Shown: positions 1 to 64,000 of the stretch, piece by piece
How the letters are laid out: every line of letters begins with the position of its first letter
How positions within the stretch are numbered: the first letter of the stretch is position 1
DNA from: Acidobacteriota bacterium
GTDB taxonomy: Bacteria > Acidobacteriota > Terriglobia > Acidiferrales > UBA7541
Assembly (NCBI GenBank): GCA_003167215.1
Contig: PMTV01000023.1
Span: 1 to 64,000, forward strand
Length of the DNA stretch: 64,000 nucleotides
Direction of reading: 5' to 3'
Made by a program: the position numbers and the translations under genes
The notes under the pieces: model-generated
What the model was told of the DNA's origin: nothing
What the model saw: only the letters and a program-made list of their open reading frames with translations
Database searches by the model: none

Positions 1-302
1 TAATTTATGTCAGACCTCCCTGCTAATTCCTGGTAAGTCGGATTACCGGACAAGTGCCTTACCATTACTTCACATTTCCGGTAAGCGCTGCCAGCTCAAC
101 CGGTCGTTGCAACACCATCCAATACATTGATTCGACAATCCTTCCCCGGGAGAAGCGATCTGCCGTCATGTTAGAAGTCAGCGACGGGGATGCCAAGCGC
201 CATATTGCTGTGCTGCAGGATGAGCACACCGTAATGCTGCGAGCGTGGGGTGGCAGCTCGCCCCGGAAGCGGCGCCGGGGCGAGCACGACGCTGATGTGA
301 CG
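1..302. other. intergenic / left edge, no gene supported
   Basis: An open frame crosses this stretch on the plus strand, but it runs into the antisense of the Crp/Fnr gene, has no recognisable domain and no ribosome binding site. I see short GGTAA/TTACC inverted arms near 33-48 but nothing that makes a convincing terminator or operator. The end of a neighbouring gene may lie just outside the window. Confidence 0.4.
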
Positions 303-968
303 TCAAGTCGGCTGGTGAATCTTCTGGTGAAGCAAGTACGCGGTGCGCAGAGAACTTCGAACTCTCATTCCGCCGTTGTAGGCGATGAATCCCCGCTTCC
401 TGAATCGACTAATATAAAAATTCGTTCGGCTCCGCGTGGTACCAATCATATTCGCCAAAACGCCCTGACTTATCTTGGGAATTCGGCCGCCTTTCGCACT
501 GAACTGGGCTAGCTGCAAAAGCACGTGCGCGAGGCGTTCTTCGGTTGAATTGACAAGCAGATCCACCAGTTGTTCCTGATATTTCTTGATGACGGACAGC
601 AGGTAGGACACGAAAACATTTGAAGTGACACTGTCCCCGCGAAGAATGCGGATCATCTCTTTCTTTTTGATGGGGAAGATCGAGCAGGAGCCAATCGCAG
701 TGGCCGTGCATAAACGCAGAGGACTGCCTGCGAGGCAAGACTGACCGAAGAAGTCACCGGCGCCCAACACGGTGATAACCGCTGGCCGTCGACCCTTCGA
801 TCGGATGGTGAGCATCACGTCGCCTTCCCGGATATAGAAGAGAGTGTCAGCTTTCTTACCTTGGGAGTAGATTATTTGTTTGTTTCGATAGTGCGAGATC
901 GCTCCGCCCAGGATGCATTTGAAGATAGACCGTTCAGCGCGCGCCGACAGCGTACTGGTCATTCTCAT
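303..968 (-). CDS. Crp/Fnr-family transcriptional regulator
   Basis: Predicted DNA-binding regulator of the CRP/FNR superfamily, about 221 residues from the chosen start. The N-terminal half reads as a cyclic-nucleotide-binding-type beta-barrel: it contains QGKKADTLFYIREGDVML, then GAGDFFGQSCL, the usual Gly-rich turn after the effector pocket. A long dimerisation helix and a C-terminal winged helix follow, with recognition helix TTRSRTNFYISRFRKRGF. There are no N-terminal cysteines that could bind an FNR iron-sulfur cluster, so the effector is unknown. The ATG at 968 is chosen because GAGGAAG lies about 5 bases upstream; a longer frame starts at 1082 without a good site. It is divergent from a second family member across about 200 bp, so both may be controlled from the shared spacer. 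Confidence 0.85.
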   Translation of the reverse strand: MRMTSTLSARAERSIFKCILGGAISHYRNKQIIYSQGKKADTLFYIREGDVMLTIRSKGRRPAVITVLGAGDFFGQSCLAGSPLRLCTATAIGSCSIFPIKKKEMIRILRGDSVTSNVFVSYLLSVIKKYQEQLVDLLVNSTEERLAHVLLQLAQFSAKGGRIPKISQGVLANMIGTTRSRTNFYISRFRKRGFIAYNGGMRVRSSLRTAYLLHQKIHQPT

Positions 969-1173
969 AAGCTTCCTCGTTTTGCGCATCCCTGATCGAT
1001 CCGCGTCTGTTCCGTAGGGTACACTACATAGCCCATTTTTACTTGCGATTATAATGCCTCTCCGTATAGAACCTGAGGTCACTGTCTAATCAGGCAAGGG
1101 CTGTCTTGAAATTCTTGATGTTACATTCGCAGCATGTGTTGGGCGTGGGAATGCCAACCAGGGAAGGATCGTT

Positions 1174-1938
1174 TTGAGGCGCAAACCGTCGCAAAACCTG
1201 CGGGCAGGCAAACGGACCAATGCCGCCGGAAAACCAATACGCAACAAGATTCTCTTGGCCATGACCGACGTAGAGTTCCGCGTGATTCGTCCTCATCTCA
1301 AGTATGTGTCGCTGCCATCTCATCTCAGGCTTCACGAGCCGCATCAGACATTTAAATTTGTTTATTTTCCCAATGAAGGTTTGATCTCTCTCGTGGTCGT
1401 AATGGCGAACGGAAAGACCGTCGAAGCGGGCATTATTGGGAGCGAAGGTGTTGCAGGGTTGCCGGGGGTGGCCAGTCTCAGGCGTGGTCCTCTTCGCGAA
1501 GTAATGCAAATTGGGGGTAATGGTTTCAGAGTTAAAATCCGTGACTTGAAAAGAACGTTGGATTCCACTCCCGATCTTCAACGAATCTTCGCGCGTTACA
1601 CCATGATGCTGGGTCTACATGTTGCGCAAACCGCAGCGTGCAATCGCTTGCATGACATCGATCGACGTCTCGCCCGCTGGCTGCTTATGGCTAACGACAG
1701 AGTGGATTCCGGGACGCTTCGCATCACTCACGATTTTCTTGCGACCATGCTTGGCACGGACCGGCCTAGCGTGTCCCTGGCAGCCGGTCTTTTCCAGAGA
1801 ATGAACATCATCAGATACAGTCGTGGGGCAGTGAAGATTTTGAATCGCAGTGCACTCCAAAACCAGGCATGTGAATGCTACGCAGTCATTCAGCGGTATA
1901 CCCAGATACTTCCTCCCGCCGCCGGATCACACGCTTAG
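1174..1938 (+). CDS. Crp/Fnr-family transcriptional regulator, TTG start
   Basis: Second CRP/FNR-type regulator, about 254 residues, only distantly like its divergent neighbour. The sensor half contains FVYFPNEGLISLVVVMANGKTVEAGIIG, shown here only as a position marker at roughly residues 62-90, typical of acidobacterial and proteobacterial Crp_2-type regulators; the ligand-contact arginine is not obvious. The C-terminal winged helix carries ITHDFLATMLGTDRPSVS, a good recognition region. TTG at 1174 is preceded by GGAAGG at a 6-base spacing; an in-frame ATG at 1261 is the alternative. A role in responding to redox or metabolic signals is only inferred from the family. Confidence 0.8.
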   Translation: MRRKPSQNLRAGKRTNAAGKPIRNKILLAMTDVEFRVIRPHLKYVSLPSHLRLHEPHQTFKFVYFPNEGLISLVVVMANGKTVEAGIIGSEGVAGLPGVASLRRGPLREVMQIGGNGFRVKIRDLKRTLDSTPDLQRIFARYTMMLGLHVAQTAACNRLHDIDRRLARWLLMANDRVDSGTLRITHDFLATMLGTDRPSVSLAAGLFQRMNIIRYSRGAVKILNRSALQNQACECYAVIQRYTQILPPAAGSHA

Positions 1939-2108
1939 AGAAGTGAGCGTAAACTCATAGGACCACAAGGTGCGCGACGGAGCGCGAGCATGCGAGCAGC
2001 CATCTGAAGTTAACGCTGTTTCCTAATTGCAAAGGATGAATAGGACCGCCAGATGGTCTAGCGCTTTTTCGATAGCCCTTTTGCGATCTTTCAACTTGAT
2101 TGCCCCTT

Positions 2109-2291
2109 TCAGACCTCACCCTTTTTAATTTCCGCTTCGATCTTCATGAACTCGCGGCGCGCCCGGCCGTAACATTTTTCGCAGAGTGCATGAGCGACGT
2201 GCGGACGGTCATCATGTGTACAGAAACGCAGCACGATCCCAACTGTGAAGGTTGCAAGAGCTGCGATGATTCCAGTCGCGAATCTTGCCAT
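2109..2291 (-). CDS. possible 60-residue membrane peptide with Cys/His motif
   Basis: This frame would give one N-terminal membrane segment (residues 5-22, ATGIIAALATFTVGIVL) followed by a polar tail with CTHDD, ALCEKC and a Lys/Glu-rich end. That could be a small zinc-binding membrane protein. It overlaps completely an open frame on the plus strand with equally good composition, and there is no clear ribosome binding site. Only one of the two is likely to be real. Confidence 0.25.
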   Translation of the reverse strand: MARFATGIIAALATFTVGIVLRFCTHDDRPHVAHALCEKCYGRARREFMKIEAEIKKGEV

Positions 2292-2489
2292 CGCCTGTGC
2301 AGCCGCTCTGAAGCGATCCGACGCATGCGCCGATGCAGCGAGACAGGAACCTACGTCGTGCTCGAGAAAGACCAGAAGATCTACGCGCGCGAACTGAAGC
2401 GCTGGTCCACGGAAGTGATCGCCGCCCGCTGCCAACAGCTAGGTTACAAACCACCCTCCGAAACGCCAGTAGAATCGATGGCTGCTTAA
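2190..2489 (+). CDS. small cysteine-rich hypothetical protein
   Basis: About 99 residues. The N-terminal half is cysteine-rich (CTETQHDPNCEGCKSC and later CHRLCSRSEA), the C-terminal half is helical and charged (EKDQKIYARELKRWSTEV). Third codon positions are GC-rich in the second half, as in coding sequence of this genome. No family recognised. The start is uncertain: ATG at 2190 has no strong ribosome binding site, ATG at 2217 is an alternative, and the open frame extends back to a TTG at 2100. It competes with a minus-strand frame at 2109-2291. Confidence 0.35.
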   Translation: MSDVRTVIMCTETQHDPNCEGCKSCDDSSRESCHRLCSRSEAIRRMRRCSETGTYVVLEKDQKIYARELKRWSTEVIAARCQQLGYKPPSETPVESMAA

Positions 2490-3144
2490 GCGCAGACCAA
2501 CCCTACAGCGACGCAGCAAAACAGATCCAAACAATACGCGATCCACTGCATAACCATCGCTGTGATCGGCTCATATCGGCAAGAAAGCGACGAGAAATCA
2601 AACAACACTGCGGAACGCGTGCATAACCAGACCTTCTCACACTGGTTGGCGATCGTTTGTAAGTCTCTGAAAATAAGATGTATATGGGCTATTGGAAATC
2701 GACAGCCAAACTCGCTGCAACCGTCAGCCTAGTTTTATTTACGCTTCCGTGAAATGCGCAGCGCAAATTTCTTAGTACAAGGCTGACCTTTGCGGGCTGT
2801 TGGCCACGCCTTGCCGGTTTGTTGCAAGACGGTTGGCCGGGCATTAAAGGCCCGTTAGTTGCGAGCGCTGTGCCCGCGGATCGCGCGCTTGCCCTGTCTA
2901 TCACCGGTTGCCATTCCGCGCAGAGAGGCCGACGATGGTTTCAAGCAGCGTAGAGGGCCCGTAACACACAACGCATTTATCAGCGACGCATTTCGCCGCT
3001 AGGCAAGTTCAGCTCGTGGGAAAACCAAGACTTTAATTTCTTAAGATCTTCCAACGCTCCCACGATTGGAACTGGTCCGTCCTGACGTTCCCCAAAGAGC
3101 GTCAGGGCGGGCTTGCCTACACTTCCGCGCGAGAGGGAATTGGA
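2490..3144. other. gene-poor spacer before the phage-like block
   Basis: No gene I can support. A 24-codon frame at 2678-2752 would encode a signal-peptide-like hydrophobic stub (MYMGYWKSTAKLAATVSLVL then stop), perhaps the remnant of a secreted protein. A perfect 7-bp inverted repeat, CCTGACG at 3081-3087 and CGTCAGG at 3100-3106, sits 40 bp upstream of the terminase-like gene. No tRNA or attachment-site duplication is visible. Confidence 0.4.
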
Positions 3145-3723
3145 ATGGGACGCCAGGCTAAATCGGCGGTTCAAAACTGGCTTCACGGAACAACGTCGCA
3201 AGCGAAAACCGCGCCCGTTGTCTTCGCTGCCGGTCGTCCGCGCATACCCAAGCACTTGTCGCCGCAAGGAAGAAAAGCGTTGAAACGTGCTGTGCAGATC
3301 CTCGAACAGAGGCGGACGTTGACCGAATCAGACGAGCCGATACTCACGCTGTTCGCGGACACCTACGCATTTTGGGTGAACGCAAAAACGGAAGTTGGCG
3401 ATGAACTGCTGATCTCGACAACAGTGACTGACAATAATGGAACCGTCCGAACCGTCAGAAGAACAAATCCGATGATCAAAGTGATGGAAGCCGCGGCGGT
3501 TCGCTTGTTTGCGCTTTCAAAGTCTCTGGGCTTCTCTCAAGTGGACATCGGTCGCTGCAAAACGACCGCTGTCGATCCTGGAAAAGAAATTATTCCAGGT
3601 TCCGCGCGAGATATGTACCCCGAACTCTACGACGCAAGCGGAAAGTGGATCGGAGAAAAGGAATCCGAGAAAGTGATTCCGTTCGTTCCGCTTCCGCCGC
3701 CAACAGAACCGGAGGAAGAATAA
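3145..3723 (+). CDS. phage terminase small subunit, P27-like
   Basis: Likely the DNA-recognition subunit of a phage packaging terminase, about 192 residues. The family pattern is visible in order: GRPRIPKHLSPQGRKALKRA near residue 30, the helix with LTESDEPILTLFADTYAFW, then TNPMIKVMEAAAVRLFALSK and SLGFSQVDIGR, matching the P27 layout of a leading Gly-Arg-Pro, an LT.xD helix, an N-P segment and a late LG(F/L)S motif. ATG follows GAGAGGGAATTGGA. The next gene overlaps its stop by one base. No large subunit, portal or capsid gene follows, so this is either a remnant or a domesticated/satellite element. Family assignment is by motif, not by alignment. Confidence 0.7.
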   Translation: MGRQAKSAVQNWLHGTTSQAKTAPVVFAAGRPRIPKHLSPQGRKALKRAVQILEQRRTLTESDEPILTLFADTYAFWVNAKTEVGDELLISTTVTDNNGTVRTVRRTNPMIKVMEAAAVRLFALSKSLGFSQVDIGRCKTTAVDPGKEIIPGSARDMYPELYDASGKWIGEKESEKVIPFVPLPPPTEPEEE

Positions 3724-3992
3724 TGGCACTGACTGATTCACTAGAAGCGCTTGCGATCGTTGGCATCAACACAGATGGACTCGATCCGTTGGGCATCCTG
3801 ATTCTGGACGGCCGCGTCATGCACGATTCTGTTGTGTGCGCGCACAAGAAAAATTACATGACAGGCAAGATGCAGCGCGGCGGGCCGTGGAGTTGTTTGT
3901 TCACAATTGAAGAATACAATCAGCTGTTGCGAGACATGCCAGACACCGAGAAGGACGCGCTTCGTGCGCGTGTAACGGCGCTGCCCGCGTGA
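3723..3992 (+). CDS. hypothetical protein of the phage-like block
   Basis: About 89 residues. Its ATG overlaps the stop of the terminase-like gene (TAATG), which argues for translational coupling and against the longer upstream frame. The sequence is small, mixed and without membrane segments. It has an MTGKMQRGGPWSCLF stretch and a C-terminal helix rich in Glu, Lys and Arg (DMPDTEKDALRARVTA). No family recognised. The position immediately after the terminase small subunit suggests a phage morphogenesis or accessory role, by inference only. Confidence 0.6.
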   Translation: MALTDSLEALAIVGINTDGLDPLGILILDGRVMHDSVVCAHKKNYMTGKMQRGGPWSCLFTIEEYNQLLRDMPDTEKDALRARVTALPA

Positions 3993-4023
3993 AATGAGTT
4001 AGCAGTACAATACGAGCACCCCC

Positions 4024-4812
4024 ATGACAGCATCCATCGTGCAGCAAGATAGCGCAGAAGTCACCTCATCCGAAACCTCATGGACGCAGACGTTTTTTGA
4101 GCACGGCTATGGCATGAAAGACGTGACGGCAGGGAATGCCCTCGTGGTTTTTTGGGCTGGAGTTGTCCCGAATCAGGTCAGTTCGATGACCGACAATTGC
4201 GGAAACACTTACGTTCAAGTGTCCGGCGCTGCTATTAATGACGCCAACTCAGGCCGCGCGTCCGATGTGTGGTGGGCAAAAAACGTCGCGCAAGTTACCG
4301 ACCCAGGCAAAATATTCGCACTCACAATAAATCTAAGCGGAACGGCGTCAGGTTCCTGGGGCGCTGTAATTTTTGAAGTAAGCGGAATCAACGGCGCGAC
4401 TATCGTGGCTGCCACAGCGTCTATCGATGACACAAATGACAGTACGTTTTCTGGCCCTTCGCTAAACGGTGGCCGTGAGGCTGTCTTTGTCACGGGACTC
4501 GCCGGGATTTTTGGAGCGACAGCGACGGTCGCTTTACCTTGGGCAATCGTCCAAACGCCCGGCATCAGCAACGGAGGTGGTGGCTCTACTGAGAACAACG
4601 GCGGACAGTCTTGTGCTGCCCTTGTATCCAGAGGAACGCAGCAAGCCATATTCACGCCGCAAACTGCGTCACCGCATTGGTTCATTGGAGCCATCAGCGG
4701 TGTTGCCTTCATCCCAACCTCGGGTGCGGTTCAACGTCAATTTTTCTCGGTAGTGTGCGGCAGGTTAGCGGAATTCCTGCGAATGAAAATGATGTCTTCT
4801 TGGGCACTGTGA
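4024..4812 (+). CDS. phage-like surface/tail protein, frameshifted at a T5 run
   Basis: About 262 residues as read, no signal peptide, rich in Gly, Ser, Thr, Asn and Ala, with alternating beta-strand-like segments (GNALVVFWAGVVPNQ, GSWGAVIFEVSGINGA, REAVFVTGLAGIFGATATVA). This is the texture of virion surface or tail-fibre beta-sandwich proteins. It ends in an anomalous tail (RLAEFLRMKMMSSWAL) after the T5 run at 4741-4745. The -1 frame continues instead with a regular repeat (see the next entry), so the ancestral protein probably had a longer repeat C-terminus. Adding one T restores Q-F-F-L-G-S-V and joins the two parts. The upstream domain ends at about residue 238. Confidence 0.55.
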   Translation: MTASIVQQDSAEVTSSETSWTQTFFEHGYGMKDVTAGNALVVFWAGVVPNQVSSMTDNCGNTYVQVSGAAINDANSGRASDVWWAKNVAQVTDPGKIFALTINLSGTASGSWGAVIFEVSGINGATIVAATASIDDTNDSTFSGPSLNGGREAVFVTGLAGIFGATATVALPWAIVQTPGISNGGGGSTENNGGQSCAALVSRGTQQAIFTPQTASPHWFIGAISGVAFIPTSGAVQRQFFSVVCGRLAEFLRMKMMSSWAL

Positions 4813-4985
4813 AGGTGATCAGCGCAGCTCCAGCCAATTCATCGAATCCTTACCTTGGGCACGTGAATGTTGTGTCGTCACCGGACGCCGGGAGAGGGAA
4901 CCTCACGCTAGGAGAAGTCGTAATTGTGGAAAGCGCTCCGGCAAATGACGGCGATCCGTGGCTTGGAAGTGTTGTAACGGAGTAG
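4741..4985 (+). pseudogene. out-of-frame repeat C-terminus of the tail-like protein
   Basis: In the -1 frame relative to the preceding gene this stretch encodes about 80 residues in repeat units of 26-29. The units read FLGSVRQVSGIPANENDV, FLGTVKVISAAPANSSNP, YLGHVNVVSSPDAGRGN, LTLGEVVIVESAPANDGDP, WLGSVV, with a consensus of aromatic or Leu, Leu-Gly, x-Val, x-Val, Ser, two or three residues, Pro-Ala-Asn. It has no start codon or ribosome binding site of its own, so it is either the displaced end of the upstream gene, a programmed -1 frameshift product, or the effect of a one-base sequence error. Confidence 0.6.
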
Positions 4986-5186
4986 AGTAATCCGCCAAAA
5001 GGTTTTCGACGTGACCTGCGATGACCGAAATCGAAACACAAATTTGTTACGCAATGTTCTACCACAGGGAAAGATGCGTTCGGAATCGTCGAGCAGTGTG
5101 AAACGCATCGCATGCGCCGAAGGACTGGTCACTAGACGCGCGAACGCGTGAGCGAGGAAGCCGTCCCAGGCTTTCGACTTTCTCCC

Positions 5187-5215
5187 TTGACGCCTTCCAA
5201 TATCCGAGCTAATTT
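5187..5215 (+). promoter_or_regulatory. sigma-70-type promoter for the structured RNA
   Basis: TTGACG (5187-5192), a 17-base spacer and TAATTT (5210-5215), inside a locally AT-rich patch. A start site about 7 bases downstream would begin a transcript near 5222 that ends at the intrinsic terminator ending at 5323. Inferred from consensus only. Confidence 0.45.
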
Positions 5216-5221
5216 ATATCT

Positions 5222-5323
5222 TCGGACTGTTTTTCTTGTGTTCGAACACGAAAGAGCGCTGGCCGCCGGTCGCGCTCTAACGGGATTCGCGATGCTTCTT
5301 CTTTCGCGAATCCCTTTTTTTTT
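5222..5323 (+). ncRNA. putative structured small RNA or attenuator leader
   Basis: About 100 nt that fold almost completely into three consecutive hairpins. First, arms around GTGTTCGAACAC (5238-5249). Second, AGAGCGC (5253-5259) with GCGCTCT (5272-5278), whose 12-base loop can pair further (GGCC with GGTC). Third, GGGATTCGCGA (5282-5292) with TCGCGAATCCC (5304-5314), followed by nine T. It has its own promoter-like element just upstream and no open frame. It is either an independent small RNA of the phage-like island, or a leader that ends or attenuates transcription 36 bp before the start of the gene at 5359. No known family is recognised. Confidence 0.5.
5282..5323 (+). terminator. strong Rho-independent terminator
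   Basis: Perfect 11-bp stem, GGGATTCGCGA at 5282-5292 with TCGCGAATCCC at 5304-5314, an 11-base loop, then nine consecutive T at 5315-5323. It terminates plus-strand transcription and is the clearest intrinsic terminator in the window. Confidence 0.9.
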
Positions 5324-5358
5324 GGCGCGATGGCTTCGCGGGCGAGGGTTGGGCACGA

Positions 5359-6534
5359 ATGGCTCTGACAAGTGCAGCACCGAAGAATTCTGCTGGCGAA
5401 AGCAAAAATCACGGAACCCTGAGCACTCCTCAGCTCTTGATCGGTCCTGTCGATTACGGCACGACCGGTCAACTTTTCGATGAGATCCGCGATTTTCTTG
5501 CCCAGCACCCCGGGTTGACAACCGACGCAGTTCTCAAACTTTCTTATTTTTCTTTCGCGATTCTTTTCCCGGAGTGCGCAGGAATTTGGCCGTTTGTCTC
5601 AGTCGTTGCGTCGGACTCTGTTGGCTCGAGCCTGCTTCTGCGAATGATCGCGTGCACGTGCTTGGCTCCCCTGCATATTGGCGAGGTAACGCTGAATTCG
5701 ATCCTGACGCTGCCGCGGTTACCGTACCCCACAACAATGCTAATCGATCAGCTGGCTCCGAACAAAGAACTCGAGCGTGTCCTACGGATCATGAGCCGTC
5801 CCGGAGGCCGCATTGTTCGGAAGGGAAAATTCCACGACATCTCCTTCCCGACACTCGTGTGCACCGCCGAGCCGCTGCGCGATCGCTGGATTGTAGATCA
5901 GGCGATCCACGTTGGGCTCACTCCGACCCGCGGTAGCCTGCCACTATTCGATCGGCAATCGCTGAGCGAATTTGCGCGAAAACTGCGACCGAAACTGGCA
6001 CGTTATCGCGAGCTGAATTTCGCAAAGATTCGGGACTCGCATTTTGACGCTCCCGGATTCACCTCCCCGACGCGCGACATCGCAACCATGCTGGGAAATG
6101 CGATTGCGGATGATTCATCGTTGCAGCGTTGCGTACTGGTGATCCTCGAGTCGCAGGACCAAGAGGTCCGAATCGGCCGGACGGACTGGATCGAAGCCAT
6201 CGTGGCCGAAGCAGTGCTGTTTTTATCCCACGAAGGCGGCCGCTCTCAGGCGCGGGTGGGTGAGATCACTGACATCGTGAACGGAATTCTTAAAGGCAGG
6301 GGACAAAATATCGCGCTGGACCCGCGCGCGGTCGGCCATCACCTGCGCGCTCTCGGAATTTTTTCCGTGCGGCTAAACCGTGCTGGACGCGGCATTCGTT
6401 TCACTAAAGAAATTCGTCGGAAGATCCATAGGTTGGCGGACGCCTATAACGTGCTGACGCCTCTGAACCAAGTGGGTTGCGAATTCTGCGCGGAAACAAC
6501 ATCGCGCACGGATGCGCCGAATCAACCGAAATGA
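5359..6534 (+). CDS. unrecognised island protein with degenerate P-loop-like core
   Basis: About 391 residues, soluble. Residues ~85-100 read VASDSVGSSLLLRMIACTC, in the place where a DNA-dependent ATPase would carry a Walker A loop, but the Gly-Lys-Ser/Thr is missing. TMLIDQLAP near residue 130 resembles a Walker B strand with an Asp, and LVCTAEPLRDRW follows where a sensor region would be. The C-terminal third (ITDIVNGILKGRGQN, HHLRALGIFSVRLNRAGRGI) looks like a winged-helix-type DNA-binding domain. I infer a relative of phage/plasmid primase-helicase-like proteins that has lost ATP binding; the family is not identified. Transcription must read through or start after the strong terminator 36 bp upstream. 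A Cys pair near the end (CEFCAETTS) is unexplained. Confidence 0.75.
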   Translation: MALTSAAPKNSAGESKNHGTLSTPQLLIGPVDYGTTGQLFDEIRDFLAQHPGLTTDAVLKLSYFSFAILFPECAGIWPFVSVVASDSVGSSLLLRMIACTCLAPLHIGEVTLNSILTLPRLPYPTTMLIDQLAPNKELERVLRIMSRPGGRIVRKGKFHDISFPTLVCTAEPLRDRWIVDQAIHVGLTPTRGSLPLFDRQSLSEFARKLRPKLARYRELNFAKIRDSHFDAPGFTSPTRDIATMLGNAIADDSSLQRCVLVILESQDQEVRIGRTDWIEAIVAEAVLFLSHEGGRSQARVGEITDIVNGILKGRGQNIALDPRAVGHHLRALGIFSVRLNRAGRGIRFTKEIRRKIHRLADAYNVLTPLNQVGCEFCAETTSRTDAPNQPK

Positions 6535-6540
6535 AAGTAT

Positions 6541-6564
6541 GCACGTCGCGCACGTCATGCACGT
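6541..6564. repeat. three GCACGT direct repeats at exact 9-nt spacing
   Basis: GCACGT occurs at 6541-6546, 6550-6555 and 6559-6564, each separated by three bases (CGC, CAT). It lies in the short gap between two island genes, about 36 bp before the ATG at 6600 and upstream of its ribosome binding site. This looks like an operator with iterated half-sites rather than chance, but no binding protein is known. Confidence 0.5.
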
Positions 6565-6599
6565 ATTTTCAGGTAAATCAGGCCTAAGGGAGAAACAAA

Positions 6600-7220
6600 A
6601 TGAAACAAACGTCAGAAAAGTGGGATTCTTTGGTTCAGCGCCTCAACCAGGGTGGATGCCCTGTACTTGCGAATCATGGGTATAAGGTCACTCCGGTAGG
6701 ATTGGCCGTAGAGCCAATCCCGGGCATGAATTTCAGTAGAATTTTCGACCTCAACGAAGGCGGATCCGGCTACGCGATCGAAGTGACCCTCCGCAACGAC
6801 GCGAGCCGCGCAATCGACATCGTGGGCTTCCGGATTCGAACGCCTTGGGGGATTCCAAAGCTTACGCTGCTACAGGCGCCGAACTATGCCTTTCCGGAGC
6901 CGGGTCCTTCCTACGATGCGGATTTCGTAATCAACGCATATTTCCAAAAATGCAAGAGCCGGCTGCAGCCGGGCAAGGAAATCGCAGGCCTGCTCGTCGC
7001 GTCGTCGGAAGACGAGATTGCTGAGGAGATCCAAAACTTCGCTCCCGTTTTCCTCGCACTCGACGTTTTCGACTCGCGCCGCAACGTTTTTTCGGGTCAA
7101 TTCGGCGTGCGCGTGGATCGCCGCGAGCGTATTGCGCGTGAATTGAGAAATCAGAAAACACAGTCGGCGCAACCGAAGTCAGTTCCGAAACCGGATCAAG
7201 TTCACGAAGTTTGTGTTTAA
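6600..7220 (+). CDS. hypothetical protein, phage-like island
   Basis: About 206 residues, no signal peptide or membrane segment. ATG is preceded by AAGGGAG at 8 bases. The middle looks like a small beta-sandwich (GYAIEVTLRNDASRAIDIVGF, at residues ~58-78 and reported here only in part; then RLQPGKEIAGLLVASSEDEI and PVFLALDVFDSRRNVFSG). The C-terminus is basic and then low-complexity (Arg, Glu, Gln, Lys, Pro). No family recognised. Together with the gene at 5359 it probably forms one transcriptional unit downstream of the structured RNA. It is convergent with the antiporter gene. Confidence 0.65.
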   Translation: MKQTSEKWDSLVQRLNQGGCPVLANHGYKVTPVGLAVEPIPGMNFSRIFDLNEGGSGYAIEVTLRNDASRAIDIVGFRIRTPWGIPKLTLLQAPNYAFPEPGPSYDADFVINAYFQKCKSRLQPGKEIAGLLVASSEDEIAEEIQNFAPVFLALDVFDSRRNVFSGQFGVRVDRRERIARELRNQKTQSAQPKSVPKPDQVHEVCV

Positions 7221-7356
7221 CATGTAATTTAATTAACTTTAGAGTAAATATACGGGCCCGATGCGTAGTGAGCGCCCACTCGGTCAGGCGAGCGCGCCGG
7301 GGTCTGCTTAGTTCTTTTACTTCCCGGCGAGGTCCACCGGGACACGCGCAGCGGAT

Positions 7357-9045
7357 TCACTTCACCGGGGCATTGAGTGCTGCAACGAGTTCGACGAAAG
7401 TCGAAGCTTCCAGCACCTGATCGATGGCTTCCTTGCGACTGAACATTTCCCCGGCGTCACCCAACAAGTCGTGCTGAGCCTGATTGTCTCCCGTGAGAAT
7501 TAGAATAATGAGACGCGAGAGTTTGCCGTCTCTTGCGTCGAAATCGATACCAGCCTCTGACTTGCCAATTACCACGATCGGATGCGGAAGGCCGCCAACA
7601 CGGGCGTGAGGAATCGCCAAGCTGTTTTCCCAGCCGCTGGGGACAACCCGCTCGCGCTCCAATACGAGGCGCAAAAACCGCTCCGGTGCGTTGCTGACAG
7701 CGTCTGCTGCGATCTCACACATATGCTGAAGAGCTTCATCCTTTGTGCGGAACTTCATGGCCGGCAGAAAGAGTTTGGTAGTGACGGTATCCTTCAAGGT
7801 CAGGACCCGGCGCCGGCGCAGCAGGAAATGAATGGCGGGGGCGGAGACCAGCGAGGTGAATAGCGCCATGACCACGAGCGCTACGAACATGGTTTCGCGA
7901 ATCAATCCGGCCTGAAGCGCGAGGAGCCCCAGAATCATCTCCATAGCACCTCTGGCGTTCATGGCCAGACCCACGCCCCATGAAGTGCGGCGATCCATGC
8001 CTCCCAGGTGTGCTCCCCAGCCAGCGCCTAGCAGCTTCCCCAGGCAGGCAACCCCGATAACTGTCGCGGTGATGCCGAGGTTGAAGTTCGAGACGAAATT
8101 GGTGCGAAGACCAATGCTGGCGAAAAAGAACGGCGCGAATACGTTGGTGACAATGGAGTGGATGTGCTCAGACGTTCGTTTTCTCAGATGAGTGGATTCG
8201 CCGACGGCAATCCCAGTAATGAAAGCACCGAAGACGGCATGGATTCCCGCAAATTCCGCGAAGGCTGCACCGGCAAGAGTGAGCGTGAAAATAAAACCTA
8301 AAACGCCGCCTGGCCAGCTCGTGTGGGCCTGGATGAAGGGGAGTATTTTGTCGATCAACCAACGAACAAGGGTGAGTGCGAGCAAAGTGAAGGCGGCGAC
8401 AAGGAGAATCGTGCGCTTAACGCCACCGAAAGAATGCGAGCCGGTATTCATCATGCCGAGAATCATGGAGAACAGAATCCAGCCTACAAGATCGTCGAAC
8501 ATCGCCGAGGACATCACCACGGTGCCCATCTCAGTTCGAATGAGATTGAGATCCATTAGGATTTTGGCGATCACGGGAAGCGCGGATATCGAAAGCGCGG
8601 TGCCTACAAACAGGGCGAAGATCAGCCTGCTGGCACCCGCTTCGGCGCCCAGGAACCGCGGGAATGCGCCCGCTGCAGAGAAGCCCAAAGCGAACGGAAT
8701 GATTACCCCGAAGAAGCTGACCAGCAGGGCGCTCTTGCCTTGGCGAAAAATGCTGCGTAAGTCGATTTCGAGGCCGGCGGTGAGGAGGAAGAAAACGACA
8801 CCGATGGTCGTGACGGTTTCGAGCACGATGGGCATGGCGCCGGTACTGGGAAACAATGCCGCATAGATCTGGGGCCTGAAATGGCCGAGGAGAGTGGGTC
8901 CCAACAGGATTCCTGCAAGGATTTCGCCCAGAACGGAGGGCTGCCCCAGTTTCTGCATCAATTCGCCGGCGAGCTTGGCGGTTCCGAGGAGGACGGCGAG
9001 GGCCAGGAACATGGTCATCACTTCGTGCTGTGTCAGATGGGGCAT
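7357..9045 (-). CDS. CPA2-type cation/H+ antiporter fused to PTS EIIA-like domain
   Basis: About 562 residues. Residues 1 to ~395 form about 12 membrane segments of the monovalent cation:proton antiporter-2 (KefB/NapA-like) fold. Typical motifs are GEILAGILLGPTLLGHF near residue 40 and MFDDLVGWILFSMI, which carries the Asp pair of the ion site. Residues ~410-562 match the fold of PTS EIIA type 2 (mannitol/fructose): ENSLAIPHARVGGLPHPIV places a His at about residue 480 where the phospho-accepting His sits. The likely role is Na+ or K+/H+ exchange at the cytoplasmic membrane, gated or tuned by the EIIA domain. No sugar-specific EIIB/EIIC lies nearby, so the domain is probably regulatory. A gap of about 220 bp precedes it. 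Confidence 0.9.
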   Translation of the reverse strand: MPHLTQHEVMTMFLALAVLLGTAKLAGELMQKLGQPSVLGEILAGILLGPTLLGHFRPQIYAALFPSTGAMPIVLETVTTIGVVFFLLTAGLEIDLRSIFRQGKSALLVSFFGVIIPFALGFSAAGAFPRFLGAEAGASRLIFALFVGTALSISALPVIAKILMDLNLIRTEMGTVVMSSAMFDDLVGWILFSMILGMMNTGSHSFGGVKRTILLVAAFTLLALTLVRWLIDKILPFIQAHTSWPGGVLGFIFTLTLAGAAFAEFAGIHAVFGAFITGIAVGESTHLRKRTSEHIHSIVTNVFAPFFFASIGLRTNFVSNFNLGITATVIGVACLGKLLGAGWGAHLGGMDRRTSWGVGLAMNARGAMEMILGLLALQAGLIRETMFVALVVMALFTSLVSAPAIHFLLRRRRVLTLKDTVTTKLFLPAMKFRTKDEALQHMCEIAADAVSNAPERFLRLVLERERVVPSGWENSLAIPHARVGGLPHPIVVIGKSEAGIDFDARDGKLSRLIILILTGDNQAQHDLLGDAGEMFSRKEAIDQVLEASTFVELVAALNAPVK

Positions 9046-9265
9046 GCGGAGCCTGTGTTCTTTTGAGCGATCAGTGCGAGTCTGTGTTTAACACGCGCGA
9101 TGCTCTATCGCAAGCGTACGCGCTACGGGATATTTGCGTAATCGACGCCTGCCTGGGAAGCACTTCAGTCTCCGAGACTTCGATGGCAGCGTGAAATTTG
9201 GCCTGTTTGCTGCTATCTGATTGAGCGCAGCAAGTTTAGGTAAAGTGGAATTCTAGTAGAGGAAA

Positions 9266-9646
9266 ATGCTACAAAAACAGAAGCTTCCTACAGGTGCGCT
9301 TGTGCCAGAGAATTGCGGTGCGAAAGGATGCAAGATAGGCGTGCCCTCTGGGCTATCCGAAGAGCATTTGTGCATCCTCCATTTCACGCTCTTCATTGAA
9401 AACGAATGCGCTGAAATGCGGCGCGAAACCGCACTGGGGAGTAACAAGCACGAACGCCAAGTGGAGTTCATGCAGAAGATCGCGAGGCGCGGGGAGACGC
9501 TGGTGAATACGGCTACAAGCGGGTTTCCCATGTCTGATGAACTAAAAGCGCGCGTATTGAGTACCTTACTGACGTTGATGAACACGCGCGAAAATATGGA
9601 CCGCGCATTGATGCGGCAGTCCTCCGCCCGCCGATTCGCGGGCTGA
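9266..9646 (+). CDS. small hypothetical protein with Cys/His pairs
   Basis: About 126 residues. AGAGGAAA lies just upstream of the ATG. The N-terminal part has Cys and His at regular distances (CGAKGCKIG, LCILHFTLFIENECAEM), suggesting a small metal site. The rest is helical with many charged residues and ends RQSSARRFAG. No family recognised. It stands alone, convergent with the MoeB/ThiF-like gene. Confidence 0.6.
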   Translation: MLQKQKLPTGALVPENCGAKGCKIGVPSGLSEEHLCILHFTLFIENECAEMRRETALGSNKHERQVEFMQKIARRGETLVNTATSGFPMSDELKARVLSTLLTLMNTRENMDRALMRQSSARRFAG

Positions 9647-9714
9647 AATGAAATTCCCCGTTTAGTAGGATCGAATTGTTTGCCGAGCCGTTGAACCCCT
9701 AGACAATTTCAACT

Positions 9715-10752
9715 CTACGCGCCGATGAACCGGGCGTATAGCGATCGCGCAACGGCGGGATCTTGTGTCCCTTTTACTATGGCGCGGCCATCAGCAAAGA
9801 TGGTCATTTCGTACGGCGAGACGCGAAAGCGAAGAAGGAAGTCGTTGTTGCGGACATCGGCTACAGAGGCGTGCGCTAAACGGCGGCCGAGTTCACCGAG
9901 ATCAATTTTACGGCTGCCCTGGTGGATCTGAACAGAGTCGCGCCCGCACATGGTGACGTGAGGCTGAGCGTGTCCGGTAAGATACGTGAAATCGCGTCGC
10001 CCGCACGCGCGACAATCCGGATTTCGCGAGATTCGGATGGATTGGAATTTTCCGGTCCAAACATCGCAAGATACCAGGCGTCCGTGTAAGGTCTCGGGCT
10101 TCCCGGCCAAGAGTTTTGTCGCTTCTGCCGCTTGCATTGAAGCGATTACCCCGGCGGCGGCGTTGAGAATGCCCGCGGTGTCGCAAGTTTCTTCGGCGCC
10201 CAAGGTAAACGGTTTTTCCCGGCCTTCCAGCAGACACGCGAGGCAGGGGGTGTGGCCTGGGCGAATCGTGAGGGTGACACCGTAGCTTCCGACCGCGGCC
10301 GCATAAATCCACGGGATATCGAGGGCTATCGCCGCGTCGTTGAGCAGGAGCCGGGTCTCGAAATTGTCTGTGCCGTCGAGAATGAGGCTGAAGCCGCCGA
10401 GAAGTTCTGGGGCATTTTCCGGGGTGAGATCGGTGACAATCGCTTCAACCCGCACATCGGAATTGATCGAGTGCAGGCGCCGTTCCGCGGCAATGGACTT
10501 TGGCAGGGATTCTCGAGCGTCGGCTTCTTCGAACAAAGTCTGGCGCTGCAAATTTGATAGCTCTACGAAATCACGGTCGACGATACGCAGGCGCCCGAGT
10601 CCCGCCCGCACGAGCAAATTCGCAACTACCGTGCCCAGGGCGCCACAGCCCACCAGGACGGCGCTGGCGGCAACGAGGTTCTGCTGGCCGCCAGAACCGA
10701 TGCCGGGGAAGAGAATCTGACGGGAGTATTTCTCGCGCTGTTCGCCATTCAT
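9715..10752 (-). CDS. MoeB/ThiF/HesA-type adenylyltransferase (E1-like)
   Basis: About 345 residues. It activates the C-terminal Gly-Gly of a ubiquitin-like sulfur carrier (MoaD, ThiS or relative) as an acyl-adenylate. Seen: N-terminal EKYSRQILFPGIGSGGQQ, the nucleotide loop LVGCGALGTVVANLL, DRDFVELSNLQRQTLF with the substrate Arg, and DGTDNFETRLLLND. Also seen are zinc Cys pairs CLAC and CRAC, and the catalytic-cysteine region EETCDTAGIL. After ~residue 265 there is a non-rhodanese C-terminal extension of about 80 residues (SVADVRNNDFLLRF, YEMTIFADGRAIVKGT). ATG at 10752 is chosen because of AGGAAA upstream and the conserved start of the family; the longer frame is low-complexity. No carrier protein lies nearby, so MoeB and ThiF cannot be told apart. 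A divergent promoter region of about 90 bp separates it from the Omp85 gene. Confidence 0.9.
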   Translation of the reverse strand: MNGEQREKYSRQILFPGIGSGGQQNLVAASAVLVGCGALGTVVANLLVRAGLGRLRIVDRDFVELSNLQRQTLFEEADARESLPKSIAAERRLHSINSDVRVEAIVTDLTPENAPELLGGFSLILDGTDNFETRLLLNDAAIALDIPWIYAAAVGSYGVTLTIRPGHTPCLACLLEGREKPFTLGAEETCDTAGILNAAAGVIASMQAAEATKLLAGKPETLHGRLVSCDVWTGKFQSIRISRNPDCRACGRRDFTYLTGHAQPHVTMCGRDSVQIHQGSRKIDLGELGRRLAHASVADVRNNDFLLRFRVSPYEMTIFADGRAIVKGTQDPAVARSLYARFIGA

Positions 10753-10844
10753 CAGCTGTTTCCTAATGTGAACTTTATGATAACGCCTTTTCGACTCGTG
10801 CAGGCAACGCGGCGTGCTAACCTTTCTTCTTACCCCTCTGGCGA

Positions 10845-13800
10845 ATGAGGCTCCTCCGAAAAAAATCGATCCGCAGCCTTCGATGCGCGGGCCTTGCTGC
10901 GACATGGACAGCAGGAGCGCTTGTTTGCAGCGTTTTTGCGTGTGCGGCGGCGCGAGCACAGGAACCGGGCGTGGAAGGGGAGCAGGTGGCGGAGGTCCGC
11001 ATCCTGGGCGATGCGGGAAAAAGTGTGGGGCGAGACACAGCGTCGCTGCCCCTGAGGGCCGGGGAACAGTTTGACACAGCCAAGGAGCGCGAAGCTCTGC
11101 GGGAACTGTATCGCAGCGGCGACTACGAAGACATACACGTGGTGGCGGCATCGACGGCGAAAGGTCTGCGTGTGGACTTTGTCGTTCGCCGAAATTACTT
11201 CAACAACGCAATCCGAGTGGAAGGATTAAAGGACCCGCCAAGCGAGCCCGCTGCGCTGGCTTCCATGCGATTAGGCTTGGGCGAGCCGTTCCGCGAGAGC
11301 GCTCTGCAAGAGGCGATTCAGCGGCTAAAAGACACGCTACGCAGCGAAGGACTATTCCAAGCGAAAGTGACATGGAAGTTGACGCCGCACGAGGACACCC
11401 GTCAGATGGATGTGTTAGTTACCGTGGACCCTGGCCCCCGGGCGGTGGTGGGAAGCTTTGTTTTGCAAAATAAGACTCCTTATCCGGACGACGAGATCAT
11501 TCGCCGGTCAAAGATTAAGTTGAAAAAGCAACTGACCACGGCGCGCCTAACCAAGGCCACGCAGCGTCTGAAGAAATATTTGGTAAACCAAGGATATCTG
11601 GGTGCCGCAGTGGTGATCACCGCGGGGCAGTACGACGCGCAATTAAATGTAGTGCCTTTGAAATACGAGGTGACTACAGGGCCGCGAGTAAATGTTGAGC
11701 TGGTCGGTGCGAAACTGAGGAAAGGAAAGCTGCGTTCGCTTCTGCCGATTTATGCAGAAGGCGCAGCGGATGAAGATTTACTGCAGGAAGGCCGGCGTAA
11801 TATCCGCGATTACTTTCAACGGCAAGGGTATTTCGACGCGGACGTGAAGGTGAGCTCTCACGAGGACGCCGCGCGCGGGGAGCGCATGATTAGCTACGAA
11901 GTCGTCCGCGGCAATAAATTCCGCCTTGCCAGTGTCGGTTTCGCCGGGAACAAGTATTTCAGCAAACGATTGTTGGAAAGCCGGCTGCAACTGCAGCCCG
12001 CTTCCTTTGGATCGAACGGGCGGTTCAGCCAGCAACTGGTGAACGACGATGCCGATTCCATACGCGGACTTTATCTTTCCAACGGCTTTCTGGATGTGAA
12101 GGTCACTTCTTCGCTGGACGACGACTATCAGGGTAAAAAGGGGACTCTCTCCGTTTCGTACGGCATCGTGGAAGGCCCGCAAACGCTGGTTGCCGACCTT
12201 CACGTGGAAGGCAATCGGGTGATGAGCACCGATACGCTGCTGGGCGTTGTGGGATCGTCGGCCGGCCAGCCCTATTCGGCTTCAGGGGTAGCGAGCGATC
12301 GCAATAACATACTCGCGATGTATTACAACGAAGGCTTTCCCGCAGCTCATTTCCAGGAAGAAGTATCACCGGGAGCTACGGCGAATGAAGTCCGGCTTAC
12401 ATATCACATCATGGAAGGCGAGCGCATCGAAGTGGCGAAGGTTTTGATCACGGGCTACCAATTTACGCGGCCAGGAGTGATCGCGCGCCAGATCAAAATT
12501 AAATCGGACGGCCCGCTGAGAGAAGGGGACGTGGTGGAAACACAACGGCGGCTTTACAACCTGGGCGTATTCAGCCGTGTTCAGATAGAGTCGCAGAATC
12601 CGGCGGGCACCGATCCGAATAAAACCATCGTCGTAGATTTACAGGAAGGGAAACGCTACACGATAGGGTATGGAGTGGGATTCGAAGTTCAGCAGATCGG
12701 AGCTAGCTGCAGCTCGAACTCCAAGAATCCGGGCCAGCCCAGTTGCGATCCCAACGCCACGGTGATCGCCGAAAGCCCGCGCGTTATCTTTGAAATTTCT
12801 CGATCGAATATGTTCGGGCGGGCGCAGACGCTTACTTTTAAAGCGCGTGCGAGCACGCTGGAATATCGATCGCTGTTGAGTTATACCGCAGACAACTTCT
12901 GGGGCCACCCGTCAATCGGCGTTCAATTGATCGGATTGGCGGACAAAGCGCAGGATGTACAGACCTTCACGTCCGTGAGATATGAGGGCGCATTTCAAGT
13001 GGCCGAGAAATTCTCGCGCTCGAGTTCCATCCTCTACAGATATTTTTTCCGGAGGGTTACGGCTTCGCAGCTACGAATCACTCCGGATGAAATTCCGCTG
13101 TTTAGCCAGCCGACGTTGGTATCCGGTTTCGGGATTACTTACGCGCGCGAGCGCCGCGATAATCCCGTTGATGCAAAGCGCGGGACGTTTAATACAGTGG
13201 ATTTAAGCGTGGCTTCAACCTCGCTCGGTTCCAGCGCAAGTTTTTTTCGAGGTTTTTTTCAAAACTCGTCGTTTCATCCTTTTGGCCGAGCATTCGTGTT
13301 CGCGCGGGCCACCCGTTTTGGCTTCGAGCAACCACTGGGCACGACCATCGAAGGCGGAACGTCGGAAGGCGGCTCGACAAGCTGCACTTCGACGACTCCC
13401 GCAGTGGGGGAGCAAGTGATTCCGCTGCCGGAGCGGTTTTTTGCCGGCGGCGCAACAACGCTTCGCGGTTTCGGCCTGAATGAAGCCGGCCCACGGGATC
13501 CGTGCACGGGCTTCCCTATCGGCGGACTTGCAGTGCTCATGTTCAACCAGGAGTTGCGATTTCCGATGAAGCTTCCGTTTATCGGCAACCGTTTGGGCGG
13601 CACGATATTTTACGATGGCGGCAATGTGTACAGCGATTTGAGCCACATATCCATGGCGTGGAAGCCGTCTTCCACTTCGAACCTGAATTATTTTTCGCAT
13701 ACGGTGGGTTTTGGCTTTCGGTATCCCACGCCGGTAGGGCCTGTTCGAGTGGACTTCGGATACCAACTGAATCCAGCCCAATATCAAGCGACGATTCCGC

Positions 13801-13871
13801 CTAACCCGTTTCAGCAATTTTTCCGGCTGCCGCATTTCGAGTTTTCGTTCAACATTGGACCGATCTTTTGA
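10845..13871 (+). CDS. bamA: Omp85-family outer-membrane assembly protein, 7 POTRA domains
   Basis: About 1008 residues: a Sec signal peptide (residues 1-38, cleavage after AAARAQ), then POTRA repeats and a C-terminal beta-barrel. I count seven POTRA units by the recurring (V)xV.(G) start, the RL...LYNLG/GYF/GFL helix and the terminal V.EG. Their approximate boundaries are residues 45-115, 116-195, 196-275, 276-350, 351-440, 441-520 and 521-600. The barrel begins near KRYTIGYGVGFEVQQ, holds FARATRFGFEQPLG and VDAKRGTFNTVDL motifs, and ends FSFNIGPIF with the terminal aromatic signal. It inserts and folds outer-membrane proteins. The symbol is tentative, since TamA-like is the alternative. It heads an operon with a SurA-like protein and TamB, and the SurA-like gene starts 7 bp after its stop. 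Confidence 0.9.
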   Translation: MRLLRKKSIRSLRCAGLAATWTAGALVCSVFACAAARAQEPGVEGEQVAEVRILGDAGKSVGRDTASLPLRAGEQFDTAKEREALRELYRSGDYEDIHVVAASTAKGLRVDFVVRRNYFNNAIRVEGLKDPPSEPAALASMRLGLGEPFRESALQEAIQRLKDTLRSEGLFQAKVTWKLTPHEDTRQMDVLVTVDPGPRAVVGSFVLQNKTPYPDDEIIRRSKIKLKKQLTTARLTKATQRLKKYLVNQGYLGAAVVITAGQYDAQLNVVPLKYEVTTGPRVNVELVGAKLRKGKLRSLLPIYAEGAADEDLLQEGRRNIRDYFQRQGYFDADVKVSSHEDAARGERMISYEVVRGNKFRLASVGFAGNKYFSKRLLESRLQLQPASFGSNGRFSQQLVNDDADSIRGLYLSNGFLDVKVTSSLDDDYQGKKGTLSVSYGIVEGPQTLVADLHVEGNRVMSTDTLLGVVGSSAGQPYSASGVASDRNNILAMYYNEGFPAAHFQEEVSPGATANEVRLTYHIMEGERIEVAKVLITGYQFTRPGVIARQIKIKSDGPLREGDVVETQRRLYNLGVFSRVQIESQNPAGTDPNKTIVVDLQEGKRYTIGYGVGFEVQQIGASCSSNSKNPGQPSCDPNATVIAESPRVIFEISRSNMFGRAQTLTFKARASTLEYRSLLSYTADNFWGHPSIGVQLIGLADKAQDVQTFTSVRYEGAFQVAEKFSRSSSILYRYFFRRVTASQLRITPDEIPLFSQPTLVSGFGITYARERRDNPVDAKRGTFNTVDLSVASTSLGSSASFFRGFFQNSSFHPFGRAFVFARATRFGFEQPLGTTIEGGTSEGGSTSCTSTTPAVGEQVIPLPERFFAGGATTLRGFGLNEAGPRDPCTGFPIGGLAVLMFNQELRFPMKLPFIGNRLGGTIFYDGGNVYSDLSHISMAWKPSSTSNLNYFSHTVGFGFRYPTPVGPVRVDFGYQLNPAQYQATIPPNPFQQFFRLPHFEFSFNIGPIF

Positions 13872-13878
13872 AAAGAGA

Positions 13879-14592
13879 GTGATAGGACGCTTGGCGCGAC
13901 GCGCGATTTTCGTGATGGGATTGCCGCTTTTGCTCTGTGGTATCGGGGCTTCGCCGGCGTGTGCGCAATCAGCTTCTCGTTCTGAACCGGGCGCGGTCCA
14001 GGAAGATTCCAAAGCGCGACCGATCGATGGCGTGGCTGCGCGCATTGAAGATGACTTGATTTTAGAGAGCGAAGTTCGCGAGCTAGCCGCTTTCCAGAAG
14101 CTGGTAGACGGCCAAGCGAAACCTCGCCTGGACTTGATGAACGAGCTGGCGGACCAGTGGATCGTGAGGGGCGAAGCCAACACGGCGAAGTATCCGCGGC
14201 CGTCTGCCGCGGAGGTTGACAATGCTTATCAGCAATTTGTAAAGCAGTTCGGTTCTCCTGAGGAGTTCCAAAAACGGTGCGCCGATGCAGAGATAACGGA
14301 CGCGGCAGTCCGGCGAGAGCTGGAGCAGCAGCTATACCTCGCGCACTTTCTGGATTATCGATTCCGCGCCGCAGCACAGGTGGACGACAAGCAAGTGGAG
14401 AAGTATTACAACGACGAATTCGCACCCCAGCTCAAGGCGCGCGGCGAGCCGGTTCCACCGCTCGAAGAAGTGGAAGACACCATCCGCGAGGTTCTGATTC
14501 AAAGGGCCATCAACGCGCGCGCAACGAAATGGCTGGACGATACGAGGGAGCGCTTGAAAATTGATATCGTGCCGCAAGGGAGCGGATCGTGA
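13879..14592 (+). CDS. SurA-like periplasmic chaperone lacking a PPIase domain
   Basis: About 237 residues with an N-terminal signal sequence (AIFVMGLPLLLCGIGASPACAQ). The rest matches the SurA N-terminal chaperone region: IDGVAARIEDDLILESEVRE (VNG/D-type start), LMNELADQWIVRGEAN, then FGSPEEFQKRCADAEIT and VRRELEQQLYLAHFLDYRF. It ends in a C-terminal helix (VLIQRAINARATKWLDDTRE). No parvulin-type rotamase domain is present. It lies between the Omp85 gene and tamB and overlaps tamB by 4 bp (GTGA), so it probably hands outer-membrane clients to these two. Start codons are ambiguous: GTG at 13879 is used, TTG at 13855 and 13891 are possible. Confidence 0.75.
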   Translation: MIGRLARRAIFVMGLPLLLCGIGASPACAQSASRSEPGAVQEDSKARPIDGVAARIEDDLILESEVRELAAFQKLVDGQAKPRLDLMNELADQWIVRGEANTAKYPRPSAAEVDNAYQQFVKQFGSPEEFQKRCADAEITDAAVRRELEQQLYLAHFLDYRFRAAAQVDDKQVEKYYNDEFAPQLKARGEPVPPLEEVEDTIREVLIQRAINARATKWLDDTRERLKIDIVPQGSGS

Positions 14593-17500
14593 GACGCCGT
14601 CGAGTGGCGCGGAGCATCGTTCTGGTGCTGCTCTTATTGATAACCGCGGGCGTGGTGGCGTTCGAAGCGTTCAAGATAGAGGTAGTGGAGCGCTGGGCCC
14701 GAGATCAGATAGTGCAACAACTGGAGCTACGGACCGGAGCGCGGGTGGAAGTTGGCACGTTTCACGTAAATATTTTGCGGCTTCGCGTCCAGGCCGATAA
14801 CTTCACGCTGCACGGTTTAGAGGACGCCAGCAAGCCGCCCCTGTTCCATGCGGATCGAGTGGACTTGGGTATCACGATTCTCTCGTTAGTCCGCCGCAAA
14901 TTTGCGTTGAGCGAACTAGTGGTTGACCGTCCCCAGGTTGCAGTGCAATTCGAGAAGGGCGGCCACAGTAATCTGCCGACGCCGAAAATCGTGTCGAGCG
15001 AGTCCTGGCAGCAGGATCTTTTCGATTTGCAGATACGATGGCTGGAAGTGCGAGACGGCAGTGCGCTGATCAATGACCGGCGCGTGCCGCTCACGGCAAA
15101 AGGCCAGAATTTCGAATTCAAATTGAATTACGGGGCGGCCAGAGCAGGCGGCGATTCCTACATCGGTAACCTCCAGTGGAAACAAGTGGAAATTGCGGAG
15201 CGGAAGGACGCGCCTTTCCGGTCCGATATCTCGGCAAAGTTCACGCTGCATCGTGACGCGTTCGAGCTGGATGAGTTGGTTTGGAAGCTGCCGCACTCTG
15301 AACTCAATCTCCGCGCTGAGTTGCCCAGCTTCTCGCGAGCGAATTGGAATTTGCGGTACCGCGGCCGACTGACGCTCGCGGACTTGCGCACGATTTTTCG
15401 CCAGACCCTGGTGCCCGACGCGATTGCAGATTTTTCCGGCCAGGCCAGCTATACCGACGGCGAGTGGGCAGCCAGCGGGCACTACGCCGGCCGCCAAATC
15501 AATTTGCCGTACGTTTGGTTTCATGCAAACGGAATCGAAACATGGGGAGATTTCGAGGTTGCGCACGAACAACTTGTGGTCCCGAACTTAGGCGTGCGCG
15601 CTCTGGGCGGAACGGTGGAGGGCCGGCTGGAAATGGATTTGAAGACTCTGTCCGTCCGCACCGAGACCCATCTGCGCGGCACCAGCCTGGCAGCGGCGTT
15701 CGCGGCTGTCAATAATCCGGATTTTCCGGTGGATACGCTGCACTGGGACTCCATCATGGAGGTGGATTCGACGAATACATGGTCTGGCCCGTTCCAGCAC
15801 TTTCGCTCCCAGGGCGAATCACGCTGGACGCAGCCGGCGCACGTGCCGGGAGTGATTCCCGCCGCGGCGGCGATTACCTACGACTATTCGGACGATGCGG
15901 GAGCGGCCACGTTCACACATAGCGAGATCTCCACGCCGACAACGAGAATTGAATTCGACGGCTATCTCGGCGGACGCGATTCCGCCTTGGAATTAAGATT
16001 GAACGCGGACGATCTGAACCCCTGGGATGACTTCATCAATAAGTTGCGTGGTGCGGAAGCGGTGCCGGCACACGAAGCCGGCGACGTTGTTTTTCGAGGG
16101 CGCATTCTGGGTCCCATTGAAGGTCCCACGTTCGCCGGGCATTTCAGAGCTACGAACGCACGTTACGATGCGTTGTACTGGGACAGCATTGACGGCGATC
16201 TCGAGTATTCGCTGGATTTCTTTCGCTTGTCGAAAGCCACGGTGACCCGAGGGCAATTCTCGGCAGCTCTCAATGTGCAGCTAAATTTCGATGGCGACTG
16301 GAGCTTTGTCCCCTCAAGCGCTTGGACGCTAGACGCCAAGGTGGAACGCGGGTCCGTGGCTGATCTGCAAGCCATATTCGGCACAAATTACCCCGTCACC
16401 GGATTTTTGAGCGGCGATTTTCGCGGCGAGGGAACAAGCGCCGTTCCGGTACTGAATGGGAATTTTGTCCTGGATGATATGGAGGCCAAAGGCTTTCATT
16501 TCGATCAGCTCAAAGGCCAATTGCATCTGGCGCACGACGAAATTCGACTTTCGCGGGCCGAACTCCGCCGCGACACAGGGCGAGTGGCCGGAGATGTGCT
16601 TTATCGCCCGGCGGAGCAAACGATGGAGTTCAACCTGAACGGTACCGGAATCCCGCTGGAAAAATTCGCCGCGCTGCAGAAAACCTCGATGCCTATTGCC
16701 GGAGAACTTGATTTTAATCTGCGCGGCGACGGCCCTATTCGCGCGCCTGCGGCGCACGGCGAAATCCGGCTGGTGGGATTAAAGGTCGGAACCGATAACG
16801 AGGGAAATTTTCGCGCGCAAGTAGAATCGGACGGCAAGAATGCCCAGGTCACTTTCAATTCGGAAATGTCGAAGGGCCAATTGACAGGCCACCTTGCTAT
16901 CGAATTGACGGGGGATCAGATCATTTCCGGCGGTCTCTCGGCCAAGCAATTCGATCTCGACGCGTTCATAACCGCGGGGCTTCATCTGAAGAATTTGACG
17001 CGCCCCAGCGCGGTGGACGGTGAATTCACGATATCCGGCTCGTTGCGGCAGCCGGACAGCATTGAGGTAAAGGTAGACATCTCGGAAGTTTCTTTCGACT
17101 ACCAGTTCGTTCAACTTCAGAATGACGGGCCCATCCAGATTGTCTACCATCGCAACGAAGTGCGCATCGAGCGACTGCACCTCCACGGGCCGTACACAGA
17201 CATGCAACTAAGCGGCTCGGCGCGCTTCGACCGCGATCGGCCGCTCCATTTCAATCTCACAGGTGGCATTAACCTCCAATTTGCCAAGGGGCTGATTCCG
17301 AATCTCGAAGGGCAGGGTGAAGCGGACGTGAACGTTTCGGTGGAGGGCACGATCTCGAAGCCGCGCATTACCGGACGAGCGAACGTTCGCGATGCCTCCG
17401 CGCACTACTCCGATTTTCCGGTGGGCTTGAGCCATGTGAATGGAGATTTGGTCTTCGATCAAAACCGCTTGCTTTTCGACCGGGTCACCGCCGAGTCCGG

Positions 17501-18524
17501 AGGCGGGACATTAACCCTCAGCGGCAGCCTGAACTACGGCGAAGGCCCGATGCGCTATGAAGTCAATGCGGAAACGCCGCAGGTCCGCATTCGCTACCCT
17601 GCCGGAATGAGCTGGTTGATCGGCGGAACGCTGCAATTGGCGGGAACGCCGGAGGCCGCGGTCCTTTCCGGACGCATAGAGGTGCAGCGCCTGCTGTTTG
17701 CTCAAGGCGTGGACCTGGCTTCGTTCTTTGCTTCGTCCTCGGACACAACTGCTGTAGCGGCGCCGACGTCGGCATTCATGAGGAACCTCACGTTTGACGT
17801 CTCGGGACACACGAACGCCGGAGCACGCATCGAATGGGGCGGGGCGCAAGTTGAAATAGACGGCGATCTCCATCTGCGGGGCACGTGGGACCATCCGGTT
17901 ATGCTCGGGCACATCCATTTGCTCGGTGGACAGATGGGATTCCGGGGCAATACTTTTACGCTGACTCGCGGCGACATCAATTTCGCAAATCCGTTCCGGC
18001 TGGACCCGGTCCTCAACGTGGAAGCCACCTCGGTAATCAGCCAATATCAAGTGACCATAAATTTCTCGGGCCCGGCAAGCCGCCTGTCGCTGAATTATCG
18101 TTCGGACCCGCCGCTGCCGGATTCGGACATCGTGGCTTTGCTCGCGCTGGGCAATACGGGACAAGAGAGCGCGCTGCGGTCGCAATCGGCGGGCGGCCAA
18201 AATTACGGCGCAACCGCACTGCTATCCGAGGCAATTTCAACGGGGCTGGGAGGGCGCATAGAAAAACTCTTCGGCATCAGCCATTTTCGGGTGGACCCGT
18301 TCCTCGCCGGCACGGCGACGGAATCGAACGCAGCCGCGCGCGTCACCATCGAACAGCAATTCTCGCGCGACCTTACGATCACTTACTCCTCCAACGCAGC
18401 TTCCGACCAGGAGCAACTGATTCAGGTCGAGTACCACTTGAGGCGCGATCTTTCGATTATTTTTCTCCGCGATGTAAATGGAACGTACGGATTGGATGTG
18501 AAATTTGTAAAGCACTTCAACTAA
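14589..18524 (+). CDS. tamB: TamB-like translocation/assembly protein (DUF490)
   Basis: About 1311 residues. It has an N-terminal membrane anchor (residues 9-28, IVLVLLLLITAGVVAFEAF), then an AsmA/TamB-like repeat of beta-strands for over 1100 residues (for example HADRVDLGITILSLV, GDLEYSLDFFRLSKATVTRG). The C-terminal TamB domain (residues ~1010-1311) contains VTINFSGPASRLSLNYRSDP, PLPDSDIVALLALGN and the motif LFGISHFRVDPFLAG. It bridges the inner and outer membranes and forms the TAM complex with an Omp85 partner. GTG start, overlapping the SurA-like gene's stop. It is convergent with modC, only 14 bp apart. The symbol rests on domain and context. Confidence 0.92.
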   Translation: MRRRRVARSIVLVLLLLITAGVVAFEAFKIEVVERWARDQIVQQLELRTGARVEVGTFHVNILRLRVQADNFTLHGLEDASKPPLFHADRVDLGITILSLVRRKFALSELVVDRPQVAVQFEKGGHSNLPTPKIVSSESWQQDLFDLQIRWLEVRDGSALINDRRVPLTAKGQNFEFKLNYGAARAGGDSYIGNLQWKQVEIAERKDAPFRSDISAKFTLHRDAFELDELVWKLPHSELNLRAELPSFSRANWNLRYRGRLTLADLRTIFRQTLVPDAIADFSGQASYTDGEWAASGHYAGRQINLPYVWFHANGIETWGDFEVAHEQLVVPNLGVRALGGTVEGRLEMDLKTLSVRTETHLRGTSLAAAFAAVNNPDFPVDTLHWDSIMEVDSTNTWSGPFQHFRSQGESRWTQPAHVPGVIPAAAAITYDYSDDAGAATFTHSEISTPTTRIEFDGYLGGRDSALELRLNADDLNPWDDFINKLRGAEAVPAHEAGDVVFRGRILGPIEGPTFAGHFRATNARYDALYWDSIDGDLEYSLDFFRLSKATVTRGQFSAALNVQLNFDGDWSFVPSSAWTLDAKVERGSVADLQAIFGTNYPVTGFLSGDFRGEGTSAVPVLNGNFVLDDMEAKGFHFDQLKGQLHLAHDEIRLSRAELRRDTGRVAGDVLYRPAEQTMEFNLNGTGIPLEKFAALQKTSMPIAGELDFNLRGDGPIRAPAAHGEIRLVGLKVGTDNEGNFRAQVESDGKNAQVTFNSEMSKGQLTGHLAIELTGDQIISGGLSAKQFDLDAFITAGLHLKNLTRPSAVDGEFTISGSLRQPDSIEVKVDISEVSFDYQFVQLQNDGPIQIVYHRNEVRIERLHLHGPYTDMQLSGSARFDRDRPLHFNLTGGINLQFAKGLIPNLEGQGEADVNVSVEGTISKPRITGRANVRDASAHYSDFPVGLSHVNGDLVFDQNRLLFDRVTAESGGGTLTLSGSLNYGEGPMRYEVNAETPQVRIRYPAGMSWLIGGTLQLAGTPEAAVLSGRIEVQRLLFAQGVDLASFFASSSDTTAVAAPTSAFMRNLTFDVSGHTNAGARIEWGGAQVEIDGDLHLRGTWDHPVMLGHIHLLGGQMGFRGNTFTLTRGDINFANPFRLDPVLNVEATSVISQYQVTINFSGPASRLSLNYRSDPPLPDSDIVALLALGNTGQESALRSQSAGGQNYGATALLSEAISTGLGGRIEKLFGISHFRVDPFLAGTATESNAAARVTIEQQFSRDLTITYSSNAASDQEQLIQVEYHLRRDLSIIFLRDVNGTYGLDVKFVKHFN

Positions 18525-18538
18525 TCTTCCCGCAGACA

Positions 18539-19618
18539 TTACTCCGGCATCAAGAAAAGTGAATCCGGGGAGAGCCGCACGTGCCAGGGGTGCGGCAGAT
18601 CGCGGAAGCGCTGCCATTTTTCTTTGAATACTTCGGCCTGCAAATCATACGCGCTCGTTTCCGCCAGGGGCGGACGAAGACTCAGATAGAGCGTAATCCG
18701 GAAAGGCGTCTCGGAAGCGCGAACAAGCCAACAAGGTAAGACATTCTCCGATGATGCGCCTTCCGGCATTGATTCCACAAAATGAATGTGGTGCGCCCGG
18801 ATGCCGAGGAAAGCCGGCGGCTTGGAGATGGTCTGTTCGGCGCGAAGGCGGCAGTTCCAGTCGAGGGCTTCCACACTGCCGTCCGCATTCATTCTCGCAC
18901 GCGAAAAATTCTTACAGCCTGTAAGCTGCGCCACTTCGCGCGTCGGCGGACGCCTGAAAACTTCCTCTTTGGGGCCGAACGCAGCCACTCGCCCGCGCGA
19001 AAGCACCAACAGTTGCTCGCCGAGGCGATACGCTTCCTCGATGTTGTGCGTCACGAGGAGTGTGGGACGCCGATAGGCCGCAAATGCTTCTTGAAGCTGC
19101 GCCTCGACCTGGCTTCGCAGATGAGTGTCGAGCGCCGAGAGTGGCTCATCGAGCAAAAGCGCCTCCGGATCGATCGCAAGAGCTCGCGCTAACGCGGTGC
19201 GCTGCTGTTCTCCGCCGGACAACACCTGCGGATAGCGCTCGGTGAGTCCTTCGAGATGCGTGCGCGCAATGAGTGCGGACAGACGGGCGGCCCGTTCCTC
19301 GCGCGAAAGACCGTTTAATCCGAACGCGATGTTTTCGGCGACAGTGTGGTGTGGAAAAAGCGCGTAATTCTGAAAAACCATTCCGATTCGCCGCTGGCGC
19401 GCTAGAAGTCGAATGCCTTGTTCGGAGTCAAACAAAATGCGACCGTTCAATGCAACGCGGCCGCGGCCGTGCCTCTGCAATCCGGCAATGCATTGCAGCA
19501 ACATTGTTTTGCCCGCGCCGGAAGCGCCGAGAATGCTGAGCGGCGCTTCCGATGCGCAGAACGAAACATTGAGTTGGAAATCGGGAAGCTCTTTTTCTAT
19601 TTGGACGTCGAGTGCCAT
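18539..19618 (-). CDS. modC: molybdate ABC transporter ATP-binding protein
   Basis: About 359 residues. Seen in order: Walker A GASGAGKTMLLQ near residue 35, Q-loop MVFQNYALFPH, signature LSGGEQQRTALARAL, Walker B ALLLDEPLSALD and the H-loop VTHNIEEA. A C-terminal TOBE-type region follows (residues ~280-359, IRAHHIHFVESMPEG onward), the usual molybdate/tungstate-binding domain. ATG at 19618 lies one base after the modB stop, in the same orientation; an upstream frame start is not needed. With modB and modA it completes a molybdate importer at the cytoplasmic membrane. Confidence 0.92.
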   Translation of the reverse strand: MALDVQIEKELPDFQLNVSFCASEAPLSILGASGAGKTMLLQCIAGLQRHGRGRVALNGRILFDSEQGIRLLARQRRIGMVFQNYALFPHHTVAENIAFGLNGLSREERAARLSALIARTHLEGLTERYPQVLSGGEQQRTALARALAIDPEALLLDEPLSALDTHLRSQVEAQLQEAFAAYRRPTLLVTHNIEEAYRLGEQLLVLSRGRVAAFGPKEEVFRRPPTREVAQLTGCKNFSRARMNADGSVEALDWNCRLRAEQTISKPPAFLGIRAHHIHFVESMPEGASSENVLPCWLVRASETPFRITLYLSLRPPLAETSAYDLQAEVFKEKWQRFRDLPHPWHVRLSPDSLFLMPE

Positions 19619-19619
19619 G

Positions 19620-20300
19620 TCAACGCGCCATCCGACGAGCGCGTCCAAGTCCTTGCGTGCGCGTCCAATAATACAGGCCGCTAAGAAGAGCGAGCGAAAT
19701 TACAACGTCCACAGCGCACCAGGACAGCGCACGCTGCGTTTCATCGGCTTCCACTGCAAAATAAATGGCGATTGGAATCGTCTCCGTCTTGCCGGGGATG
19801 TTTCCAGCGATCATCAGCGTGGCACCGAATTCCCCGAGAGCGCGAGCAAAAGAAAGTATCGTGCCGGCCAGCACTCCCGGCCAAGCAAGCGGCAGCGCGA
19901 TTTCCCGAAATACGCGCCATTCCGATGCACCCAATGTTCGTGCGGCCTGCAGCAATGCGGGTTCCACCTGTTCTAGAGCGGCGCGCGAAGTGAGGTACAT
20001 CAGCGGGAAGGCAACAACGGCGGCAGCGATCACAGTGGCGGGCCAGGAAAAAACTATGGTTGCGCCAAATTGAAGCAGCAACTTACCGAGCGGACCATGG
20101 CGCCCGAAGAGCAACAAAAGAAGAAAACCGACGACAGTAGGCGGCAAAACCAGAGGCAGGAGGAAAATTCCATCCACCAACGCCATGGCAGGTCCCGTAT
20201 AGCGTTCGCGCCAGACGGCCGCTGCCAGACCGAACACGAATGTGATTGCAGTGGCGGTGACGCTGGTCGCGAGCGATATCCAGAGCGGAGACAAGTCCAT
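19620..20300 (-). CDS. modB: molybdate ABC transporter permease
   Basis: About 226 residues with five to six membrane segments. The family motif PLVLPPTVVGFLLLLLFG near residue 50 and the EAA loop AARTLGASEWRVFREIALPL at ~residue 130 contact the ATPase. The C-terminus has LSWCAVDVVISLALLSGLYY. It transports molybdate together with ModA and ModC. It is translationally close to modC and starts 19 bp after modA ends. Confidence 0.93.
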   Translation of the reverse strand: MDLSPLWISLATSVTATAITFVFGLAAAVWRERYTGPAMALVDGIFLLPLVLPPTVVGFLLLLLFGRHGPLGKLLLQFGATIVFSWPATVIAAAVVAFPLMYLTSRAALEQVEPALLQAARTLGASEWRVFREIALPLAWPGVLAGTILSFARALGEFGATLMIAGNIPGKTETIPIAIYFAVEADETQRALSWCAVDVVISLALLSGLYYWTRTQGLGRARRMAR

Positions 20301-20319
20301 CGGCAGGATTGTAGCCGGA

Positions 20320-21159
20320 TCAGATCTTTCCGGATGGATTATTCGGGTCGTTGAACCCGTAAGTCTTGAAAATCTCGAGTGCGTGCGGGGTCTCCAAGAA
20401 CTTGAGGAACGCGCCCGCGGCCGCCGAATCCTTGGAGTTTTTCAGAACTGCGGCGGGATACACAATTGGATCGTGCGAACTGGGCGGAGCGGTAAAAATG
20501 GTCCGGATTTTCGGCGAGGTCTGGGCATCGGTGCGGTAAACCAACCCCGCATCCGCGTTGCCCGTTGCGACGTAGGTGAGGACCTGACGAACGTCCTTGG
20601 CGTAAACGGCCTTTTTCTGCACCGCGTCCCACAAGTTAAGCTTTTCCAGCGTCTGTTGCGCGTACATGCCAGCCGGAACAGTGGCGGGTTCGCCCAGTGC
20701 GACAGTCTTGACACTCGATTTAGCCAAATCTTGAAACGTGTGAATATCGTCGGAGGCTGAAGGCGCAATCAGTACCAGATCGTTCGCAACGATGTCGTGC
20801 CGCGTTTCAGCAATAATCAGGCCTGCTGATTGAAGGGCATCCATCTGCTTCTGAGCCGCCGCAAAAAATATGTCCACCGGGGCGCCCTGCTCGATTTGAT
20901 GTTGCAAGGTTCCCGAGGCGCCATAATTAAACGTGATTTTCGCGCCGGGGTGGTCGCGCTCGTACTCACGCCCGAGTTGGTCAAGAGTGCCCTTGAGGCT
21001 GATGGCCGCTGATACGGTGACAGAGGAAGGTTGCGGCGCCGGCGATTGCTGCGCTTGGGCGCCACAAATTCCTAGGATCAATAAAGCCGGAAGAATGCCC
21101 CCGAGCCACAGCGCGCGAGTAATTGACCGACGACTCGCGCGGCGGAAAATTCTTGGCAT
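20320..21159 (-). CDS. modA: molybdate-binding periplasmic protein
   Basis: About 279 residues: a signal peptide (LWLGGILPALLILGICGAQA), then a mature protein starting SVTVSAAISLKGTLDQL, the classic ModA beginning (V.VSAA.SL...). Ligand-side motifs follow: NYGASGTLQHQIEQGAPVDI, FFAAAQKQMDALQ, DIVANDLVLIAP, ALGEPATVPAGMYAQQTLE, and VLTYVATGNADAGLVY. ATG at 21159 follows AAGGAG at 8 bases. The DUF2059 gene lies 39 bp upstream in the same direction and may share the transcript. Confidence 0.93.
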   Translation of the reverse strand: MPRIFRRASRRSITRALWLGGILPALLILGICGAQAQQSPAPQPSSVTVSAAISLKGTLDQLGREYERDHPGAKITFNYGASGTLQHQIEQGAPVDIFFAAAQKQMDALQSAGLIIAETRHDIVANDLVLIAPSASDDIHTFQDLAKSSVKTVALGEPATVPAGMYAQQTLEKLNLWDAVQKKAVYAKDVRQVLTYVATGNADAGLVYRTDAQTSPKIRTIFTAPPSSHDPIVYPAAVLKNSKDSAAAGAFLKFLETPHALEIFKTYGFNDPNNPSGKI

Positions 21160-21198
21160 TAGCAAATCTCCTTTCTTACGACTCTCGCCTTCACTGAC

Positions 21199-21894
21199 TT
21201 ACTGCTGCGGAGGCTTTGGAGTTGGCGCTGGGCTCGGTGCCGGTGCGGTAGGAGGCGTTGCCGGCGACCCTGGGGCTGGAGCGGGTGCAGCACTGGGCGC
21301 CGGGGCCGGCTTCGACGGGTCCGGGGGAAGCAGCGGTTTTATCTGGGGATATTCATCACTCATCCCGTGCAGCACTTCTATCACTACTTTTTGATCCATT
21401 TGCATGCCAGTAGTTTGCGCTTCGCGGCTGACGTCCGGCATTTCCTTCACCATTAGCTGGCCGAGTGGCGATTCGTAAAACTTCGTCACGCCTTGAATAT
21501 CTTCTATCGAAAAGTGCCGGGCATAGATGGCGACCATCGCGTCCGTTATGGCGGCCGGAGGTGCACTGGCGCTGAACTTCGTTGTAAACGTCTCCATAAA
21601 TTTGGGCAACTGGTCAGCCGGAACCACGCGACTCATCCCAGTGTGCACTCGGTCGGTCCATCCGGCGGCAATGTCTTCGCCCTCCTTGGACACGCCCGTA
21701 ATCTCCAATAAATGGCGGATGGCTGCATCTTTGGCAGGATCTAATTTCTCGGACGGAGCTACTGGAGGCGTGGCAGCAGGTTGTCCCGGCTGAGCCGGCG
21801 CGGGCTTTTGTTGCGCAGCGCCTGGAGGCGCTTGCGCCAGTAACGGACTCGCTGTTAATAGAACAGCGGCAATCAGGGCGGTTCCTAGTTTCAT
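21199..21894 (-). CDS. secreted DUF2059 protein with Pro/Ala-rich ends
   Basis: About 231 residues. Signal peptide (AALIAAVLL-type, cleavage near LLAQAPPG), a Pro/Ala/Gln linker (residues 20-50), then a DUF2059 core: AIRHLLEITGVSKEG, a central helix region, and the diagnostic MVAIYARHFSIEDIQGVTKF with YESPLGQLMVKEMP. It ends in a second Pro/Ala-rich tail. ATG follows GGAG. The exact role is unknown. It lies just upstream of modA in the same direction, possibly on one transcript. Confidence 0.85.
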   Translation of the reverse strand: MKLGTALIAAVLLTASPLLAQAPPGAAQQKPAPAQPGQPAATPPVAPSEKLDPAKDAAIRHLLEITGVSKEGEDIAAGWTDRVHTGMSRVVPADQLPKFMETFTTKFSASAPPAAITDAMVAIYARHFSIEDIQGVTKFYESPLGQLMVKEMPDVSREAQTTGMQMDQKVVIEVLHGMSDEYPQIKPLLPPDPSKPAPAPSAAPAPAPGSPATPPTAPAPSPAPTPKPPQQ

Positions 21895-22121
21895 CTGATT
21901 CTCCTATTCATTGGTCTGGGCTCTTGCCCTGACGGTCGTTCCTTGGAATCGTATCGAACACCGGGCATAGATGCAATTTGTCCCGCCGTTTGGTGGTGGG
22001 TTGGTTTCCGATTATCCGACGAATCAGGAGTTACAAATCTGGGATTTCTAGCTTTTTAGGGCCTTCGCTATAAACGGGGGACAAACCCTTATACAACCAA
22101 ATTCCTGGCTCGCAGCCGCCC

Positions 22122-23867
22122 TCACTTTGCCCGATACACCATCTTTCCAGCTACCATGGTCCACAACACCTTCGCGTCCCGCATTTCCTCGGGAGAAACC
22201 GTCAAAACGTCGCGGTCCAGCAAAACCAAATCCGCACGCTTGCCGGCTGCGATCATTCCAATGGAATCGAGATTCATGGCGCGAGCCGAGTTCCGCGTAT
22301 AGGCATAGAACATTGCTTCGCGTGGCATTGCCTGCGATGGGTCAAGCACTCCTTCCGGTCCTTTGCGCGTTTCCGCCTGATAAATCGCCCAGAACACGTT
22401 CGCGCTTGAAACCGGCCAGTCGCTCGCGCCTGAAATGATCCCGCCACTATCGAGGATCGACCGTGCCGGATATTGCCACTCGTAAATACTTGCGTCCAGA
22501 TAAGGCTTCACTATTTCGATGGTGTCCTGGCTCGCATCCGCCCATAAAAGCTGTAAAGCGCTCACCACGCCCAATTCCCGAAACCGAGCGAAGTCAGCCG
22601 GCTGCACGAACTGTTCATGCGTAATCGTGTGCGGCAATCCAGAATTTCCATTGGCCGTTCGCGCGGCTGCAATCCCATCCAACGCTTCCGTAACTGCTTG
22701 ATCGCCGATCGCGTGCACGTGGATGATCAACCCTTCCTTGTCCGCTTCCACGCAGAGAGCGGCAAAGTTCTTCGGATCGAACAGCAGATCGCCGTTCCGC
22801 CCCGTGTTTTTGTACGGCTTGCTGAGATGCGCCGTCTGAGACGGATACTCCACTACTCCATCCGCAAACACTTTGATCCCGCTCACGTGCAGATTAGGGA
22901 CGTTCTTGTAAGCCGCGCGCGTTTTCTGAACGTCGGCAAGCTCCGCCGCAGGATTCTTCGCAAACACCTGTGGAAATGCCGCGACCTGAGAGTTTAGTTC
23001 TCCGTGCTCCGCCAGCAACCGATAGGCCTGCAATACATAGTCAGCGGCCAACGGATCAAGCCACGCAGTGATCCCGAGCGAGTAGTTATATGCCAGTGCA
23101 GTGCGTCCCGCTTTCAGCAACTCGTCGGGAGTACGCTGCGGGAGCAAAGGTTCGATTTTCTCCGTGCCCGCATCCACCAGAAAACCGTTGGGATGCATAT
23201 CCTTATCTGCGCCGTAGTAACTCCGTTTCTCCGGGGAAAGTGTCTTCAGGAAATCAGTTGTGATGCCCGCGCGTTCCAACAGAGCGCGATTCGCCCACGC
23301 CGTGTGCCCATCCATTCCACGCAGAAGGACGCTTTGCTTCTCATAAGCTCCGGTACTGAAGCGGGCGTTGAGGACATCGATGTGCGACCAGAATTCGAGC
23401 GGCATGCCAAGAATTTCAACAATATCCCCTCGCATGGCCTTGCCCGTCTTTTTCGCATCTTCTACAAATGGCGGAAGCTCGTTGAGCGATTGCACTTTCT
23501 CGCTGGCATCGGCGGAAATCAGGGCGAGTCCCCCATCGATTGAGTGACTATGCGAATCGATGAACCCGGGGAAAAGACTCTTGCCGTCTAGATCAATACG
23601 TTCGGCATTCTCGGATACAGACTTTGCCACTTCCGGGAGGTTGCCCACCGCGATAATCTTGCCTCCACGAATGGCAACCGCTTCCGCATAAGGTCTCTGT
23701 GCGTCGCCTGTGAAGACCTTGGCATGAAAGAAGATTCGCTCAACAGAACTTTCCTGGGCCCAAAGCGAAGAATCCGTCTGAACAAGAAAGACAGTTGCCA
23801 CGAAAAGAAGAGCCGAATAATAACGCGAAAAGTGTCTCACCCGATCACCCTTTCCAAAGTTCAGCAT
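22122..23867 (-). CDS. exported amidohydrolase, YtcJ-like
   Basis: About 581 residues. Signal peptide (SRYYSALLFVATVFLVQTDS, cleavage near SLWAQ), then the metal-dependent hydrolase fold of the amidohydrolase superfamily. It has FPGFIDSHSHSIDGGLALIS with the first His-x-His metal pair, HVHAIGDQAVTEALDGI with later metal His residues, ISGASDWPVSSANVFWAIYQ with the catalytic Asp, and a composite-domain C-terminus (MIAAGKRADLVLLDRDVLTV). The substrate is unknown; family members hydrolyse N-acyl or formamide-like bonds. ATG at 23867 is preferred over an upstream frame because the signal peptide begins there. It is alone and divergent from pcm. Confidence 0.88.
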   Translation of the reverse strand: MLNFGKGDRVRHFSRYYSALLFVATVFLVQTDSSLWAQESSVERIFFHAKVFTGDAQRPYAEAVAIRGGKIIAVGNLPEVAKSVSENAERIDLDGKSLFPGFIDSHSHSIDGGLALISADASEKVQSLNELPPFVEDAKKTGKAMRGDIVEILGMPLEFWSHIDVLNARFSTGAYEKQSVLLRGMDGHTAWANRALLERAGITTDFLKTLSPEKRSYYGADKDMHPNGFLVDAGTEKIEPLLPQRTPDELLKAGRTALAYNYSLGITAWLDPLAADYVLQAYRLLAEHGELNSQVAAFPQVFAKNPAAELADVQKTRAAYKNVPNLHVSGIKVFADGVVEYPSQTAHLSKPYKNTGRNGDLLFDPKNFAALCVEADKEGLIIHVHAIGDQAVTEALDGIAAARTANGNSGLPHTITHEQFVQPADFARFRELGVVSALQLLWADASQDTIEIVKPYLDASIYEWQYPARSILDSGGIISGASDWPVSSANVFWAIYQAETRKGPEGVLDPSQAMPREAMFYAYTRNSARAMNLDSIGMIAAGKRADLVLLDRDVLTVSPEEMRDAKVLWTMVAGKMVYRAK

Positions 23868-24139
23868 TGCGCAAAATTCAAACAGACAGGCCACAACTAT
23901 ACACAAGTCTCCCGGACTATGAGCTGGACGATGGAGACGGCGACAACGCTGCTGTCGTAGATGAACGGGCAACCCGTACGACGATTTCGAATTGCCTCAA
24001 GACCGAAAAAGGCCGAACGGGATGAGTCACGGCCTGATCGGAGGTAGCGCTGACCGGAAACTGACTCGCTACGCGCCGATTTATGAACTAGCCGATTCGG
24101 TAGCAACCTCGCGCCGGGCTGTGATAGCTTCTGCAAAGC

Positions 24140-24865
24140 ATGAGCGAAAATGGCAACACCTGCCCGGCCGTCGAAGAGAATTTCGAAGCGGCGCGCCGAG
24201 AAATGGTTGCGCGGCAAATCCGCGAGCGAGGCATTCATTCGAAGCGCGTACTTGACGCCATGATGGACGTTCGACGCCATCTTTTTGTTTCACGCGACCA
24301 AGCCAGCCAAGCTTATGCGGATGAGCCGCTTCCAATAGGCAAAGCCCAAACCATCTCGCAGCCGTTCATGGTAGCGGCGATGGCTGAGGCGCTTTCCCTG
24401 GAAGGTTCGGAACGGGTGTTGGAGGTGGGCGCAGGTTCCGGCTATCAGGCGGCGGTGTTGTCATTGTTAGCGCGCAAGGTGGTCGCTGTCGAGACACAGC
24501 CTGCTCTTGCTGCGGCGGCACGCGAGCGGTTGTCGCGCCTGGGCTATTCAAATGTTCGCATTGAAGAAGGCGACGGATCGATGGGGTGGCCGCCCGACAA
24601 CTCTTTGGAAGGGCCGCCAACCGCGGAGTACGAAGCCATTCTCGTTTCCGCCGCTGCTCCGGCGGTTCCGCCGCCGTTGGTGGTGCAATTAGCAGAAGGC
24701 GGGCGTCTGGTGATACCGGTGGGAGGTTCCGAAAACCAGGAATTGCTACAAATTGTGAAACGCCACGGGCGCACCACACAACGATCGCTTTATGCCTGCC
24801 GTTTCGTTCCGCTGCTGGGACGCTATGGATGGAATCCCATCGCGCCAGGATCGCCGCGGGAATGA
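24140..24865 (+). CDS. pcm: protein-L-isoaspartate O-methyltransferase
   Basis: About 241 residues. It repairs isomerised aspartyl residues using SAM. Seen: MVARQIRERGIHSKRVLDAM, then ADEPLPIGKAQTISQPFMVA (the conserved IG.GQTIS motif), and the SAM motif VLEVGAGSGYQAAVLSLLA at residues ~92-110. Also seen are VVAVETQPAL and the family loop near residue 175 (ILVSAAAPAVPPPLV). It overlaps the next gene by ATGA at 24862-24865, so translation of the two is probably coupled. Confidence 0.93.
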   Translation: MSENGNTCPAVEENFEAARREMVARQIRERGIHSKRVLDAMMDVRRHLFVSRDQASQAYADEPLPIGKAQTISQPFMVAAMAEALSLEGSERVLEVGAGSGYQAAVLSLLARKVVAVETQPALAAAARERLSRLGYSNVRIEEGDGSMGWPPDNSLEGPPTAEYEAILVSAAAPAVPPPLVVQLAEGGRLVIPVGGSENQELLQIVKRHGRTTQRSLYACRFVPLLGRYGWNPIAPGSPRE

Positions 24866-25620
24866 TTCCGCCGCCGGAACTTTCTATTATCGTTCCCGCT
24901 TATAACGAAGAAACGAGATTGCCTCGCACGCTTACTCGCATTCGGGACTATTTTGCGAGCCGCGGAATGGGCTCCGACCAACTCGAAATTCTGATTGTTG
25001 ACGATGGTTCCGAGGATGGGACAGTTCAGGTCGCCGAAAAATGGGCGCGCGAGTGGCCTTCCGTGCGCGTGGTCTCAAACGGGGATAACCGCGGAAAGGG
25101 CTACAGCGTGCGCCATGGCATGCTGGAAGCACGCGGCCGAATCGCTCTTTTTACCGATGCGGATCTTTCTTCGCCCATCGAGGAATCTGAAAAACTCCTT
25201 GCGGCGATCAAGGATGGAAATGAAGTCGCAATCGGTTCGCGCGCCCTGGATCGTACACTGATCACTCTGCACCAGTCGCGGCTGCGCGAGCTTGCGGGCA
25301 TGATCTTTAATGGCTTCGTGCGGATATTTGTTGGCTTACCTTTCAGCGACACGCAATGCGGGTTCAAGGCGTTCGTGCGGGAGCCTTCACGAGTCGTCTT
25401 CGAGCAGCAGCGCATCGAACGTTTCGGATTCGATCCCGAAATACTTTTCCTCGCGAAACGTCACGGCCTGCGAACCGCGGAGGTTGCCGTTCGATGGGCG
25501 CACGATCCAGCGACAAAAGTGCACATGATTCGCGATAGTTTGATGATGTTCTTCGATCTTGGCCTCATCCGCTGGAACTGGCTGGTGGGCCGCTATCCCA
25601 AACGGCCCGGCGAGAAATAG
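24862..25620 (+). CDS. GT2 glycosyltransferase, dolichyl-phosphate-glucose-synthase-like
   Basis: About 252 residues, no membrane segments. The GT-A core is clear: LSIIVPAYNEETRLPRTLTR, LEILIVDDGSEDGTVQVA, VRHGMLEARGRIALFTDADL (the DxD-type Asp site), GSRALDRTLITLHQSRLREL, and QCGFKAFVREPSRVVFEQQ. The pattern matches the polyprenyl-phosphate glycosyltransferases (DPG/DPM synthase type), which charge a lipid carrier for cell-surface glycans. It overlaps pcm; the functional link to repair is unclear. It is convergent with the DinB-like gene, only 4 bp apart. Confidence 0.88.
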   Translation: MIPPPELSIIVPAYNEETRLPRTLTRIRDYFASRGMGSDQLEILIVDDGSEDGTVQVAEKWAREWPSVRVVSNGDNRGKGYSVRHGMLEARGRIALFTDADLSSPIEESEKLLAAIKDGNEVAIGSRALDRTLITLHQSRLRELAGMIFNGFVRIFVGLPFSDTQCGFKAFVREPSRVVFEQQRIERFGFDPEILFLAKRHGLRTAEVAVRWAHDPATKVHMIRDSLMMFFDLGLIRWNWLVGRYPKRPGEK

Positions 25621-25624
25621 GCCG

Positions 25625-26179
25625 TCATTCTTTGTGGGGTTGCGCGGCTGTTGGTGGCAGAAAGCCATTAAGCCTTAGATAGGTCGCGGCCATGCTGTAA
25701 TGGTCGGCGAAATCGTTCGTCAGCGCGATCATTGCCGCCGCGCGAGAGATTTTGTGGTCACCGAACACCGTCAACTGTTCGCCGAGATTTGAGTCGTCCA
25801 CCTTGGCTAGACTTTGCGAGCAGAAGTCGAATGAAGCCTTCAGCGAAGCTACAAGCTTATCTTTGGGGTCCGTCTCGCTCGGCTTATCCTGGGTTGGCGC
25901 TGGGACGCCGGAAATTTTGGAGCAGAGACCATAATTTGAACCGATCATGTGCGTGACCAGTTTTCCGAAGGACATCTGAGCGGGTGTGGGATGGAAGCTA
26001 TACTTGTCCGCAGGCATTTCATCAGCCGCAGCCACCATATTTTTGGACGCTCGCTCTACGCTACTTCTCACAGTATTAGAAACCGGGTTTGTCTCGGGTT
26101 GGCTTGTTTGCTGTGCGTTCGCCGCAAACGGAATGAAAGCTATTGCCAAAATCAGGAGCAAAAGTCGGCTGAGTTTCAC
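25625..26179 (-). CDS. exported DinB-superfamily protein
   Basis: About 184 residues. The signal peptide MKLSRLLLLILAIAFIPFAA is unusual for a fold normally found in the cytoplasm. The helix-bundle pattern follows: MVAAADEMPADKYSFHPTPA, MSFGKLVTHMIGSNYGLCS with a His, then FDFCSQSLAKVDDSNLGE, and a last helix DFADHYSMAATYLRLNGF. His residues at about 68, 77 and 166 are in positions expected for the DinB metal triad. GTG start with GGAGGTGA. Possibly a metal-dependent enzyme of the periplasm; substrate unknown. Confidence 0.8.
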   Translation of the reverse strand: MKLSRLLLLILAIAFIPFAANAQQTSQPETNPVSNTVRSSVERASKNMVAAADEMPADKYSFHPTPAQMSFGKLVTHMIGSNYGLCSKISGVPAPTQDKPSETDPKDKLVASLKASFDFCSQSLAKVDDSNLGEQLTVFGDHKISRAAAMIALTNDFADHYSMAATYLRLNGFLPPTAAQPHKE

Positions 26180-26333
26180 AGCGTCACCTCCGGCGTTTCT
26201 TGCAGCCTCAGGATAGACTCGGAGATTGAGGCTTACAAGTGATTTGGAGTGGCAGCCGCGGGGCGTACGATCACGCCACTTTGGAAAACAAAGTACTTTA
26301 CGAATGCCGGTAGCTCAGCTATCCTTTCTGCGT

Positions 26334-26945
26334 ATGGCAACGGATCCAAACCGCCCTCGGTCGTCCGGCCCACGCGCTCTTGATGAGCACGCTCGCGACA
26401 ATCTGCGATTCATTCGCGAGACGATGGAACGGGCCAGCTCGTTCACCGCAGTTCCCGGCTGGGGAGGCGTGGCGATGGGCATTACTGCCCTCGGCGCTGC
26501 GGCGATTGCATCATCGCAAGCGTCGCCGATGGCTTGGCTACTGACCTGGATTACCGAAGCAGTTCTGGCAATCGCGATTGCCGGATGGACGACTTACTCG
26601 AAAGCGCGTGCGGCGGGATCATCGCTTTTCTCCGGGCCCGGCCGGCGATTTGTTTACAGTTTTGCGCCACCGCTGCTTGTAGGCGTGCTGCTTACGGCGC
26701 TGCAATTACGCACTGGGGTGGTAGGCGCGATTCCGGGTGAATGGCTGCTGCTGTATGGAACGGGAGTCGTCACCGGCGGGGCGTTTTCGATCCGCGTGGT
26801 GCCGTTGATGGGCTTGTGTTTCATGGTGCTCGGCGCCGTGGCGCTGTTCTGCCCGTGGAGCTGGGGCAATATTTTTCTGGCCGCCGGCTTCGGGGCGCTT
26901 CACATTATTTTTGGCGCAGTGATTGCGAGGAAATATGGCGGCTAA
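26334..26945 (+). CDS. conserved membrane protein paired with a winged-helix regulator
   Basis: About 203 residues. A polar N-terminus with DEHARDNLRFIRETMERASS precedes four to five membrane segments (GVAMGITALGAAAIASS, WLLTWITEAVLAIAIAG, FAPPLLVGVLLTALQL, MGLCFMVLGAVALFCPW, IFLAAGFGALHIIFGAVIA). No enzymatic motif is seen. The stop overlaps the next gene by 11 bp, and the two are almost certainly co-translated. Pairs of an integral membrane protein and a small winged-helix regulator of this type recur in acidobacteria, from general knowledge rather than a search; they may form a sensing unit. Confidence 0.75.
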   Translation: MATDPNRPRSSGPRALDEHARDNLRFIRETMERASSFTAVPGWGGVAMGITALGAAAIASSQASPMAWLLTWITEAVLAIAIAGWTTYSKARAAGSSLFSGPGRRFVYSFAPPLLVGVLLTALQLRTGVVGAIPGEWLLLYGTGVVTGGAFSIRVVPLMGLCFMVLGAVALFCPWSWGNIFLAAGFGALHIIFGAVIARKYGG

Positions 26946-27315
26946 ATTAGAGGCGTACCGAGCGGAGCGGGAAGAATCCCCGAAGAGGGGAGCATCTCGC
27001 GCGCGAACCGCGGAGACATCCGCTTCGGATCTGGATCGGCTGATCCACGAGCGCACGCGGCTCGCGATTGTAAGCGCGTTAGCGGTGAATACTTGTCTGG
27101 CTTTCAACGAGCTGAAGCAACTTGTGCGCGCGACGGACGGTAATCTGAGCGTTCACGCGCGCAAGCTAGAGGATGCAGGGTACGTCACCTGCACGAAGTC
27201 CTTCGCCGGGCGTCTTCCCAAGACTGAATATCGCCTTTCGGCAGCGGGCAGGCGCGCTCTGGAAAAATATCTGAACCACATGGAAGCTTTGATTCAAGCT
27301 ACACGGGAAGGTTAG
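26935..27315 (+). CDS. winged-helix transcriptional regulator
   Basis: About 126 residues. Core: SASDLDRLIHERTRLAIVSA, then AFNELKQLVRATDGNLSVH with the recognition helix, HARKLEDAGYVTCTKSFAGR, and the wing plus terminal helix (KTEYRLSAAGRRALEKYLNH). This is the MarR/ArsR-like winged-helix type called HTH_27/PadR-like in family databases. The ATG at 26935 overlaps the membrane-protein gene. It may repress this operon or the prenyltransferase gene that follows. Confidence 0.88.
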   Translation: MAAKLEAYRAEREESPKRGASRARTAETSASDLDRLIHERTRLAIVSALAVNTCLAFNELKQLVRATDGNLSVHARKLEDAGYVTCTKSFAGRLPKTEYRLSAAGRRALEKYLNHMEALIQATREG

Positions 27316-27343
27316 AAGCAGAAATTTTTTGGGCGCGAGCTTT

Positions 27344-28078
27344 ATGAATAAAAGTACATTGAAGATAGTCGATCATCCGAGACTTCACGTCGCTATTTTG
27401 CTGGATGGAAACGGCCGCTGGGCGGCCTCGCGAGGCCTGGCGCGTTCAGAAGGCCACCGTCGCGGGGTGGAAGCGGTTCGCCGCGTTGTGCGTGCGGCCC
27501 CGGCACTGGGCATCGGCACGCTCACGCTCTATGCATTCTCAGCTGACAATTGGGGGCGCCCCGCGAACGAGGTGGCGTCGCTGCTCGCGTTGTTGGAAGC
27601 GTTTTTCCGCAACGACGCTTCCAAGTGCGCTGCGGAAGGAATCCGGCTGCGTGTGATTGGACGGCGCGACCGCATTCCGCCTTCACTATCACAGGCAATC
27701 GAAGGTGCCGAGCGAGTCACGGCTTCCGGGCGCATTCTGGAATTGCGCATCGCGATAGATTACTCGGCGCGCGATTCCATACTGCGCGCCTCTTGCTGGA
27801 TGCTCTCAAGCCTGGAGATATCGGAGCGCGAGTTCGCGAAAAGGCTTGGCGAGGTTACGCATAGCACGGGCCCGGCGCTGGACGTGGATTTGCTAATTCG
27901 CACCGGGGGCGACCGCCGCCTGAGCGATTTCATGCTGTGGGAGTGCGCCTACGCGGAATTATTTTTTACGGCGCGAATGTGGCCGGAATTCGAAGCGGCG
28001 GATCTGGCCGCGGCAGTGGAAGATTTTCTGAAACGTGAGCGCCGCTTCGGAAAATTGCCGGAAGCCGCCGCAAGTTAG
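27344..28078 (+). CDS. uppS: cis-prenyltransferase, undecaprenyl-diphosphate-synthase-like
   Basis: About 244 residues. It extends farnesyl diphosphate with cis isoprene units to a lipid carrier for peptidoglycan and O-antigen sugars. All hallmarks are present: HVAILLDGNGRWAASRG (catalytic Asp), EGHRRGVEAV (His-Arg), FSADNWGRPANEV (Asn, Trp and Arg kept; Asp replaces the usual Glu), and LLIRTGGDRRLSDFMLWECA (both Arg and the Ser kept) with AYAELFF, whose Glu is the metal ligand. It follows the winged-helix gene by 28 bp. ATG at 27344 is used, TTG at 27329 is possible. Whether it is the main UppS or an extra paralogue cannot be told here. Confidence 0.9.
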   Translation: MNKSTLKIVDHPRLHVAILLDGNGRWAASRGLARSEGHRRGVEAVRRVVRAAPALGIGTLTLYAFSADNWGRPANEVASLLALLEAFFRNDASKCAAEGIRLRVIGRRDRIPPSLSQAIEGAERVTASGRILELRIAIDYSARDSILRASCWMLSSLEISEREFAKRLGEVTHSTGPALDVDLLIRTGGDRRLSDFMLWECAYAELFFTARMWPEFEAADLAAAVEDFLKRERRFGKLPEAAAS

Positions 28079-28169
28079 CAGCCGGCAAGTTTTCAAGCCG
28101 CTGGTATTGAAACGAACGCTCGACGTGGCAGCCAAGCCACCGAACAAAACTTTCTAAGGCAGACCGACA

Positions 28170-28922
28170 ATGGAAGCAAAACAATTAGCTGCGGTGGTGG
28201 GGATTCTCTCGTTCCTTGGAACTGTTGCCGTGCTGGCGGCGGTGGTTAGTGCGATTGTGTTGTCGAAATTCTTGAGAGAAGAACGGCTATCGCATTGGAG
28301 CGGAGCAGTCTCGGTCTGGCTCTTAGGAGGTCGCGGCGTAACACGGAAACTGGGTGCAGGTGCGACTTTGTTGCTCGTTTTGTATGCGACAGTGTTAATC
28401 GGCGCCTCGGCAGCAAGCCATGAATGGGCGCTTTCGCCCGGAGAAGAGAAATACTTCTGCGAGATTGATTGCCATTTGGCGTACTCCGTTGCAGGAATAG
28501 AGCAGGTCCAGACGCTGGGCACCGGCTCAAACCAGATAGCGGCCAAAGGAACGTTTTTCGTCGTGAAGCTTCGCACCCGATTTGACGAACACACCATTTC
28601 GCCGCGCCGGGGCGACTCGCCCCTTACACCTTCGCCGCGCGCGGTAACTCTCGTCGACGGCCAAGGCCATGAATATCCGGTTTCTCGCGATGCGCAACAA
28701 GCGCTCGAAACTTCTCTCGCCGGCCGCTGGACTCCCCTGACAAACGCACTTCGTCCCGGCGAGTCTTATTTGACTCCGCTCGTCTTCGAACTTCCATCCG
28801 GTGCCAGCGGACTGAAGCTCTTGATCGCGAGCCCGACTCAACCAGAATGGCTCGGCCGTGTCTTGATCGGCGATGAAGGCAGTATCCTGCACAAGAAAGT
28901 CTATTTGCGCTTGGAGAGCTGA
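28170..28922 (+). CDS. membrane-anchored hypothetical protein with an immunoglobulin-like C-terminus
   Basis: About 250 residues. There are two hydrophobic segments (residues ~6-30, AAVVGILSFLGTVAVLAAVV; and 62-80, LGAGATLLLVLYATVLIGAS), then an exported part with CEIDCHLAYSVAGIE. A beta-rich region follows (FFVVKLRTRFDEHTIS, AVTLVDGQGHEYPVSRDAQ, PGESYLTPLVFELPSGASG). The latter resembles DUF4352-type telokin-like domains that sit on lipoproteins, though the match is weak. It is the last gene of the run that starts at 26334. Confidence 0.6.
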   Translation: MEAKQLAAVVGILSFLGTVAVLAAVVSAIVLSKFLREERLSHWSGAVSVWLLGGRGVTRKLGAGATLLLVLYATVLIGASAASHEWALSPGEEKYFCEIDCHLAYSVAGIEQVQTLGTGSNQIAAKGTFFVVKLRTRFDEHTISPRRGDSPLTPSPRAVTLVDGQGHEYPVSRDAQQALETSLAGRWTPLTNALRPGESYLTPLVFELPSGASGLKLLIASPTQPEWLGRVLIGDEGSILHKKVYLRLES

Positions 28923-28945
28923 AGCGTTCGCAGGAAAAGTTAATC

Positions 28946-29392
28946 TTAGGTTCGTCGGCGGGATCGAGCCATCTCGAAGGCTCTTTTGATCACGCGCATG
29001 GCGGCGGGCGTGAGCGAAAATCGAGCTAGCTCTTCTTCGAAGGACCAGGCGACATCGACGACATCGCTTCCTGCACGCGCGACGCCGCTCATCGCTTCAC
29101 ACAGATAATCCAAAATTACAAAATGATAGCGCCACTTGCCATCCGCGTCCGGCATGATGCGCTCGAACGCTTCGATCAAATCGCCCACGCGCACTTCGAG
29201 ACCCGTTTCCTCCTGAAGTTCGCGGCGTACCCCGTCGCGCAGAGCTTCTCCTAATTCAAGCATGCCTCCTGGAATGGACCACTCGCCTTCCAGCGGCGGG
29301 CCGCCGCGGCGAATCAGCAACACGCGATTCTCTGCGATCACGACCCCGCCGACGCCCACGAGCGGACGCTCGGGATATTCTCGACTAGTCAC
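28946..29392 (-). CDS. NUDIX hydrolase
   Basis: About 148 residues. The complete NUDIX box is present at residues ~42-65: GGMLELGEALRDGVRREL then QEETGLEV, with the Glu pair that binds metal. The flanking strands (LVGVGGVVIAENRVLLIRRG, WRYHFVILDYLCEAM) fit the ADP-ribose/MutT-like fold. It hydrolyses a nucleoside diphosphate linked to another group; the substrate is not determined. The likely start codon is GTG at 29392. It ends 23 bp from the convergent upstream gene. Confidence 0.93.
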   Translation of the reverse strand: MTSREYPERPLVGVGGVVIAENRVLLIRRGGPPLEGEWSIPGGMLELGEALRDGVRRELQEETGLEVRVGDLIEAFERIMPDADGKWRYHFVILDYLCEAMSGVARAGSDVVDVAWSFEEELARFSLTPAAMRVIKRAFEMARSRRRT

Positions 29393-29481
29393 TTTTAGAT
29401 GTTCCCCCGCTCAAAAGCTTGACACTGGCGTTATATAATACGCTCCCCGGTGGAAGCGGGCCTTAGGAAGGAGAGAAATCA

Positions 29482-29712
29482 GTGACCAGATGTCCCGAAT
29501 GCGACGCCGAAATTGATTTGGACGAAGACGAAGTGGAAGAAGGCGAAATCCTGAGCTGCCATGAGTGCGATGCCGAGCTTGAGGTGACGCAAACTCATCC
29601 TGTTCATCTCATCGTGATTTCTGAAGACGAAGATGAGGAAGAAGACGAAGAAGAGGATTCGGACGAAAAGGCCGTCGTCGAGGAAGAAGAAGAGGAAGAA
29701 GAGGCGGAATAA
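29482..29712 (+). CDS. LysW-like zinc-ribbon protein with long acidic tail
   Basis: About 76 residues. The first 45 match LysW-type carriers and zinc ribbons: CPEC at 4-7, CHEC at 26-29, and AELEVTQTHPVHLIV, the strand after the second Cys pair. LysW of amino-adipate/lysine synthesis ends in a conserved EDWGE whose terminal Glu is loaded. Here the tail is instead 28 residues of nearly pure Glu and Asp (EDEDEEEDEEEDSDEK, EEEEEEEEAE), so it may not act as the carrier. GTG start after AAGGAG at about 9 bases. No lysine-synthesis gene is near. It is a stand-alone gene with a strongly acidic C-terminus. Confidence 0.75.
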   Translation: MTRCPECDAEIDLDEDEVEEGEILSCHECDAELEVTQTHPVHLIVISEDEDEEEDEEEDSDEKAVVEEEEEEEEAE

Positions 29713-29879
29713 TTGTCGTTCAGTTTCTCGACGGGATTTTTTCCCTTCGTTTCGGTTTGCTTTGCCCGGATCGCAGAGGTTCGATGATTCCGACCTATTT
29801 CCAAAGACTCTGTGTACTCTTTTCATCGACCACGCGCATGTCCGCGGAAAACAGCGGCGGCCCGTGGAAGGATAGGAAC

Positions 29880-30263
29880 TTGACAACCTGCCGTATTCCG
29901 CGCCTCGCGCTTTTTATTCTGCTGATGTTTCTCACGGCTCTTCCGGCTTCCGCACAGCAAACCAAAGACCAAAAGAAGGCCGAAGCGCAGCTCCGCACGG
30001 TGCACGGACTGGTGGAGAACAAAGACGAAGACCCGGTTCCGGCAAGCGTAGTCTATCTGCTGAATGTGAAAACGCTGGCAGTGAGGACTTCTTTTGCCGA
30101 TGAGAAGGGCCTTTACCGCTTTAGCGGACTCGATCCGAATGTGGACTATGAAATCCACGCCGAACATGAAGACATGACGTCTTCCACTCGCACTATTTCA
30201 AGCTTCGATTCACGCCGCGATATTGAAGTGAATTTGAAAGTGTCCCGCCAAAAAAAACAGTAA
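29880..30263 (+). CDS. exported carboxypeptidase-regulatory-like domain protein
   Basis: About 127 residues. It is read from a TTG whose upstream AAGGATAGG is the best ribosome binding site; an ATG at 29838 is the alternative. Signal peptide CRIPRLALFILLMFLTALPA followed by ASAQ. The mature part is one beta-sandwich of the CarboxypepD_reg type: VHGLVENKDEDPVPASVVYL, VRTSFADEKGLYRFSGLDP and VDYEIHAEHEDMTSST. These domains are often surface or TonB-receptor accessories in acidobacteria. Alone here, without a partner domain; function unknown. Confidence 0.7.
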   Translation: MTTCRIPRLALFILLMFLTALPASAQQTKDQKKAEAQLRTVHGLVENKDEDPVPASVVYLLNVKTLAVRTSFADEKGLYRFSGLDPNVDYEIHAEHEDMTSSTRTISSFDSRRDIEVNLKVSRQKKQ

Positions 30264-30487
30264 GCAGCAACTCTTGGTCGATTTTTCAAGCGGCGGCTCA
30301 CGTAAGCGGATTTGGCGCCATCCAGCGCGCTCCGCCGGGCAGCGCTTCAAACTCTACCGATGCTTACGAGGGATCGCCTTCTTGCGTGCAACGATGTTGA
30401 AGATTCGACTGAGGAGTGGGATGCTATTCTCGTCTCTTGCTCGTCCGGTGGTTTCTGTAACGCGAAAATCCCACGGAGGAAGTTCCT

Positions 30488-31276
30488 ATGAAAATTCGCA
30501 GCGGAATTCTGATAGCGAGCGTGATCGCGCTTTTTGCCATTGTTTTGGCTGGCGCGACTCCGGCTCTCGCGCAAGAACATCCGGCCGGCGGGACCCCTCA
30601 CTGGAGTTACGCCGGCCCCGACGGCCCGGAGCATTGGGGCGACCTGGACCCGAGCTTTGCCGCCTGCAAGAGCGGCCAGCGCCAGTCGCCCATCGACATC
30701 CAAGATGCAAAGCCGGCGGATCTGAAGGCGATCAAATTCGATTACAAGCTCGCCCCGATGAAAATTATCAACAATGGCCATACGATCCTCATTCGTTATG
30801 AAGCAGGGAGCAGCATTACTGTGGACGGCAAGCAATATCAGCTCGTACAGTTTCATTTTCATCATCCGAGCGAGGAAGAAATAAATGGCCAGAAATTCGA
30901 CATGGTTCTTCATCTGGTCCACGTGCATGCGGATGGAAGCGCCGTGGCCATCGCCGTCCTGCTGAAGAGCGGCAATGAGAACCCCCTGATTCGAGACATC
31001 TGGAGCCACATCCCGAAGGAAACCGGCAAAGAAGCCGAGTTCAAGAAAGTTATGATCAACGCCGCCGATTTGCTGCCGGCCGATCAGAATTACTTCACCT
31101 TTGACGGATCGCTTACAATCCCGCCGTGCAGCGATGTGAAGTGGTTCGTCTTGAAAACTCCCGTGGAGCTTTCCCCGGCACAGATCGCAGCGTTCGCAAG
31201 AATGTATCCGGATAACGCCCGCCCCATTCAGCCCACGAACGGCCGAAAGATCGAGGAGAGCAATTTCACGAAGTAA
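30488..31276 (+). CDS. exported alpha-carbonic anhydrase, divergent active site
   Basis: About 262 residues, periplasmic: signal peptide SVIALFAIVLAGATPALAQE. It interconverts carbon dioxide and bicarbonate. Zinc ligands are His123 and His125 (QFHFHHPSEE) and His142 (LHLVH). The proton-shuttle NNGH is at 95-98, and two Cys (residue 60 and in PPCSD) can form the usual disulfide. Deviations: the position of the conserved Glu before the third zinc His is Val140 (MVLHLVH instead of E-LHLVH), and the loop reads LTIPPCSDVKW, with Ile where the second Thr of TTPP is expected. Activity may be low or altered. Ribosome binding site GGAGGAA. It stands alone, 37 bp before the DPP-IV-like gene. Confidence 0.92.
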   Translation: MKIRSGILIASVIALFAIVLAGATPALAQEHPAGGTPHWSYAGPDGPEHWGDLDPSFAACKSGQRQSPIDIQDAKPADLKAIKFDYKLAPMKIINNGHTILIRYEAGSSITVDGKQYQLVQFHFHHPSEEEINGQKFDMVLHLVHVHADGSAVAIAVLLKSGNENPLIRDIWSHIPKETGKEAEFKKVMINAADLLPADQNYFTFDGSLTIPPCSDVKWFVLKTPVELSPAQIAAFARMYPDNARPIQPTNGRKIEESNFTK

Positions 31277-31313
31277 GAAGCCAATCCTGCAAAAATCAAA
31301 ACAGGGGGCGTGC

Positions 31314-33686
31314 ATGCGTTCTGCCGACGCAAAGTTGATTAGAAACACTATGCCCATGTTCGCGCAGCGACTTTTTTTCCTGATTATTCTCTCGGCCTTC
31401 TCTGTGTTCCACACTGCACCTGCCTTTGCCCAGAATGTACCCGCGGCTTCCCCCATCTCGGCGGACTCTGACAAGCTGCTCCATCGCATGTTTGCTTCCA
31501 CGGATTTCGAGGTGAGGAATTTCGGCCCGGCGCGATGGCTGGATGGTGGCGATTTTTATACGACCGTGGAGCGCTCGGCGGATAGTAAAGATGCACAGGA
31601 AATCGTGCGATATGAAACGGCAACGGGAAAACGCGAAGTTTTTGTATCCGACGCGAAACTGATTCCCGCGGGCGCGAAAACTCCGCTGGCGATTGAGGAT
31701 TATTCCTGGTCCAAGGACAAGAACCGCTTGCTGATCTATACCAATTCGGCCCCCGTTTGGCGACAAAATACGCGAGGTGATTATTGGGTGCTCGAGCTGA
31801 AGTCCGGCGCGCTAAGGAAACTTGGCGGTGATGCACCTCCTTCTTCGCTGATGTTTGCGAAATTCTCACCTGATGGCACGAAGGTCGCCTACGTTCGCGC
31901 CAACAATATTTATGTTGAGGATATCGTTTCGAGCAAAATACTGCCGCTGACCACCGACGGCTCAGGGACGTTGATCAATGGCACATCCGACTGGGTGTAC
32001 GAGGAGGAGCTCGACGTTCGCGACGGATTTCGCTGGAGTCCCGACGGGCATTACGTTGCGTACTGGCAATTTGACACGCGAGGCGTGGAGATTTTTCGAC
32101 TGATATACAACCTCGGAGCCCCACACGAAATCGTCAGCGGCTTTCCGTATCCGGGGCTGGGTCGCTACCCTTCCATCCTTGATATCGCGTATCCAATTCC
32201 GGGAACCACGAACTCGTCGGTGCGTGTGGGTGTGGTAGACGTCGAAGGCGGCGCCACGCGCTGGATGCTGGTCCCTGGCGACCCGCGCGACAACTACATT
32301 GCTCGAATGGATTGGGCCGGAAATTCGAACGAGCTGGCGATCGAGCATTTGAATCGTTTGCAGAATACGAATGATGTTCTGCTCGCCGATCGCGCCAGCG
32401 GCACGGTTCGCTCGATTTTTCAAGACTACGATGCAGCCTGGGTTGACGTGATGCCGGAAATCACCTGGCTTCATAACGGCGCCGATTTTCTCTGGCTCAG
32501 CGAACGGGACGGCTGGCGACATGCGTATCTGGTTTCTCGCGACGGAAGCCGCGTGCAACTGATTACGCACGGGAATTTCGACGTGATCGACCTTGGCCCC
32601 GCCGACGAAAAGGGCGGCTGGCTTTACTTCAGCGCGTCTCCAGACAATGCCACGCAGCATTACCTTTATCGGGCTCGGCTCGATGGTTCTGGAGATGCGG
32701 AGCGAGTAAGTCCATCCAATTTATCCGGAACGCACGATTACGACATTTCTCCCGATACCCGCTGGGCTTTCCACCAGTATTCCCGAGCCGACGTAACGCC
32801 CGTCACCGATCTTGTAGAACTCCCCGCTCATCGTTCCGCGAGAGTATTAGAAGATAATGCCGCCCTTCGCGCAAATGCTTCAGTGCTTCTCAGCGCTCCG
32901 ACCGAATTCTTCAAGGTTGATATAGGCGACGGCGTCACGTTGGACGGCTGGATGATGAAGCCGCCTCATTTTGATCCCGCGAAGAAATATCCGCTTCTCG
33001 TTTTTGTGTATGGGGAGCCTGCCGCGCAAACCGTGCTCGACGAGTGGGCAGCGGGGAATTATTTTCAGCGCGTCGCAGCCGCTGCCGGATACGTGGTTGT
33101 CAGCTTCGACAATCGTGGCACACCTGCACCAAAAGGACGGGCTTGGCGAAAAATCGTTTACGGCGCGATTCAGCCCGTTATCGTCAAGGATCAGACAGCC
33201 GCACTTCAGGCATTCCTGCGCGCTCATCCGTTCGCAGACGCATCGCGCGTTGCCCTGTGGGGATGGAGCGGCGGCGCTACCAGCACACTGAATCTAATGT
33301 TTCGAGCTCCGGATTTGTACCAGGTGGGAATGGCCGTAGCGCCGGTTCCCGATTTGCGACTCTACGACACGATTTATCAAGAACGCTATATGGGATTGCC
33401 GTTGCAAAACGTGGAAGGCTATCGGAACAGTTCAGCCATTAATTTTGCCGAGGGGTTGAGGGGAAACCTGCTGATCGTCCACGGTTCAGGCGATGACAAC
33501 GTGCATTACGCAGGATCGGAGCTGCTGCTCAATCGTTTGATTGAACTCGACAAGCCCGTGGATTTTATGGAATATCCGAATCGCACACACGCTATTTACG
33601 AGGGCTCCGGAACCAGACTGCATCTGTACAGCCTCTTGCTGCGTTACCTCGAGGAGCACATTCCACCCGCGCCAGTTAGCCCTTAA
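31314..33686 (+). CDS. exported dipeptidyl-peptidase-IV-like serine peptidase (S9)
   Basis: About 790 residues. An alternative Met at residue 13 begins a clean signal peptide (MPMFAQRLFFLIILSAF). An eight-bladed propeller (residues ~40-540) contains the DPP-IV Glu pair motif DWVYEEELDVRDGFRWSPDG, which binds the substrate N-terminus. The C-terminal alpha/beta-hydrolase has Ser652 in LWGWSGGATST (GWSGG in place of the usual GWSYGG), Asp about 729 in HGSGDDNVHY and His about 760 in NRTHAIYEG. It probably removes N-terminal dipeptides ending in Pro/Ala in the periplasm. It ends 29 bp from the convergent Ntn-hydrolase gene. Confidence 0.93.
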   Translation: MRSADAKLIRNTMPMFAQRLFFLIILSAFSVFHTAPAFAQNVPAASPISADSDKLLHRMFASTDFEVRNFGPARWLDGGDFYTTVERSADSKDAQEIVRYETATGKREVFVSDAKLIPAGAKTPLAIEDYSWSKDKNRLLIYTNSAPVWRQNTRGDYWVLELKSGALRKLGGDAPPSSLMFAKFSPDGTKVAYVRANNIYVEDIVSSKILPLTTDGSGTLINGTSDWVYEEELDVRDGFRWSPDGHYVAYWQFDTRGVEIFRLIYNLGAPHEIVSGFPYPGLGRYPSILDIAYPIPGTTNSSVRVGVVDVEGGATRWMLVPGDPRDNYIARMDWAGNSNELAIEHLNRLQNTNDVLLADRASGTVRSIFQDYDAAWVDVMPEITWLHNGADFLWLSERDGWRHAYLVSRDGSRVQLITHGNFDVIDLGPADEKGGWLYFSASPDNATQHYLYRARLDGSGDAERVSPSNLSGTHDYDISPDTRWAFHQYSRADVTPVTDLVELPAHRSARVLEDNAALRANASVLLSAPTEFFKVDIGDGVTLDGWMMKPPHFDPAKKYPLLVFVYGEPAAQTVLDEWAAGNYFQRVAAAAGYVVVSFDNRGTPAPKGRAWRKIVYGAIQPVIVKDQTAALQAFLRAHPFADASRVALWGWSGGATSTLNLMFRAPDLYQVGMAVAPVPDLRLYDTIYQERYMGLPLQNVEGYRNSSAINFAEGLRGNLLIVHGSGDDNVHYAGSELLLNRLIELDKPVDFMEYPNRTHAIYEGSGTRLHLYSLLLRYLEEHIPPAPVSP

Positions 33687-33715
33687 AAAACAGGCTTATC
33701 TGCCGCTGAAAGTGA

Positions 33716-35221
33716 CTATTTCTCGGCCGAATCTTCGCTCGGAGCATGCTCGCCCGAGCGAAATTGCGTCCATGGACCGGCGTTCATATCGATCAGTACG
33801 CTCGACTGCCACGAATATTCCGGATGCGCTTCCAGGAATGGCCGAGCTTTGAAATCCGTTCCGCACGGATGGCCGATGCGCGCGATAAAAGTCATGGATT
33901 CCGCCATGTGGCTGTCCATCACTTTTCCTTCTACAGCTCCCGACGGATTGTATGGAAACTTCGCGAAACCCGGATCCCCCTCGGTAGCCACATCGCCGTG
34001 GCCACAAAGTGTGCGCCGGTTGGGGCCTGTTTTCTTGGTGTAAGCATCGTAATGGTCGGCAAGAAAGGCTTGCGCCAGCGTCGTGTCGATTTTTCCCTGA
34101 TTCGCGGCCATCAATTCATCCCAGCGGATATGGCGAGCGTTCGCTGAAGAGGCGGCATTGGAAGGGTCGAAAGTTGTTTCGTCTTTCAGAACAGCGGGAT
34201 CGCTTGCAAAATTTGAACCGGCATAATAGCCGTCCTTGGTGCGCCATACTTTGGAATGCAGAAGACCCAGCTCGAACCGCGCAATCTCGCCCGTTTTGCG
34301 GTCCGCCAACAGCCAGTCGTTGGCGTAGCCGCCGTTGTTCCCGTCGAGCATGATTTTCACGTACTCGTCGATCGAGCCGGCGTACTGCATGGCCTTGCGC
34401 GCGCGGACAAATTCCGGCTTTCCATTGGGGTTCCAGCCGTGGAAATCGGTGATGGTCGTCTCGGTGAACATCAGGCCATCCGAATTTACGCCGAAATCGT
34501 CGTCACTCACGATTACGCCTGGAAATCCGTCCATAAGCATGCGGTAGCCTTGTTGCGGGGTGATATCAAAGATAATTTTCCAGCGCGCGCCTTGCAAGTA
34601 ACTCGTCCAGTTGTTGTGCGCCATCACGATCTGGTGGTCCTTGGTGTAACTGCCCGTAGCCACGAAAGCGCTGCAATGCTCGGCGCCCGGTTTCGAAGGA
34701 GGCTTTGCACCCTGCGTCTGTTCGTCCAGCCAGGGTACGTAGTAGTCGGGCAATTCCATGAACGCATTCATGGCTACGATATCGTCCAGATCGAGTTTGT
34801 ATTTTTGCGCCTGTAAGCCGTCAACGATTCCTTGGAGTTCCGACTGATATTCCACATCAATCTTTGGCCAGAGCATTTGATGCGCGGAGCGGCGGAAGAA
34901 ACTCCAGTCCCGCTTGGAAGTGTGCGTCATTTCCACGCTCACGGCGGCAAATGCGTCCGAAATTTCCGGCGCAAGCAGGTAGCCATGTTGGTAGCCGATG
35001 TCGTGAGGCGAGCCTTCCAAGTGGACGTAAATCCAGCCCCCACGCTCGAACCGGTACGCTTTCGATAGAATCGCATCGCTGGAGTTGCGCTGGCCGAGCG
35101 CCACAGGCGCACCCGCGTTTGCGCCAGCGGATCTGGAATCCAGAAAGCTCGGCGTGGCAATCAGCGCAATCCCCAACACAAATAGCGTGACGCCCGGAAT
35201 GCGGTTCCTGTAACAACTCAT
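33716..35221 (-). CDS. exported phospholipase-B-like/C45 Ntn hydrolase
   Basis: About 501 residues. Signal peptide (residues ~8-25, PGVTLFVLGIALIATPSF). Then an Ntn-hydrolase core: the region VHLEGSPHDIGYQHGYLLAPEI, described here by position 66-87, and the nucleophile Cys183 in GAEHCSAFVATGSYTK with the following HNNWTSYL. A long insertion (residues 300-400) and a C-terminal SHMAESMTFIARIGHPCG that resembles phospholipase-B-like proteins follow. The N-terminal Cys would normally be freed by autocatalytic cleavage. Substrate unknown, acyl-amide or lipid bonds likely. Good ribosome binding site (AAGGAG). Alternative family name: acyl-CoA:6-APA acyltransferase. Confidence 0.8.
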   Translation of the reverse strand: MSCYRNRIPGVTLFVLGIALIATPSFLDSRSAGANAGAPVALGQRNSSDAILSKAYRFERGGWIYVHLEGSPHDIGYQHGYLLAPEISDAFAAVSVEMTHTSKRDWSFFRRSAHQMLWPKIDVEYQSELQGIVDGLQAQKYKLDLDDIVAMNAFMELPDYYVPWLDEQTQGAKPPSKPGAEHCSAFVATGSYTKDHQIVMAHNNWTSYLQGARWKIIFDITPQQGYRMLMDGFPGVIVSDDDFGVNSDGLMFTETTITDFHGWNPNGKPEFVRARKAMQYAGSIDEYVKIMLDGNNGGYANDWLLADRKTGEIARFELGLLHSKVWRTKDGYYAGSNFASDPAVLKDETTFDPSNAASSANARHIRWDELMAANQGKIDTTLAQAFLADHYDAYTKKTGPNRRTLCGHGDVATEGDPGFAKFPYNPSGAVEGKVMDSHMAESMTFIARIGHPCGTDFKARPFLEAHPEYSWQSSVLIDMNAGPWTQFRSGEHAPSEDSAEK

Positions 35222-35481
35222 CGGCTTATCTCCTTACGCGTACGCATTGTAGGCGTGCGGTTCGATGCGGTCAAATGCGCGCCTAGAACCTATCTCGGTG
35301 GCTCGCTGTGGCGTCTTGCTTTACCCCGCCTTGGGCCAGCCTTTCGGACTATGTTCCCTCGTTGACACCATCTCGTGCCACCGTATAATCAACGTCTGGC
35401 CGGACGGCTCCTCAGCACTCGCAGCCTGACCAACGGTTCAGAACGTCCATCTGGCACAGCTGTTCGGGAGGCAATGAACTC

Positions 35482-37137
35482 GTGGTTTTGCTTTACAACT
35501 CGGCGATGTGGATGGCTACCTGGCTTGCTCCCAGCGGCCCGCTCTCCGACTACTGGCGCCGAAACATGGACCCCGAACTCAATCCGTTCCGCGGCATTTA
35601 CCAGCTGAATTCCTTCGATCTTGCAATCATGCTGCCTTATTTTTTCGTAATGATCGTACTGGCTGCTTACGGCATTCACCGCTACGCGCTGGTTTACAAC
35701 TATTATAAAAACCGAAAGCACGTTCCTGGGCCGCCTCCTGAGATAGGAACCTGGCCTAAAGTCACCGTTCAACTCCCCATTTACAACGAACGGTACGTGA
35801 TCGAACGGCTTATCGAAGCCGTTTCCCAGTTCGACTATCCGCGCGAGTTGCTCGAGGTTCAGGTTCTCGACGATTCTACCGACCAGACCTGCCAAGTCGC
35901 CCGCGACTGTGTAGAACGCTACCTGGCCCTCGGAATGCCCATCTGCTACATCCATCGCGACAATCGCGAAGGCTACAAAGCGGGCGCGCTGCAGGAAGGC
36001 CTGAAATCGGCGAACGGTGAATTTGTGGCCATCTTTGATGCGGATTTTATTCCGCCCGCGGATTTTCTGCGCCGCACGGTGCCCTATTTCGCGGATGAAA
36101 AGCTCGCCATGGTGCAAACTCGCTGGAGCTATATCAATCGCCATTATTCCGCGCTCACGGAAGTCGAAGCCATTCTGCTGGACGGACATTTCGTCATCGA
36201 GCACTGTTCGCGTTATCGCAGCGGTTTGTTCTTCAATTTCAACGGCACAGCGGGTATCTGGCGCCGCAGCGCGGTGGAGGATGCCGGCGGCTGGCAGCAC
36301 GACACGCTTACCGAAGACACGGACCTTTCTTATCGCGCGCAACTCCGCGGCTGGCATTTCCTTTATTTGCCGGACATCGAATGTCCCTCCGAGCTGCCCG
36401 TGGAAATGAACGCATTCAAATCGCAACAGGCTCGCTGGGCCAAGGGCTTGATGCAAACGGCGAAAAAAATCCTTCCCCGCGTGTTGCGCTCAAACTTGCC
36501 CGCGGCGGTGAAGGCCGAAGCGTTTTTTCATCTCACCGCCAACATCAGCTACCCGCTGATGGTAGTCATGTCGATCATTCTGCTGCCTGCGATGATCGTG
36601 CGTTTCTATCAGGGTTGGTTTCAAGTGCTGGTCATAGACCTGCCTTTGTTCCTCGCCTCCACCTGTTCGATCTCGTCGTTTTACCTCGCGGCGGAGCGAG
36701 CGATATATCCGAAAACATGGAAGCGCACGTTTCTATATCTTCCGTTCGTGATGGCTGTTGGCATCGGACTTTCCGTTCGCAATGCCTGGGGCGTGCTCGA
36801 AGCGATCTTCAACGTGAAATCAGAATTCGTGCGCACTCCGAAATATCGCGTCGAGGCCGCCGGAAACGGTAACGCAGACTGGGCCAAGAAAACTTACCGT
36901 AAGAGCGCCGGCTTCCTGCCGTTCGCCGAAGTCGCTCTGGGAATTTATTTTCTGTTCGCGGTGATCTACGCGTTGCAGAATGAAAACTATGCCACGGTCC
37001 CGTTCCTTCTGCTTTTCGTTTGGGGTTATCTCTACACCGGCGTCATGTCTCTCGCTCAAACCTACTTCGAGCGCCTGCGTTTCGGGGTAGAAACGGGCGA
37101 AATACGTCCCGCCTCCACCGGCGCCCCGGGTTTCTAA
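35482..37137 (+). CDS. GT2 processive glycosyltransferase, cellulose-synthase-like
   Basis: About 551 residues. An N-terminal membrane segment (residues 45-66, LAIMLPYFFVMIVLAAYG) is followed by the GT-A domain with the D,D,D,Q-x-x-R-W signature: VTVQLPIYNERYVIERLIEA, EVQVLDDSTDQTCQVA, FVAIFDADFIPPADFLR, TLTEDTDLSYRAQLRGW and KSQQARWAKGLMQTAKKIL. Four or five further membrane segments form the product channel. It polymerises or transfers a sugar to an acceptor at the cytoplasmic membrane; the product is unknown. GTG at 35482 has GGGAGG at about 9 bases. Its near neighbours give no glycan context. Confidence 0.92.
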   Translation: MVLLYNSAMWMATWLAPSGPLSDYWRRNMDPELNPFRGIYQLNSFDLAIMLPYFFVMIVLAAYGIHRYALVYNYYKNRKHVPGPPPEIGTWPKVTVQLPIYNERYVIERLIEAVSQFDYPRELLEVQVLDDSTDQTCQVARDCVERYLALGMPICYIHRDNREGYKAGALQEGLKSANGEFVAIFDADFIPPADFLRRTVPYFADEKLAMVQTRWSYINRHYSALTEVEAILLDGHFVIEHCSRYRSGLFFNFNGTAGIWRRSAVEDAGGWQHDTLTEDTDLSYRAQLRGWHFLYLPDIECPSELPVEMNAFKSQQARWAKGLMQTAKKILPRVLRSNLPAAVKAEAFFHLTANISYPLMVVMSIILLPAMIVRFYQGWFQVLVIDLPLFLASTCSISSFYLAAERAIYPKTWKRTFLYLPFVMAVGIGLSVRNAWGVLEAIFNVKSEFVRTPKYRVEAAGNGNADWAKKTYRKSAGFLPFAEVALGIYFLFAVIYALQNENYATVPFLLLFVWGYLYTGVMSLAQTYFERLRFGVETGEIRPASTGAPGF

Positions 37138-37257
37138 TCGCGAATAACCTTTCGGCGGAACTTTCGCCGAGCCTTTCGCCTCACTCAAATTCGTCACTCT
37201 ACCGCTTGCGCTGCCTCATCCGCGCAAGCATTCGCCTTGGGGTTGCCTGCTGAGTCT

Positions 37258-38265
37258 TCACACTTTCTTGTGATAGTAGTTCCAGAATGTTTCTCGTAAC
37301 AGCGAATTCCGTGTCTGCAAACGGACCGTGCAACCTGTCAGTTTTTCCACCAATCGCAGACCGGTCGCTCTCTGTTTTAGTTCATACTCCATTTTATTTT
37401 CGAAGATTCGTCCAAGAAGGGCGACGACCTCGTCCTGGGACGACGTCACCATAGCTCCTACTGCAACTCCAGTCTCGAATTCAATCAGGCGGCTAAGCGG
37501 GTGTATTTCACTGAAGAAACGTTGCCTTTTATCCTCGTCGCAGTAGAAAATAACTGGCTTACCCAGGCTGAGAGCCATGGCTGCTTCCGCATCCTTGCCG
37601 AAGCTATCCTTTGAGCCCGCGCAATACACTAGCACCTTCGCTGACTTCACCATGAGGCACTCAATTAATCCTTTGTCCTCATGCCCTTCGGCCGCGCTTA
37701 CTGTCGGATCAAAATACCTCAAGCTCAGGCGCTTCAAAGATGGCGCTCGAAACACTTTTTCGCAAAAATCAGCCATCTTGCGGAAGTCGGAACGATCTCG
37801 CATGCTTGTCGCAACGTAAATGTCAAGATCGTTCACCATGGAAAGAAAGTATTCCGTATTCTTCAGCGCGCCACGCCGCGCTTTCTCGAAAAGGTTAACC
37901 ACTGATTCGTATTTCTCATTAATCTGGCCTACGCTTTCAACTTCTTCGTCCAAGATATCATCGACGGAATATAAGAATTCTGCTTGACGATCTTTGTTTT
38001 TCTGTTCTGAAGATGCTTTGTCGAAAAGTTTACGAATCGTAACCTTGCCACCCCCTGTCGCGGAGTGGGCAGAGAATGCTTCCAAGAGGAAAGCTGCCAA
38101 GTCGCTTTGTCTGCCATCCACCGCTGCGTAGGATTTGCACGCCATCTCGGAAATCAAATAGCGGCTATCCTTCGCAATATTTATTAGGGGAATTGCGGGT
38201 CCCCGTCGCGCCATACCGTCGGTGTCAAATCGTTTGGATCGAAAAAACTCTTCCAAATCCTTCAC
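37258..38265 (-). CDS. nucleoside deoxyribosyltransferase/TIR-like island protein
   Basis: About 335 residues from a GTG at 38265; a longer frame from 38358 overlaps the divergent gene. The N-terminal ~130 residues are unrecognised (SRYLISEMACKSYAAVDG). The C-terminal domain resembles the nucleoside 2-deoxyribosyltransferase/TIR fold superfamily: DLDIYVATSMRDRSDFRKM (strand and loop), RYFDPTVSAAEGHEDKGLIE, VKSAKVLVYCAGSKDSFGK, then DAEAAMALSLGKPVIFYC, where the Glu of D-A-E matches the catalytic or substrate-binding Glu. Such domains cut the N-glycosidic bond of nucleosides or NAD. It is probably cytoplasmic. The gene is AT-richer than its neighbours. This assignment is by pattern only. Confidence 0.5.
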   Translation of the reverse strand: MKDLEEFFRSKRFDTDGMARRGPAIPLINIAKDSRYLISEMACKSYAAVDGRQSDLAAFLLEAFSAHSATGGGKVTIRKLFDKASSEQKNKDRQAEFLYSVDDILDEEVESVGQINEKYESVVNLFEKARRGALKNTEYFLSMVNDLDIYVATSMRDRSDFRKMADFCEKVFRAPSLKRLSLRYFDPTVSAAEGHEDKGLIECLMVKSAKVLVYCAGSKDSFGKDAEAAMALSLGKPVIFYCDEDKRQRFFSEIHPLSRLIEFETGVAVGAMVTSSQDEVVALLGRIFENKMEYELKQRATGLRLVEKLTGCTVRLQTRNSLLRETFWNYYHKKV

Positions 38266-38312
38266 AGTAAGCGAACGTAACTTGTTGAATGGGGGGAGCG
38301 CGCGGGCCGAAA

Positions 38313-38726
38313 ATGGCGACGGATAACGCCGATGCTTTCCATATGTTCGAGGCCGCATTCTATCAGAAAATAAGCAAATTTCGCCGTGACCTTCTGAGAG
38401 AACAGCGCACTGGATGCGAATTCGAGGGTCTTGTTCTGGAAGGAGGGCCGCACTTCGAAGTCATCGACCAGAAGGGAAACAAGCGGCACGTATTTTTGCA
38501 TGCTGCGAATTGGTCAGGCAAGGACCTAGCGGCATACCTAGAACTTTTAGGGATTGTTATCGAAGATGCCTACGGCGGGGACAGCTCAAGCCTCTGGGTG
38601 TTCAATCTCAGGACTGGTAAAGAAATCAAGTGGCGATCGAGTTCGCGCGTTCGAAATCGTTGCGAAGGGGCTGCCAAGCTCTATGCGCGACTGGTGAAGG
38701 CGATGGAAAATCCAGACGACATCTGA
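38313..38726 (+). CDS. hypothetical protein divergent from the NDT/TIR-like gene
   Basis: About 137 residues, soluble, charged: AAFYQKISKFRRDLLREQ, then FEGLVLEGGPHFEVIDQK, RHVFLHAANWSGKDLAAYLE, and DSSSLWVFNLRTGKEIKWRS. Weakly beta-rich with a terminal helix (EGAAKLYARLVKAMEN). No family recognised. The start is open: ATG 38313 is used, ATG 38289 is possible. It is transcribed away from the gene at 37258 and may share a promoter region with it. Third codon positions are less GC-biased than in the surrounding core genes, which fits recent transfer. Confidence 0.6.
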   Translation: MATDNADAFHMFEAAFYQKISKFRRDLLREQRTGCEFEGLVLEGGPHFEVIDQKGNKRHVFLHAANWSGKDLAAYLELLGIVIEDAYGGDSSSLWVFNLRTGKEIKWRSSSRVRNRCEGAAKLYARLVKAMENPDDI

Positions 38727-38813
38727 TGTAGAAAGGCAGACCCATGCCGGTTGGTAGGTAAGACTCCGCGCTAGGACACATTGGGCATGGTAGAATTTGG
38801 CTAGGAGTACGTC

Positions 38814-39176
38814 ATGGGCAATACCATAATTCTGACGAGAAATCATCCTTCCGACCTAGACACGGTCGCGAAAGCTGAAGCATTCCAAATATCCTTGCTA
38901 GGCGGTCCTACAGGAGAGCAGAGGGTCAAAGAGCAGCATGGATGGTGGAACGAACAGAATCAAAAGGCTGAATGGTTGGCTACAACTTTTGAACCGGATA
39001 CGGCACTGCCGTTTGACGAAGCTCGCAACGTATATCACTCGCAAATCGCGCGGAGAGCACTGGAAGGGTTCGTGCACGCTCGTTCATACAGCTTCATCGA
39101 AAATAAATTTGTCTATCACGATTTGAGACAGACGCTGGGCTTCGAACAGGCTAAGACCGCCTCGAGCAAGCCCTAG
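38814..39176 (+). CDS. hypothetical protein of the 37-39 kb island
   Basis: About 120 residues. AGGAG precedes the ATG by 6 bases, a clear start. The sequence is soluble, with repeated aromatic and polar patches (EQHGWWNEQNQKAEWLATTF, YHSQIARRALEGFVHARSYS, FVYHDLRQTLGFEQAK). Third codon positions are AT-rich and rare Arg codon AGA appears near the start, unlike the core genes. No family recognised. It follows the gene at 38313 by 87 bp in the same direction and probably shares the operon. Confidence 0.6.
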   Translation: MGNTIILTRNHPSDLDTVAKAEAFQISLLGGPTGEQRVKEQHGWWNEQNQKAEWLATTFEPDTALPFDEARNVYHSQIARRALEGFVHARSYSFIENKFVYHDLRQTLGFEQAKTASSKP

Positions 39177-39232
39177 ATCCGGCTGTGCTATTCAAGATGT
39201 TGATTATCAGAAATTTCTGACGTCACCAACGC

Positions 39233-39262
39233 ATAATTCCGGCCCCTGCCCACCCTTAATTG
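39233..39262. repeat. diverged copy of a dispersed 30-bp sequence
   Basis: Sequence near 39233 starting TAATTCCGGCCCCTGCCCAC is about 80 percent like 39971-40001 starting TAATCCCGGCCCCCTGCCCG. Both lie in noncoding or uncertain sequence. The gap 39177-39448 holds nothing else I can support. It may be a decayed dispersed repeat. Confidence 0.4.
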
Positions 39263-39448
39263 CAAACTCCCCACCTATAGTTCGAGAAACGCACGCCGTT
39301 GATTCGCACCCGCGCCTGTCAATTAAGGCGGCCAAATCATCCACGGCAGTCTGTATCTACTTAAGCAACTGAGTACTATTGCCCTACATCTTGGACCGCA
39401 CTTAACCTTAAACCAGCGCCAGTTTCTTGGGTAACTGAGGAGGTTCCG

Positions 39449-39817
39449 ATGGTCGAGCGCCGTCGCTGCAAGCGCTTCCATTTCACGATTCCCGTCAGAG
39501 TTTACGGACGCACCCCCCGAAACCATCCCTTCCGCGATGTAACCGCCACCATGGCAGTCAGCTTATACGGCGGGCTGCTCGACATGAAGCCCCGCGTAAA
39601 ACTCGGCCAAAAGATCCTCATCGTCAATAGCTTCACCGAAGAAGAGCGCGAATGCCGCGTAGTCTATGTCGACCCGCAACCTCGCGTCCGCAGGCGAGTC
39701 GCCGTGGAATTCGCCAATGCAAACGCGGACGGCGATTTCTGGCACGTTTATAGCCCTCCTGTGCCGCTGAAAGCGCTGTCACCGTCTGCGAACCCAGCCG
39801 GCCACACCGCGGCTTGA
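39449..39817 (+). CDS. PilZ-domain protein, altered second motif
   Basis: About 122 residues. It would bind c-di-GMP through an Arg-rich N-terminal motif: VERRRCKRFHFTIPVRVYG fits RxxxR. In the second motif, where D/N-x-S-x-x-G is expected, the sequence is MAVSLYGGLLDMKP: the Ser and Gly are kept but the Asp/Asn is replaced by Ala. That may weaken or alter ligand binding. The rest is the six-stranded barrel (KILIVNSFTEEERECRVVYV, RVAVEFANANADGDFW). AGGAGG ribosome binding site. Isolated from the PilZ genes at 58980 and 62890. Confidence 0.85.
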   Translation: MVERRRCKRFHFTIPVRVYGRTPRNHPFRDVTATMAVSLYGGLLDMKPRVKLGQKILIVNSFTEEERECRVVYVDPQPRVRRRVAVEFANANADGDFWHVYSPPVPLKALSPSANPAGHTAA

Positions 39818-39840
39818 CGCGGTCTGCTGTTTCAACTCGT

Positions 39841-39855
39841 TTCCCAAAATGGGAA
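39841..39855. repeat. 15-bp palindrome TTCCCAAAATGGGAA
   Basis: Perfect inverted repeat with arms TTCCCA and TGGGAA, 24 bp after the PilZ gene. A related site with arms ATTCCC and GGGAAT lies at 59699-59716. Both are followed by TAGA. It could be a regulator site or hairpin; unconfirmed. Confidence 0.4.
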
Positions 39856-39915
39856 TAGAACCGCGTCGTAGAGTTATGCTCACAACATGCAGTCCCTTGA
39901 ATTTCGCCGCATCAC

Positions 39916-41493
39916 GTGCTAGCGTTTCGTGTGATTAAAATTGAATATCGTCGAGCGCTTCACCAAGACTTAATCCCGGCCCCCTGCCCGCCCGTAATCC
40001 CGAGTTCGACCGCTCCTTGTACTAGTCACTCGCCACTAGCCACTCGCCACTGTTCCACATTTCTACCCGGTTCTGGCCAATATGTAGAATGCGACGTAAC
40101 TCACTCAAAACAAACGACCGCGACATTTCTACCCGGTTCTAGAATTGCACGATGTGGGTTGTTGTTGCTTCTCCTTGCCTGCGGTTCGTTTCTTGCTCAG
40201 GCGCGATTTCGGCAGCCGAACTCGGAATATCAGGCGCGGCGCGCGAAGCTTCGCTCCACGATCAACGGACCGGCCGTCCTATTCGGCTATACCAGTCATC
40301 AGGACGCGGGCGAACTTGCTGTTTTCTTTCAGGAAGAAAATTTTTATTACCTCACGGGCCACAGTGAGCCCGACGCCGCACTCCTTCTAATTCCCGATTC
40401 TGCCGACGGCAAGTCCTCCGACAGCCCGCGCGAGATTCTTTATCTTCCTCCGCGTAATCCTAACGCCGAAAAATGGGGAGGACCCAAGATGGGCCCTGAG
40501 GATCCGGGCATCGCGGAAACAACGGGGTTCCAGGCTGTCGAGCCTTTCGCCAATCTGCGCACGGACCTGGCCAATCTCGCCAAGACCTATTCCACGTTCT
40601 ACACCGAGCTGCCTCCCAAGCAGGAAAACGGCTACCCGCAGCTCACCATTTGGAGCGGGTGGGTTCGCAGCATCTTGCCGCAGTCAACCGTTGATGACGT
40701 CGCGCCGGCGCTCGCTTCTCTTCGCCAGATAAAATCTGCGGGCGAAATCGCCTTAATTCAAAAAGCCGTGGATGCTTCGGTTGACGCGCACATTGCGGCC
40801 ATGAAAATGATGCGGCCCGGCCTTTTCGAATATCAGATTGCCGCGCGCATGAAGGAAGTTCACGAAATGGAGGGCTGCTCGCGCGAAGCGTATGCGCCCA
40901 TTGTGGGAACAGGCTTTTATTCCACGGTCCTGCATTACGACGCCTTGAAGAACGAAATAAAGGACGGCGATGTAGTCGTCATCGACGTGGCCGGCGAATA
41001 CGGCGATTATGCAGCCGACATCACCCGCACGCTTCCGGCCAACGGCAAATTCACCGCTCGGCAGCGCGAAATCTATGAAATCGTTCTAGGGGCGCAGAAT
41101 GCCGCGCTGGCCGCGATCAAGCCGGGAGCCGTATTCTTTGGAGGCCCCAAAAGCGTCCACCAGGTCGCCTACGACTACATAAACACACACGGCCACGACC
41201 TGCATGGCAACACGCTCGGACGGTACTTCTTTCACGGCGTGGGACATCATCTGGGCCTCGACGTGCACGATCCTAACGACCGCATCAGCCCCCTGCAAGC
41301 GGGCATGGTAATAACCGATGAGCCCGGCATTTACATCCCGGAGGAAAATATCGGCGTGCGCATCGAGGACGACGTGCTCGTCACCCCGGACGGCAACCAG
41401 CTGCTTTCCGCCAAGCTCCCGCGTTCGCCTGACGAAATCGAAAAAATTATGGCCGAAGGCCGCGCGCAACCGCAGTCGCAACCCCAGCCTTAA
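39916..41493 (+). CDS. exported Xaa-Pro aminopeptidase, M24B family (PepP-like)
   Basis: About 525 residues as the longest frame (GTG at 39916), but the first ~75 residues look untrustworthy: they cover tandem repeats and have no ribosome binding site. The first convincing protein feature is a hydrophobic stretch (CGLLLLLLACGSFLAQAR) near residue 85, which looks like the signal peptide of the real gene. Next is the creatinase-type N-domain (QARRAKLRSTINGPAVLFGY) and the pita-bread core with VVVIDVAGEYGDYAADITRT (both metal Asp), HGVGHHLGLDVHDPNDRI (His), ITDEPGIYIPEENIGVRIED (both Glu). It cleaves N-terminal residues before Pro. The true start may lie near 40140-40170 at a non-ATG codon. Confidence 0.85.
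   Translation: MLAFRVIKIEYRRALHQDLIPAPCPPVIPSSTAPCTSHSPLATRHCSTFLPGSGQYVECDVTHSKQTTATFLPGSRIARCGLLLLLLACGSFLAQARFRQPNSEYQARRAKLRSTINGPAVLFGYTSHQDAGELAVFFQEENFYYLTGHSEPDAALLLIPDSADGKSSDSPREILYLPPRNPNAEKWGGPKMGPEDPGIAETTGFQAVEPFANLRTDLANLAKTYSTFYTELPPKQENGYPQLTIWSGWVRSILPQSTVDDVAPALASLRQIKSAGEIALIQKAVDASVDAHIAAMKMMRPGLFEYQIAARMKEVHEMEGCSREAYAPIVGTGFYSTVLHYDALKNEIKDGDVVVIDVAGEYGDYAADITRTLPANGKFTARQREIYEIVLGAQNAALAAIKPGAVFFGGPKSVHQVAYDYINTHGHDLHGNTLGRYFFHGVGHHLGLDVHDPNDRISPLQAGMVITDEPGIYIPEENIGVRIEDDVLVTPDGNQLLSAKLPRSPDEIEKIMAEGRAQPQSQPQP
40021..40140. repeat. tandem and direct repeats at the PepP-like N-terminus
   Basis: Two copies of a 14-mer, ACTAG(T/C)CACTCGCC, at 40021-40034 and 40035-40048. 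Then an 18-bp direct repeat, ACATTTCTACCCGGTTCT, at 40057-40074 and 40123-40140, 66 bp apart. The spacing is a multiple of three, so both are in frame with the peptidase. A second run, TAATCCCGGCCCCCTGCCCG, lies at 39971. This cluster disturbs the start of the gene and may mark a recombination or insertion scar. Confidence 0.7.
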
Positions 41494-41612
41494 CAATTCT
41501 GAAACATTTAGCCAAACGGGAAGACACTGCGGAATCGCGGTTGAGCCTAAAATCCGCAAAGCGTGGAAAGAGTTGCAAGAGGTTCCGATCGAGAGTTCCG
41601 GGGAATGACGGT

Positions 41613-41644
41613 GCGGCACAGCCGGATCGCTTCAGCTGTGCCGC
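41613..41644. terminator. perfect 10-bp hairpin between convergent genes
   Basis: GCGGCACAGC at 41613-41622 pairs with GCTGTGCCGC at 41635-41644 across a 12-base loop. It lies between the plus-strand peptidase (ends 41493) and the minus-strand lipoprotein (ends 41666). T-runs appear only later (near 41669), so it may block readthrough from both sides rather than act as a simple intrinsic terminator. Confidence 0.55.
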
Positions 41645-41665
41645 CTGCCGCCCTTTGATTGCTTA

Positions 41666-43555
41666 CTATTTTTGCGCCTTCTTGACCGCGGCTTTCCTGT
41701 CAGCCGCTCCTAACGGCAGCGTTTGCTGCTGGATCAGCCCGGTAAACACACTATCGTTCATGTCCGCCGCGTTCTCCAACCAGAATAGCTGTCCTCCGTT
41801 GGCTTGATAAACGACAGCCTGGTAAGTAATCGTGGCTGCTCCATCACCTACGATCACGTTAATCGGGTCAAGCAGGTAACGCCCTTGGTCTAATCCGTCT
41901 GAGACGAGTGTGCTGGTGAATGAGGTCCCGCTGTTAACCAGTGGGTTGGTCGTTTCCAACACATCTGCCGGATCGTTGAGGATTCCAGCCCCCGACAGAC
42001 TGTTGGCCGTTGCCGTTGAATTGCCGACGAAATCAAACTCACCTGCTTCGGGAACAAGATCCTGTAGCCCGAGAGCGTAATTGCCCGCGAAGGATGTCGT
42101 GGCGGTGTCCGTTTGAGGCACCAATACTCCCGAACCGGCAACGTCGGTGTCGAGATCGACGACCACAGCGCTTGCGACAATGCTTCCGGCTCCGGGGGAT
42201 GTCGTGTTGTTCGGGTCATTCAGATTTAGAGTCGGGTCCGTCGCATAAATGCCGAGAACGCTGACGGGCCCGAGAGTTGCGGACGTAATGTTCAAGCTCC
42301 CGTACCCGTTGGTGGCGATGGAATAGGTACCGGAAATTGTCTGCGCATCTGCAGATCCCACTCCCGCTTCATTAACATCGGCGACTCCGCTAAAGTTAGT
42401 CCCCGACGGAACAATCTGACCGATGGCTCCAAACGGAATTCCAGCCAAATTGCTTTGAATGCTGAAGACGGAAGTTCCCACAGAGGCGTTGTCGAAGTTG
42501 CCTGCGCTTGCGCCCTGTCCAAAAGCTGAACCCACAAGGGTACGGCTACTATCCACATCGATGAGCCGTATCACTTCCGGACCGACAATGTAATACGCAA
42601 GGGTGTTTGCGATGCCAGTCCCGGTGAGGGTACCGCGACCGAAACCGTCAGCAGGCTGGGACAGAGTTGCTGTCGCAAAGGTTTTGCCCATACCTATGCT
42701 GCCCGCGATATTCTGGTCATACATGCCGTTCGATACACTACTCCCGGACACCGTGAACACACCTCCGAAGAAATCCGAATTACCGGTGTTCCCTGCGCCC
42801 GAGAGCACAAACGAAAATCCCCCTGCCGGCGCGCTGGTCAAGTCCTGCAGGTCGAAGCTTCCGCTGGATGTTGCGCTTGCATCAGCCTGAATGATCAGCG
42901 CATGGTTGTTGTTCACAAAATTAAGCGCCAGGGTTTCCGTGCCGTTTACTCCAAGCTTGTTGTTGTTGGTCACGAGAGTCAGCGTTCCCAGCCCAGTTGT
43001 AGGACTGAATGACAAACTTCCGCTCGAAATCGGGATGTCGGGCAAGGTAATTCCGCCTGCATCGTTGTAATCCTGCTCGCCCGTGAGGGTGCCGTCTGCG
43101 GCAATCGATACCGCTCCGGCAAGGGAATAGATTCCGCCCTTGTTGTTGCCATCGAAGCCAGTGAGATAAAACGAGTAATTGCCTGAGAGGCTGCCGGAAA
43201 AGGCGATTTGCACGTTCGCGGGCGCGCTTGGCGTGCCATCCTTCACGGACGTGGCAGTGATAGCCACGCTGCCCACGGCCGTAGGCGGAGCCAAATATGT
43301 GGTCGCAACGCCGCTTAGGGTAGTAGATGGATTGAATGAGCCACACAAGGCGGCAGTGTTACCTGGAGTGCAACTCCACGTAACTCCAGTGCTGGTCCCA
43401 GTTATAGTGGCCGCTATTTGAGCGGTATTGCCAGGAGCGATGATTCCAGGCGGCGGTTGGCTGATGCTTACTTCTATTATGGAATGTGAGCCGCCGCCGC
43501 AGCCAGCCGTCAGACCCAGGGCAAATATAATGATCGAGAGGCCTTTACGATTCAT
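41666..43555 (-). CDS. acidobacterial lipoprotein with Ig-like and repeated domains
   Basis: About 629 residues. Lipobox LTAGC gives a lipid-anchored Cys near residue 19, so it is an exported lipoprotein. After a Ser/Pro stretch, an Ig-like segment (IIAPGNTAQIAATITGTSTG) precedes long repeats of strand patterns rich in Gly, Ser, Thr and Asn, with GGIYSLAGAVSIAADGTLTG-type units recurring at ~140, 260, 380 and 500. Only two Cys remain after the lipobox, near residues 62 and 71. No enzyme motif. The start overlaps the gene upstream by ATGA, so translation is coupled. Likely a cell-surface structural or adhesion protein, by texture only. Confidence 0.8.
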   Translation of the reverse strand: MNRKGLSIIIFALGLTAGCGGGSHSIIEVSISQPPPGIIAPGNTAQIAATITGTSTGVTWSCTPGNTAALCGSFNPSTTLSGVATTYLAPPTAVGSVAITATSVKDGTPSAPANVQIAFSGSLSGNYSFYLTGFDGNNKGGIYSLAGAVSIAADGTLTGEQDYNDAGGITLPDIPISSGSLSFSPTTGLGTLTLVTNNNKLGVNGTETLALNFVNNNHALIIQADASATSSGSFDLQDLTSAPAGGFSFVLSGAGNTGNSDFFGGVFTVSGSSVSNGMYDQNIAGSIGMGKTFATATLSQPADGFGRGTLTGTGIANTLAYYIVGPEVIRLIDVDSSRTLVGSAFGQGASAGNFDNASVGTSVFSIQSNLAGIPFGAIGQIVPSGTNFSGVADVNEAGVGSADAQTISGTYSIATNGYGSLNITSATLGPVSVLGIYATDPTLNLNDPNNTTSPGAGSIVASAVVVDLDTDVAGSGVLVPQTDTATTSFAGNYALGLQDLVPEAGEFDFVGNSTATANSLSGAGILNDPADVLETTNPLVNSGTSFTSTLVSDGLDQGRYLLDPINVIVGDGAATITYQAVVYQANGGQLFWLENAADMNDSVFTGLIQQQTLPLGAADRKAAVKKAQK

Positions 43556-44019
43556 AGCTGACCTCCGTTCGACGCAGTTGCCGCAGAGGTATTCGGCGCC
43601 ACAGGAAATCCGCGTTCGTTCCGGATGGTATAAATGTGACCACCTATCTGAATGGTGCGAATCAGAAGCGCTTGCTTATTATTCGTTGTGGTCATAACTC
43701 CAGTCACCTGAACGCGCTCACCCGGCTTGATAGAAAGAGCTCCTTTTCCATTTAGAGCGGAGTAAGTCAGCCTCCCCTGTATCGCGCCGGAGCTTGTTTG
43801 CAGCACAAAGCCAGTCGAGCCAGACTGCAATAGCCCAACAGATGATTTCGAGGGCACGCTCTGAACGGTGGCGTTGAGCGTGATTTCCTTGCTGACGTCA
43901 TATCTCAGCGGGGTGGCAGATGTAGTTGCCGACACAGCGGTCTGCGCATGAGCCGGTGCGACATTGAACACCAGGGCCAGCAGGGTTGCGAACCCCAAGC
44001 CTTTCAGAATTCCCTTCAT
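43552..44019 (-). CDS. exported small protein with OB-fold-like body
   Basis: About 155 residues. Signal peptide MKGILKGLGFATLLALVF, cleavage after APAHAQ. The body is strand-rich and looks like an OB-type barrel: YDVSKEITLNATVQSVPSKS, GSTGFVLQTSSGAIQGRLTY, KGALSIKPGERVQVTGVMTT, QIGGHIYTIRNERGFPV. Similar secreted DUF5666-type proteins exist, a guess from texture. ATG at 44019 follows GGAGG at 5 bases, the best of the candidates. It is the first gene of a two-gene operon with the lipoprotein gene and overlaps it by ATGA. Confidence 0.7.
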   Translation of the reverse strand: MKGILKGLGFATLLALVFNVAPAHAQTAVSATTSATPLRYDVSKEITLNATVQSVPSKSSVGLLQSGSTGFVLQTSSGAIQGRLTYSALNGKGALSIKPGERVQVTGVMTTTNNKQALLIRTIQIGGHIYTIRNERGFPVAPNTSAATASNGGQL

Positions 44020-44850
44020 CCGTGCCTCCAATTGGTCTTAGCCTTCGATTTGAATTACGACAGAAAAGTGATTTGATTCCATTAATGCTGTTCCAGTTGC
44101 CAAATATTAATACGGTATACTGCCAATTCCTGGACCCAATACGGAACATGCACCTTAAATGGATGAGCGGGACCAATCCACCCGAAACTAACCCTTCAGG
44201 AAGACAAAAGTTCCGGTCCTGTGCTCCCGTTCACCAAAATAGGTCCGCGTTTGAATGCAGCGTTACGGTCCTGCCTCCCAATGGATTTTGTCCGAAATCT
44301 AACCGGACGAGCAGCGTCGTAACCTCGCTGGGTTGGGAGACAACATATCGCGGACCAGGCTTCAAGAGACGACTTTTAAAAGTGGACTTCCGCCCACAGC
44401 AACAGCCAAGGATTCTGGCATTAACCGCCGCCGGCTTCCCGGGCGGCTGAACCTGAGCGTTTCAGCTGCAAGGGCAACTCGGCTTCCTCAGGGCGCCGTA
44501 GACGACGGATAACGCGCTGTGGACAACTTCCCTCGAGTGCCCGAAAAAGTTCCCAAATCTCAAGCTGAGCCGGCGAGCGGTACAAGATTGGATCGTCCGT
44601 TGGTGTTGATTCTCGGTCCACAGTTCAAGGACCGCCGTTCGAAAACCTATTCTTCCGCGGGCCATATAGCCTGTTTGACCGATGGCTGCACAGACCGTTA
44701 TAATTAGAGCTTCGGCGGCGCAGAGTATTTGTGCCGAGCAGGGTTTCGCGTCGTTCGCCACTCGATTGAATTACCCCTCCGCTGGCTTGTGCTAAGCGAA
44801 CCTGTCTGAATGCGGCGGGAAATGCCCGGAAGAAGAATCTAGGAGCACCT
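44020..44850. other. 830-bp spacer, no gene supported
   Basis: Short open frames occur on both strands (for example plus 43986-44450 and minus 44462-44761), but none has a recognisable domain or a good start, and the frames overlap each other. A run of AT-rich sequence near 44100-44130 may hold the promoter of the minus-strand pair. TGTGGACAA at 44519-44527 resembles a single DnaA-like 9-mer but is not clustered. I find no further feature here. Confidence 0.45.
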
Positions 44851-45411
44851 ATGCTAAAGTCGACTCAATTGCGCCCCGGTATGATCATCATGCACGAGGG
44901 CGATCTCCACGTGGTTTACAGCGTGGACCATCGCACCCCCGGCAACAAACGCGGCTCCATGCAAACTAAGATGCGCAACCTGCGCACCGGGTCGATGATG
45001 GACTATCGGTTCCGCGCCGAGGAATTCGTGGAAAAAGTCACAGTGGACGAGATTGAGTTCGAATACCTCTATAGTGACGGCGACGGCCATCATTTCATGA
45101 ACTCCCAGGACTACGAACAACTCGCGTTGCAAAATGACATTGTGGGCGACACCAAGGACTACCTCATTCCCAATTTGTCGGTGAAGATCGAATATTATGA
45201 CGACAAGCCGATCGGCGTTCTTCTGCCCGACACGGTTGACCTTACCGTCGTCGATACCGAACAAACGATTCAGAAAGCCACTGCCAGCGCGGTGATGAAG
45301 CCAGCCAAGCTCGAAACAGGCCTGATCATCAACGTTCCACCCTTCGTGGGCAACGGCGACAAAGTGAAAGTGGATACCTCCGAAGCCCGCTACATCCAGC
45401 GCATCCAATAA
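44851..45411 (+). CDS. efp: elongation factor P with non-canonical tip loop
   Basis: About 186 residues in three beta-barrel domains (KOW-like N-domain, OB, C-domain ending ARYIQRIQ). It rescues ribosomes stalled at polyproline. Domain I carries the tip loop that normally reads P-G-K-G (Lys34, modified by EpmA) or S-G-R-N (Arg32, modified by EarP). Here it reads TPGNKRGSMQTKMRN: the aligned tip residue is Asn32 with Lys and Arg following. No EpmA, EpmB or EarP gene is in the window. AGGAG ribosome binding site. The factor may need no modification, or another enzyme may act. Confidence 0.95.
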   Translation: MLKSTQLRPGMIIMHEGDLHVVYSVDHRTPGNKRGSMQTKMRNLRTGSMMDYRFRAEEFVEKVTVDEIEFEYLYSDGDGHHFMNSQDYEQLALQNDIVGDTKDYLIPNLSVKIEYYDDKPIGVLLPDTVDLTVVDTEQTIQKATASAVMKPAKLETGLIINVPPFVGNGDKVKVDTSEARYIQRIQ

Positions 45412-45419
45412 CAGTGTGC

Positions 45420-45437
45420 TAGCCTGATTACAGGCTA
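45420..45437 (+). terminator. short hairpin after efp
   Basis: TAGCCTG at 45420-45426 pairs with CAGGCTA at 45431-45437 across ATTA, 8 bases after the efp stop. No T-run follows, so strength as a terminator is doubtful. Confidence 0.35.
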
Positions 45438-45585
45438 TGAACGAAACGAAAAACCTTGGCAAAACTTTTCCGCATCTTGCGTGTTCCGATCTGCGTGCAT
45501 CGATTTTGCAACAAAGCTGCGACTTTCTAATGGCAACAACCAAGGATTAGAAATGTCCGTAGCTTCTTGAAGGCACAGGGCGGCG

Positions 45586-47214
45586 ATGCGTTCTAATCGC
45601 GAGAAAAATGGGCAAGTCATAGCGGCAACTATCTATTCGTGCTTCGTCGTGGTCTTGGTGCTTGCTGTTTCCTGCACTTGTCCGGCCCAAACGCCGCAGA
45701 AAATCATCGACGATTACTTGCGTGCTGAAGGTGGCGCGAAAGCGCTGGCGAAAGTCCGGTCGCTAACCATCGCAGGGAGTTTGCGCGAAGAATCTGCGGA
45801 CACGAACGGCTCGTACTCGCTGATTACCAAAGCCCCCAATAAAGTTTATTCCGAGATCGTGATCGAGCCGCAGCATACCATCGCCGCATACAACGGCATG
45901 TCTGCCTGGGGCCAGGATCCGACCGGTACGCCGCGGACCCTCACCGGCACGGAAGCGGCCGAATGGGAAGCCACCGCGCGCTATCTGAGCGGGCGTTTGA
46001 CCAACGCGAAGAAAGACAAGATCGGGGCCCGCTTCGTTGGGGTCGAGGACGTTGCGCCAATAGGGATGAACTCGCAAGTTGAGGCATATCACGTGGAATT
46101 GTCTCTCGCGCCTGGCGTAACCCGAGAGATTTACTTTGATAAGGAAAGCCACTTAATTATCCGCGAAATTATTCCACGACTGGAAGCCAAGCTTTCGCCT
46201 GAGAGCGTCAAGCCGAAGTCACAACCAGGCGACACGCAGCCGGCGAACGCCGCAGAAGAAATCGACTACTCCGACTACAAACCGGTTAACGGCATCTTGG
46301 AACCCAATCGTATTGAGCTGCGTCGCGGCGGCCACGTTTATCAAATCACTGTGACCAGGGTTGAAGTAAATACGCCCGTTCCAGATTCTGTTTTTGATTT
46401 TCCCCGCACGGAAGGCCGGCCTCTGCCCGACATCGCCAAACTTTTACTCGACATCGATAAAAATCAAAAGACCGTGGATGAAATCATCAAGCAGTACACC
46501 TGCCATTTGACCGAGGAAGAAGAAAAAACGGACTCCAGTGGCCAGGTCACTTCGCGCTCCGTCAAGGAGTACGATATTTTTTACGTTGGAGATGATGAAG
46601 TTCGCCATCTGCTGGCCAAGGACGGCAAGCCGCTCGAAGGCGATGAGAAGAAGAAAGAGGACGATCGCTTCAGTAAGGAGTTCGACGAGAAGAAGAAAAA
46701 GAAGGCCGAACTCGACAACGATCCCAAAAAACAAGCCAAGCAGGATGAAGAAGAGCAGGCGCAGATCTCCGATTTTCTGCGTGCCGAGCGCTTTACAAAT
46801 CCGCGGCGCGAACTCTTCCGCGGCCAGGAAGTGATCGTTTTCGATTTCGGGCTAAATCCCGATTACAAACCGAAGAACCTGGCTGAGAATATCGTGCAGA
46901 AGCTCGGCGGAGTTCTTTGGGTAGACGAACAGGCCCGAGACGTCGCACGCCTGGAAGCGCGATTTAACGATAATGTAAAGATCGGGGGAGGGATTCTGGC
47001 TTCGCTCTCGAAGGGCTCGAATCTGGTCTTCGAACAAACGATGGTCAACAACGAAGTGTGGCTGCCATCCTATTCCGAGGTTCACGCAGCCGCCCGCGTG
47101 GTCTTCATTAAAGTGAAAGAGAACGAGATCGACCGCTACAGCGATTACAAAAAATTCTCATCCGAAGTAAAACTGGGCGTGTCCACGCCGGTGGAAGAAA
47201 ACCCCAAGCAATAG
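45586..47214 (+). CDS. exported two-domain protein, LolA-like N-terminus
   Basis: About 542 residues. Signal peptide with a hydrophobic core (IYSCFVVVLVLAVSCTC, cleavage near PAQTP). The N-domain (residues ~35-285) has the LolA-type half-barrel pattern: KIIDDYLRAEGGAKALAKVR, LITKAPNKVYSEIVIE, VTREIYFDKESHLIIREIIP and NRIELRRGGHVYQITVTRVE. The C-domain (residues ~290-542) is a second family-specific region, with a Lys/Glu-rich linker (DEKKKKKAELDNDPKKQAKQ) and a hydrophobic core (VIVFDFGLNPDYKPKNLAEN). A role in outer-membrane lipoprotein or lipid handling is inferred from the fold; no enzyme residues are seen. It lies after efp with a 174-bp gap. Confidence 0.75.
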   Translation: MRSNREKNGQVIAATIYSCFVVVLVLAVSCTCPAQTPQKIIDDYLRAEGGAKALAKVRSLTIAGSLREESADTNGSYSLITKAPNKVYSEIVIEPQHTIAAYNGMSAWGQDPTGTPRTLTGTEAAEWEATARYLSGRLTNAKKDKIGARFVGVEDVAPIGMNSQVEAYHVELSLAPGVTREIYFDKESHLIIREIIPRLEAKLSPESVKPKSQPGDTQPANAAEEIDYSDYKPVNGILEPNRIELRRGGHVYQITVTRVEVNTPVPDSVFDFPRTEGRPLPDIAKLLLDIDKNQKTVDEIIKQYTCHLTEEEEKTDSSGQVTSRSVKEYDIFYVGDDEVRHLLAKDGKPLEGDEKKKEDDRFSKEFDEKKKKKAELDNDPKKQAKQDEEEQAQISDFLRAERFTNPRRELFRGQEVIVFDFGLNPDYKPKNLAENIVQKLGGVLWVDEQARDVARLEARFNDNVKIGGGILASLSKGSNLVFEQTMVNNEVWLPSYSEVHAAARVVFIKVKENEIDRYSDYKKFSSEVKLGVSTPVEENPKQ

Positions 47215-47251
47215 TGGGCCTACGTGTTGCGGTAGGGTTGCGAGCAGGATA

Positions 47252-48571
47252 TTAGCTAGCGACGGAAGATTTTGCGCCGAAGACGCGGCGAAAAATCGCA
47301 TCTACCGCGCGCAACTGGCGCTTCAAATCGAACGTGTGGGCCAGAGCTTTCTCGTCGAGAAATTTGCGGATATTTGCGTCCGCCGAGATCCGGTCGCGAA
47401 AACTTGTCTCCGTCTCCCAGGCAGACATCGCATGGCCTTGTACCCATTTGTAAGCGTCTTCTCGGGGCGCGCCGTGTTCCACTAAATCCTGCAAAAGCTG
47501 GCCGGAAAAGATCAGACCCATGGTGGAATCGAGATTGCGCTGCATGCGCTGCGGAAACACTTTCATATTGCTGATAATTTCGGTCGTACGGTAAAGCATG
47601 TAATCAACCAAAATCGTGGAGTCGGGAAGAATCACGCGCTCGACCGAACTGTGTGAAATGTCCCGCTCGTGCCACAAGGCGACGTTTTCGAGCGCGGCCA
47701 TGGAATTTGCACGTACCACGCGCGCGAGCCCGCAAATCTGTTCGCTCGAAACCGGATTGCGTTTATGCGGCATAGCCGAACTGCCGCGCTGCTCGCCGCC
47801 AAACGGTTCTTCCACTTCCCGGACTTCCGTGCGTTGCAAGTGGCGAATTTCGAGCGCGACGCGTTCGAGCGATGCTGCCACGATCGCAAGCGTGGAAAGA
47901 TATTGCGCGTGGCGGTCGCGTTCGATTACCTGGGAAGTGATAGGCGCGGCTGCGAGGCCCAGCCGCTGGCATATTTTCTGTTCGATTTCCGGACCGAGAT
48001 GCGTGCAGGTCCCCACCGCGCCAGAAATTTTCCCTACCGCCAACTGGTGCGCGGCCACTTGGAAGCGCGCAAGATCACGGCGATTCTCAGCATACCAATT
48101 TGCCACTTTGAGGCCGAACGTGATCGGCTCGGCGTGAATGCCGTGGGTGCGCCCGATTTCCGGAGTATCTTTAAACTCCCACGCGCGGCGTTCTAGCACT
48201 TCTCCGAAAGCTTCCAGATCTTTTTCGATCAGGTGCGACGCCTGGCGAACAAGCAGCGCTTGCGCCGTATCTACCACGTCGTTCGAGGTGAGACCGTAAT
48301 GCAGCCAGCGCGCCGCTTCGGGGTCGCCCACCGATTCCTGCACTGCGATGGTGAACGCGATTACGTCATGCTTAACTTTCGCCTCAATCTCATTGATGCG
48401 CGGCACGTGCACACGCGCTCGCTCGCGCAATTTTGCGGCGGCTTCGCGCGGAACGATGCCGGCTTCCGCCAGTGTTTCGGTGGCGGCCAATTCCACGTCG
48501 AGCCACTTCTGGAATTTATTCTCTTCGCTCCAAACGCGGCCCATTTCCGCGCGTGTATAACGTCCAATCAA
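47252..48571 (-). CDS. purB: adenylosuccinate lyase
   Basis: About 439 residues. It catalyses two eliminations in purine synthesis, releasing fumarate from SAICAR and from adenylosuccinate. The fumarase-superfamily signature SSAMPHKRNPVSSEQICGLA (catalytic Ser loop) is at ~residues 260-280. Substrate-binding motifs are VIAFTIAVQESVGDPEAARW, HYGLTSNDVVDTAQALLV and DTPEIGRTHGIHAEPITFGL. AGGAG lies 9 bases before the ATG. The next gene upstream is separated by 87 bp. Confidence 0.96.
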   Translation of the reverse strand: MIGRYTRAEMGRVWSEENKFQKWLDVELAATETLAEAGIVPREAAAKLRERARVHVPRINEIEAKVKHDVIAFTIAVQESVGDPEAARWLHYGLTSNDVVDTAQALLVRQASHLIEKDLEAFGEVLERRAWEFKDTPEIGRTHGIHAEPITFGLKVANWYAENRRDLARFQVAAHQLAVGKISGAVGTCTHLGPEIEQKICQRLGLAAAPITSQVIERDRHAQYLSTLAIVAASLERVALEIRHLQRTEVREVEEPFGGEQRGSSAMPHKRNPVSSEQICGLARVVRANSMAALENVALWHERDISHSSVERVILPDSTILVDYMLYRTTEIISNMKVFPQRMQRNLDSTMGLIFSGQLLQDLVEHGAPREDAYKWVQGHAMSAWETETSFRDRISADANIRKFLDEKALAHTFDLKRQLRAVDAIFRRVFGAKSSVAS

Positions 48572-48658
48572 GTTCGGCTCCTAGAGTTTCTGACTCTGGT
48601 GGGGAAATTCCCTGCTCCATCATACCCGATTCGGGACGGAAAGAATTGGGCCTGAAGA

Positions 48659-49549
48659 TTACAGGTCGAAGGGGCCGAGGGGGACGCGTTGGGAAGCGAC
48701 GTGCAATGTGCCGCGGAAGGCGAATTCACCGGTGCGGCGGCCGAGTGCTTCTTCGGCGCAAATGCGCGCGATGTCCGGCGAATTATTCTGTTCGGAGAGG
48801 TGCGCGAGGACAAGATGTTGCGGGCGCGCATCAAATAGTTCGGTGTCGGCGAGGAAATCGCTGACAACCGCATTCGAAAGATGCCCCGTGCGGCTCATCA
48901 CGCGCTGCTTGATATACCACGGATACGGCCCTACCTTCAGCATATCGAGGTCGTGATTCGATTCGAGAATTAGAAAATCGGTTTCGCGCAGATACTGCTT
49001 AACCAACTCGGGCATGTAGCCGAGATCGGTGACGATTACAACCTTGATCCCATTTGAACGAAAACAATAACCGACGGGATCGGCAGCGTCGTGGGGAATC
49101 GTGAAGGGAGTGATTTCGATATCGCCGATTGCAAATCGTATGCCGGGGCGCACGTATTCAATGCGCTCGATCTTTCTTACCGGGCCATCCTCGCACAATC
49201 TCAAGATTTCGCGATGCGTTAGTTCTGTGAGATAGGCCGGGCACTTCCACTCGCGCGCAATTTGGGCCATAGCGCTGGAATGATCGCTGTGCTCGTGGGT
49301 AATCAGGACGGCGTCCACGTGGTCGGGACGTTGGCGGCCCAGCGCTTCGAAACGCCGCATCATTTCCTTGCGGCCGAGGCCCGCGTCAATGAGGAGAGTG
49401 GTATGGCCTGTCTCGAGCAACGTGCAGTTGCCCGTGCTTCCCGACGCCAGAATGGATACTCGAAACGAGATTGGTCCCTCAATCAGGCTCCGCGCCGCGA
49501 CAATCTGCGCGCGGGAACCGCGAAGATGATGGCAAACTGCGGCGCTCAC
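48659..49549 (-). CDS. metallo-beta-lactamase-fold hydrolase, YycJ/WalJ-like
   Basis: About 296 residues from GTG at 49549; the family usually starts near the ILASGSTGNCTLLETG stretch, about 28 residues later, but no better codon is seen. Metal motif THEHSDH (HxHxDH) near residue 85, then GDIEITPFTIPHDAADPVGY with the later His, VVIVTDLGYMPELVKQY with Asp, and VLAHLSEQNNSPDIARICAE with the last His. Family members act on DNA ends or stress signalling in Firmicutes; the role here is unknown. Probable 5'-nuclease or phosphodiesterase. Confidence 0.85.
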   Translation of the reverse strand: MSAAVCHHLRGSRAQIVAARSLIEGPISFRVSILASGSTGNCTLLETGHTTLLIDAGLGRKEMMRRFEALGRQRPDHVDAVLITHEHSDHSSAMAQIAREWKCPAYLTELTHREILRLCEDGPVRKIERIEYVRPGIRFAIGDIEITPFTIPHDAADPVGYCFRSNGIKVVIVTDLGYMPELVKQYLRETDFLILESNHDLDMLKVGPYPWYIKQRVMSRTGHLSNAVVSDFLADTELFDARPQHLVLAHLSEQNNSPDIARICAEEALGRRTGEFAFRGTLHVASQRVPLGPFDL

Positions 49550-49576
49550 GTCAATAACAGCAATTCAGGTGGTGAA

Positions 49577-50869
49577 TTAAAGGATAAGCTGGTCGCGGGT
49601 GAGCTGGAAGCCGTTGAGGTTGCCAACCACGGAAGCGGCGATGCGGTCGGACTGGAAAAATTCCTGGGCTAGCCGCTGGACATCGGCAGCGGTGACTTCT
49701 TCCAACATGGCGATCAATTCCTGCGCGGTATAGTGCCGGTCGAAGTAAATGTGATAGCGGGCAAGACTGTTCATGCGCTGTCCCGTGCCTTCGAGGGCTA
49801 GAAGTGTGGCGCCTTTTAGATGGTCTTTTGCCCGGCGCAGCTCCTCTTCCGGGAGCGGCTCGTCTTTCATGCGGCGAAATTCATCGAGGACGCAGCGCAC
49901 AAGCTGGGAGACGGTTTCCAGTGACGTTCCAGCGTAGACCGAAAGCACGCCCGCATCGCGGTAGGAATTCAGTTCGCTGAAAATTGAATACGCGAGGCCC
50001 TTACGCTCGCGAATATTTTGGAAGAGGCGCGAGGACATGCCGCCACCTAGAACATTGCTGAGCAAGGACACACCGAAGCGGCGGCGATCGGTCATCGGCA
50101 GCGACGAAACGCCGAGGCAGAGATGCACCTGCTCCAATTCATGCTTGGTGCGCACGGTGATGTGCGGAGCGGCGACGGGGACGGACTCAGGAGTCCAAGG
50201 ATTTCCTGCGGGACGATCCGCAAAGCGCTCCGCAACCAGATCGAGAAGCTGCGCATGGCTCAAGTGTCCCGCAGCGGTGATCACCATATTGTTCGGCGAG
50301 TAGCGCTCCTGAAACCAGGAGCGCAGGGTGGCGCGCGAAAATGCACCCACCGTTTCGGGAGTGCCAAGAATGGGCTTGCCGAGCGCGTGGGGATACCAGA
50401 AATTCTGAGTAAAGAGCTCATGCACCAGGTCTTCGGGGTTGTCCTGAGTCATGCGGATTTCTTCGAGGATGACCGATTTCTCCCGCTCGATCTCGTCCTC
50501 GGCAAATTTCGGCTCGAGGACCATGTCCGCAATGACGTCGAACGCTTTTGCAAGATGCTCATCGAGCACTTTGGTGTTGAAGCAGACCATTTCCTTGGAG
50601 GTGAAGGCATCCAGCATGCCGCCGACGCTATCAACTTCGCGCGCGATATCTTCCGCCGAGCGGCGGTTGGTACCCTTGAACACCATGTGTTCAATGAAGT
50701 GGGAAACGCCATTGAGTTCAGCCGGTTCGCGGCGCGAGCCTGAGCGCAGCCAGATTCCCACAGAGACGGAATGAACATGTTCCATGGGCTCGGTGATAAC
50801 CACGAGGCCGTTGGAAAAACTTTCCTTCTGAACTTTATGCGATGCATCCACCTGCGTTGTGTTGGGCAT
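49577..50869 (-). CDS. M16 zinc peptidase (processing-peptidase-like)
   Basis: About 430 residues. Inverted zinc motif H57-F-I-E60-H61 (SHFIEHMVFKG), with the later Glu expected near residue 130 in LEPKFAEDEIEREKSVILEE. The C-half has VISRLFQNIRERKGLAYSIF-type substrate-binding sequence (RERKGLAYSIFSELNSY). It is a single-chain member of the M16B type, possibly processing exported precursors. ATG at 50869, no strong ribosome binding site. It lies 28 bp from the YycJ-like gene in the same direction. Confidence 0.92.
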   Translation of the reverse strand: MPNTTQVDASHKVQKESFSNGLVVITEPMEHVHSVSVGIWLRSGSRREPAELNGVSHFIEHMVFKGTNRRSAEDIAREVDSVGGMLDAFTSKEMVCFNTKVLDEHLAKAFDVIADMVLEPKFAEDEIEREKSVILEEIRMTQDNPEDLVHELFTQNFWYPHALGKPILGTPETVGAFSRATLRSWFQERYSPNNMVITAAGHLSHAQLLDLVAERFADRPAGNPWTPESVPVAAPHITVRTKHELEQVHLCLGVSSLPMTDRRRFGVSLLSNVLGGGMSSRLFQNIRERKGLAYSIFSELNSYRDAGVLSVYAGTSLETVSQLVRCVLDEFRRMKDEPLPEEELRRAKDHLKGATLLALEGTGQRMNSLARYHIYFDRHYTAQELIAMLEEVTAADVQRLAQEFFQSDRIAASVVGNLNGFQLTRDQLIL

Positions 50870-50963
50870 GTTTTATCTATTCTGGCATGGCGCGGGCAAA
50901 AATGTCATGGGAGCAAGTCGAATGTTTCTAGGCTATTTGCGAGAACAAAACGCCGGGAACCTT

Positions 50964-51542
50964 TTACACCAACTTCTCATCCGGAGAAAGCTTGCCGTAT
51001 TCACTGGAATAATGCAGCGGAACGTCGGCATAAACTCCCTTATCGATGGAATAAACTTCGCAGGAGGAATACGGGTAAGAATAAATGTGCACGCTGGTTG
51101 ACGGCTGGCCAAATTCCGGAAGATTCAGCACTTGATGCACGGGCTCTTCAGGCTGCACCACCGCGGGATGCTGGGGATCCATATCGTAAGCATCGGAAGG
51201 AACGAGCTTGCAGGTAGAATGAGCGGAGTCGCGAGTGTCGACTCGAAAATTCTGCACGCGCAGGCGGCCGATGGGCGTCACCATCCAGCAATTCTGGTCG
51301 CGGTGATTGTGGATGCGGCTAACCTGTCCGATATTCCAGCATATGGCCATCACTTCGAAAAGCTTGCATTTGTAAATCAAGTTTCGCGTGTAGTGGCTCG
51401 TGGCGTAAAAAAGATACGGTGAAAGCGTCTCCGGCTGAATGGATTTCTGAGCCGTGAAATCAAAGACTCGCCGAATCGAAAACTCCGCTTCGGGGATAGC
51501 GCAAAGCTGCTTTACCCAGTCGTCGATCGCCAGCATTTCCAT
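50964..51542 (-). CDS. cysteine-dioxygenase-like thiol dioxygenase
   Basis: About 192 residues. Cupin metal motif H-x-H in SRIHNHRDQNCWMVTPIGRL and the late His in SVHIYSYPYSSCEVYSIDKG, the pattern of type I cysteine dioxygenase, which oxidises L-cysteine to its sulfinate with iron and oxygen. A Cys near the first motif (QNCW) is where the Cys-Tyr crosslink of the eukaryotic enzyme would form, but the partner Tyr is not certain. ATG at 51542 with GGGAGG at 7 bases; the longer upstream frame is unsupported. It stands between M16 and rlmN, unlinked to sulfur genes. Confidence 0.88.
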   Translation of the reverse strand: MEMLAIDDWVKQLCAIPEAEFSIRRVFDFTAQKSIQPETLSPYLFYATSHYTRNLIYKCKLFEVMAICWNIGQVSRIHNHRDQNCWMVTPIGRLRVQNFRVDTRDSAHSTCKLVPSDAYDMDPQHPAVVQPEEPVHQVLNLPEFGQPSTSVHIYSYPYSSCEVYSIDKGVYADVPLHYSSEYGKLSPDEKLV

Positions 51543-51668
51543 CGGCACGCCTCCCAGAACGGTGAACTGAGGCACAAGAAAACAGCAACTCCAACCGACA
51601 TTATAGCGCCGCGCCGCACGCGCAGCAGCAAGAAACCGCGCTGAACGGCGTGCTATTATTGTTTTAGA

Positions 51669-52799
51669 ATGTTCCCGGAAATGGCAAGAAACCCTTTGAA
51701 TCTGCTGGGCAAATCGCCTGAAGAGCTTCGTGCGTTCTTGCAAGATATGGGCGAGCCAACATACCGCGGTAGGCAGATCTATCATGCGCTGTATGCGGAG
51801 CGACGGTCCAATTTTGGCGCGATGACGAACCTTCCGGCTGCGTTGCGCGAGCGCCTTGCCCGCGAGGCAGCAATAGATTTGCCCAAGATTGTGCGGACGT
51901 ATCGCTCGGACGACGGAACGCTGCGCTACGTTCTCAGCTTGGGGACGGCAGCAGAGAGCGAGAATCCAAACACGAAGACCGCAACGATTGAAACTGTCTT
52001 CATGCCGGAAGAAAATCGCCAAACCATTTGCATTTCGACACAGGCAGGATGCTCGGTGGATTGCCATTTTTGTTTAACAGCTACTCTCGGGTTGATCCGC
52101 AATCTGACTGCGAGCGAAATTATCGGACAGGTGGTGCTGGCGCTGGAACTCAATCGCGACGCGCTGAAGCCACAGACGAATGTGGTTTTAATGGGCCAGG
52201 GTGAACCGCTGCTGAATTATGAAGCGGTGCTAGCCGCGTTGCGAATTTTACTCGACCCGAACGGCATGGCGATCTCGCCGAAGCACACAACACTTTCGAC
52301 CAGCGGAATTATTCCCGGCATTGAGAAGCTGGGGCTTGAGAAAGTGCGGCCCAAGCTTGCGATTTCGCTGAACGCATCATCGAACGAGCAGCGCGACAAG
52401 ATCATGCCGATCAACCGAAAGTATCCGATTGAAAAGCTGATCGAAGCTTGCGAGCGATATCCGCTGCGGACCTGGGAGCATTTGACGTTTGAATATGTGC
52501 TACTCGGAGGGTTCAACGATTCGGCGCAAGATGCGCGACGCGTTGCAAGGCTTCTGGCAAACCTTCGCGTCAAGGTGAATCTGATTCCGTGGAATCCGGG
52601 CGAATTGCCGTTTGAAAAGCCGGATCCATCGCGCGTTGAAGAGTTTCGAAGAATTCTTACGGAAAAAGACGTCCGAGCTTTTGTACGCTATTCCCGCGGA
52701 CAAGATGTGATGGCGGCGTGCGGGCAACTTGCGCTGTTGGAATCCACGGGAGGCCTGGGGAGCTCGACCCTCTCGCAAATTTCGCCGGCGACTTTCTGA
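51669..52799 (+). CDS. rlmN: 23S rRNA/tRNA adenine-C2 methyltransferase
   Basis: About 376 residues. Radical SAM enzyme that adds methyl groups to C2 of A2503 in 23S rRNA and A37 in some tRNAs. The cluster motif GCSVDCHFC (C-x3-C-x2-C) lies at ~residues 126-134. The N-terminal EPTYRGRQIYHALYAER fits the RlmN N-domain, and MGQGEPLLNYEAVLAALRIL is the family motif. LTFEYVLLGGFNDSAQDARR holds the Glu and Asp near the SAM pocket, and RYSRGQDVMAACGQL has the second catalytic Cys. Convergent with pgeF. Confidence 0.95.
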   Translation: MFPEMARNPLNLLGKSPEELRAFLQDMGEPTYRGRQIYHALYAERRSNFGAMTNLPAALRERLAREAAIDLPKIVRTYRSDDGTLRYVLSLGTAAESENPNTKTATIETVFMPEENRQTICISTQAGCSVDCHFCLTATLGLIRNLTASEIIGQVVLALELNRDALKPQTNVVLMGQGEPLLNYEAVLAALRILLDPNGMAISPKHTTLSTSGIIPGIEKLGLEKVRPKLAISLNASSNEQRDKIMPINRKYPIEKLIEACERYPLRTWEHLTFEYVLLGGFNDSAQDARRVARLLANLRVKVNLIPWNPGELPFEKPDPSRVEEFRRILTEKDVRAFVRYSRGQDVMAACGQLALLESTGGLGSSTLSQISPATF

Positions 52800-52862
52800 G
52801 GGCTACGCTCGGTAAGCCGAAAGCAATTCACGGCAGAATAGCTGCCGGAATCATTCGCAGGA

Positions 52863-53828
52863 CTAAAATCGCCGAATACCGATGGCGGCCATCATGCGGC
52901 CGGTGACCCGCTCGCGGCGAAAACTGAAGAATAGATCCGTGCGGCAGGCGGTACAGAAATCCGAGGAAAAAATATTGCCGGACGGGATCCCCGCAGCACT
53001 CAAAATCGAGCGATTAGCTGCGATCAGATCCAGGTAAGCGCGCGGCTCAGGCGGTTGGTGGCCGGGCGGCCGCATGGTGAGCCACGGGAGCCAATTCGGG
53101 TCGTTATCCCCGCGAGCAAGAGAATCGAACGGGCCTTTAAACCATTCTCGCGCCTCCGGAAACTTTGCCGCGTATTCCGCTACGACTTCAGGTCCTACCT
53201 CGAAACAACACTGGCCTATGCCGGGTCCCAGAGCGGCGATTACATCCCGCGGGCGCGTTCCAAATTCCATCTGCATTCGTCCAAGGGCTTTTTCGGCGAT
53301 GCGTTGAAGCGTGCCACGCCAGCCAGAATGAATGGCCGCAATCGCTCGGCGCTTTTTGTCAGCGAGAAGGATGGGAACGCAGTCGGCTACCTGCACAACC
53401 AGCAAGAGGCCGGATTCGTTTGTGATTAGGGCATCGGCTTTAGGAGCATCAACAGATGGCTCAGAGTCCGTGGAATGCACGATGTGAATAATGTCCGAAT
53501 GAATTTGGCGCAGACCAATTACACGCATGCCATTTGCATTTAATGCAGCAAAGAAATTCCGGCGATTTTTTAAAACGTGCTCGCGGCTGTCCCATTCGGC
53601 AAAGCCAAGATTCAAGACCTTTTCAGAGGTTTTACGGCCATCGCGATGGCGTTCTAATTCGCTTGCGCCGCCCGGGCGCGTGCTGAATCCATGCACGATC
53701 CAATCGAGTTGCGCGAGCGGCGGAGCTTCCAAGATCTGTAAGCCACGCGCTTGCCGCAAACTCCATCGAGGAGTTTTCTGCAAGCGTTTCCGCGGCGAAG
53801 ATTTTGTTTTTGCAACTGCGGGATTCAT
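52863..53828 (-). CDS. pgeF: purine nucleoside phosphorylase, laccase-domain (PgeF/YfiH)
   Basis: About 321 residues. Cleaves adenosine, inosine or muropeptide nucleoside-like bonds; zinc-dependent. Motifs: LRQIHSDIIHI with His, VQVADCVPILLADKKRRAIA, AIHSGWRGTLQRIAEKALG (zinc His), LGPGIGQCCFEVGPEV (zinc Cys) and SDFCTACRTDLFFSFRRE. The first ~25 residues are basic (KTKSSPRKRLQKTPR), which some members have. The start is uncertain. Confidence 0.93.
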   Translation of the reverse strand: MNPAVAKTKSSPRKRLQKTPRWSLRQARGLQILEAPPLAQLDWIVHGFSTRPGGASELERHRDGRKTSEKVLNLGFAEWDSREHVLKNRRNFFAALNANGMRVIGLRQIHSDIIHIVHSTDSEPSVDAPKADALITNESGLLLVVQVADCVPILLADKKRRAIAAIHSGWRGTLQRIAEKALGRMQMEFGTRPRDVIAALGPGIGQCCFEVGPEVVAEYAAKFPEAREWFKGPFDSLARGDNDPNWLPWLTMRPPGHQPPEPRAYLDLIAANRSILSAAGIPSGNIFSSDFCTACRTDLFFSFRRERVTGRMMAAIGIRRF

Positions 53829-53956
53829 CGCGCTTTACCTCGATCCGGAGTAAGACTGCTGCGCCAAATCCATTATAGGTATAATCGCGTTGCTATGCAG
53901 ACTTGCACAACAATCAAGTTTCGCTACGTCCTGCTACCGGCTGGACCAAGGATCAA

Positions 53957-54334
53957 TTGATAGTCGGGCTGGGACTGGACATTGCGGAAATCGACAGAAT
54001 TGAGGCGGCCATCGCGCGGCACGGCGCGCCCATTCTCCAGCGGTTGTACACTTCAAGCGAAGTGGAGTATTGCGAAAGCCACCGAAATAAATTCGAGCGC
54101 TACGCGGGCCGTTTCGCCGCGAAAGAAGCAACGATGAAGGCTCTGGGGACGGGCTGGCGACGGGGCGTACGCTGGCGCGATATCGAAGTGATACGAGAGC
54201 CGAGCGGGAAGCCATCTCTGAGGTTGAAAGGCGCGGCGAAACGAATTGCCGAAAAACTCGGCGTGAATAATATCTCCCTCACGATTACCCACAGCGGAAA
54301 TCTGGCGCTCGCCGAAGTTATTCTTGAAAATTAG
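53957..54334 (+). CDS. acpS: holo-[acyl-carrier-protein] synthase, TTG start
   Basis: About 125 residues, near the usual length. It transfers phosphopantetheine from CoA to apo-ACP. Motifs: GLGLDIAEIDRIEAAIARHG with the magnesium Asp, and RYAGRFAAKEATMKALGTGW with the catalytic Glu, then WRDIEVIREPSGKPSLRLKG. TTG at 53957 with AAGGA a few bases upstream fits the family start; the longer frame from 53903 does not. Its 3' end overlaps the convergent mtaB by 17 bp. Confidence 0.93.
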   Translation: MIVGLGLDIAEIDRIEAAIARHGAPILQRLYTSSEVEYCESHRNKFERYAGRFAAKEATMKALGTGWRRGVRWRDIEVIREPSGKPSLRLKGAAKRIAEKLGVNNISLTITHSGNLALAEVILEN

Positions 54335-55721
54335 TGCCGGGGAACTCTGCCATTGAGGCTTCATCAGACGACAGGCATATTTCGTGCCATTGATTTGGGG
54401 GTAGCCGGCCGGGAATCCGAATTTTCAGATAATTTGCGGTCATAGCCGTCGTCCAAGTGTCTCCGCCGCCGGCAAGCGTGAGCGCCCGCAAAGTGCGTCC
54501 TGCCTGCGAAGCGCGAAATCCCGACGATTTTCTCTGAGACAGGACGCGCAAAGTGCGAGCGCGTTCGCGAATGATGGTTCCCGGGACGTGCGCTGCGAGA
54601 ATCGCGCCCGCGGTGCCAGGCCGCGCGGAAAATGAAAACACATGGAGGTAAGTGAACGGCAGGCGCTCGATCAATTCGACGGTGTGCTGAAAATCTTCCT
54701 GCGTCTCTCCGGGAAAGCCGACGATCACGTCCGCGCCGATCGCAGCGCCCGGCACAATCCGCCGTATGCGTTTTACACGCTCGGCATAATGATCGGCGCG
54801 ATACCAGCGATGCATGGCGCGAAGGATGCGGTCGGAGCCGGATTGCAGCGGCACGTGAAAATGGGGCGCCAAGCGATCCGAAGAAGCCACCAGCGATATG
54901 AGTTCTTCGGTGAGGTCCTCTGGCTCGATGGAACTTAGCCGAAGCTGTTCGAGGGGGGTTTCTTGCAGAATGCGAAGAACGACATCGGAAAGGCCGGCGC
55001 GCGGCGAGAGATCACGGCCGTACGCGCCAAGATTAATCCCGCTGAGAACGATTTCTCGCGAGCCTGAGCCGACAAGCTTTTGCACCTCTGCGACTACGAC
55101 GGCGGGTGGCAGGCTGCGGCTGCGTCCGCGGACAAACGGAATCACGCAGTATGCGCAGCGGTTGTTGCAGCCATCTTGAATTTTTAATACTGGCCGGGTG
55201 CGATCGCCTTCGACCACCGCCGCCGGCGCGACTTGCACGGAGGTTTGCGCGAAGATGTCACCGGTTAGAATCTTGGCAGGCCCGCGCGCAAGCGACATTT
55301 GACCAGCGTCGAGCAAAGAGACCGGGACGAAGTCTTTTTCTGCGGCGAGCGCAGCGAACGCGACTCCTGCGCTGGATCGGGCGACTAGTTCACCGGCGAT
55401 CTTGGGAATTTCGGTCTGGTGCGAGTTTCCAATCACCCAGCTGACACCATCGAGAGCGGCGATTTCCTCGGGAGCGCGTTGCGCGTAACAACCGGTAACG
55501 ATGATGCGCGCGGCGGGGTTTGCGTGATGGATTTTTCGCACGGCGTCGCGTGTTTGGGAGTCCGCCGCGGCTGTTACCGTACAGGTGTTGAGCACGACGA
55601 AATCGGCAGAGCGGTGATCGTGGACGAGCATGAGCCCGCTTGTGAGCAATCCGTGGCGAAGCGCAGCAGTATCAGCTTCGGTTGCCCGACACCCGAAATT
55701 TTCAATACTAAATGTCGCCAT
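54318..55721 (-). CDS. mtaB: tRNA t6A37 methylthiotransferase
   Basis: About 467 residues. Radical SAM enzyme that adds methylthio to t6A37 of tRNA to give ms2t6A. N-terminal UPF0004 domain with three Cys (ENFGCRATEADTAALRHGLL; FVVLNTCTVTAAAD; IIVTGCYAQRAPEEI), the radical SAM motif CNNRCAYC in KIQDGCNNRCAYCVIPFVRG, and a C-terminal TRAM-like region. The degenerate GCRATEAD in place of GC-K/Q-xNxAE favours MtaB over MiaB and RimO. It overlaps the end of acpS on the opposite strand. Confidence 0.93.
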   Translation of the reverse strand: MATFSIENFGCRATEADTAALRHGLLTSGLMLVHDHRSADFVVLNTCTVTAAADSQTRDAVRKIHHANPAARIIVTGCYAQRAPEEIAALDGVSWVIGNSHQTEIPKIAGELVARSSAGVAFAALAAEKDFVPVSLLDAGQMSLARGPAKILTGDIFAQTSVQVAPAAVVEGDRTRPVLKIQDGCNNRCAYCVIPFVRGRSRSLPPAVVVAEVQKLVGSGSREIVLSGINLGAYGRDLSPRAGLSDVVLRILQETPLEQLRLSSIEPEDLTEELISLVASSDRLAPHFHVPLQSGSDRILRAMHRWYRADHYAERVKRIRRIVPGAAIGADVIVGFPGETQEDFQHTVELIERLPFTYLHVFSFSARPGTAGAILAAHVPGTIIRERARTLRVLSQRKSSGFRASQAGRTLRALTLAGGGDTWTTAMTANYLKIRIPGRLPPNQWHEICLSSDEASMAEFPGTNFQE

Positions 55722-55850
55722 AGGTTACAAGTCTCTTCAAGATCGGAGCGCGAAACACGGAATTATACCAGCGATCCGTAGTTACATTGGAATTCAAGCT
55801 GAAGGACTAAGGGAGGAAGGAGGGTTTTCTGACGTGCGGGAGGAGCGAAG

Positions 55851-56528
55851 CTAGGTCCCTACACCGCGACGTTGATAGCAGAGGAGGATCAGATCCGCTC
55901 GCCGGCGCACTCCGAATTTGGCGAGCAAATTGGAGACGTGGAATTTGACCGTACGTTCGGAAATATGCAAACGATCGCCCACTTCCTTGTTCGCAAGATT
56001 TTCGAGCAACGCACTGAGGACTTCCTGTTCCCGGCGGCTTAGCTCGGTAGGCGAATTCCCCCGCAACCGGCGCCCTTGGGTGGAAGTCAGAATTGAATCT
56101 ACGAAACGCGAAAGCACGGTACGCGGCACCCAGAAACCGCCGGAAGCTACCAGCGGCAATGCACGCGGAAGCTGCTCGCGGGCTTCTTCATAATTCAAAA
56201 TCCCTTTTACTCCCTGGCGGAGCAGAGTGTGGCTTTCCGCTTCCTTGAGATTGTCTCCAACGACCAGCAGTCGCGCCGTAGCGTTATGATCCAGGATGTT
56301 CGCGAGGAGCGCGCCTGTTGCTTGACGGGCGGCGTGAGCGTCCACAACGTAAACAGCTGCCCGAGGAACCTCAAGATTGCGGAGGTCCGGCGCCAGCATG
56401 GATTCAAGCTGCCGGGAAACGATCTGATAGCCGGAATCTGCGAGTACCCGGCGGAACTCTTCGAGCACCATGGGATGCGGCGACAGAAGACAAACCTTCA
56501 AATTCGGTTTGGCGGGCGCTTTTGCCAT
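55851..56528 (-). CDS. LuxR/NarL-type regulator with degenerate receiver
   Basis: About 225 residues (ATG at 56528; longer starts at 56588 and 56597 are possible). The C-terminal HTH is intact: SPTELSRREQEVLSALLENL, NKEVGDRLHISERTVKFHVS. The N-terminal receiver-like domain has lost key residues: the acidic pair after strand 1 is Ser-Pro (VCLLSPHPMVLEEF), the invariant Lys is Asn (VKGILNYEEAREQ), while an Asp remains in AVYVVDAHA. So it is probably an orphan regulator controlled by ligand, interaction or abundance rather than phosphorylation. It is convergent in function with the signalling block but has no adjacent kinase. Confidence 0.9.
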   Translation of the reverse strand: MAKAPAKPNLKVCLLSPHPMVLEEFRRVLADSGYQIVSRQLESMLAPDLRNLEVPRAAVYVVDAHAARQATGALLANILDHNATARLLVVGDNLKEAESHTLLRQGVKGILNYEEAREQLPRALPLVASGGFWVPRTVLSRFVDSILTSTQGRRLRGNSPTELSRREQEVLSALLENLANKEVGDRLHISERTVKFHVSNLLAKFGVRRRADLILLCYQRRGVGT

Positions 56529-56690
56529 CGTGGTTAGGCTAACGGAATTGAACGACAGGGGCAAGATAGACAGCACGGGCGATTTCATAACAGACACGGG
56601 GTAATCAATAGGTCTCAGGCTACCTTAGACGGTTGGCTTTAAAGGAATTGCGACGGAACCGGGGTGATTTGCCGCTTGCCGGTTAACGAT

Positions 56691-57785
56691 TTAATCAAGA
56701 GGGGAGGATTCATCGATCCGTTCAACATTTAAGTTTTCGACCTCCGCAATCTTGCGCTGTGGGCGCTTAGCCGGGATGCCGGCCTGGCGGACTTTGTAAA
56801 GCAGGGCGCGATAACTGATTTTCAAGATTTCGGCGGCCTTGCGACGATTCCAATGATTCGCCTGCAAAACCTTGAGAATCACATCGTGTTCCATGCGACG
56901 TGTTACTTGCTGGGCGATGCGCTTCAGCGGAATGTTACCGTCTTCATTCAGCTCGTAGGCAAAGTGCAATGGCTTTTTCTCGTGAATCTGATGGCGATCG
57001 GAATGGAAGGCTTCCTCCGATCCGAGGATTACATATCGCGCCATGCAATTTTCCAATTCTCGGATATTGCCGGGCCACTCGCGCTGATACAAGAGTTGGA
57101 GAACTTCCTTGGAAACCGGGCCTACTTCACGCTTGAAGCGACGATTGAATTGCTCGCGCAGATATTCGACGAGGTAGGGAATATCTTCGCGGCGCTCTCG
57201 AAGTGGAGGAAGCGTGAGCGTAATAACATTGATGCGGTAGAAAAGATCGGCGCGAAAACCGCCGCTTTCGATTTCCTTCGCAAGTATCCGGTTCGTGGCG
57301 CAGATTACGCGCGCGTCCATGCGCCTTTCTTCGTGATCGCCGATGCGGGTGAAGTGGCCGTCCTGTAGGACGTGCAATAGTTTGGCCTGGAGGCTGGCAT
57401 CGAGTTCGGCGATTTCATCCAGGAACAGAGTGCCACCATGGGCTGTTTCCATGCGTCCGGGCTTCGAGTTGTCTGCACCGGTAAACGCGCCCTTCTGGAA
57501 TCCAAACAGTTCACTTTCGAGCAGGGCTCCCGGGATCGCGGGACAATTCACCTTAACGAATGGACCTCCGCGCCACGGCGAAAGGTCATGAATAAATCGC
57601 GCCAGGACTTCCTTGCCTGTTCCGCTCTCGCCTAAAACCAGGACAGGAACATTCAAGCCGGCGGCGCGACCAATTTTCTGCTTGACTGCCTGCATCGTTT
57701 CCGACGGCCCGAAGTAAACATGGTCGGGGGGAAGTTCGACAGGATGAGTTTGAAGTAGAGCTTTTGCTTCCGCAGTAGATGCCAT
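56691..57785 (-). CDS. sigma-54-dependent activator without receiver domain
   Basis: About 364 residues (ATG at 57785; a TTG frame starts at 57860). AAA+ core with Walker A GESGTGKEVLARFIH, the sigma-54 contact loop GAFTGADNSKPG, Walker B GTLFLDEIAELDASL, and Arg finger region RITEINVITLTLPPLRERRE-type sequence (NVITLTLPPLRERREDIPYL). C-terminal Fis-type HTH (NHWNRRKAAEILKISYRALL). The N-terminus is only about 30 residues, so regulation must come through partners or expression. It opens RNA polymerase-sigma54 complexes at -24/-12 promoters. Confidence 0.95.
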   Translation of the reverse strand: MASTAEAKALLQTHPVELPPDHVYFGPSETMQAVKQKIGRAAGLNVPVLVLGESGTGKEVLARFIHDLSPWRGGPFVKVNCPAIPGALLESELFGFQKGAFTGADNSKPGRMETAHGGTLFLDEIAELDASLQAKLLHVLQDGHFTRIGDHEERRMDARVICATNRILAKEIESGGFRADLFYRINVITLTLPPLRERREDIPYLVEYLREQFNRRFKREVGPVSKEVLQLLYQREWPGNIRELENCMARYVILGSEEAFHSDRHQIHEKKPLHFAYELNEDGNIPLKRIAQQVTRRMEHDVILKVLQANHWNRRKAAEILKISYRALLYKVRQAGIPAKRPQRKIAEVENLNVERIDESSPLD

Positions 57786-58205
57786 GAACGTCCAGGTACT
57801 CGGATTAAAAACGGATAAAGTATTCAGCCCCGTACAACTACTTTGCACACTGAACGCCAAACGGCGCCAAAGAGCGGGCTTTCAGTGGAACCGGGTTGGC
57901 GCGTCCTCGAGAATTCAATGCGCTTGTTTTCAGTATGTTGCCGGAGAAAACAAGGGGAACATCGCCTGCGAAGGAGGGTGCGTCATAGTACTTCGTTCGG
58001 CTAAAATTTAGAAAACCCTGGGCACTTTCGGGAAGGCAGTTTCCAATCCGGCCCTAACACCGCAACGGAGTTTCATTTTGGACTTCCAAAAAAGCCTACA
58101 CTCAAGATCGCGGATCCCAGTTTAAGAAAGTTTTTACGAGACTGTAACGTACCTCTCGGGGATGGGGCGAAGCAGAAAGTTAGTATCTCGGGTGAAGGCG
58201 CGGAC
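57786..58205. other. spacer between the sigma-54 activator and the CBS gene
   Basis: No gene I can support; any frames here are short and lack starts. I looked for a -24/-12 sigma-54 promoter and found no good match. The region probably carries the promoter of the minus-strand activator gene. Confidence 0.4.
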
Positions 58206-58640
58206 TCAACGCTGTGGAAAAATCAAAGCCTCCAACATATCCGCCCGCGCTTTTTGGTCCGAAGCAAATAGCTGAAGCAGGTCGGTGACGGAAATCATCC
58301 CGCGATAGCCTTTTTGATTGTCCAGCACCACCAAATGATAGATACCGTGCTGCTCCATCAATCGCAAGCAGTCTTCCAGCGAAGTCTCCGGCGTAGCGCT
58401 CACCAATTGACGCGTCATAATCTCCGAGACGTGCATCCAAGCGGGGCATTTATTTTCAGCAGCAACCTTGTCGGAAACATCGCTCTGTGAAATAACGCCG
58501 AGAAGAACGCCCTGTTTGTCGCAGACTCCGACAGCGCGAACCTGGCGCTCGCGAAGATAGCGAGCAGCGTCGTGAACAGTGGTTTCCTCAGAAACGAAAT
58601 AAACTTCGCGGCGAGCAGCGATCAGGTCCGCTACCTTCAT
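58206..58640 (-). CDS. CBS-domain pair protein
   Basis: About 144 residues. Two CBS motifs (residues ~8-60 with VAARYLRERQVRAVGVCDKQ-type sequence, and ~75-130 with LEDCLRLMEQHGIYHLVVLD) form one Bateman module, which usually binds adenosine nucleotides and senses energy state. Stand-alone, so its partner is not known. ATG at 58640 follows AAGGAG at 6 bases, better than the frame start at 58667. Confidence 0.92.
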   Translation of the reverse strand: MKVADLIAARREVYFVSEETTVHDAARYLRERQVRAVGVCDKQGVLLGVISQSDVSDKVAAENKCPAWMHVSEIMTRQLVSATPETSLEDCLRLMEQHGIYHLVVLDNQKGYRGMISVTDLLQLFASDQKARADMLEALIFPQR

Positions 58641-58979
58641 GGGCGCTCCTTGAACACTGAATTCCACACCGAGCAGTGCAGATGCGACTCCGCCGAGCCT
58701 ACTCCCGGGTCGGGCACAATTGCAACACGCAACATAAGATTCCTGAGCTAAGACCTTGAGGTCAAGCGATGCAGTCTTGAACCGCTGGGAGAAACAATAT
58801 TGATTCGGCCGGTGCCGTCAGAGATCACAAGGCACACGGCGAGTATGCTACAAGACAATTAGCCGTGCCACTGAGAGTAAGAAAGAGGTGTCCAGCGTAC
58901 GGGAATTATCCCGGAGATGGAGATGGACACCGAAATGACAACGGACCGTGCAAATCCTCCCGTGTAGCAAAGTGCCAAA
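58641..58979. other. spacer between CBS and PilZ genes
   Basis: No gene supported. The stretch is AT-poor with scattered short frames and nothing that looks like a terminator. It may carry the promoter for the minus-strand CBS gene. Confidence 0.4.
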
Positions 58980-59318
58980 CTAATTGGGAGATGTTTCGCC
59001 GCGAATGATATCGTATCGCTCGATCACAGCAGCGACTCCGATGGATTCACGCTGATCGTCCGTCTGCTTGTCAACGCGAACGACCCGCCCGTGGGCTCGA
59101 ACAAAGACCTCGGTACCGCGCGTGATCTCAGCCGGCAGCGTAAGCGTGAAGTCAACTTCTGTGCCGGGAGCGAGATCCCTTTCCATGATGAAGTAAACGC
59201 CGCGGGTTGAAATATCCCGGGTCTGGCCATCATGGGCTCCGGGCTCGCGGTTAATGGGAAGCCGGACGCTTACAGGCAGCGAAAGGTCGTACCGGCGTGC
59301 CGTGCGACGTTCCGTCAT
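58980..59318 (-). CDS. PilZ-domain c-di-GMP-binding protein
   Basis: About 112 residues. Both binding motifs are intact: RRTARRYDLSLPVSVRLP (RxxxR) and TRDISTRGVYFIMERDL (D-x-S-x-x-G), with the barrel strands VDFTLTLPAEITRGTEVFVR and VIERYDIIRGET. It should bind c-di-GMP, unlike the altered protein at 39449. GGAG ribosome binding site. It sits between the CBS gene and the sigma-54 system. Confidence 0.93.
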   Translation of the reverse strand: MTERRTARRYDLSLPVSVRLPINREPGAHDGQTRDISTRGVYFIMERDLAPGTEVDFTLTLPAEITRGTEVFVRAHGRVVRVDKQTDDQRESIGVAAVIERYDIIRGETSPN

Positions 59319-59809
59319 ACGTGCTGCTCCACCAAGATTAGTTTGATATTCACAGCATCCCCCGTCGATAAGAGTAGCAATCCCTATTCCAAAGCTGACT
59401 AAGTGTTTATCTCTGAATCTGCGCTAGCGACAACGGTGAATATTCTTCCTGGACGCCAGCCAAAAAGTGGCGTCCGGAACAAATCCTTTGAAAACAGTAA
59501 CTACCGTTTCCCGAAATCCCAGCTGGGGGTGAGATCTCGGAGCCTGATGTTAGTGGAACTGGCGAAAGCCTCTGTCGGAGCGGAATACTAGACCAAGGAG
59601 GCTGAAGGAGGATAGTGCTATTTCTTTGAATGTGCCCTACATATGCAACACTTTGCCGTAATAGGACTAAGCCCGCTTTCACGCGGAAGCCGCTGTTCAT
59701 TCCCCATTATGGGAATAGATGGACGTGATTTCGATTTGCAGTCCGACAGAGAAATCACGACTCTCGATCTGGCGCGAGGCCGGAATGGTACGACTCAGTT
59801 TCGAACTGC
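59319..59809. other. 490-bp spacer with an ATTCCC/GGGAAT inverted repeat
   Basis: No supported gene; frames at 59403-59591 (plus) and 59407-59700 (minus) overlap and lack family signs. The inverted repeat ATTCCCCATTATGGGAAT lies at 59699-59716 and resembles the palindrome at 39841. The stretch may carry the promoter of the PilZ gene and the end of the sigma-54 operon transcript. Confidence 0.4.
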
Positions 59810-61309
59810 TTACGAGCTGCGAACGACAGGAGTCGCTTCCTTGGCCTCGGCTTCCTTGGCCTCGGCCTCTTTCGCCGCGGCTTCCCTGGCAGCTTTAGCA
59901 GCAGCCGAACGCGCGCCGCGTCCAGAATCCAAATTAAATTGGCGCATTTTGTAGAGCAGAGCTTTGTAACTGATGCCCAGCATCTTGGCGGCATCCTTGC
60001 GGCACCAATTTGTCTTCTCCAAAGCGTCGGCGATGGCTTCCATTTCTGCTTCGTCCTTCAAACCACGGACGAGCGCCTTGAGGCCCATCTCTTTGGGCAC
60101 CGGAGAAGCTTCACGCGGAGTGAGGCGCTGCTGCTGACCGGTCATTTCAAGCAACTCGCGAAAACTGCCTTCGTCATCTTCGAGAATAACGTAACGTTTG
60201 ACAAAGTTTTCCAGTTCGCGGAGATTGCCCGGCCACGGATAACGCAGTGCGGCTTCGATCAAATGCTTCGAAGGATCCGGAGCAGCTTTTTGATATTTCT
60301 CGCTGTACTTCACCAGGAAGTGGCGGAACAGCAACGGAATTTCCGCGGTGCGTTCGCGCAACGGCGGAATGTGAATAGAGAGAACATTCAGGCGATAATA
60401 GAGGTCTTCACGGAAGCGACCGGAACGCATCGCTTCTTTCACATCCATGTTGGTGGCGGCAAGAACGCGAACATCCACATTCACAACGGCGCGCGCGCCA
60501 AGCCGTGAATACTGGCCATCTTGCAGAACGTGAAGAAGTTTGGCTTGAAGATGCGGGCTCATTTCCGCGATTTCATCGAGAAAAATCGTGCCTTTGTTTG
60601 CGAGCTCGAATTTTCCGGGCTTGGAGCGAACCGCGCCGGTGAAGGCGCCTTGCTCGTATCCGAAAAGCTCCGATTCAAGCAGTTCGCCGGGGAGCGCGGC
60701 GCAATTCACCTTTACAAACGCCTGAACGCGGCGAGTGGAGCGAAGGTGAATCATGCGCGCCACTACTTCCTTGCCTACTCCGCTTTCCCCACTGATAAAT
60801 ACAGGGACGTCCACGGGAGCAATCTGCAGAATCTGTTGGCGAATCTTCAGCATTTGCGGGCTCGCGGCGAGGAAGGAAAGGTCCTCGGTAAGAGCTTCGC
60901 AATATTCGCGCAGCGCCTTGTTCTCGGAGCGTAGTTGCTGCTTCTGGCGGCACTTCAGGAACGCAGCATCGAGTTCGGGCTTCTCGAACGGCTTGGTAAG
61001 GTAATCGAGCGCTCCCAGTCGAATGGCTTCCACCACGGTGGTTACTTCATTCGAGCAGGAGAGCATGATCACGTTGAGCGTGCGATCCACTTGCATCAGT
61101 TGGCGCAGCGTCTCGAGCCCATCGATTTCCGGCATCAATACGTCAAGGATAATGAAGTGCGGTCTTAGACCCGCCCCGACCTTTTCCAGCGCTTCTTTGC
61201 CGCCCGGCACTGTTTCGACATCGTAGCCGTCCACTTCGAGCAGCGTCTGAAGATACTTGCGAATACTTGGTTCGTCATCTACTACGAGGATTTTCTCTTT
61301 TTCAGCCAT
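59810..61309 (-). CDS. NtrC-family response regulator, sigma-54 dependent
   Basis: About 499 residues. Receiver: KILVVDDEPSIRKYLQTLLE and FIILDVLMPEIDG with the phospho-acceptor Asp. AAA+: FISGESGVGKEVVARMIHLR (Walker A), FGYEQGAFTGAVRSKPGKFE (GAFTGA loop) and GTIFLDEIAEMSPHL (Walker B). C-terminal Fis HTH with NWCRKDAAKMLGISYKALLY. The last ~30 residues are a low-complexity Ala/Glu/Lys repeat (AAAKAAREAAAKEAEAKEAE), encoded by a short repeat of CTTGGCCTCGG-type units near 59838-59870. The kinase gene just upstream in the operon (55 bp) is the likely partner. ATG at 61309 is used, 61318 is possible. Confidence 0.95.
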   Translation of the reverse strand: MAEKEKILVVDDEPSIRKYLQTLLEVDGYDVETVPGGKEALEKVGAGLRPHFIILDVLMPEIDGLETLRQLMQVDRTLNVIMLSCSNEVTTVVEAIRLGALDYLTKPFEKPELDAAFLKCRQKQQLRSENKALREYCEALTEDLSFLAASPQMLKIRQQILQIAPVDVPVFISGESGVGKEVVARMIHLRSTRRVQAFVKVNCAALPGELLESELFGYEQGAFTGAVRSKPGKFELANKGTIFLDEIAEMSPHLQAKLLHVLQDGQYSRLGARAVVNVDVRVLAATNMDVKEAMRSGRFREDLYYRLNVLSIHIPPLRERTAEIPLLFRHFLVKYSEKYQKAAPDPSKHLIEAALRYPWPGNLRELENFVKRYVILEDDEGSFRELLEMTGQQQRLTPREASPVPKEMGLKALVRGLKDEAEMEAIADALEKTNWCRKDAAKMLGISYKALLYKMRQFNLDSGRGARSAAAKAAREAAAKEAEAKEAEAKEATPVVRSS

Positions 61310-61364
61310 CGATCGCATATTCCTGGGAACGAAACTAGTCCGCTCCTATAAATCAGTTTCTAAG

Positions 61365-62654
61365 TCACTCGACATTGATCGGGAGCAGGAATGAGAACGA
61401 ACTCCCGCTTCCGACCACGCTATCAACCCATACTTTTCCGCGATGGGCTTGAATCAGGCGCTTTGTGATCGCCAGTCCCAAACCCATGCCGGAAGAAGAC
61501 GGATCCACGCGCACGAATTCTTCAAAAATTTCCTGATGAAATTCAGCGGCGATTCCACCGCCTGTATCCGTAACCGAAACTAAAACACTGTTTGCGCGCA
61601 TACCCGCGTCGCGGCGGCGATCGGTAGAAGGCGAAGCCTCGGAAACACGCCGCTCCCAAAAATGCGGCTCCGCAATCATCGTGACACAGCCTTCCGCCGG
61701 CGTATGCTTCAAAGCATTATCGAGCAAATTCGCCACACACTGCTGTACTTTCTGATAATCGAACTTGAAAGAAGGCAGGTCCGGATGAACCTTTATTTCC
61801 AGGTGCACCTTGGCGCGCTGAAAGGCATCCTGCCAGCGGCAGGTGAGATCGTTGATGCAATCGCGCAGATCATTTTCACGCAACTGCAGCATGAGTTTGC
61901 CGCTTTCGAGCGCTGAATAGTTCAGGAACATGGAAACGAGCCTGACCAGTCGGTCGCAGCTTTCTTTCGATTCCTGCAGCATTTCGCGCTGCCGCTCGGT
62001 GAGTTTTCCTAGCGATCCGGAGAGGAGAAGATCGTAATAACCCTTCATAACGGCCAGCGGCGTTTTCAGTTCATGGGCGGCTGACGCCAGAAAAACCGTT
62101 TTCTGCCGGTTCACTTCCTGAAGACGCAGGTAGGCGGCGAGCAAATTTCGATACGTGATCTCCCGCTCCTGCATTAATTCCTGAACCGTTTGCCGCATCT
62201 CCGCTTCGTTAGCCAGCGTTTGAGATGGAACTGGCTCCACGTAAACGACCAGCCAATCCGGCTCCGGCAACCAACGAACCCTTGCACGGCTTTTCCCGGC
62301 AGGAGAATCAATCTGAAGATTTACTTCCTGTTCACCATTTTCGAGCTGGTCAACAACACCTTTGCGGTCGGTGTGCAAAATGTCGCTGAACAGATTCAGT
62401 TCCAATCTCGAAGTCGTTTTTGGTGAATTCAACCGATCTTGGGCGTGCAGGTTGGTAAACAAAATTCGCCCGGCGCGGTCTGCGACCACTAACGGGCGGT
62501 CAAATGCGTCCAATAAGCTCGCGACCAGATGAAAAACCTGCTGGCCTGTGGCTTGCGGGTCGGTTGTAAGACTGTTCGTCAATTCCCCTCCCGGGGACGC
62601 GGCACAAAGACACCACTCTTGAGCTTTCGCTACGACGAAGGGGGCCGCACTCAA
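61365..62654 (-). CDS. sensor histidine kinase
   Basis: About 429 residues. A PAS-like N-terminal part (residues ~40-150, DAFDRPLVVADRAGRILFT) is followed by a coiled linker (QEREITYRNLLAAYLRLQEV), the HisKA box SAAHELKTPLAVMKGYYDLL with the phospho-accepting His, and HATPase motifs (N-box VQQCVANLLDNALKHTPAEG, then DTGGGIAAEF and GMGLGLAITKRL). There is no membrane segment, so it probably senses a cytoplasmic signal. It lies 55 bp from the NtrC-type regulator on the same strand and probably phosphorylates it. Start uncertain: GTG 62654 is used, TTG 62582 is possible. Confidence 0.93.
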   Translation of the reverse strand: MSAAPFVVAKAQEWCLCAASPGGELTNSLTTDPQATGQQVFHLVASLLDAFDRPLVVADRAGRILFTNLHAQDRLNSPKTTSRLELNLFSDILHTDRKGVVDQLENGEQEVNLQIDSPAGKSRARVRWLPEPDWLVVYVEPVPSQTLANEAEMRQTVQELMQEREITYRNLLAAYLRLQEVNRQKTVFLASAAHELKTPLAVMKGYYDLLLSGSLGKLTERQREMLQESKESCDRLVRLVSMFLNYSALESGKLMLQLRENDLRDCINDLTCRWQDAFQRAKVHLEIKVHPDLPSFKFDYQKVQQCVANLLDNALKHTPAEGCVTMIAEPHFWERRVSEASPSTDRRRDAGMRANSVLVSVTDTGGGIAAEFHQEIFEEFVRVDPSSSGMGLGLAITKRLIQAHRGKVWVDSVVGSGSSFSFLLPINVE

Positions 62655-62889
62655 GAATATTCATGCTCGCAAAGGGCGAAAAGGGAGTCAATGGTAAATG
62701 CGTTCTAGTTTGCACAAAGTTGGAAAAGGAATGGAGTATATTTGCCCAATTCACTGCGGGGTTGCAACTTACCGCAGATTCAATAGTCTCATAACACCAT
62801 GATTATAAGTGGCTTGCTGGAAACGCTGTCTCAGAAAGAGACTTGCACTCAAATTGCGTACTAGTGTGAGTACTAAAACTGGGGTACTA

Positions 62890-63252
62890 ATGAACTCGAC
62901 GGAAAATGTTCTTCACCACAAAGTAAGTATGTCCCCTCTCTACGAAGAGCGAAGGCGATTCCAGCGGATACACCTCCAGGTGCCGATGTTCATTCGCGGC
63001 AAGGATGCGCACGGCGAGCAGTTCCTTGAGCTTGCCAAGACCTTAGATGTCAGTGGCTTAGGTGCCTTTCTTACGTGTCCGCGCTCATTAGCCGTTAGCG
63101 AGATTATCACTCTAACAATCCCTGCGCCGTCCATTACCTCGTCCGGTTTAATTCCGGCCGGCATGCCACCGATTCAAGCCCGGGTAAAAAGACAACAACA
63201 GGCCGGAGATGTCTACCTTGTCGGCGTCGAATTCTTGAAGCCGATTGGCTAA
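62890..63252 (+). CDS. PilZ-domain protein, divergent from the kinase
   Basis: About 120 residues (ATG at 62890; an upstream frame lacks support). Both motifs are present: EERRRFQRIHLQVPMFIRGK (RxxxR) and KTLDVSGLGAFLTCPRSLAV (D-x-S-x-x-G), then a loop with many Pro and Ile, and SARVKRQQQAGDVYLVGVEF-type strands. It should bind c-di-GMP. It is transcribed away from the histidine-kinase operon. Confidence 0.9.
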   Translation: MNSTENVLHHKVSMSPLYEERRRFQRIHLQVPMFIRGKDAHGEQFLELAKTLDVSGLGAFLTCPRSLAVSEIITLTIPAPSITSSGLIPAGMPPIQARVKRQQQAGDVYLVGVEFLKPIG

Positions 63253-63535
63253 TTCTTTTCCACATCCCTTCCGACACTTCGGGCTTTTCCACATCTTCCC
63301 GGAGATCAAGACGTGACCTTGCCACAAAGTGGAAGGTTTTTCGCAAGACGTTGAAGGTAGTTCGCCATTGACGTGAGTTAGAAAACGTGTAATTTTCTTC
63401 CTTGCAGCAACTTACATATCTCTACTCCTCCCGCATTCCTGGCCCGGGGATTGGACTGTCCCTTGCTGTAAGTCCCCTGCCCCCGCAGTGGCCCCTTAGT
63501 CAGGGAAGAGTATTGCTATTTTCCGGAACCCACTG

Positions 63536-64000
63536 ATGCCCCAACCCGGCGAATCTTTGCCTACACAACCCTTGGCCGAAGACTCGTACCTAGAGGTGCT
63601 CGCGGAAACTCTTGAGAGCCTCGAGGATTCGGTTCGCGGGCAATTTCTGCGCCAATTTTTCCGTACGATCGCGCAAATAGATCTCACCGAAGCCCAAGGC
63701 AATGAATATTGGGAACGGATATTATTGCGGCGTCGAGAGCTAGCCGAAAGCATTGGGAAAAAAGTCTCGTTGAAAACAGCGATGGTAGATGTGCTGGCTT
63801 CTACGAGTTTTCTGCGCGTCCCCATCCTGATGGAGTATGAAGAATTCAAGAAACTGCAAATCAATGCCGCCACCGACCCGCTTACAGGCCTGTACAACCG
63901 GCGCCTCTTCGATGAATACTGTGACAAAGAACTGAATCGCGCGAAACGCTACGGGCAGCAGCTGGCTGTAGTGATCCTCGATGTGCACAAGCTCAAGGAA
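63536..64000 (+). CDS. GGDEF (diguanylate cyclase) protein, cut by the window end
   Basis: First 155 residues only. An N-terminal helical region (DSYLEVLAETLESLEDSV, then RELAESIGKKVSLKTAMVDV) precedes the start of a GGDEF domain: ATDPLTGLYNRRLFDEYCDK with the D-x-L-T-x-L-x-N-R-R signature, then the strand VVILDVHKLKE with the metal Asp, where the usual reading is D-I-D. The active GGDEF loop lies beyond the edge, so activity cannot be judged. It probably makes c-di-GMP for the PilZ proteins nearby. No terminator before it. Confidence 0.9.
   Translation, partial: MPQPGESLPTQPLAEDSYLEVLAETLESLEDSVRGQFLRQFFRTIAQIDLTEAQGNEYWERILLRRRELAESIGKKVSLKTAMVDVLASTSFLRVPILMEYEEFKKLQINAATDPLTGLYNRRLFDEYCDKELNRAKRYGQQLAVVILDVHKLKE

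Follow-up and report, generated by a model that had tools for sequence, protein, structure and literature searches.

A candidate terminated leader RNA upstream of a primase-helicase-like gene in an acidobacterial island

In phage lambda, the pR' promoter, the 6S leader RNA and the tR' terminator form a gate for the late genes, and read-through needs a factor. The CI RNA of P4-type elements is linked to the C4 antisense RNA (Rfam RF01695). P4 immunity involves a structured RNA of short length, and transcription of the replication genes stops early, within their leader (PMC4825925). IsrK, from the Gifsy-1 prophage of Salmonella, is a short RNA with an intrinsic terminator that a minority of transcription reads through into the downstream genes, and the read-through mRNA is in addition a trans target of IsrK, in a process involving AntQ (PMC4825925, where Q read-through is mentioned as well). 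Mobile attenuators recur as well-conserved copies, one class of them before unrelated genes, and a function has been assigned to hardly any of the predicted acidobacterial attenuators (PMC2965389). Two structured non-coding RNAs, Acido-1 and Acido-Lenti-1 (RF01686, RF01687), have been reported from Acidobacteria (PMC2864571).

The locus described here lies at 5187-5323 of the window, the 64,000-nucleotide stretch of an Acidobacteriota genome that was analysed (contig PMTV01000023.1, positions 1 to 64,000). As in IsrK, transcription from an island-borne promoter would yield a short RNA and stop at an intrinsic terminator, here deduced from the sequence alone, but the two share no demonstrated sequence relation, and trans action and AntQ are features of IsrK only. 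With lambda pR'/6S/tR' the locus has the predicted arrangement in common, namely the order of promoter, short terminated RNA, terminator and gene. The P4 CI RNA is likewise short, structured and terminated early in a leader; in contrast to CI/C4, however, the stretch did not match the C4 covariance model even at E<=10, no seqA/seqC-like complementary copies were noticed in the leader, and the downstream protein has no Walker motifs. The terminator stands directly upstream of a gene, as in the mobile attenuators (PMC2965389), but the unit is single-copy and recurs, in diverged form, before the same gene family.

Unlike Acido-1 and Acido-Lenti-1, the locus has no Rfam match: nothing in the whole window reached a gathering score, and a permissive search of 5150-5370 (E<=10) returned matches at chance level only. 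The initial annotation had matched the stretch to no known RNA family, and the covariance search agreed with it. When 61 relatives and 399 class genomes were searched at the DNA level, the window itself was the sole match; searches of phages and plasmids gave no match to the element, and exact patterns were not found in viral and genome contigs. The element is single-copy in its genome, and a covariance model of this single RNA gave nothing convincing in 299 class genomes. A partial match to that model in one of the 299 (G126, E 0.057) is best read as chance, and a second match in the source genome (E 0.9) was not terminator-like and appears to sit in a coding region. The one partner sequence that turned up, in the same-genus genome G006, is only weakly similar, and the alignment of its upstream part is untrustworthy.

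Table 1 Features at and around the candidate leader RNA in the window.
Feature	Position	Strand	Remarks
Open frame crossing the element	5148-5483	+	
Open frames crossing the element	5132-5521 and 5209-5508	-	
-35-like hexamer TTGACG	5187-5192	+	G006 unit likewise starts with TTGACG
Weak -10-like hexamer TAATTT	5210-5215	+	17-nt spacer after TTGACG; 3/6 to consensus
Presumed ~102-nt terminated RNA	5222-5323	+	start placed ~7 nt past the -10 box
First hairpin, ambiguous	5222-5251	+	pairing 5222-5227/5240-5245 or 5236-5241/5246-5251
Second hairpin	5253-5278	+	G+C-rich; 11 pairs with one bulge
Intrinsic terminator	5282-5323	+	perfect 11-bp stem, 11-nt pyrimidine-rich loop, T9
Gap from T9 to start codon	5324-5358	+	35 nt; no + strand promoter match
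Gene 5359	5359-6534	+	391-aa protein; fold search: phage primase-helicase/AAA+ ATPases, moderate scores
Partner gene 6600	6600-7220	+	206 aa

Promoter-like site, fold and terminator

The promoter-like sequence proposed in the initial annotation was present (Table 1), with a good -35 box and the expected spacing, but its -10 box is weak and the site was missing from the list returned by a promoter scan. The pattern TTGAC-N18-TANNNT occurred twice in the window against 0.85 expected. A predicted promoter and short terminated RNA at 5187-5323 are supported at the level of sequence.

The perfect stem and the nine T that had been annotated were found, with the arms GGGATTCGCGA and TCGCGAATCCC at 5282-5292 and 5304-5314, seven G-C pairs among the 11 bp and the T9 directly after the stem at 5315-5323, as in an intrinsic terminator. 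Its score of 27 placed it among the top three in 213 kb of the source genome (the others scored 28 and 25), the sample from which the terminator rates for that genome were taken, and it is the only one of the three with a TTGAC within 200 nt upstream. Strong intrinsic terminators were rare in both genomes sampled, with three in 213 kb of the source genome and two in 159 kb of G006.

The presumed transcript folded at -42.3 kcal/mol (z -4.65), with none of 200 shuffles as stable, and the stretch 5217-5323 reached a z of -5.2; the G+C-adjusted stability of the core topped that of all 2556 forward-strand 107-nt stretches of the window that were compared. Because the terminator alone gave a z of -5.5 and the part without it -2.5, the strong fold statistic belongs mainly to the terminator. 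Three adjacent hairpins had been annotated, and the number is right, although the first has two alternative pairings, of which the presumed transcript would adopt the one beginning at its 5' end; the 12-bp palindrome GTGTTCGAACAC at 5238-5249 is the centre of the other. The element at 5187-5323 is a real terminator-shaped element and a probable terminated leader RNA of a known kind.

That no open frame lies inside the element, as first annotated, was literally wrong, since one frame on the plus strand and two on the minus strand run through it. All three look non-coding, and a coding reading of the element was rejected: the codon scores are negative and the plus-strand frame has no relatives.

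The downstream gene pair and a similar unit in a second genome

The structure predicted for the 5359 protein (pLDDT 81) resembled primase-helicase and other AAA+ ATPases best. The protein has neither the P-loop (GPPGSGKT in the homologue L009) nor the DE of the L009 Walker B motif. Its N-terminal domain is about 75-95 aa shorter than that of its homologues, and no credible match to the missing part was found hidden upstream. It is possibly a non-catalytic derivative of an AAA+/primase-helicase-like protein. Its start codon looks real, because the first residues, MALTSAAPKNSAGE, resemble MAVTIASPIATSGE of the G006 homologue. A minority of family and class genomes have homologues, at roughly 20-36% identity; close relatives were not found in genome contigs, nor were viral relatives of 5359, of the terminase gene or of the 4024 gene. 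Since a homologue of 6600 also lies downstream of the 5359 homologue in G101, 5359 and 6600 are probably a pair.

The unit in G006, on the minus strand of L104, has TTGACG at 3120, followed by TTATAAC, a 9-bp stem at 3037-3014, T9 and the ATG of a 5359 homologue at 2904; the stem and T9 start 83 nt downstream of TTGACG and the homologue a further 100 nt on. This promoter, too, was absent from the list of the promoter scan. Among the strong terminators in 213 kb of the source genome and 159 kb of G006, the two units are the only ones with TTGAC within 200 nt upstream. Their end-to-end alignment scored above 500 shuffles (64.5 against 40.1 +/- 7.1), a test that overstates the similarity because the two are alike mainly in the terminator hairpin, whose arms are not independent of each other. 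In 114 kb of homologue loci the best match of the single-sequence model was the G006 site (12.8 bits, E 0.33). TTGACG has a probability of about 0.023-0.025 of lying in any 80 nt. The unit was found after about 20 homologue loci had been examined, and about 20 other 5359 homologues, including that of the same-genus genome G007, have no such unit. It starts about 26 nt past the end of a transposase remnant, so that a shared mobile-element origin is possible; further copies of this IS end, which would define its boundary, were not found in the sequences searched. The G006 unit is best taken as moderate evidence for linkage to the 5359 family and not as proof of homology.

Island setting and competing explanations

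Four related genomes share the order of the window across the host antiporter gene at 7357-9045, and in all of them this colinearity ends at about 7344-7359. Positions 1-7356, which reach the contig end, are therefore island or variable-site material. The break coincides with the 3' end of the antiporter gene, and a tRNA-Met lies just past it in G019 and 1.4 kb off in G015 (positions concerned: window 7344-7360; L057 5436-5510; L058 8385-8459). The site is likely a tRNA-linked variable one, with the left end of the island falling outside this contig. The island part of the window also holds a phage terminase small subunit (3145-3723; PF05119, phrog_83), with no large subunit recognised among the nearby proteins searched, and a phage-like gene at 4024-4985 that is split over two frames (4024-4812 and 4611-4985), the first part having no homologue in 89 family genomes. 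A dispersed repeat at 20-165 has many partial copies, with ~75-96% identity, elsewhere in the genome and genus. Two adjoining genes encode CRP-family regulators (303-1082 and 1174-1938), the second with a paralogue-like match in its own genome (L052) and matches in several genus genomes.

In such a setting the terminator, with or without its promoter, might have come to lie before 5359 by chance insertion of a mobile element or prophage, as a 'mobile attenuator' or insulator whose RNA is functionless. Terminators from the 3' ends of insertion sequences and prophages have been exapted upstream of genes (PMC2965389), the unit lies behind a frameshifted phage-like gene, within an island that breaks the host's colinearity at 7356, its G006 counterpart follows the transposase remnant, and terminators of this strength are otherwise rare in the source genome. 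No mobile family was found, however, as there was no second copy in the genome and none in the phage, plasmid and viral collections; the unit recurs before one gene family and not before unrelated genes, and a plain 3' terminator leaves the TTGACG upstream in both cases unexplained. We regard chance insertion as somewhat unlikely. That G+C-rich palindromes and a T run merely coincide here and play no part in transcription has a negligible probability: the weak -10 box and the modest fold statistic outside the terminator would suit it, but the terminator's own z, its rank in 213 kb and the recurrence in G006 would not.

The initial annotation had left the choice between an independent small RNA and an attenuator- or riboswitch-like leader. 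A trans-acting island RNA, with its position before 5359 incidental, would agree with the promoter-like site, the compact and fully folded RNA, the U9 terminator and the pyrimidine-rich loop; it is an improbable reading, as the similar unit before the G006 homologue speaks for linkage, no other promoter is visible for 5359, and antisense pairing to the starts of five island genes gave nothing notable. The leader alternative gained from the same G006 unit and from the empty gap before 5359, but the switch attached to it is not supported. Position, terminator and three structured domains would fit a riboswitch that senses a ligand, or a classical attenuator, in which terminator and antiterminator folds compete; yet forbidding the terminator stem raised the energy from -42.3 to -22.3 kcal/mol with no replacement fold, and as an antiterminator fold was not found there is no support for a classical riboswitch. 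The leader is, moreover, absent from most 5359 homologues, no aptamer-like sequence is conserved and the permissive Rfam search stayed at chance level, all of which makes a switch of this kind very improbable. A type III toxin-antitoxin system (ToxIN-like) was considered and rejected, no repeat unit being visible by eye and the downstream protein, of 391 aa and primase-helicase/AAA+-like, not being a small RNase toxin.

A possible gate on the 5359-6600 pair

The reading we favour, tentatively, is that of a terminated leader acting as a cis gate for the 5359-6600 pair. The sigma-70-type promoter at 5187-5215, if it fires, would start the structured RNA of about 100 nt, and most of these transcripts would end at the strong terminator, so that the short RNA would be the usual product. 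A minority of polymerases may read through into the pair, possibly under regulation. Because the gap is only 35 nt and no promoter match was found there, any transcript of 5359 should have to pass through the terminator, which would therefore be a gate irrespective of where it came from. The simplest assumption for its opening is leaky read-through or an antitermination factor. The likeliest regulator would be an antitermination factor encoded by the element or a phage, or the short RNA itself, given that the leader contains no antiterminator fold. A more specific version, in which a lineage-specific island RNA of independent origin gates a degenerate primase-helicase-like gene by a logic like that of P4 immunity or IsrK, seems quite improbable.

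The cis gate, if true, would involve no new mechanism. Should the unit be real, it would offer a simple case of a mobile-island gene mostly silenced by a terminated leader, and this in a genome with few strong intrinsic terminators.
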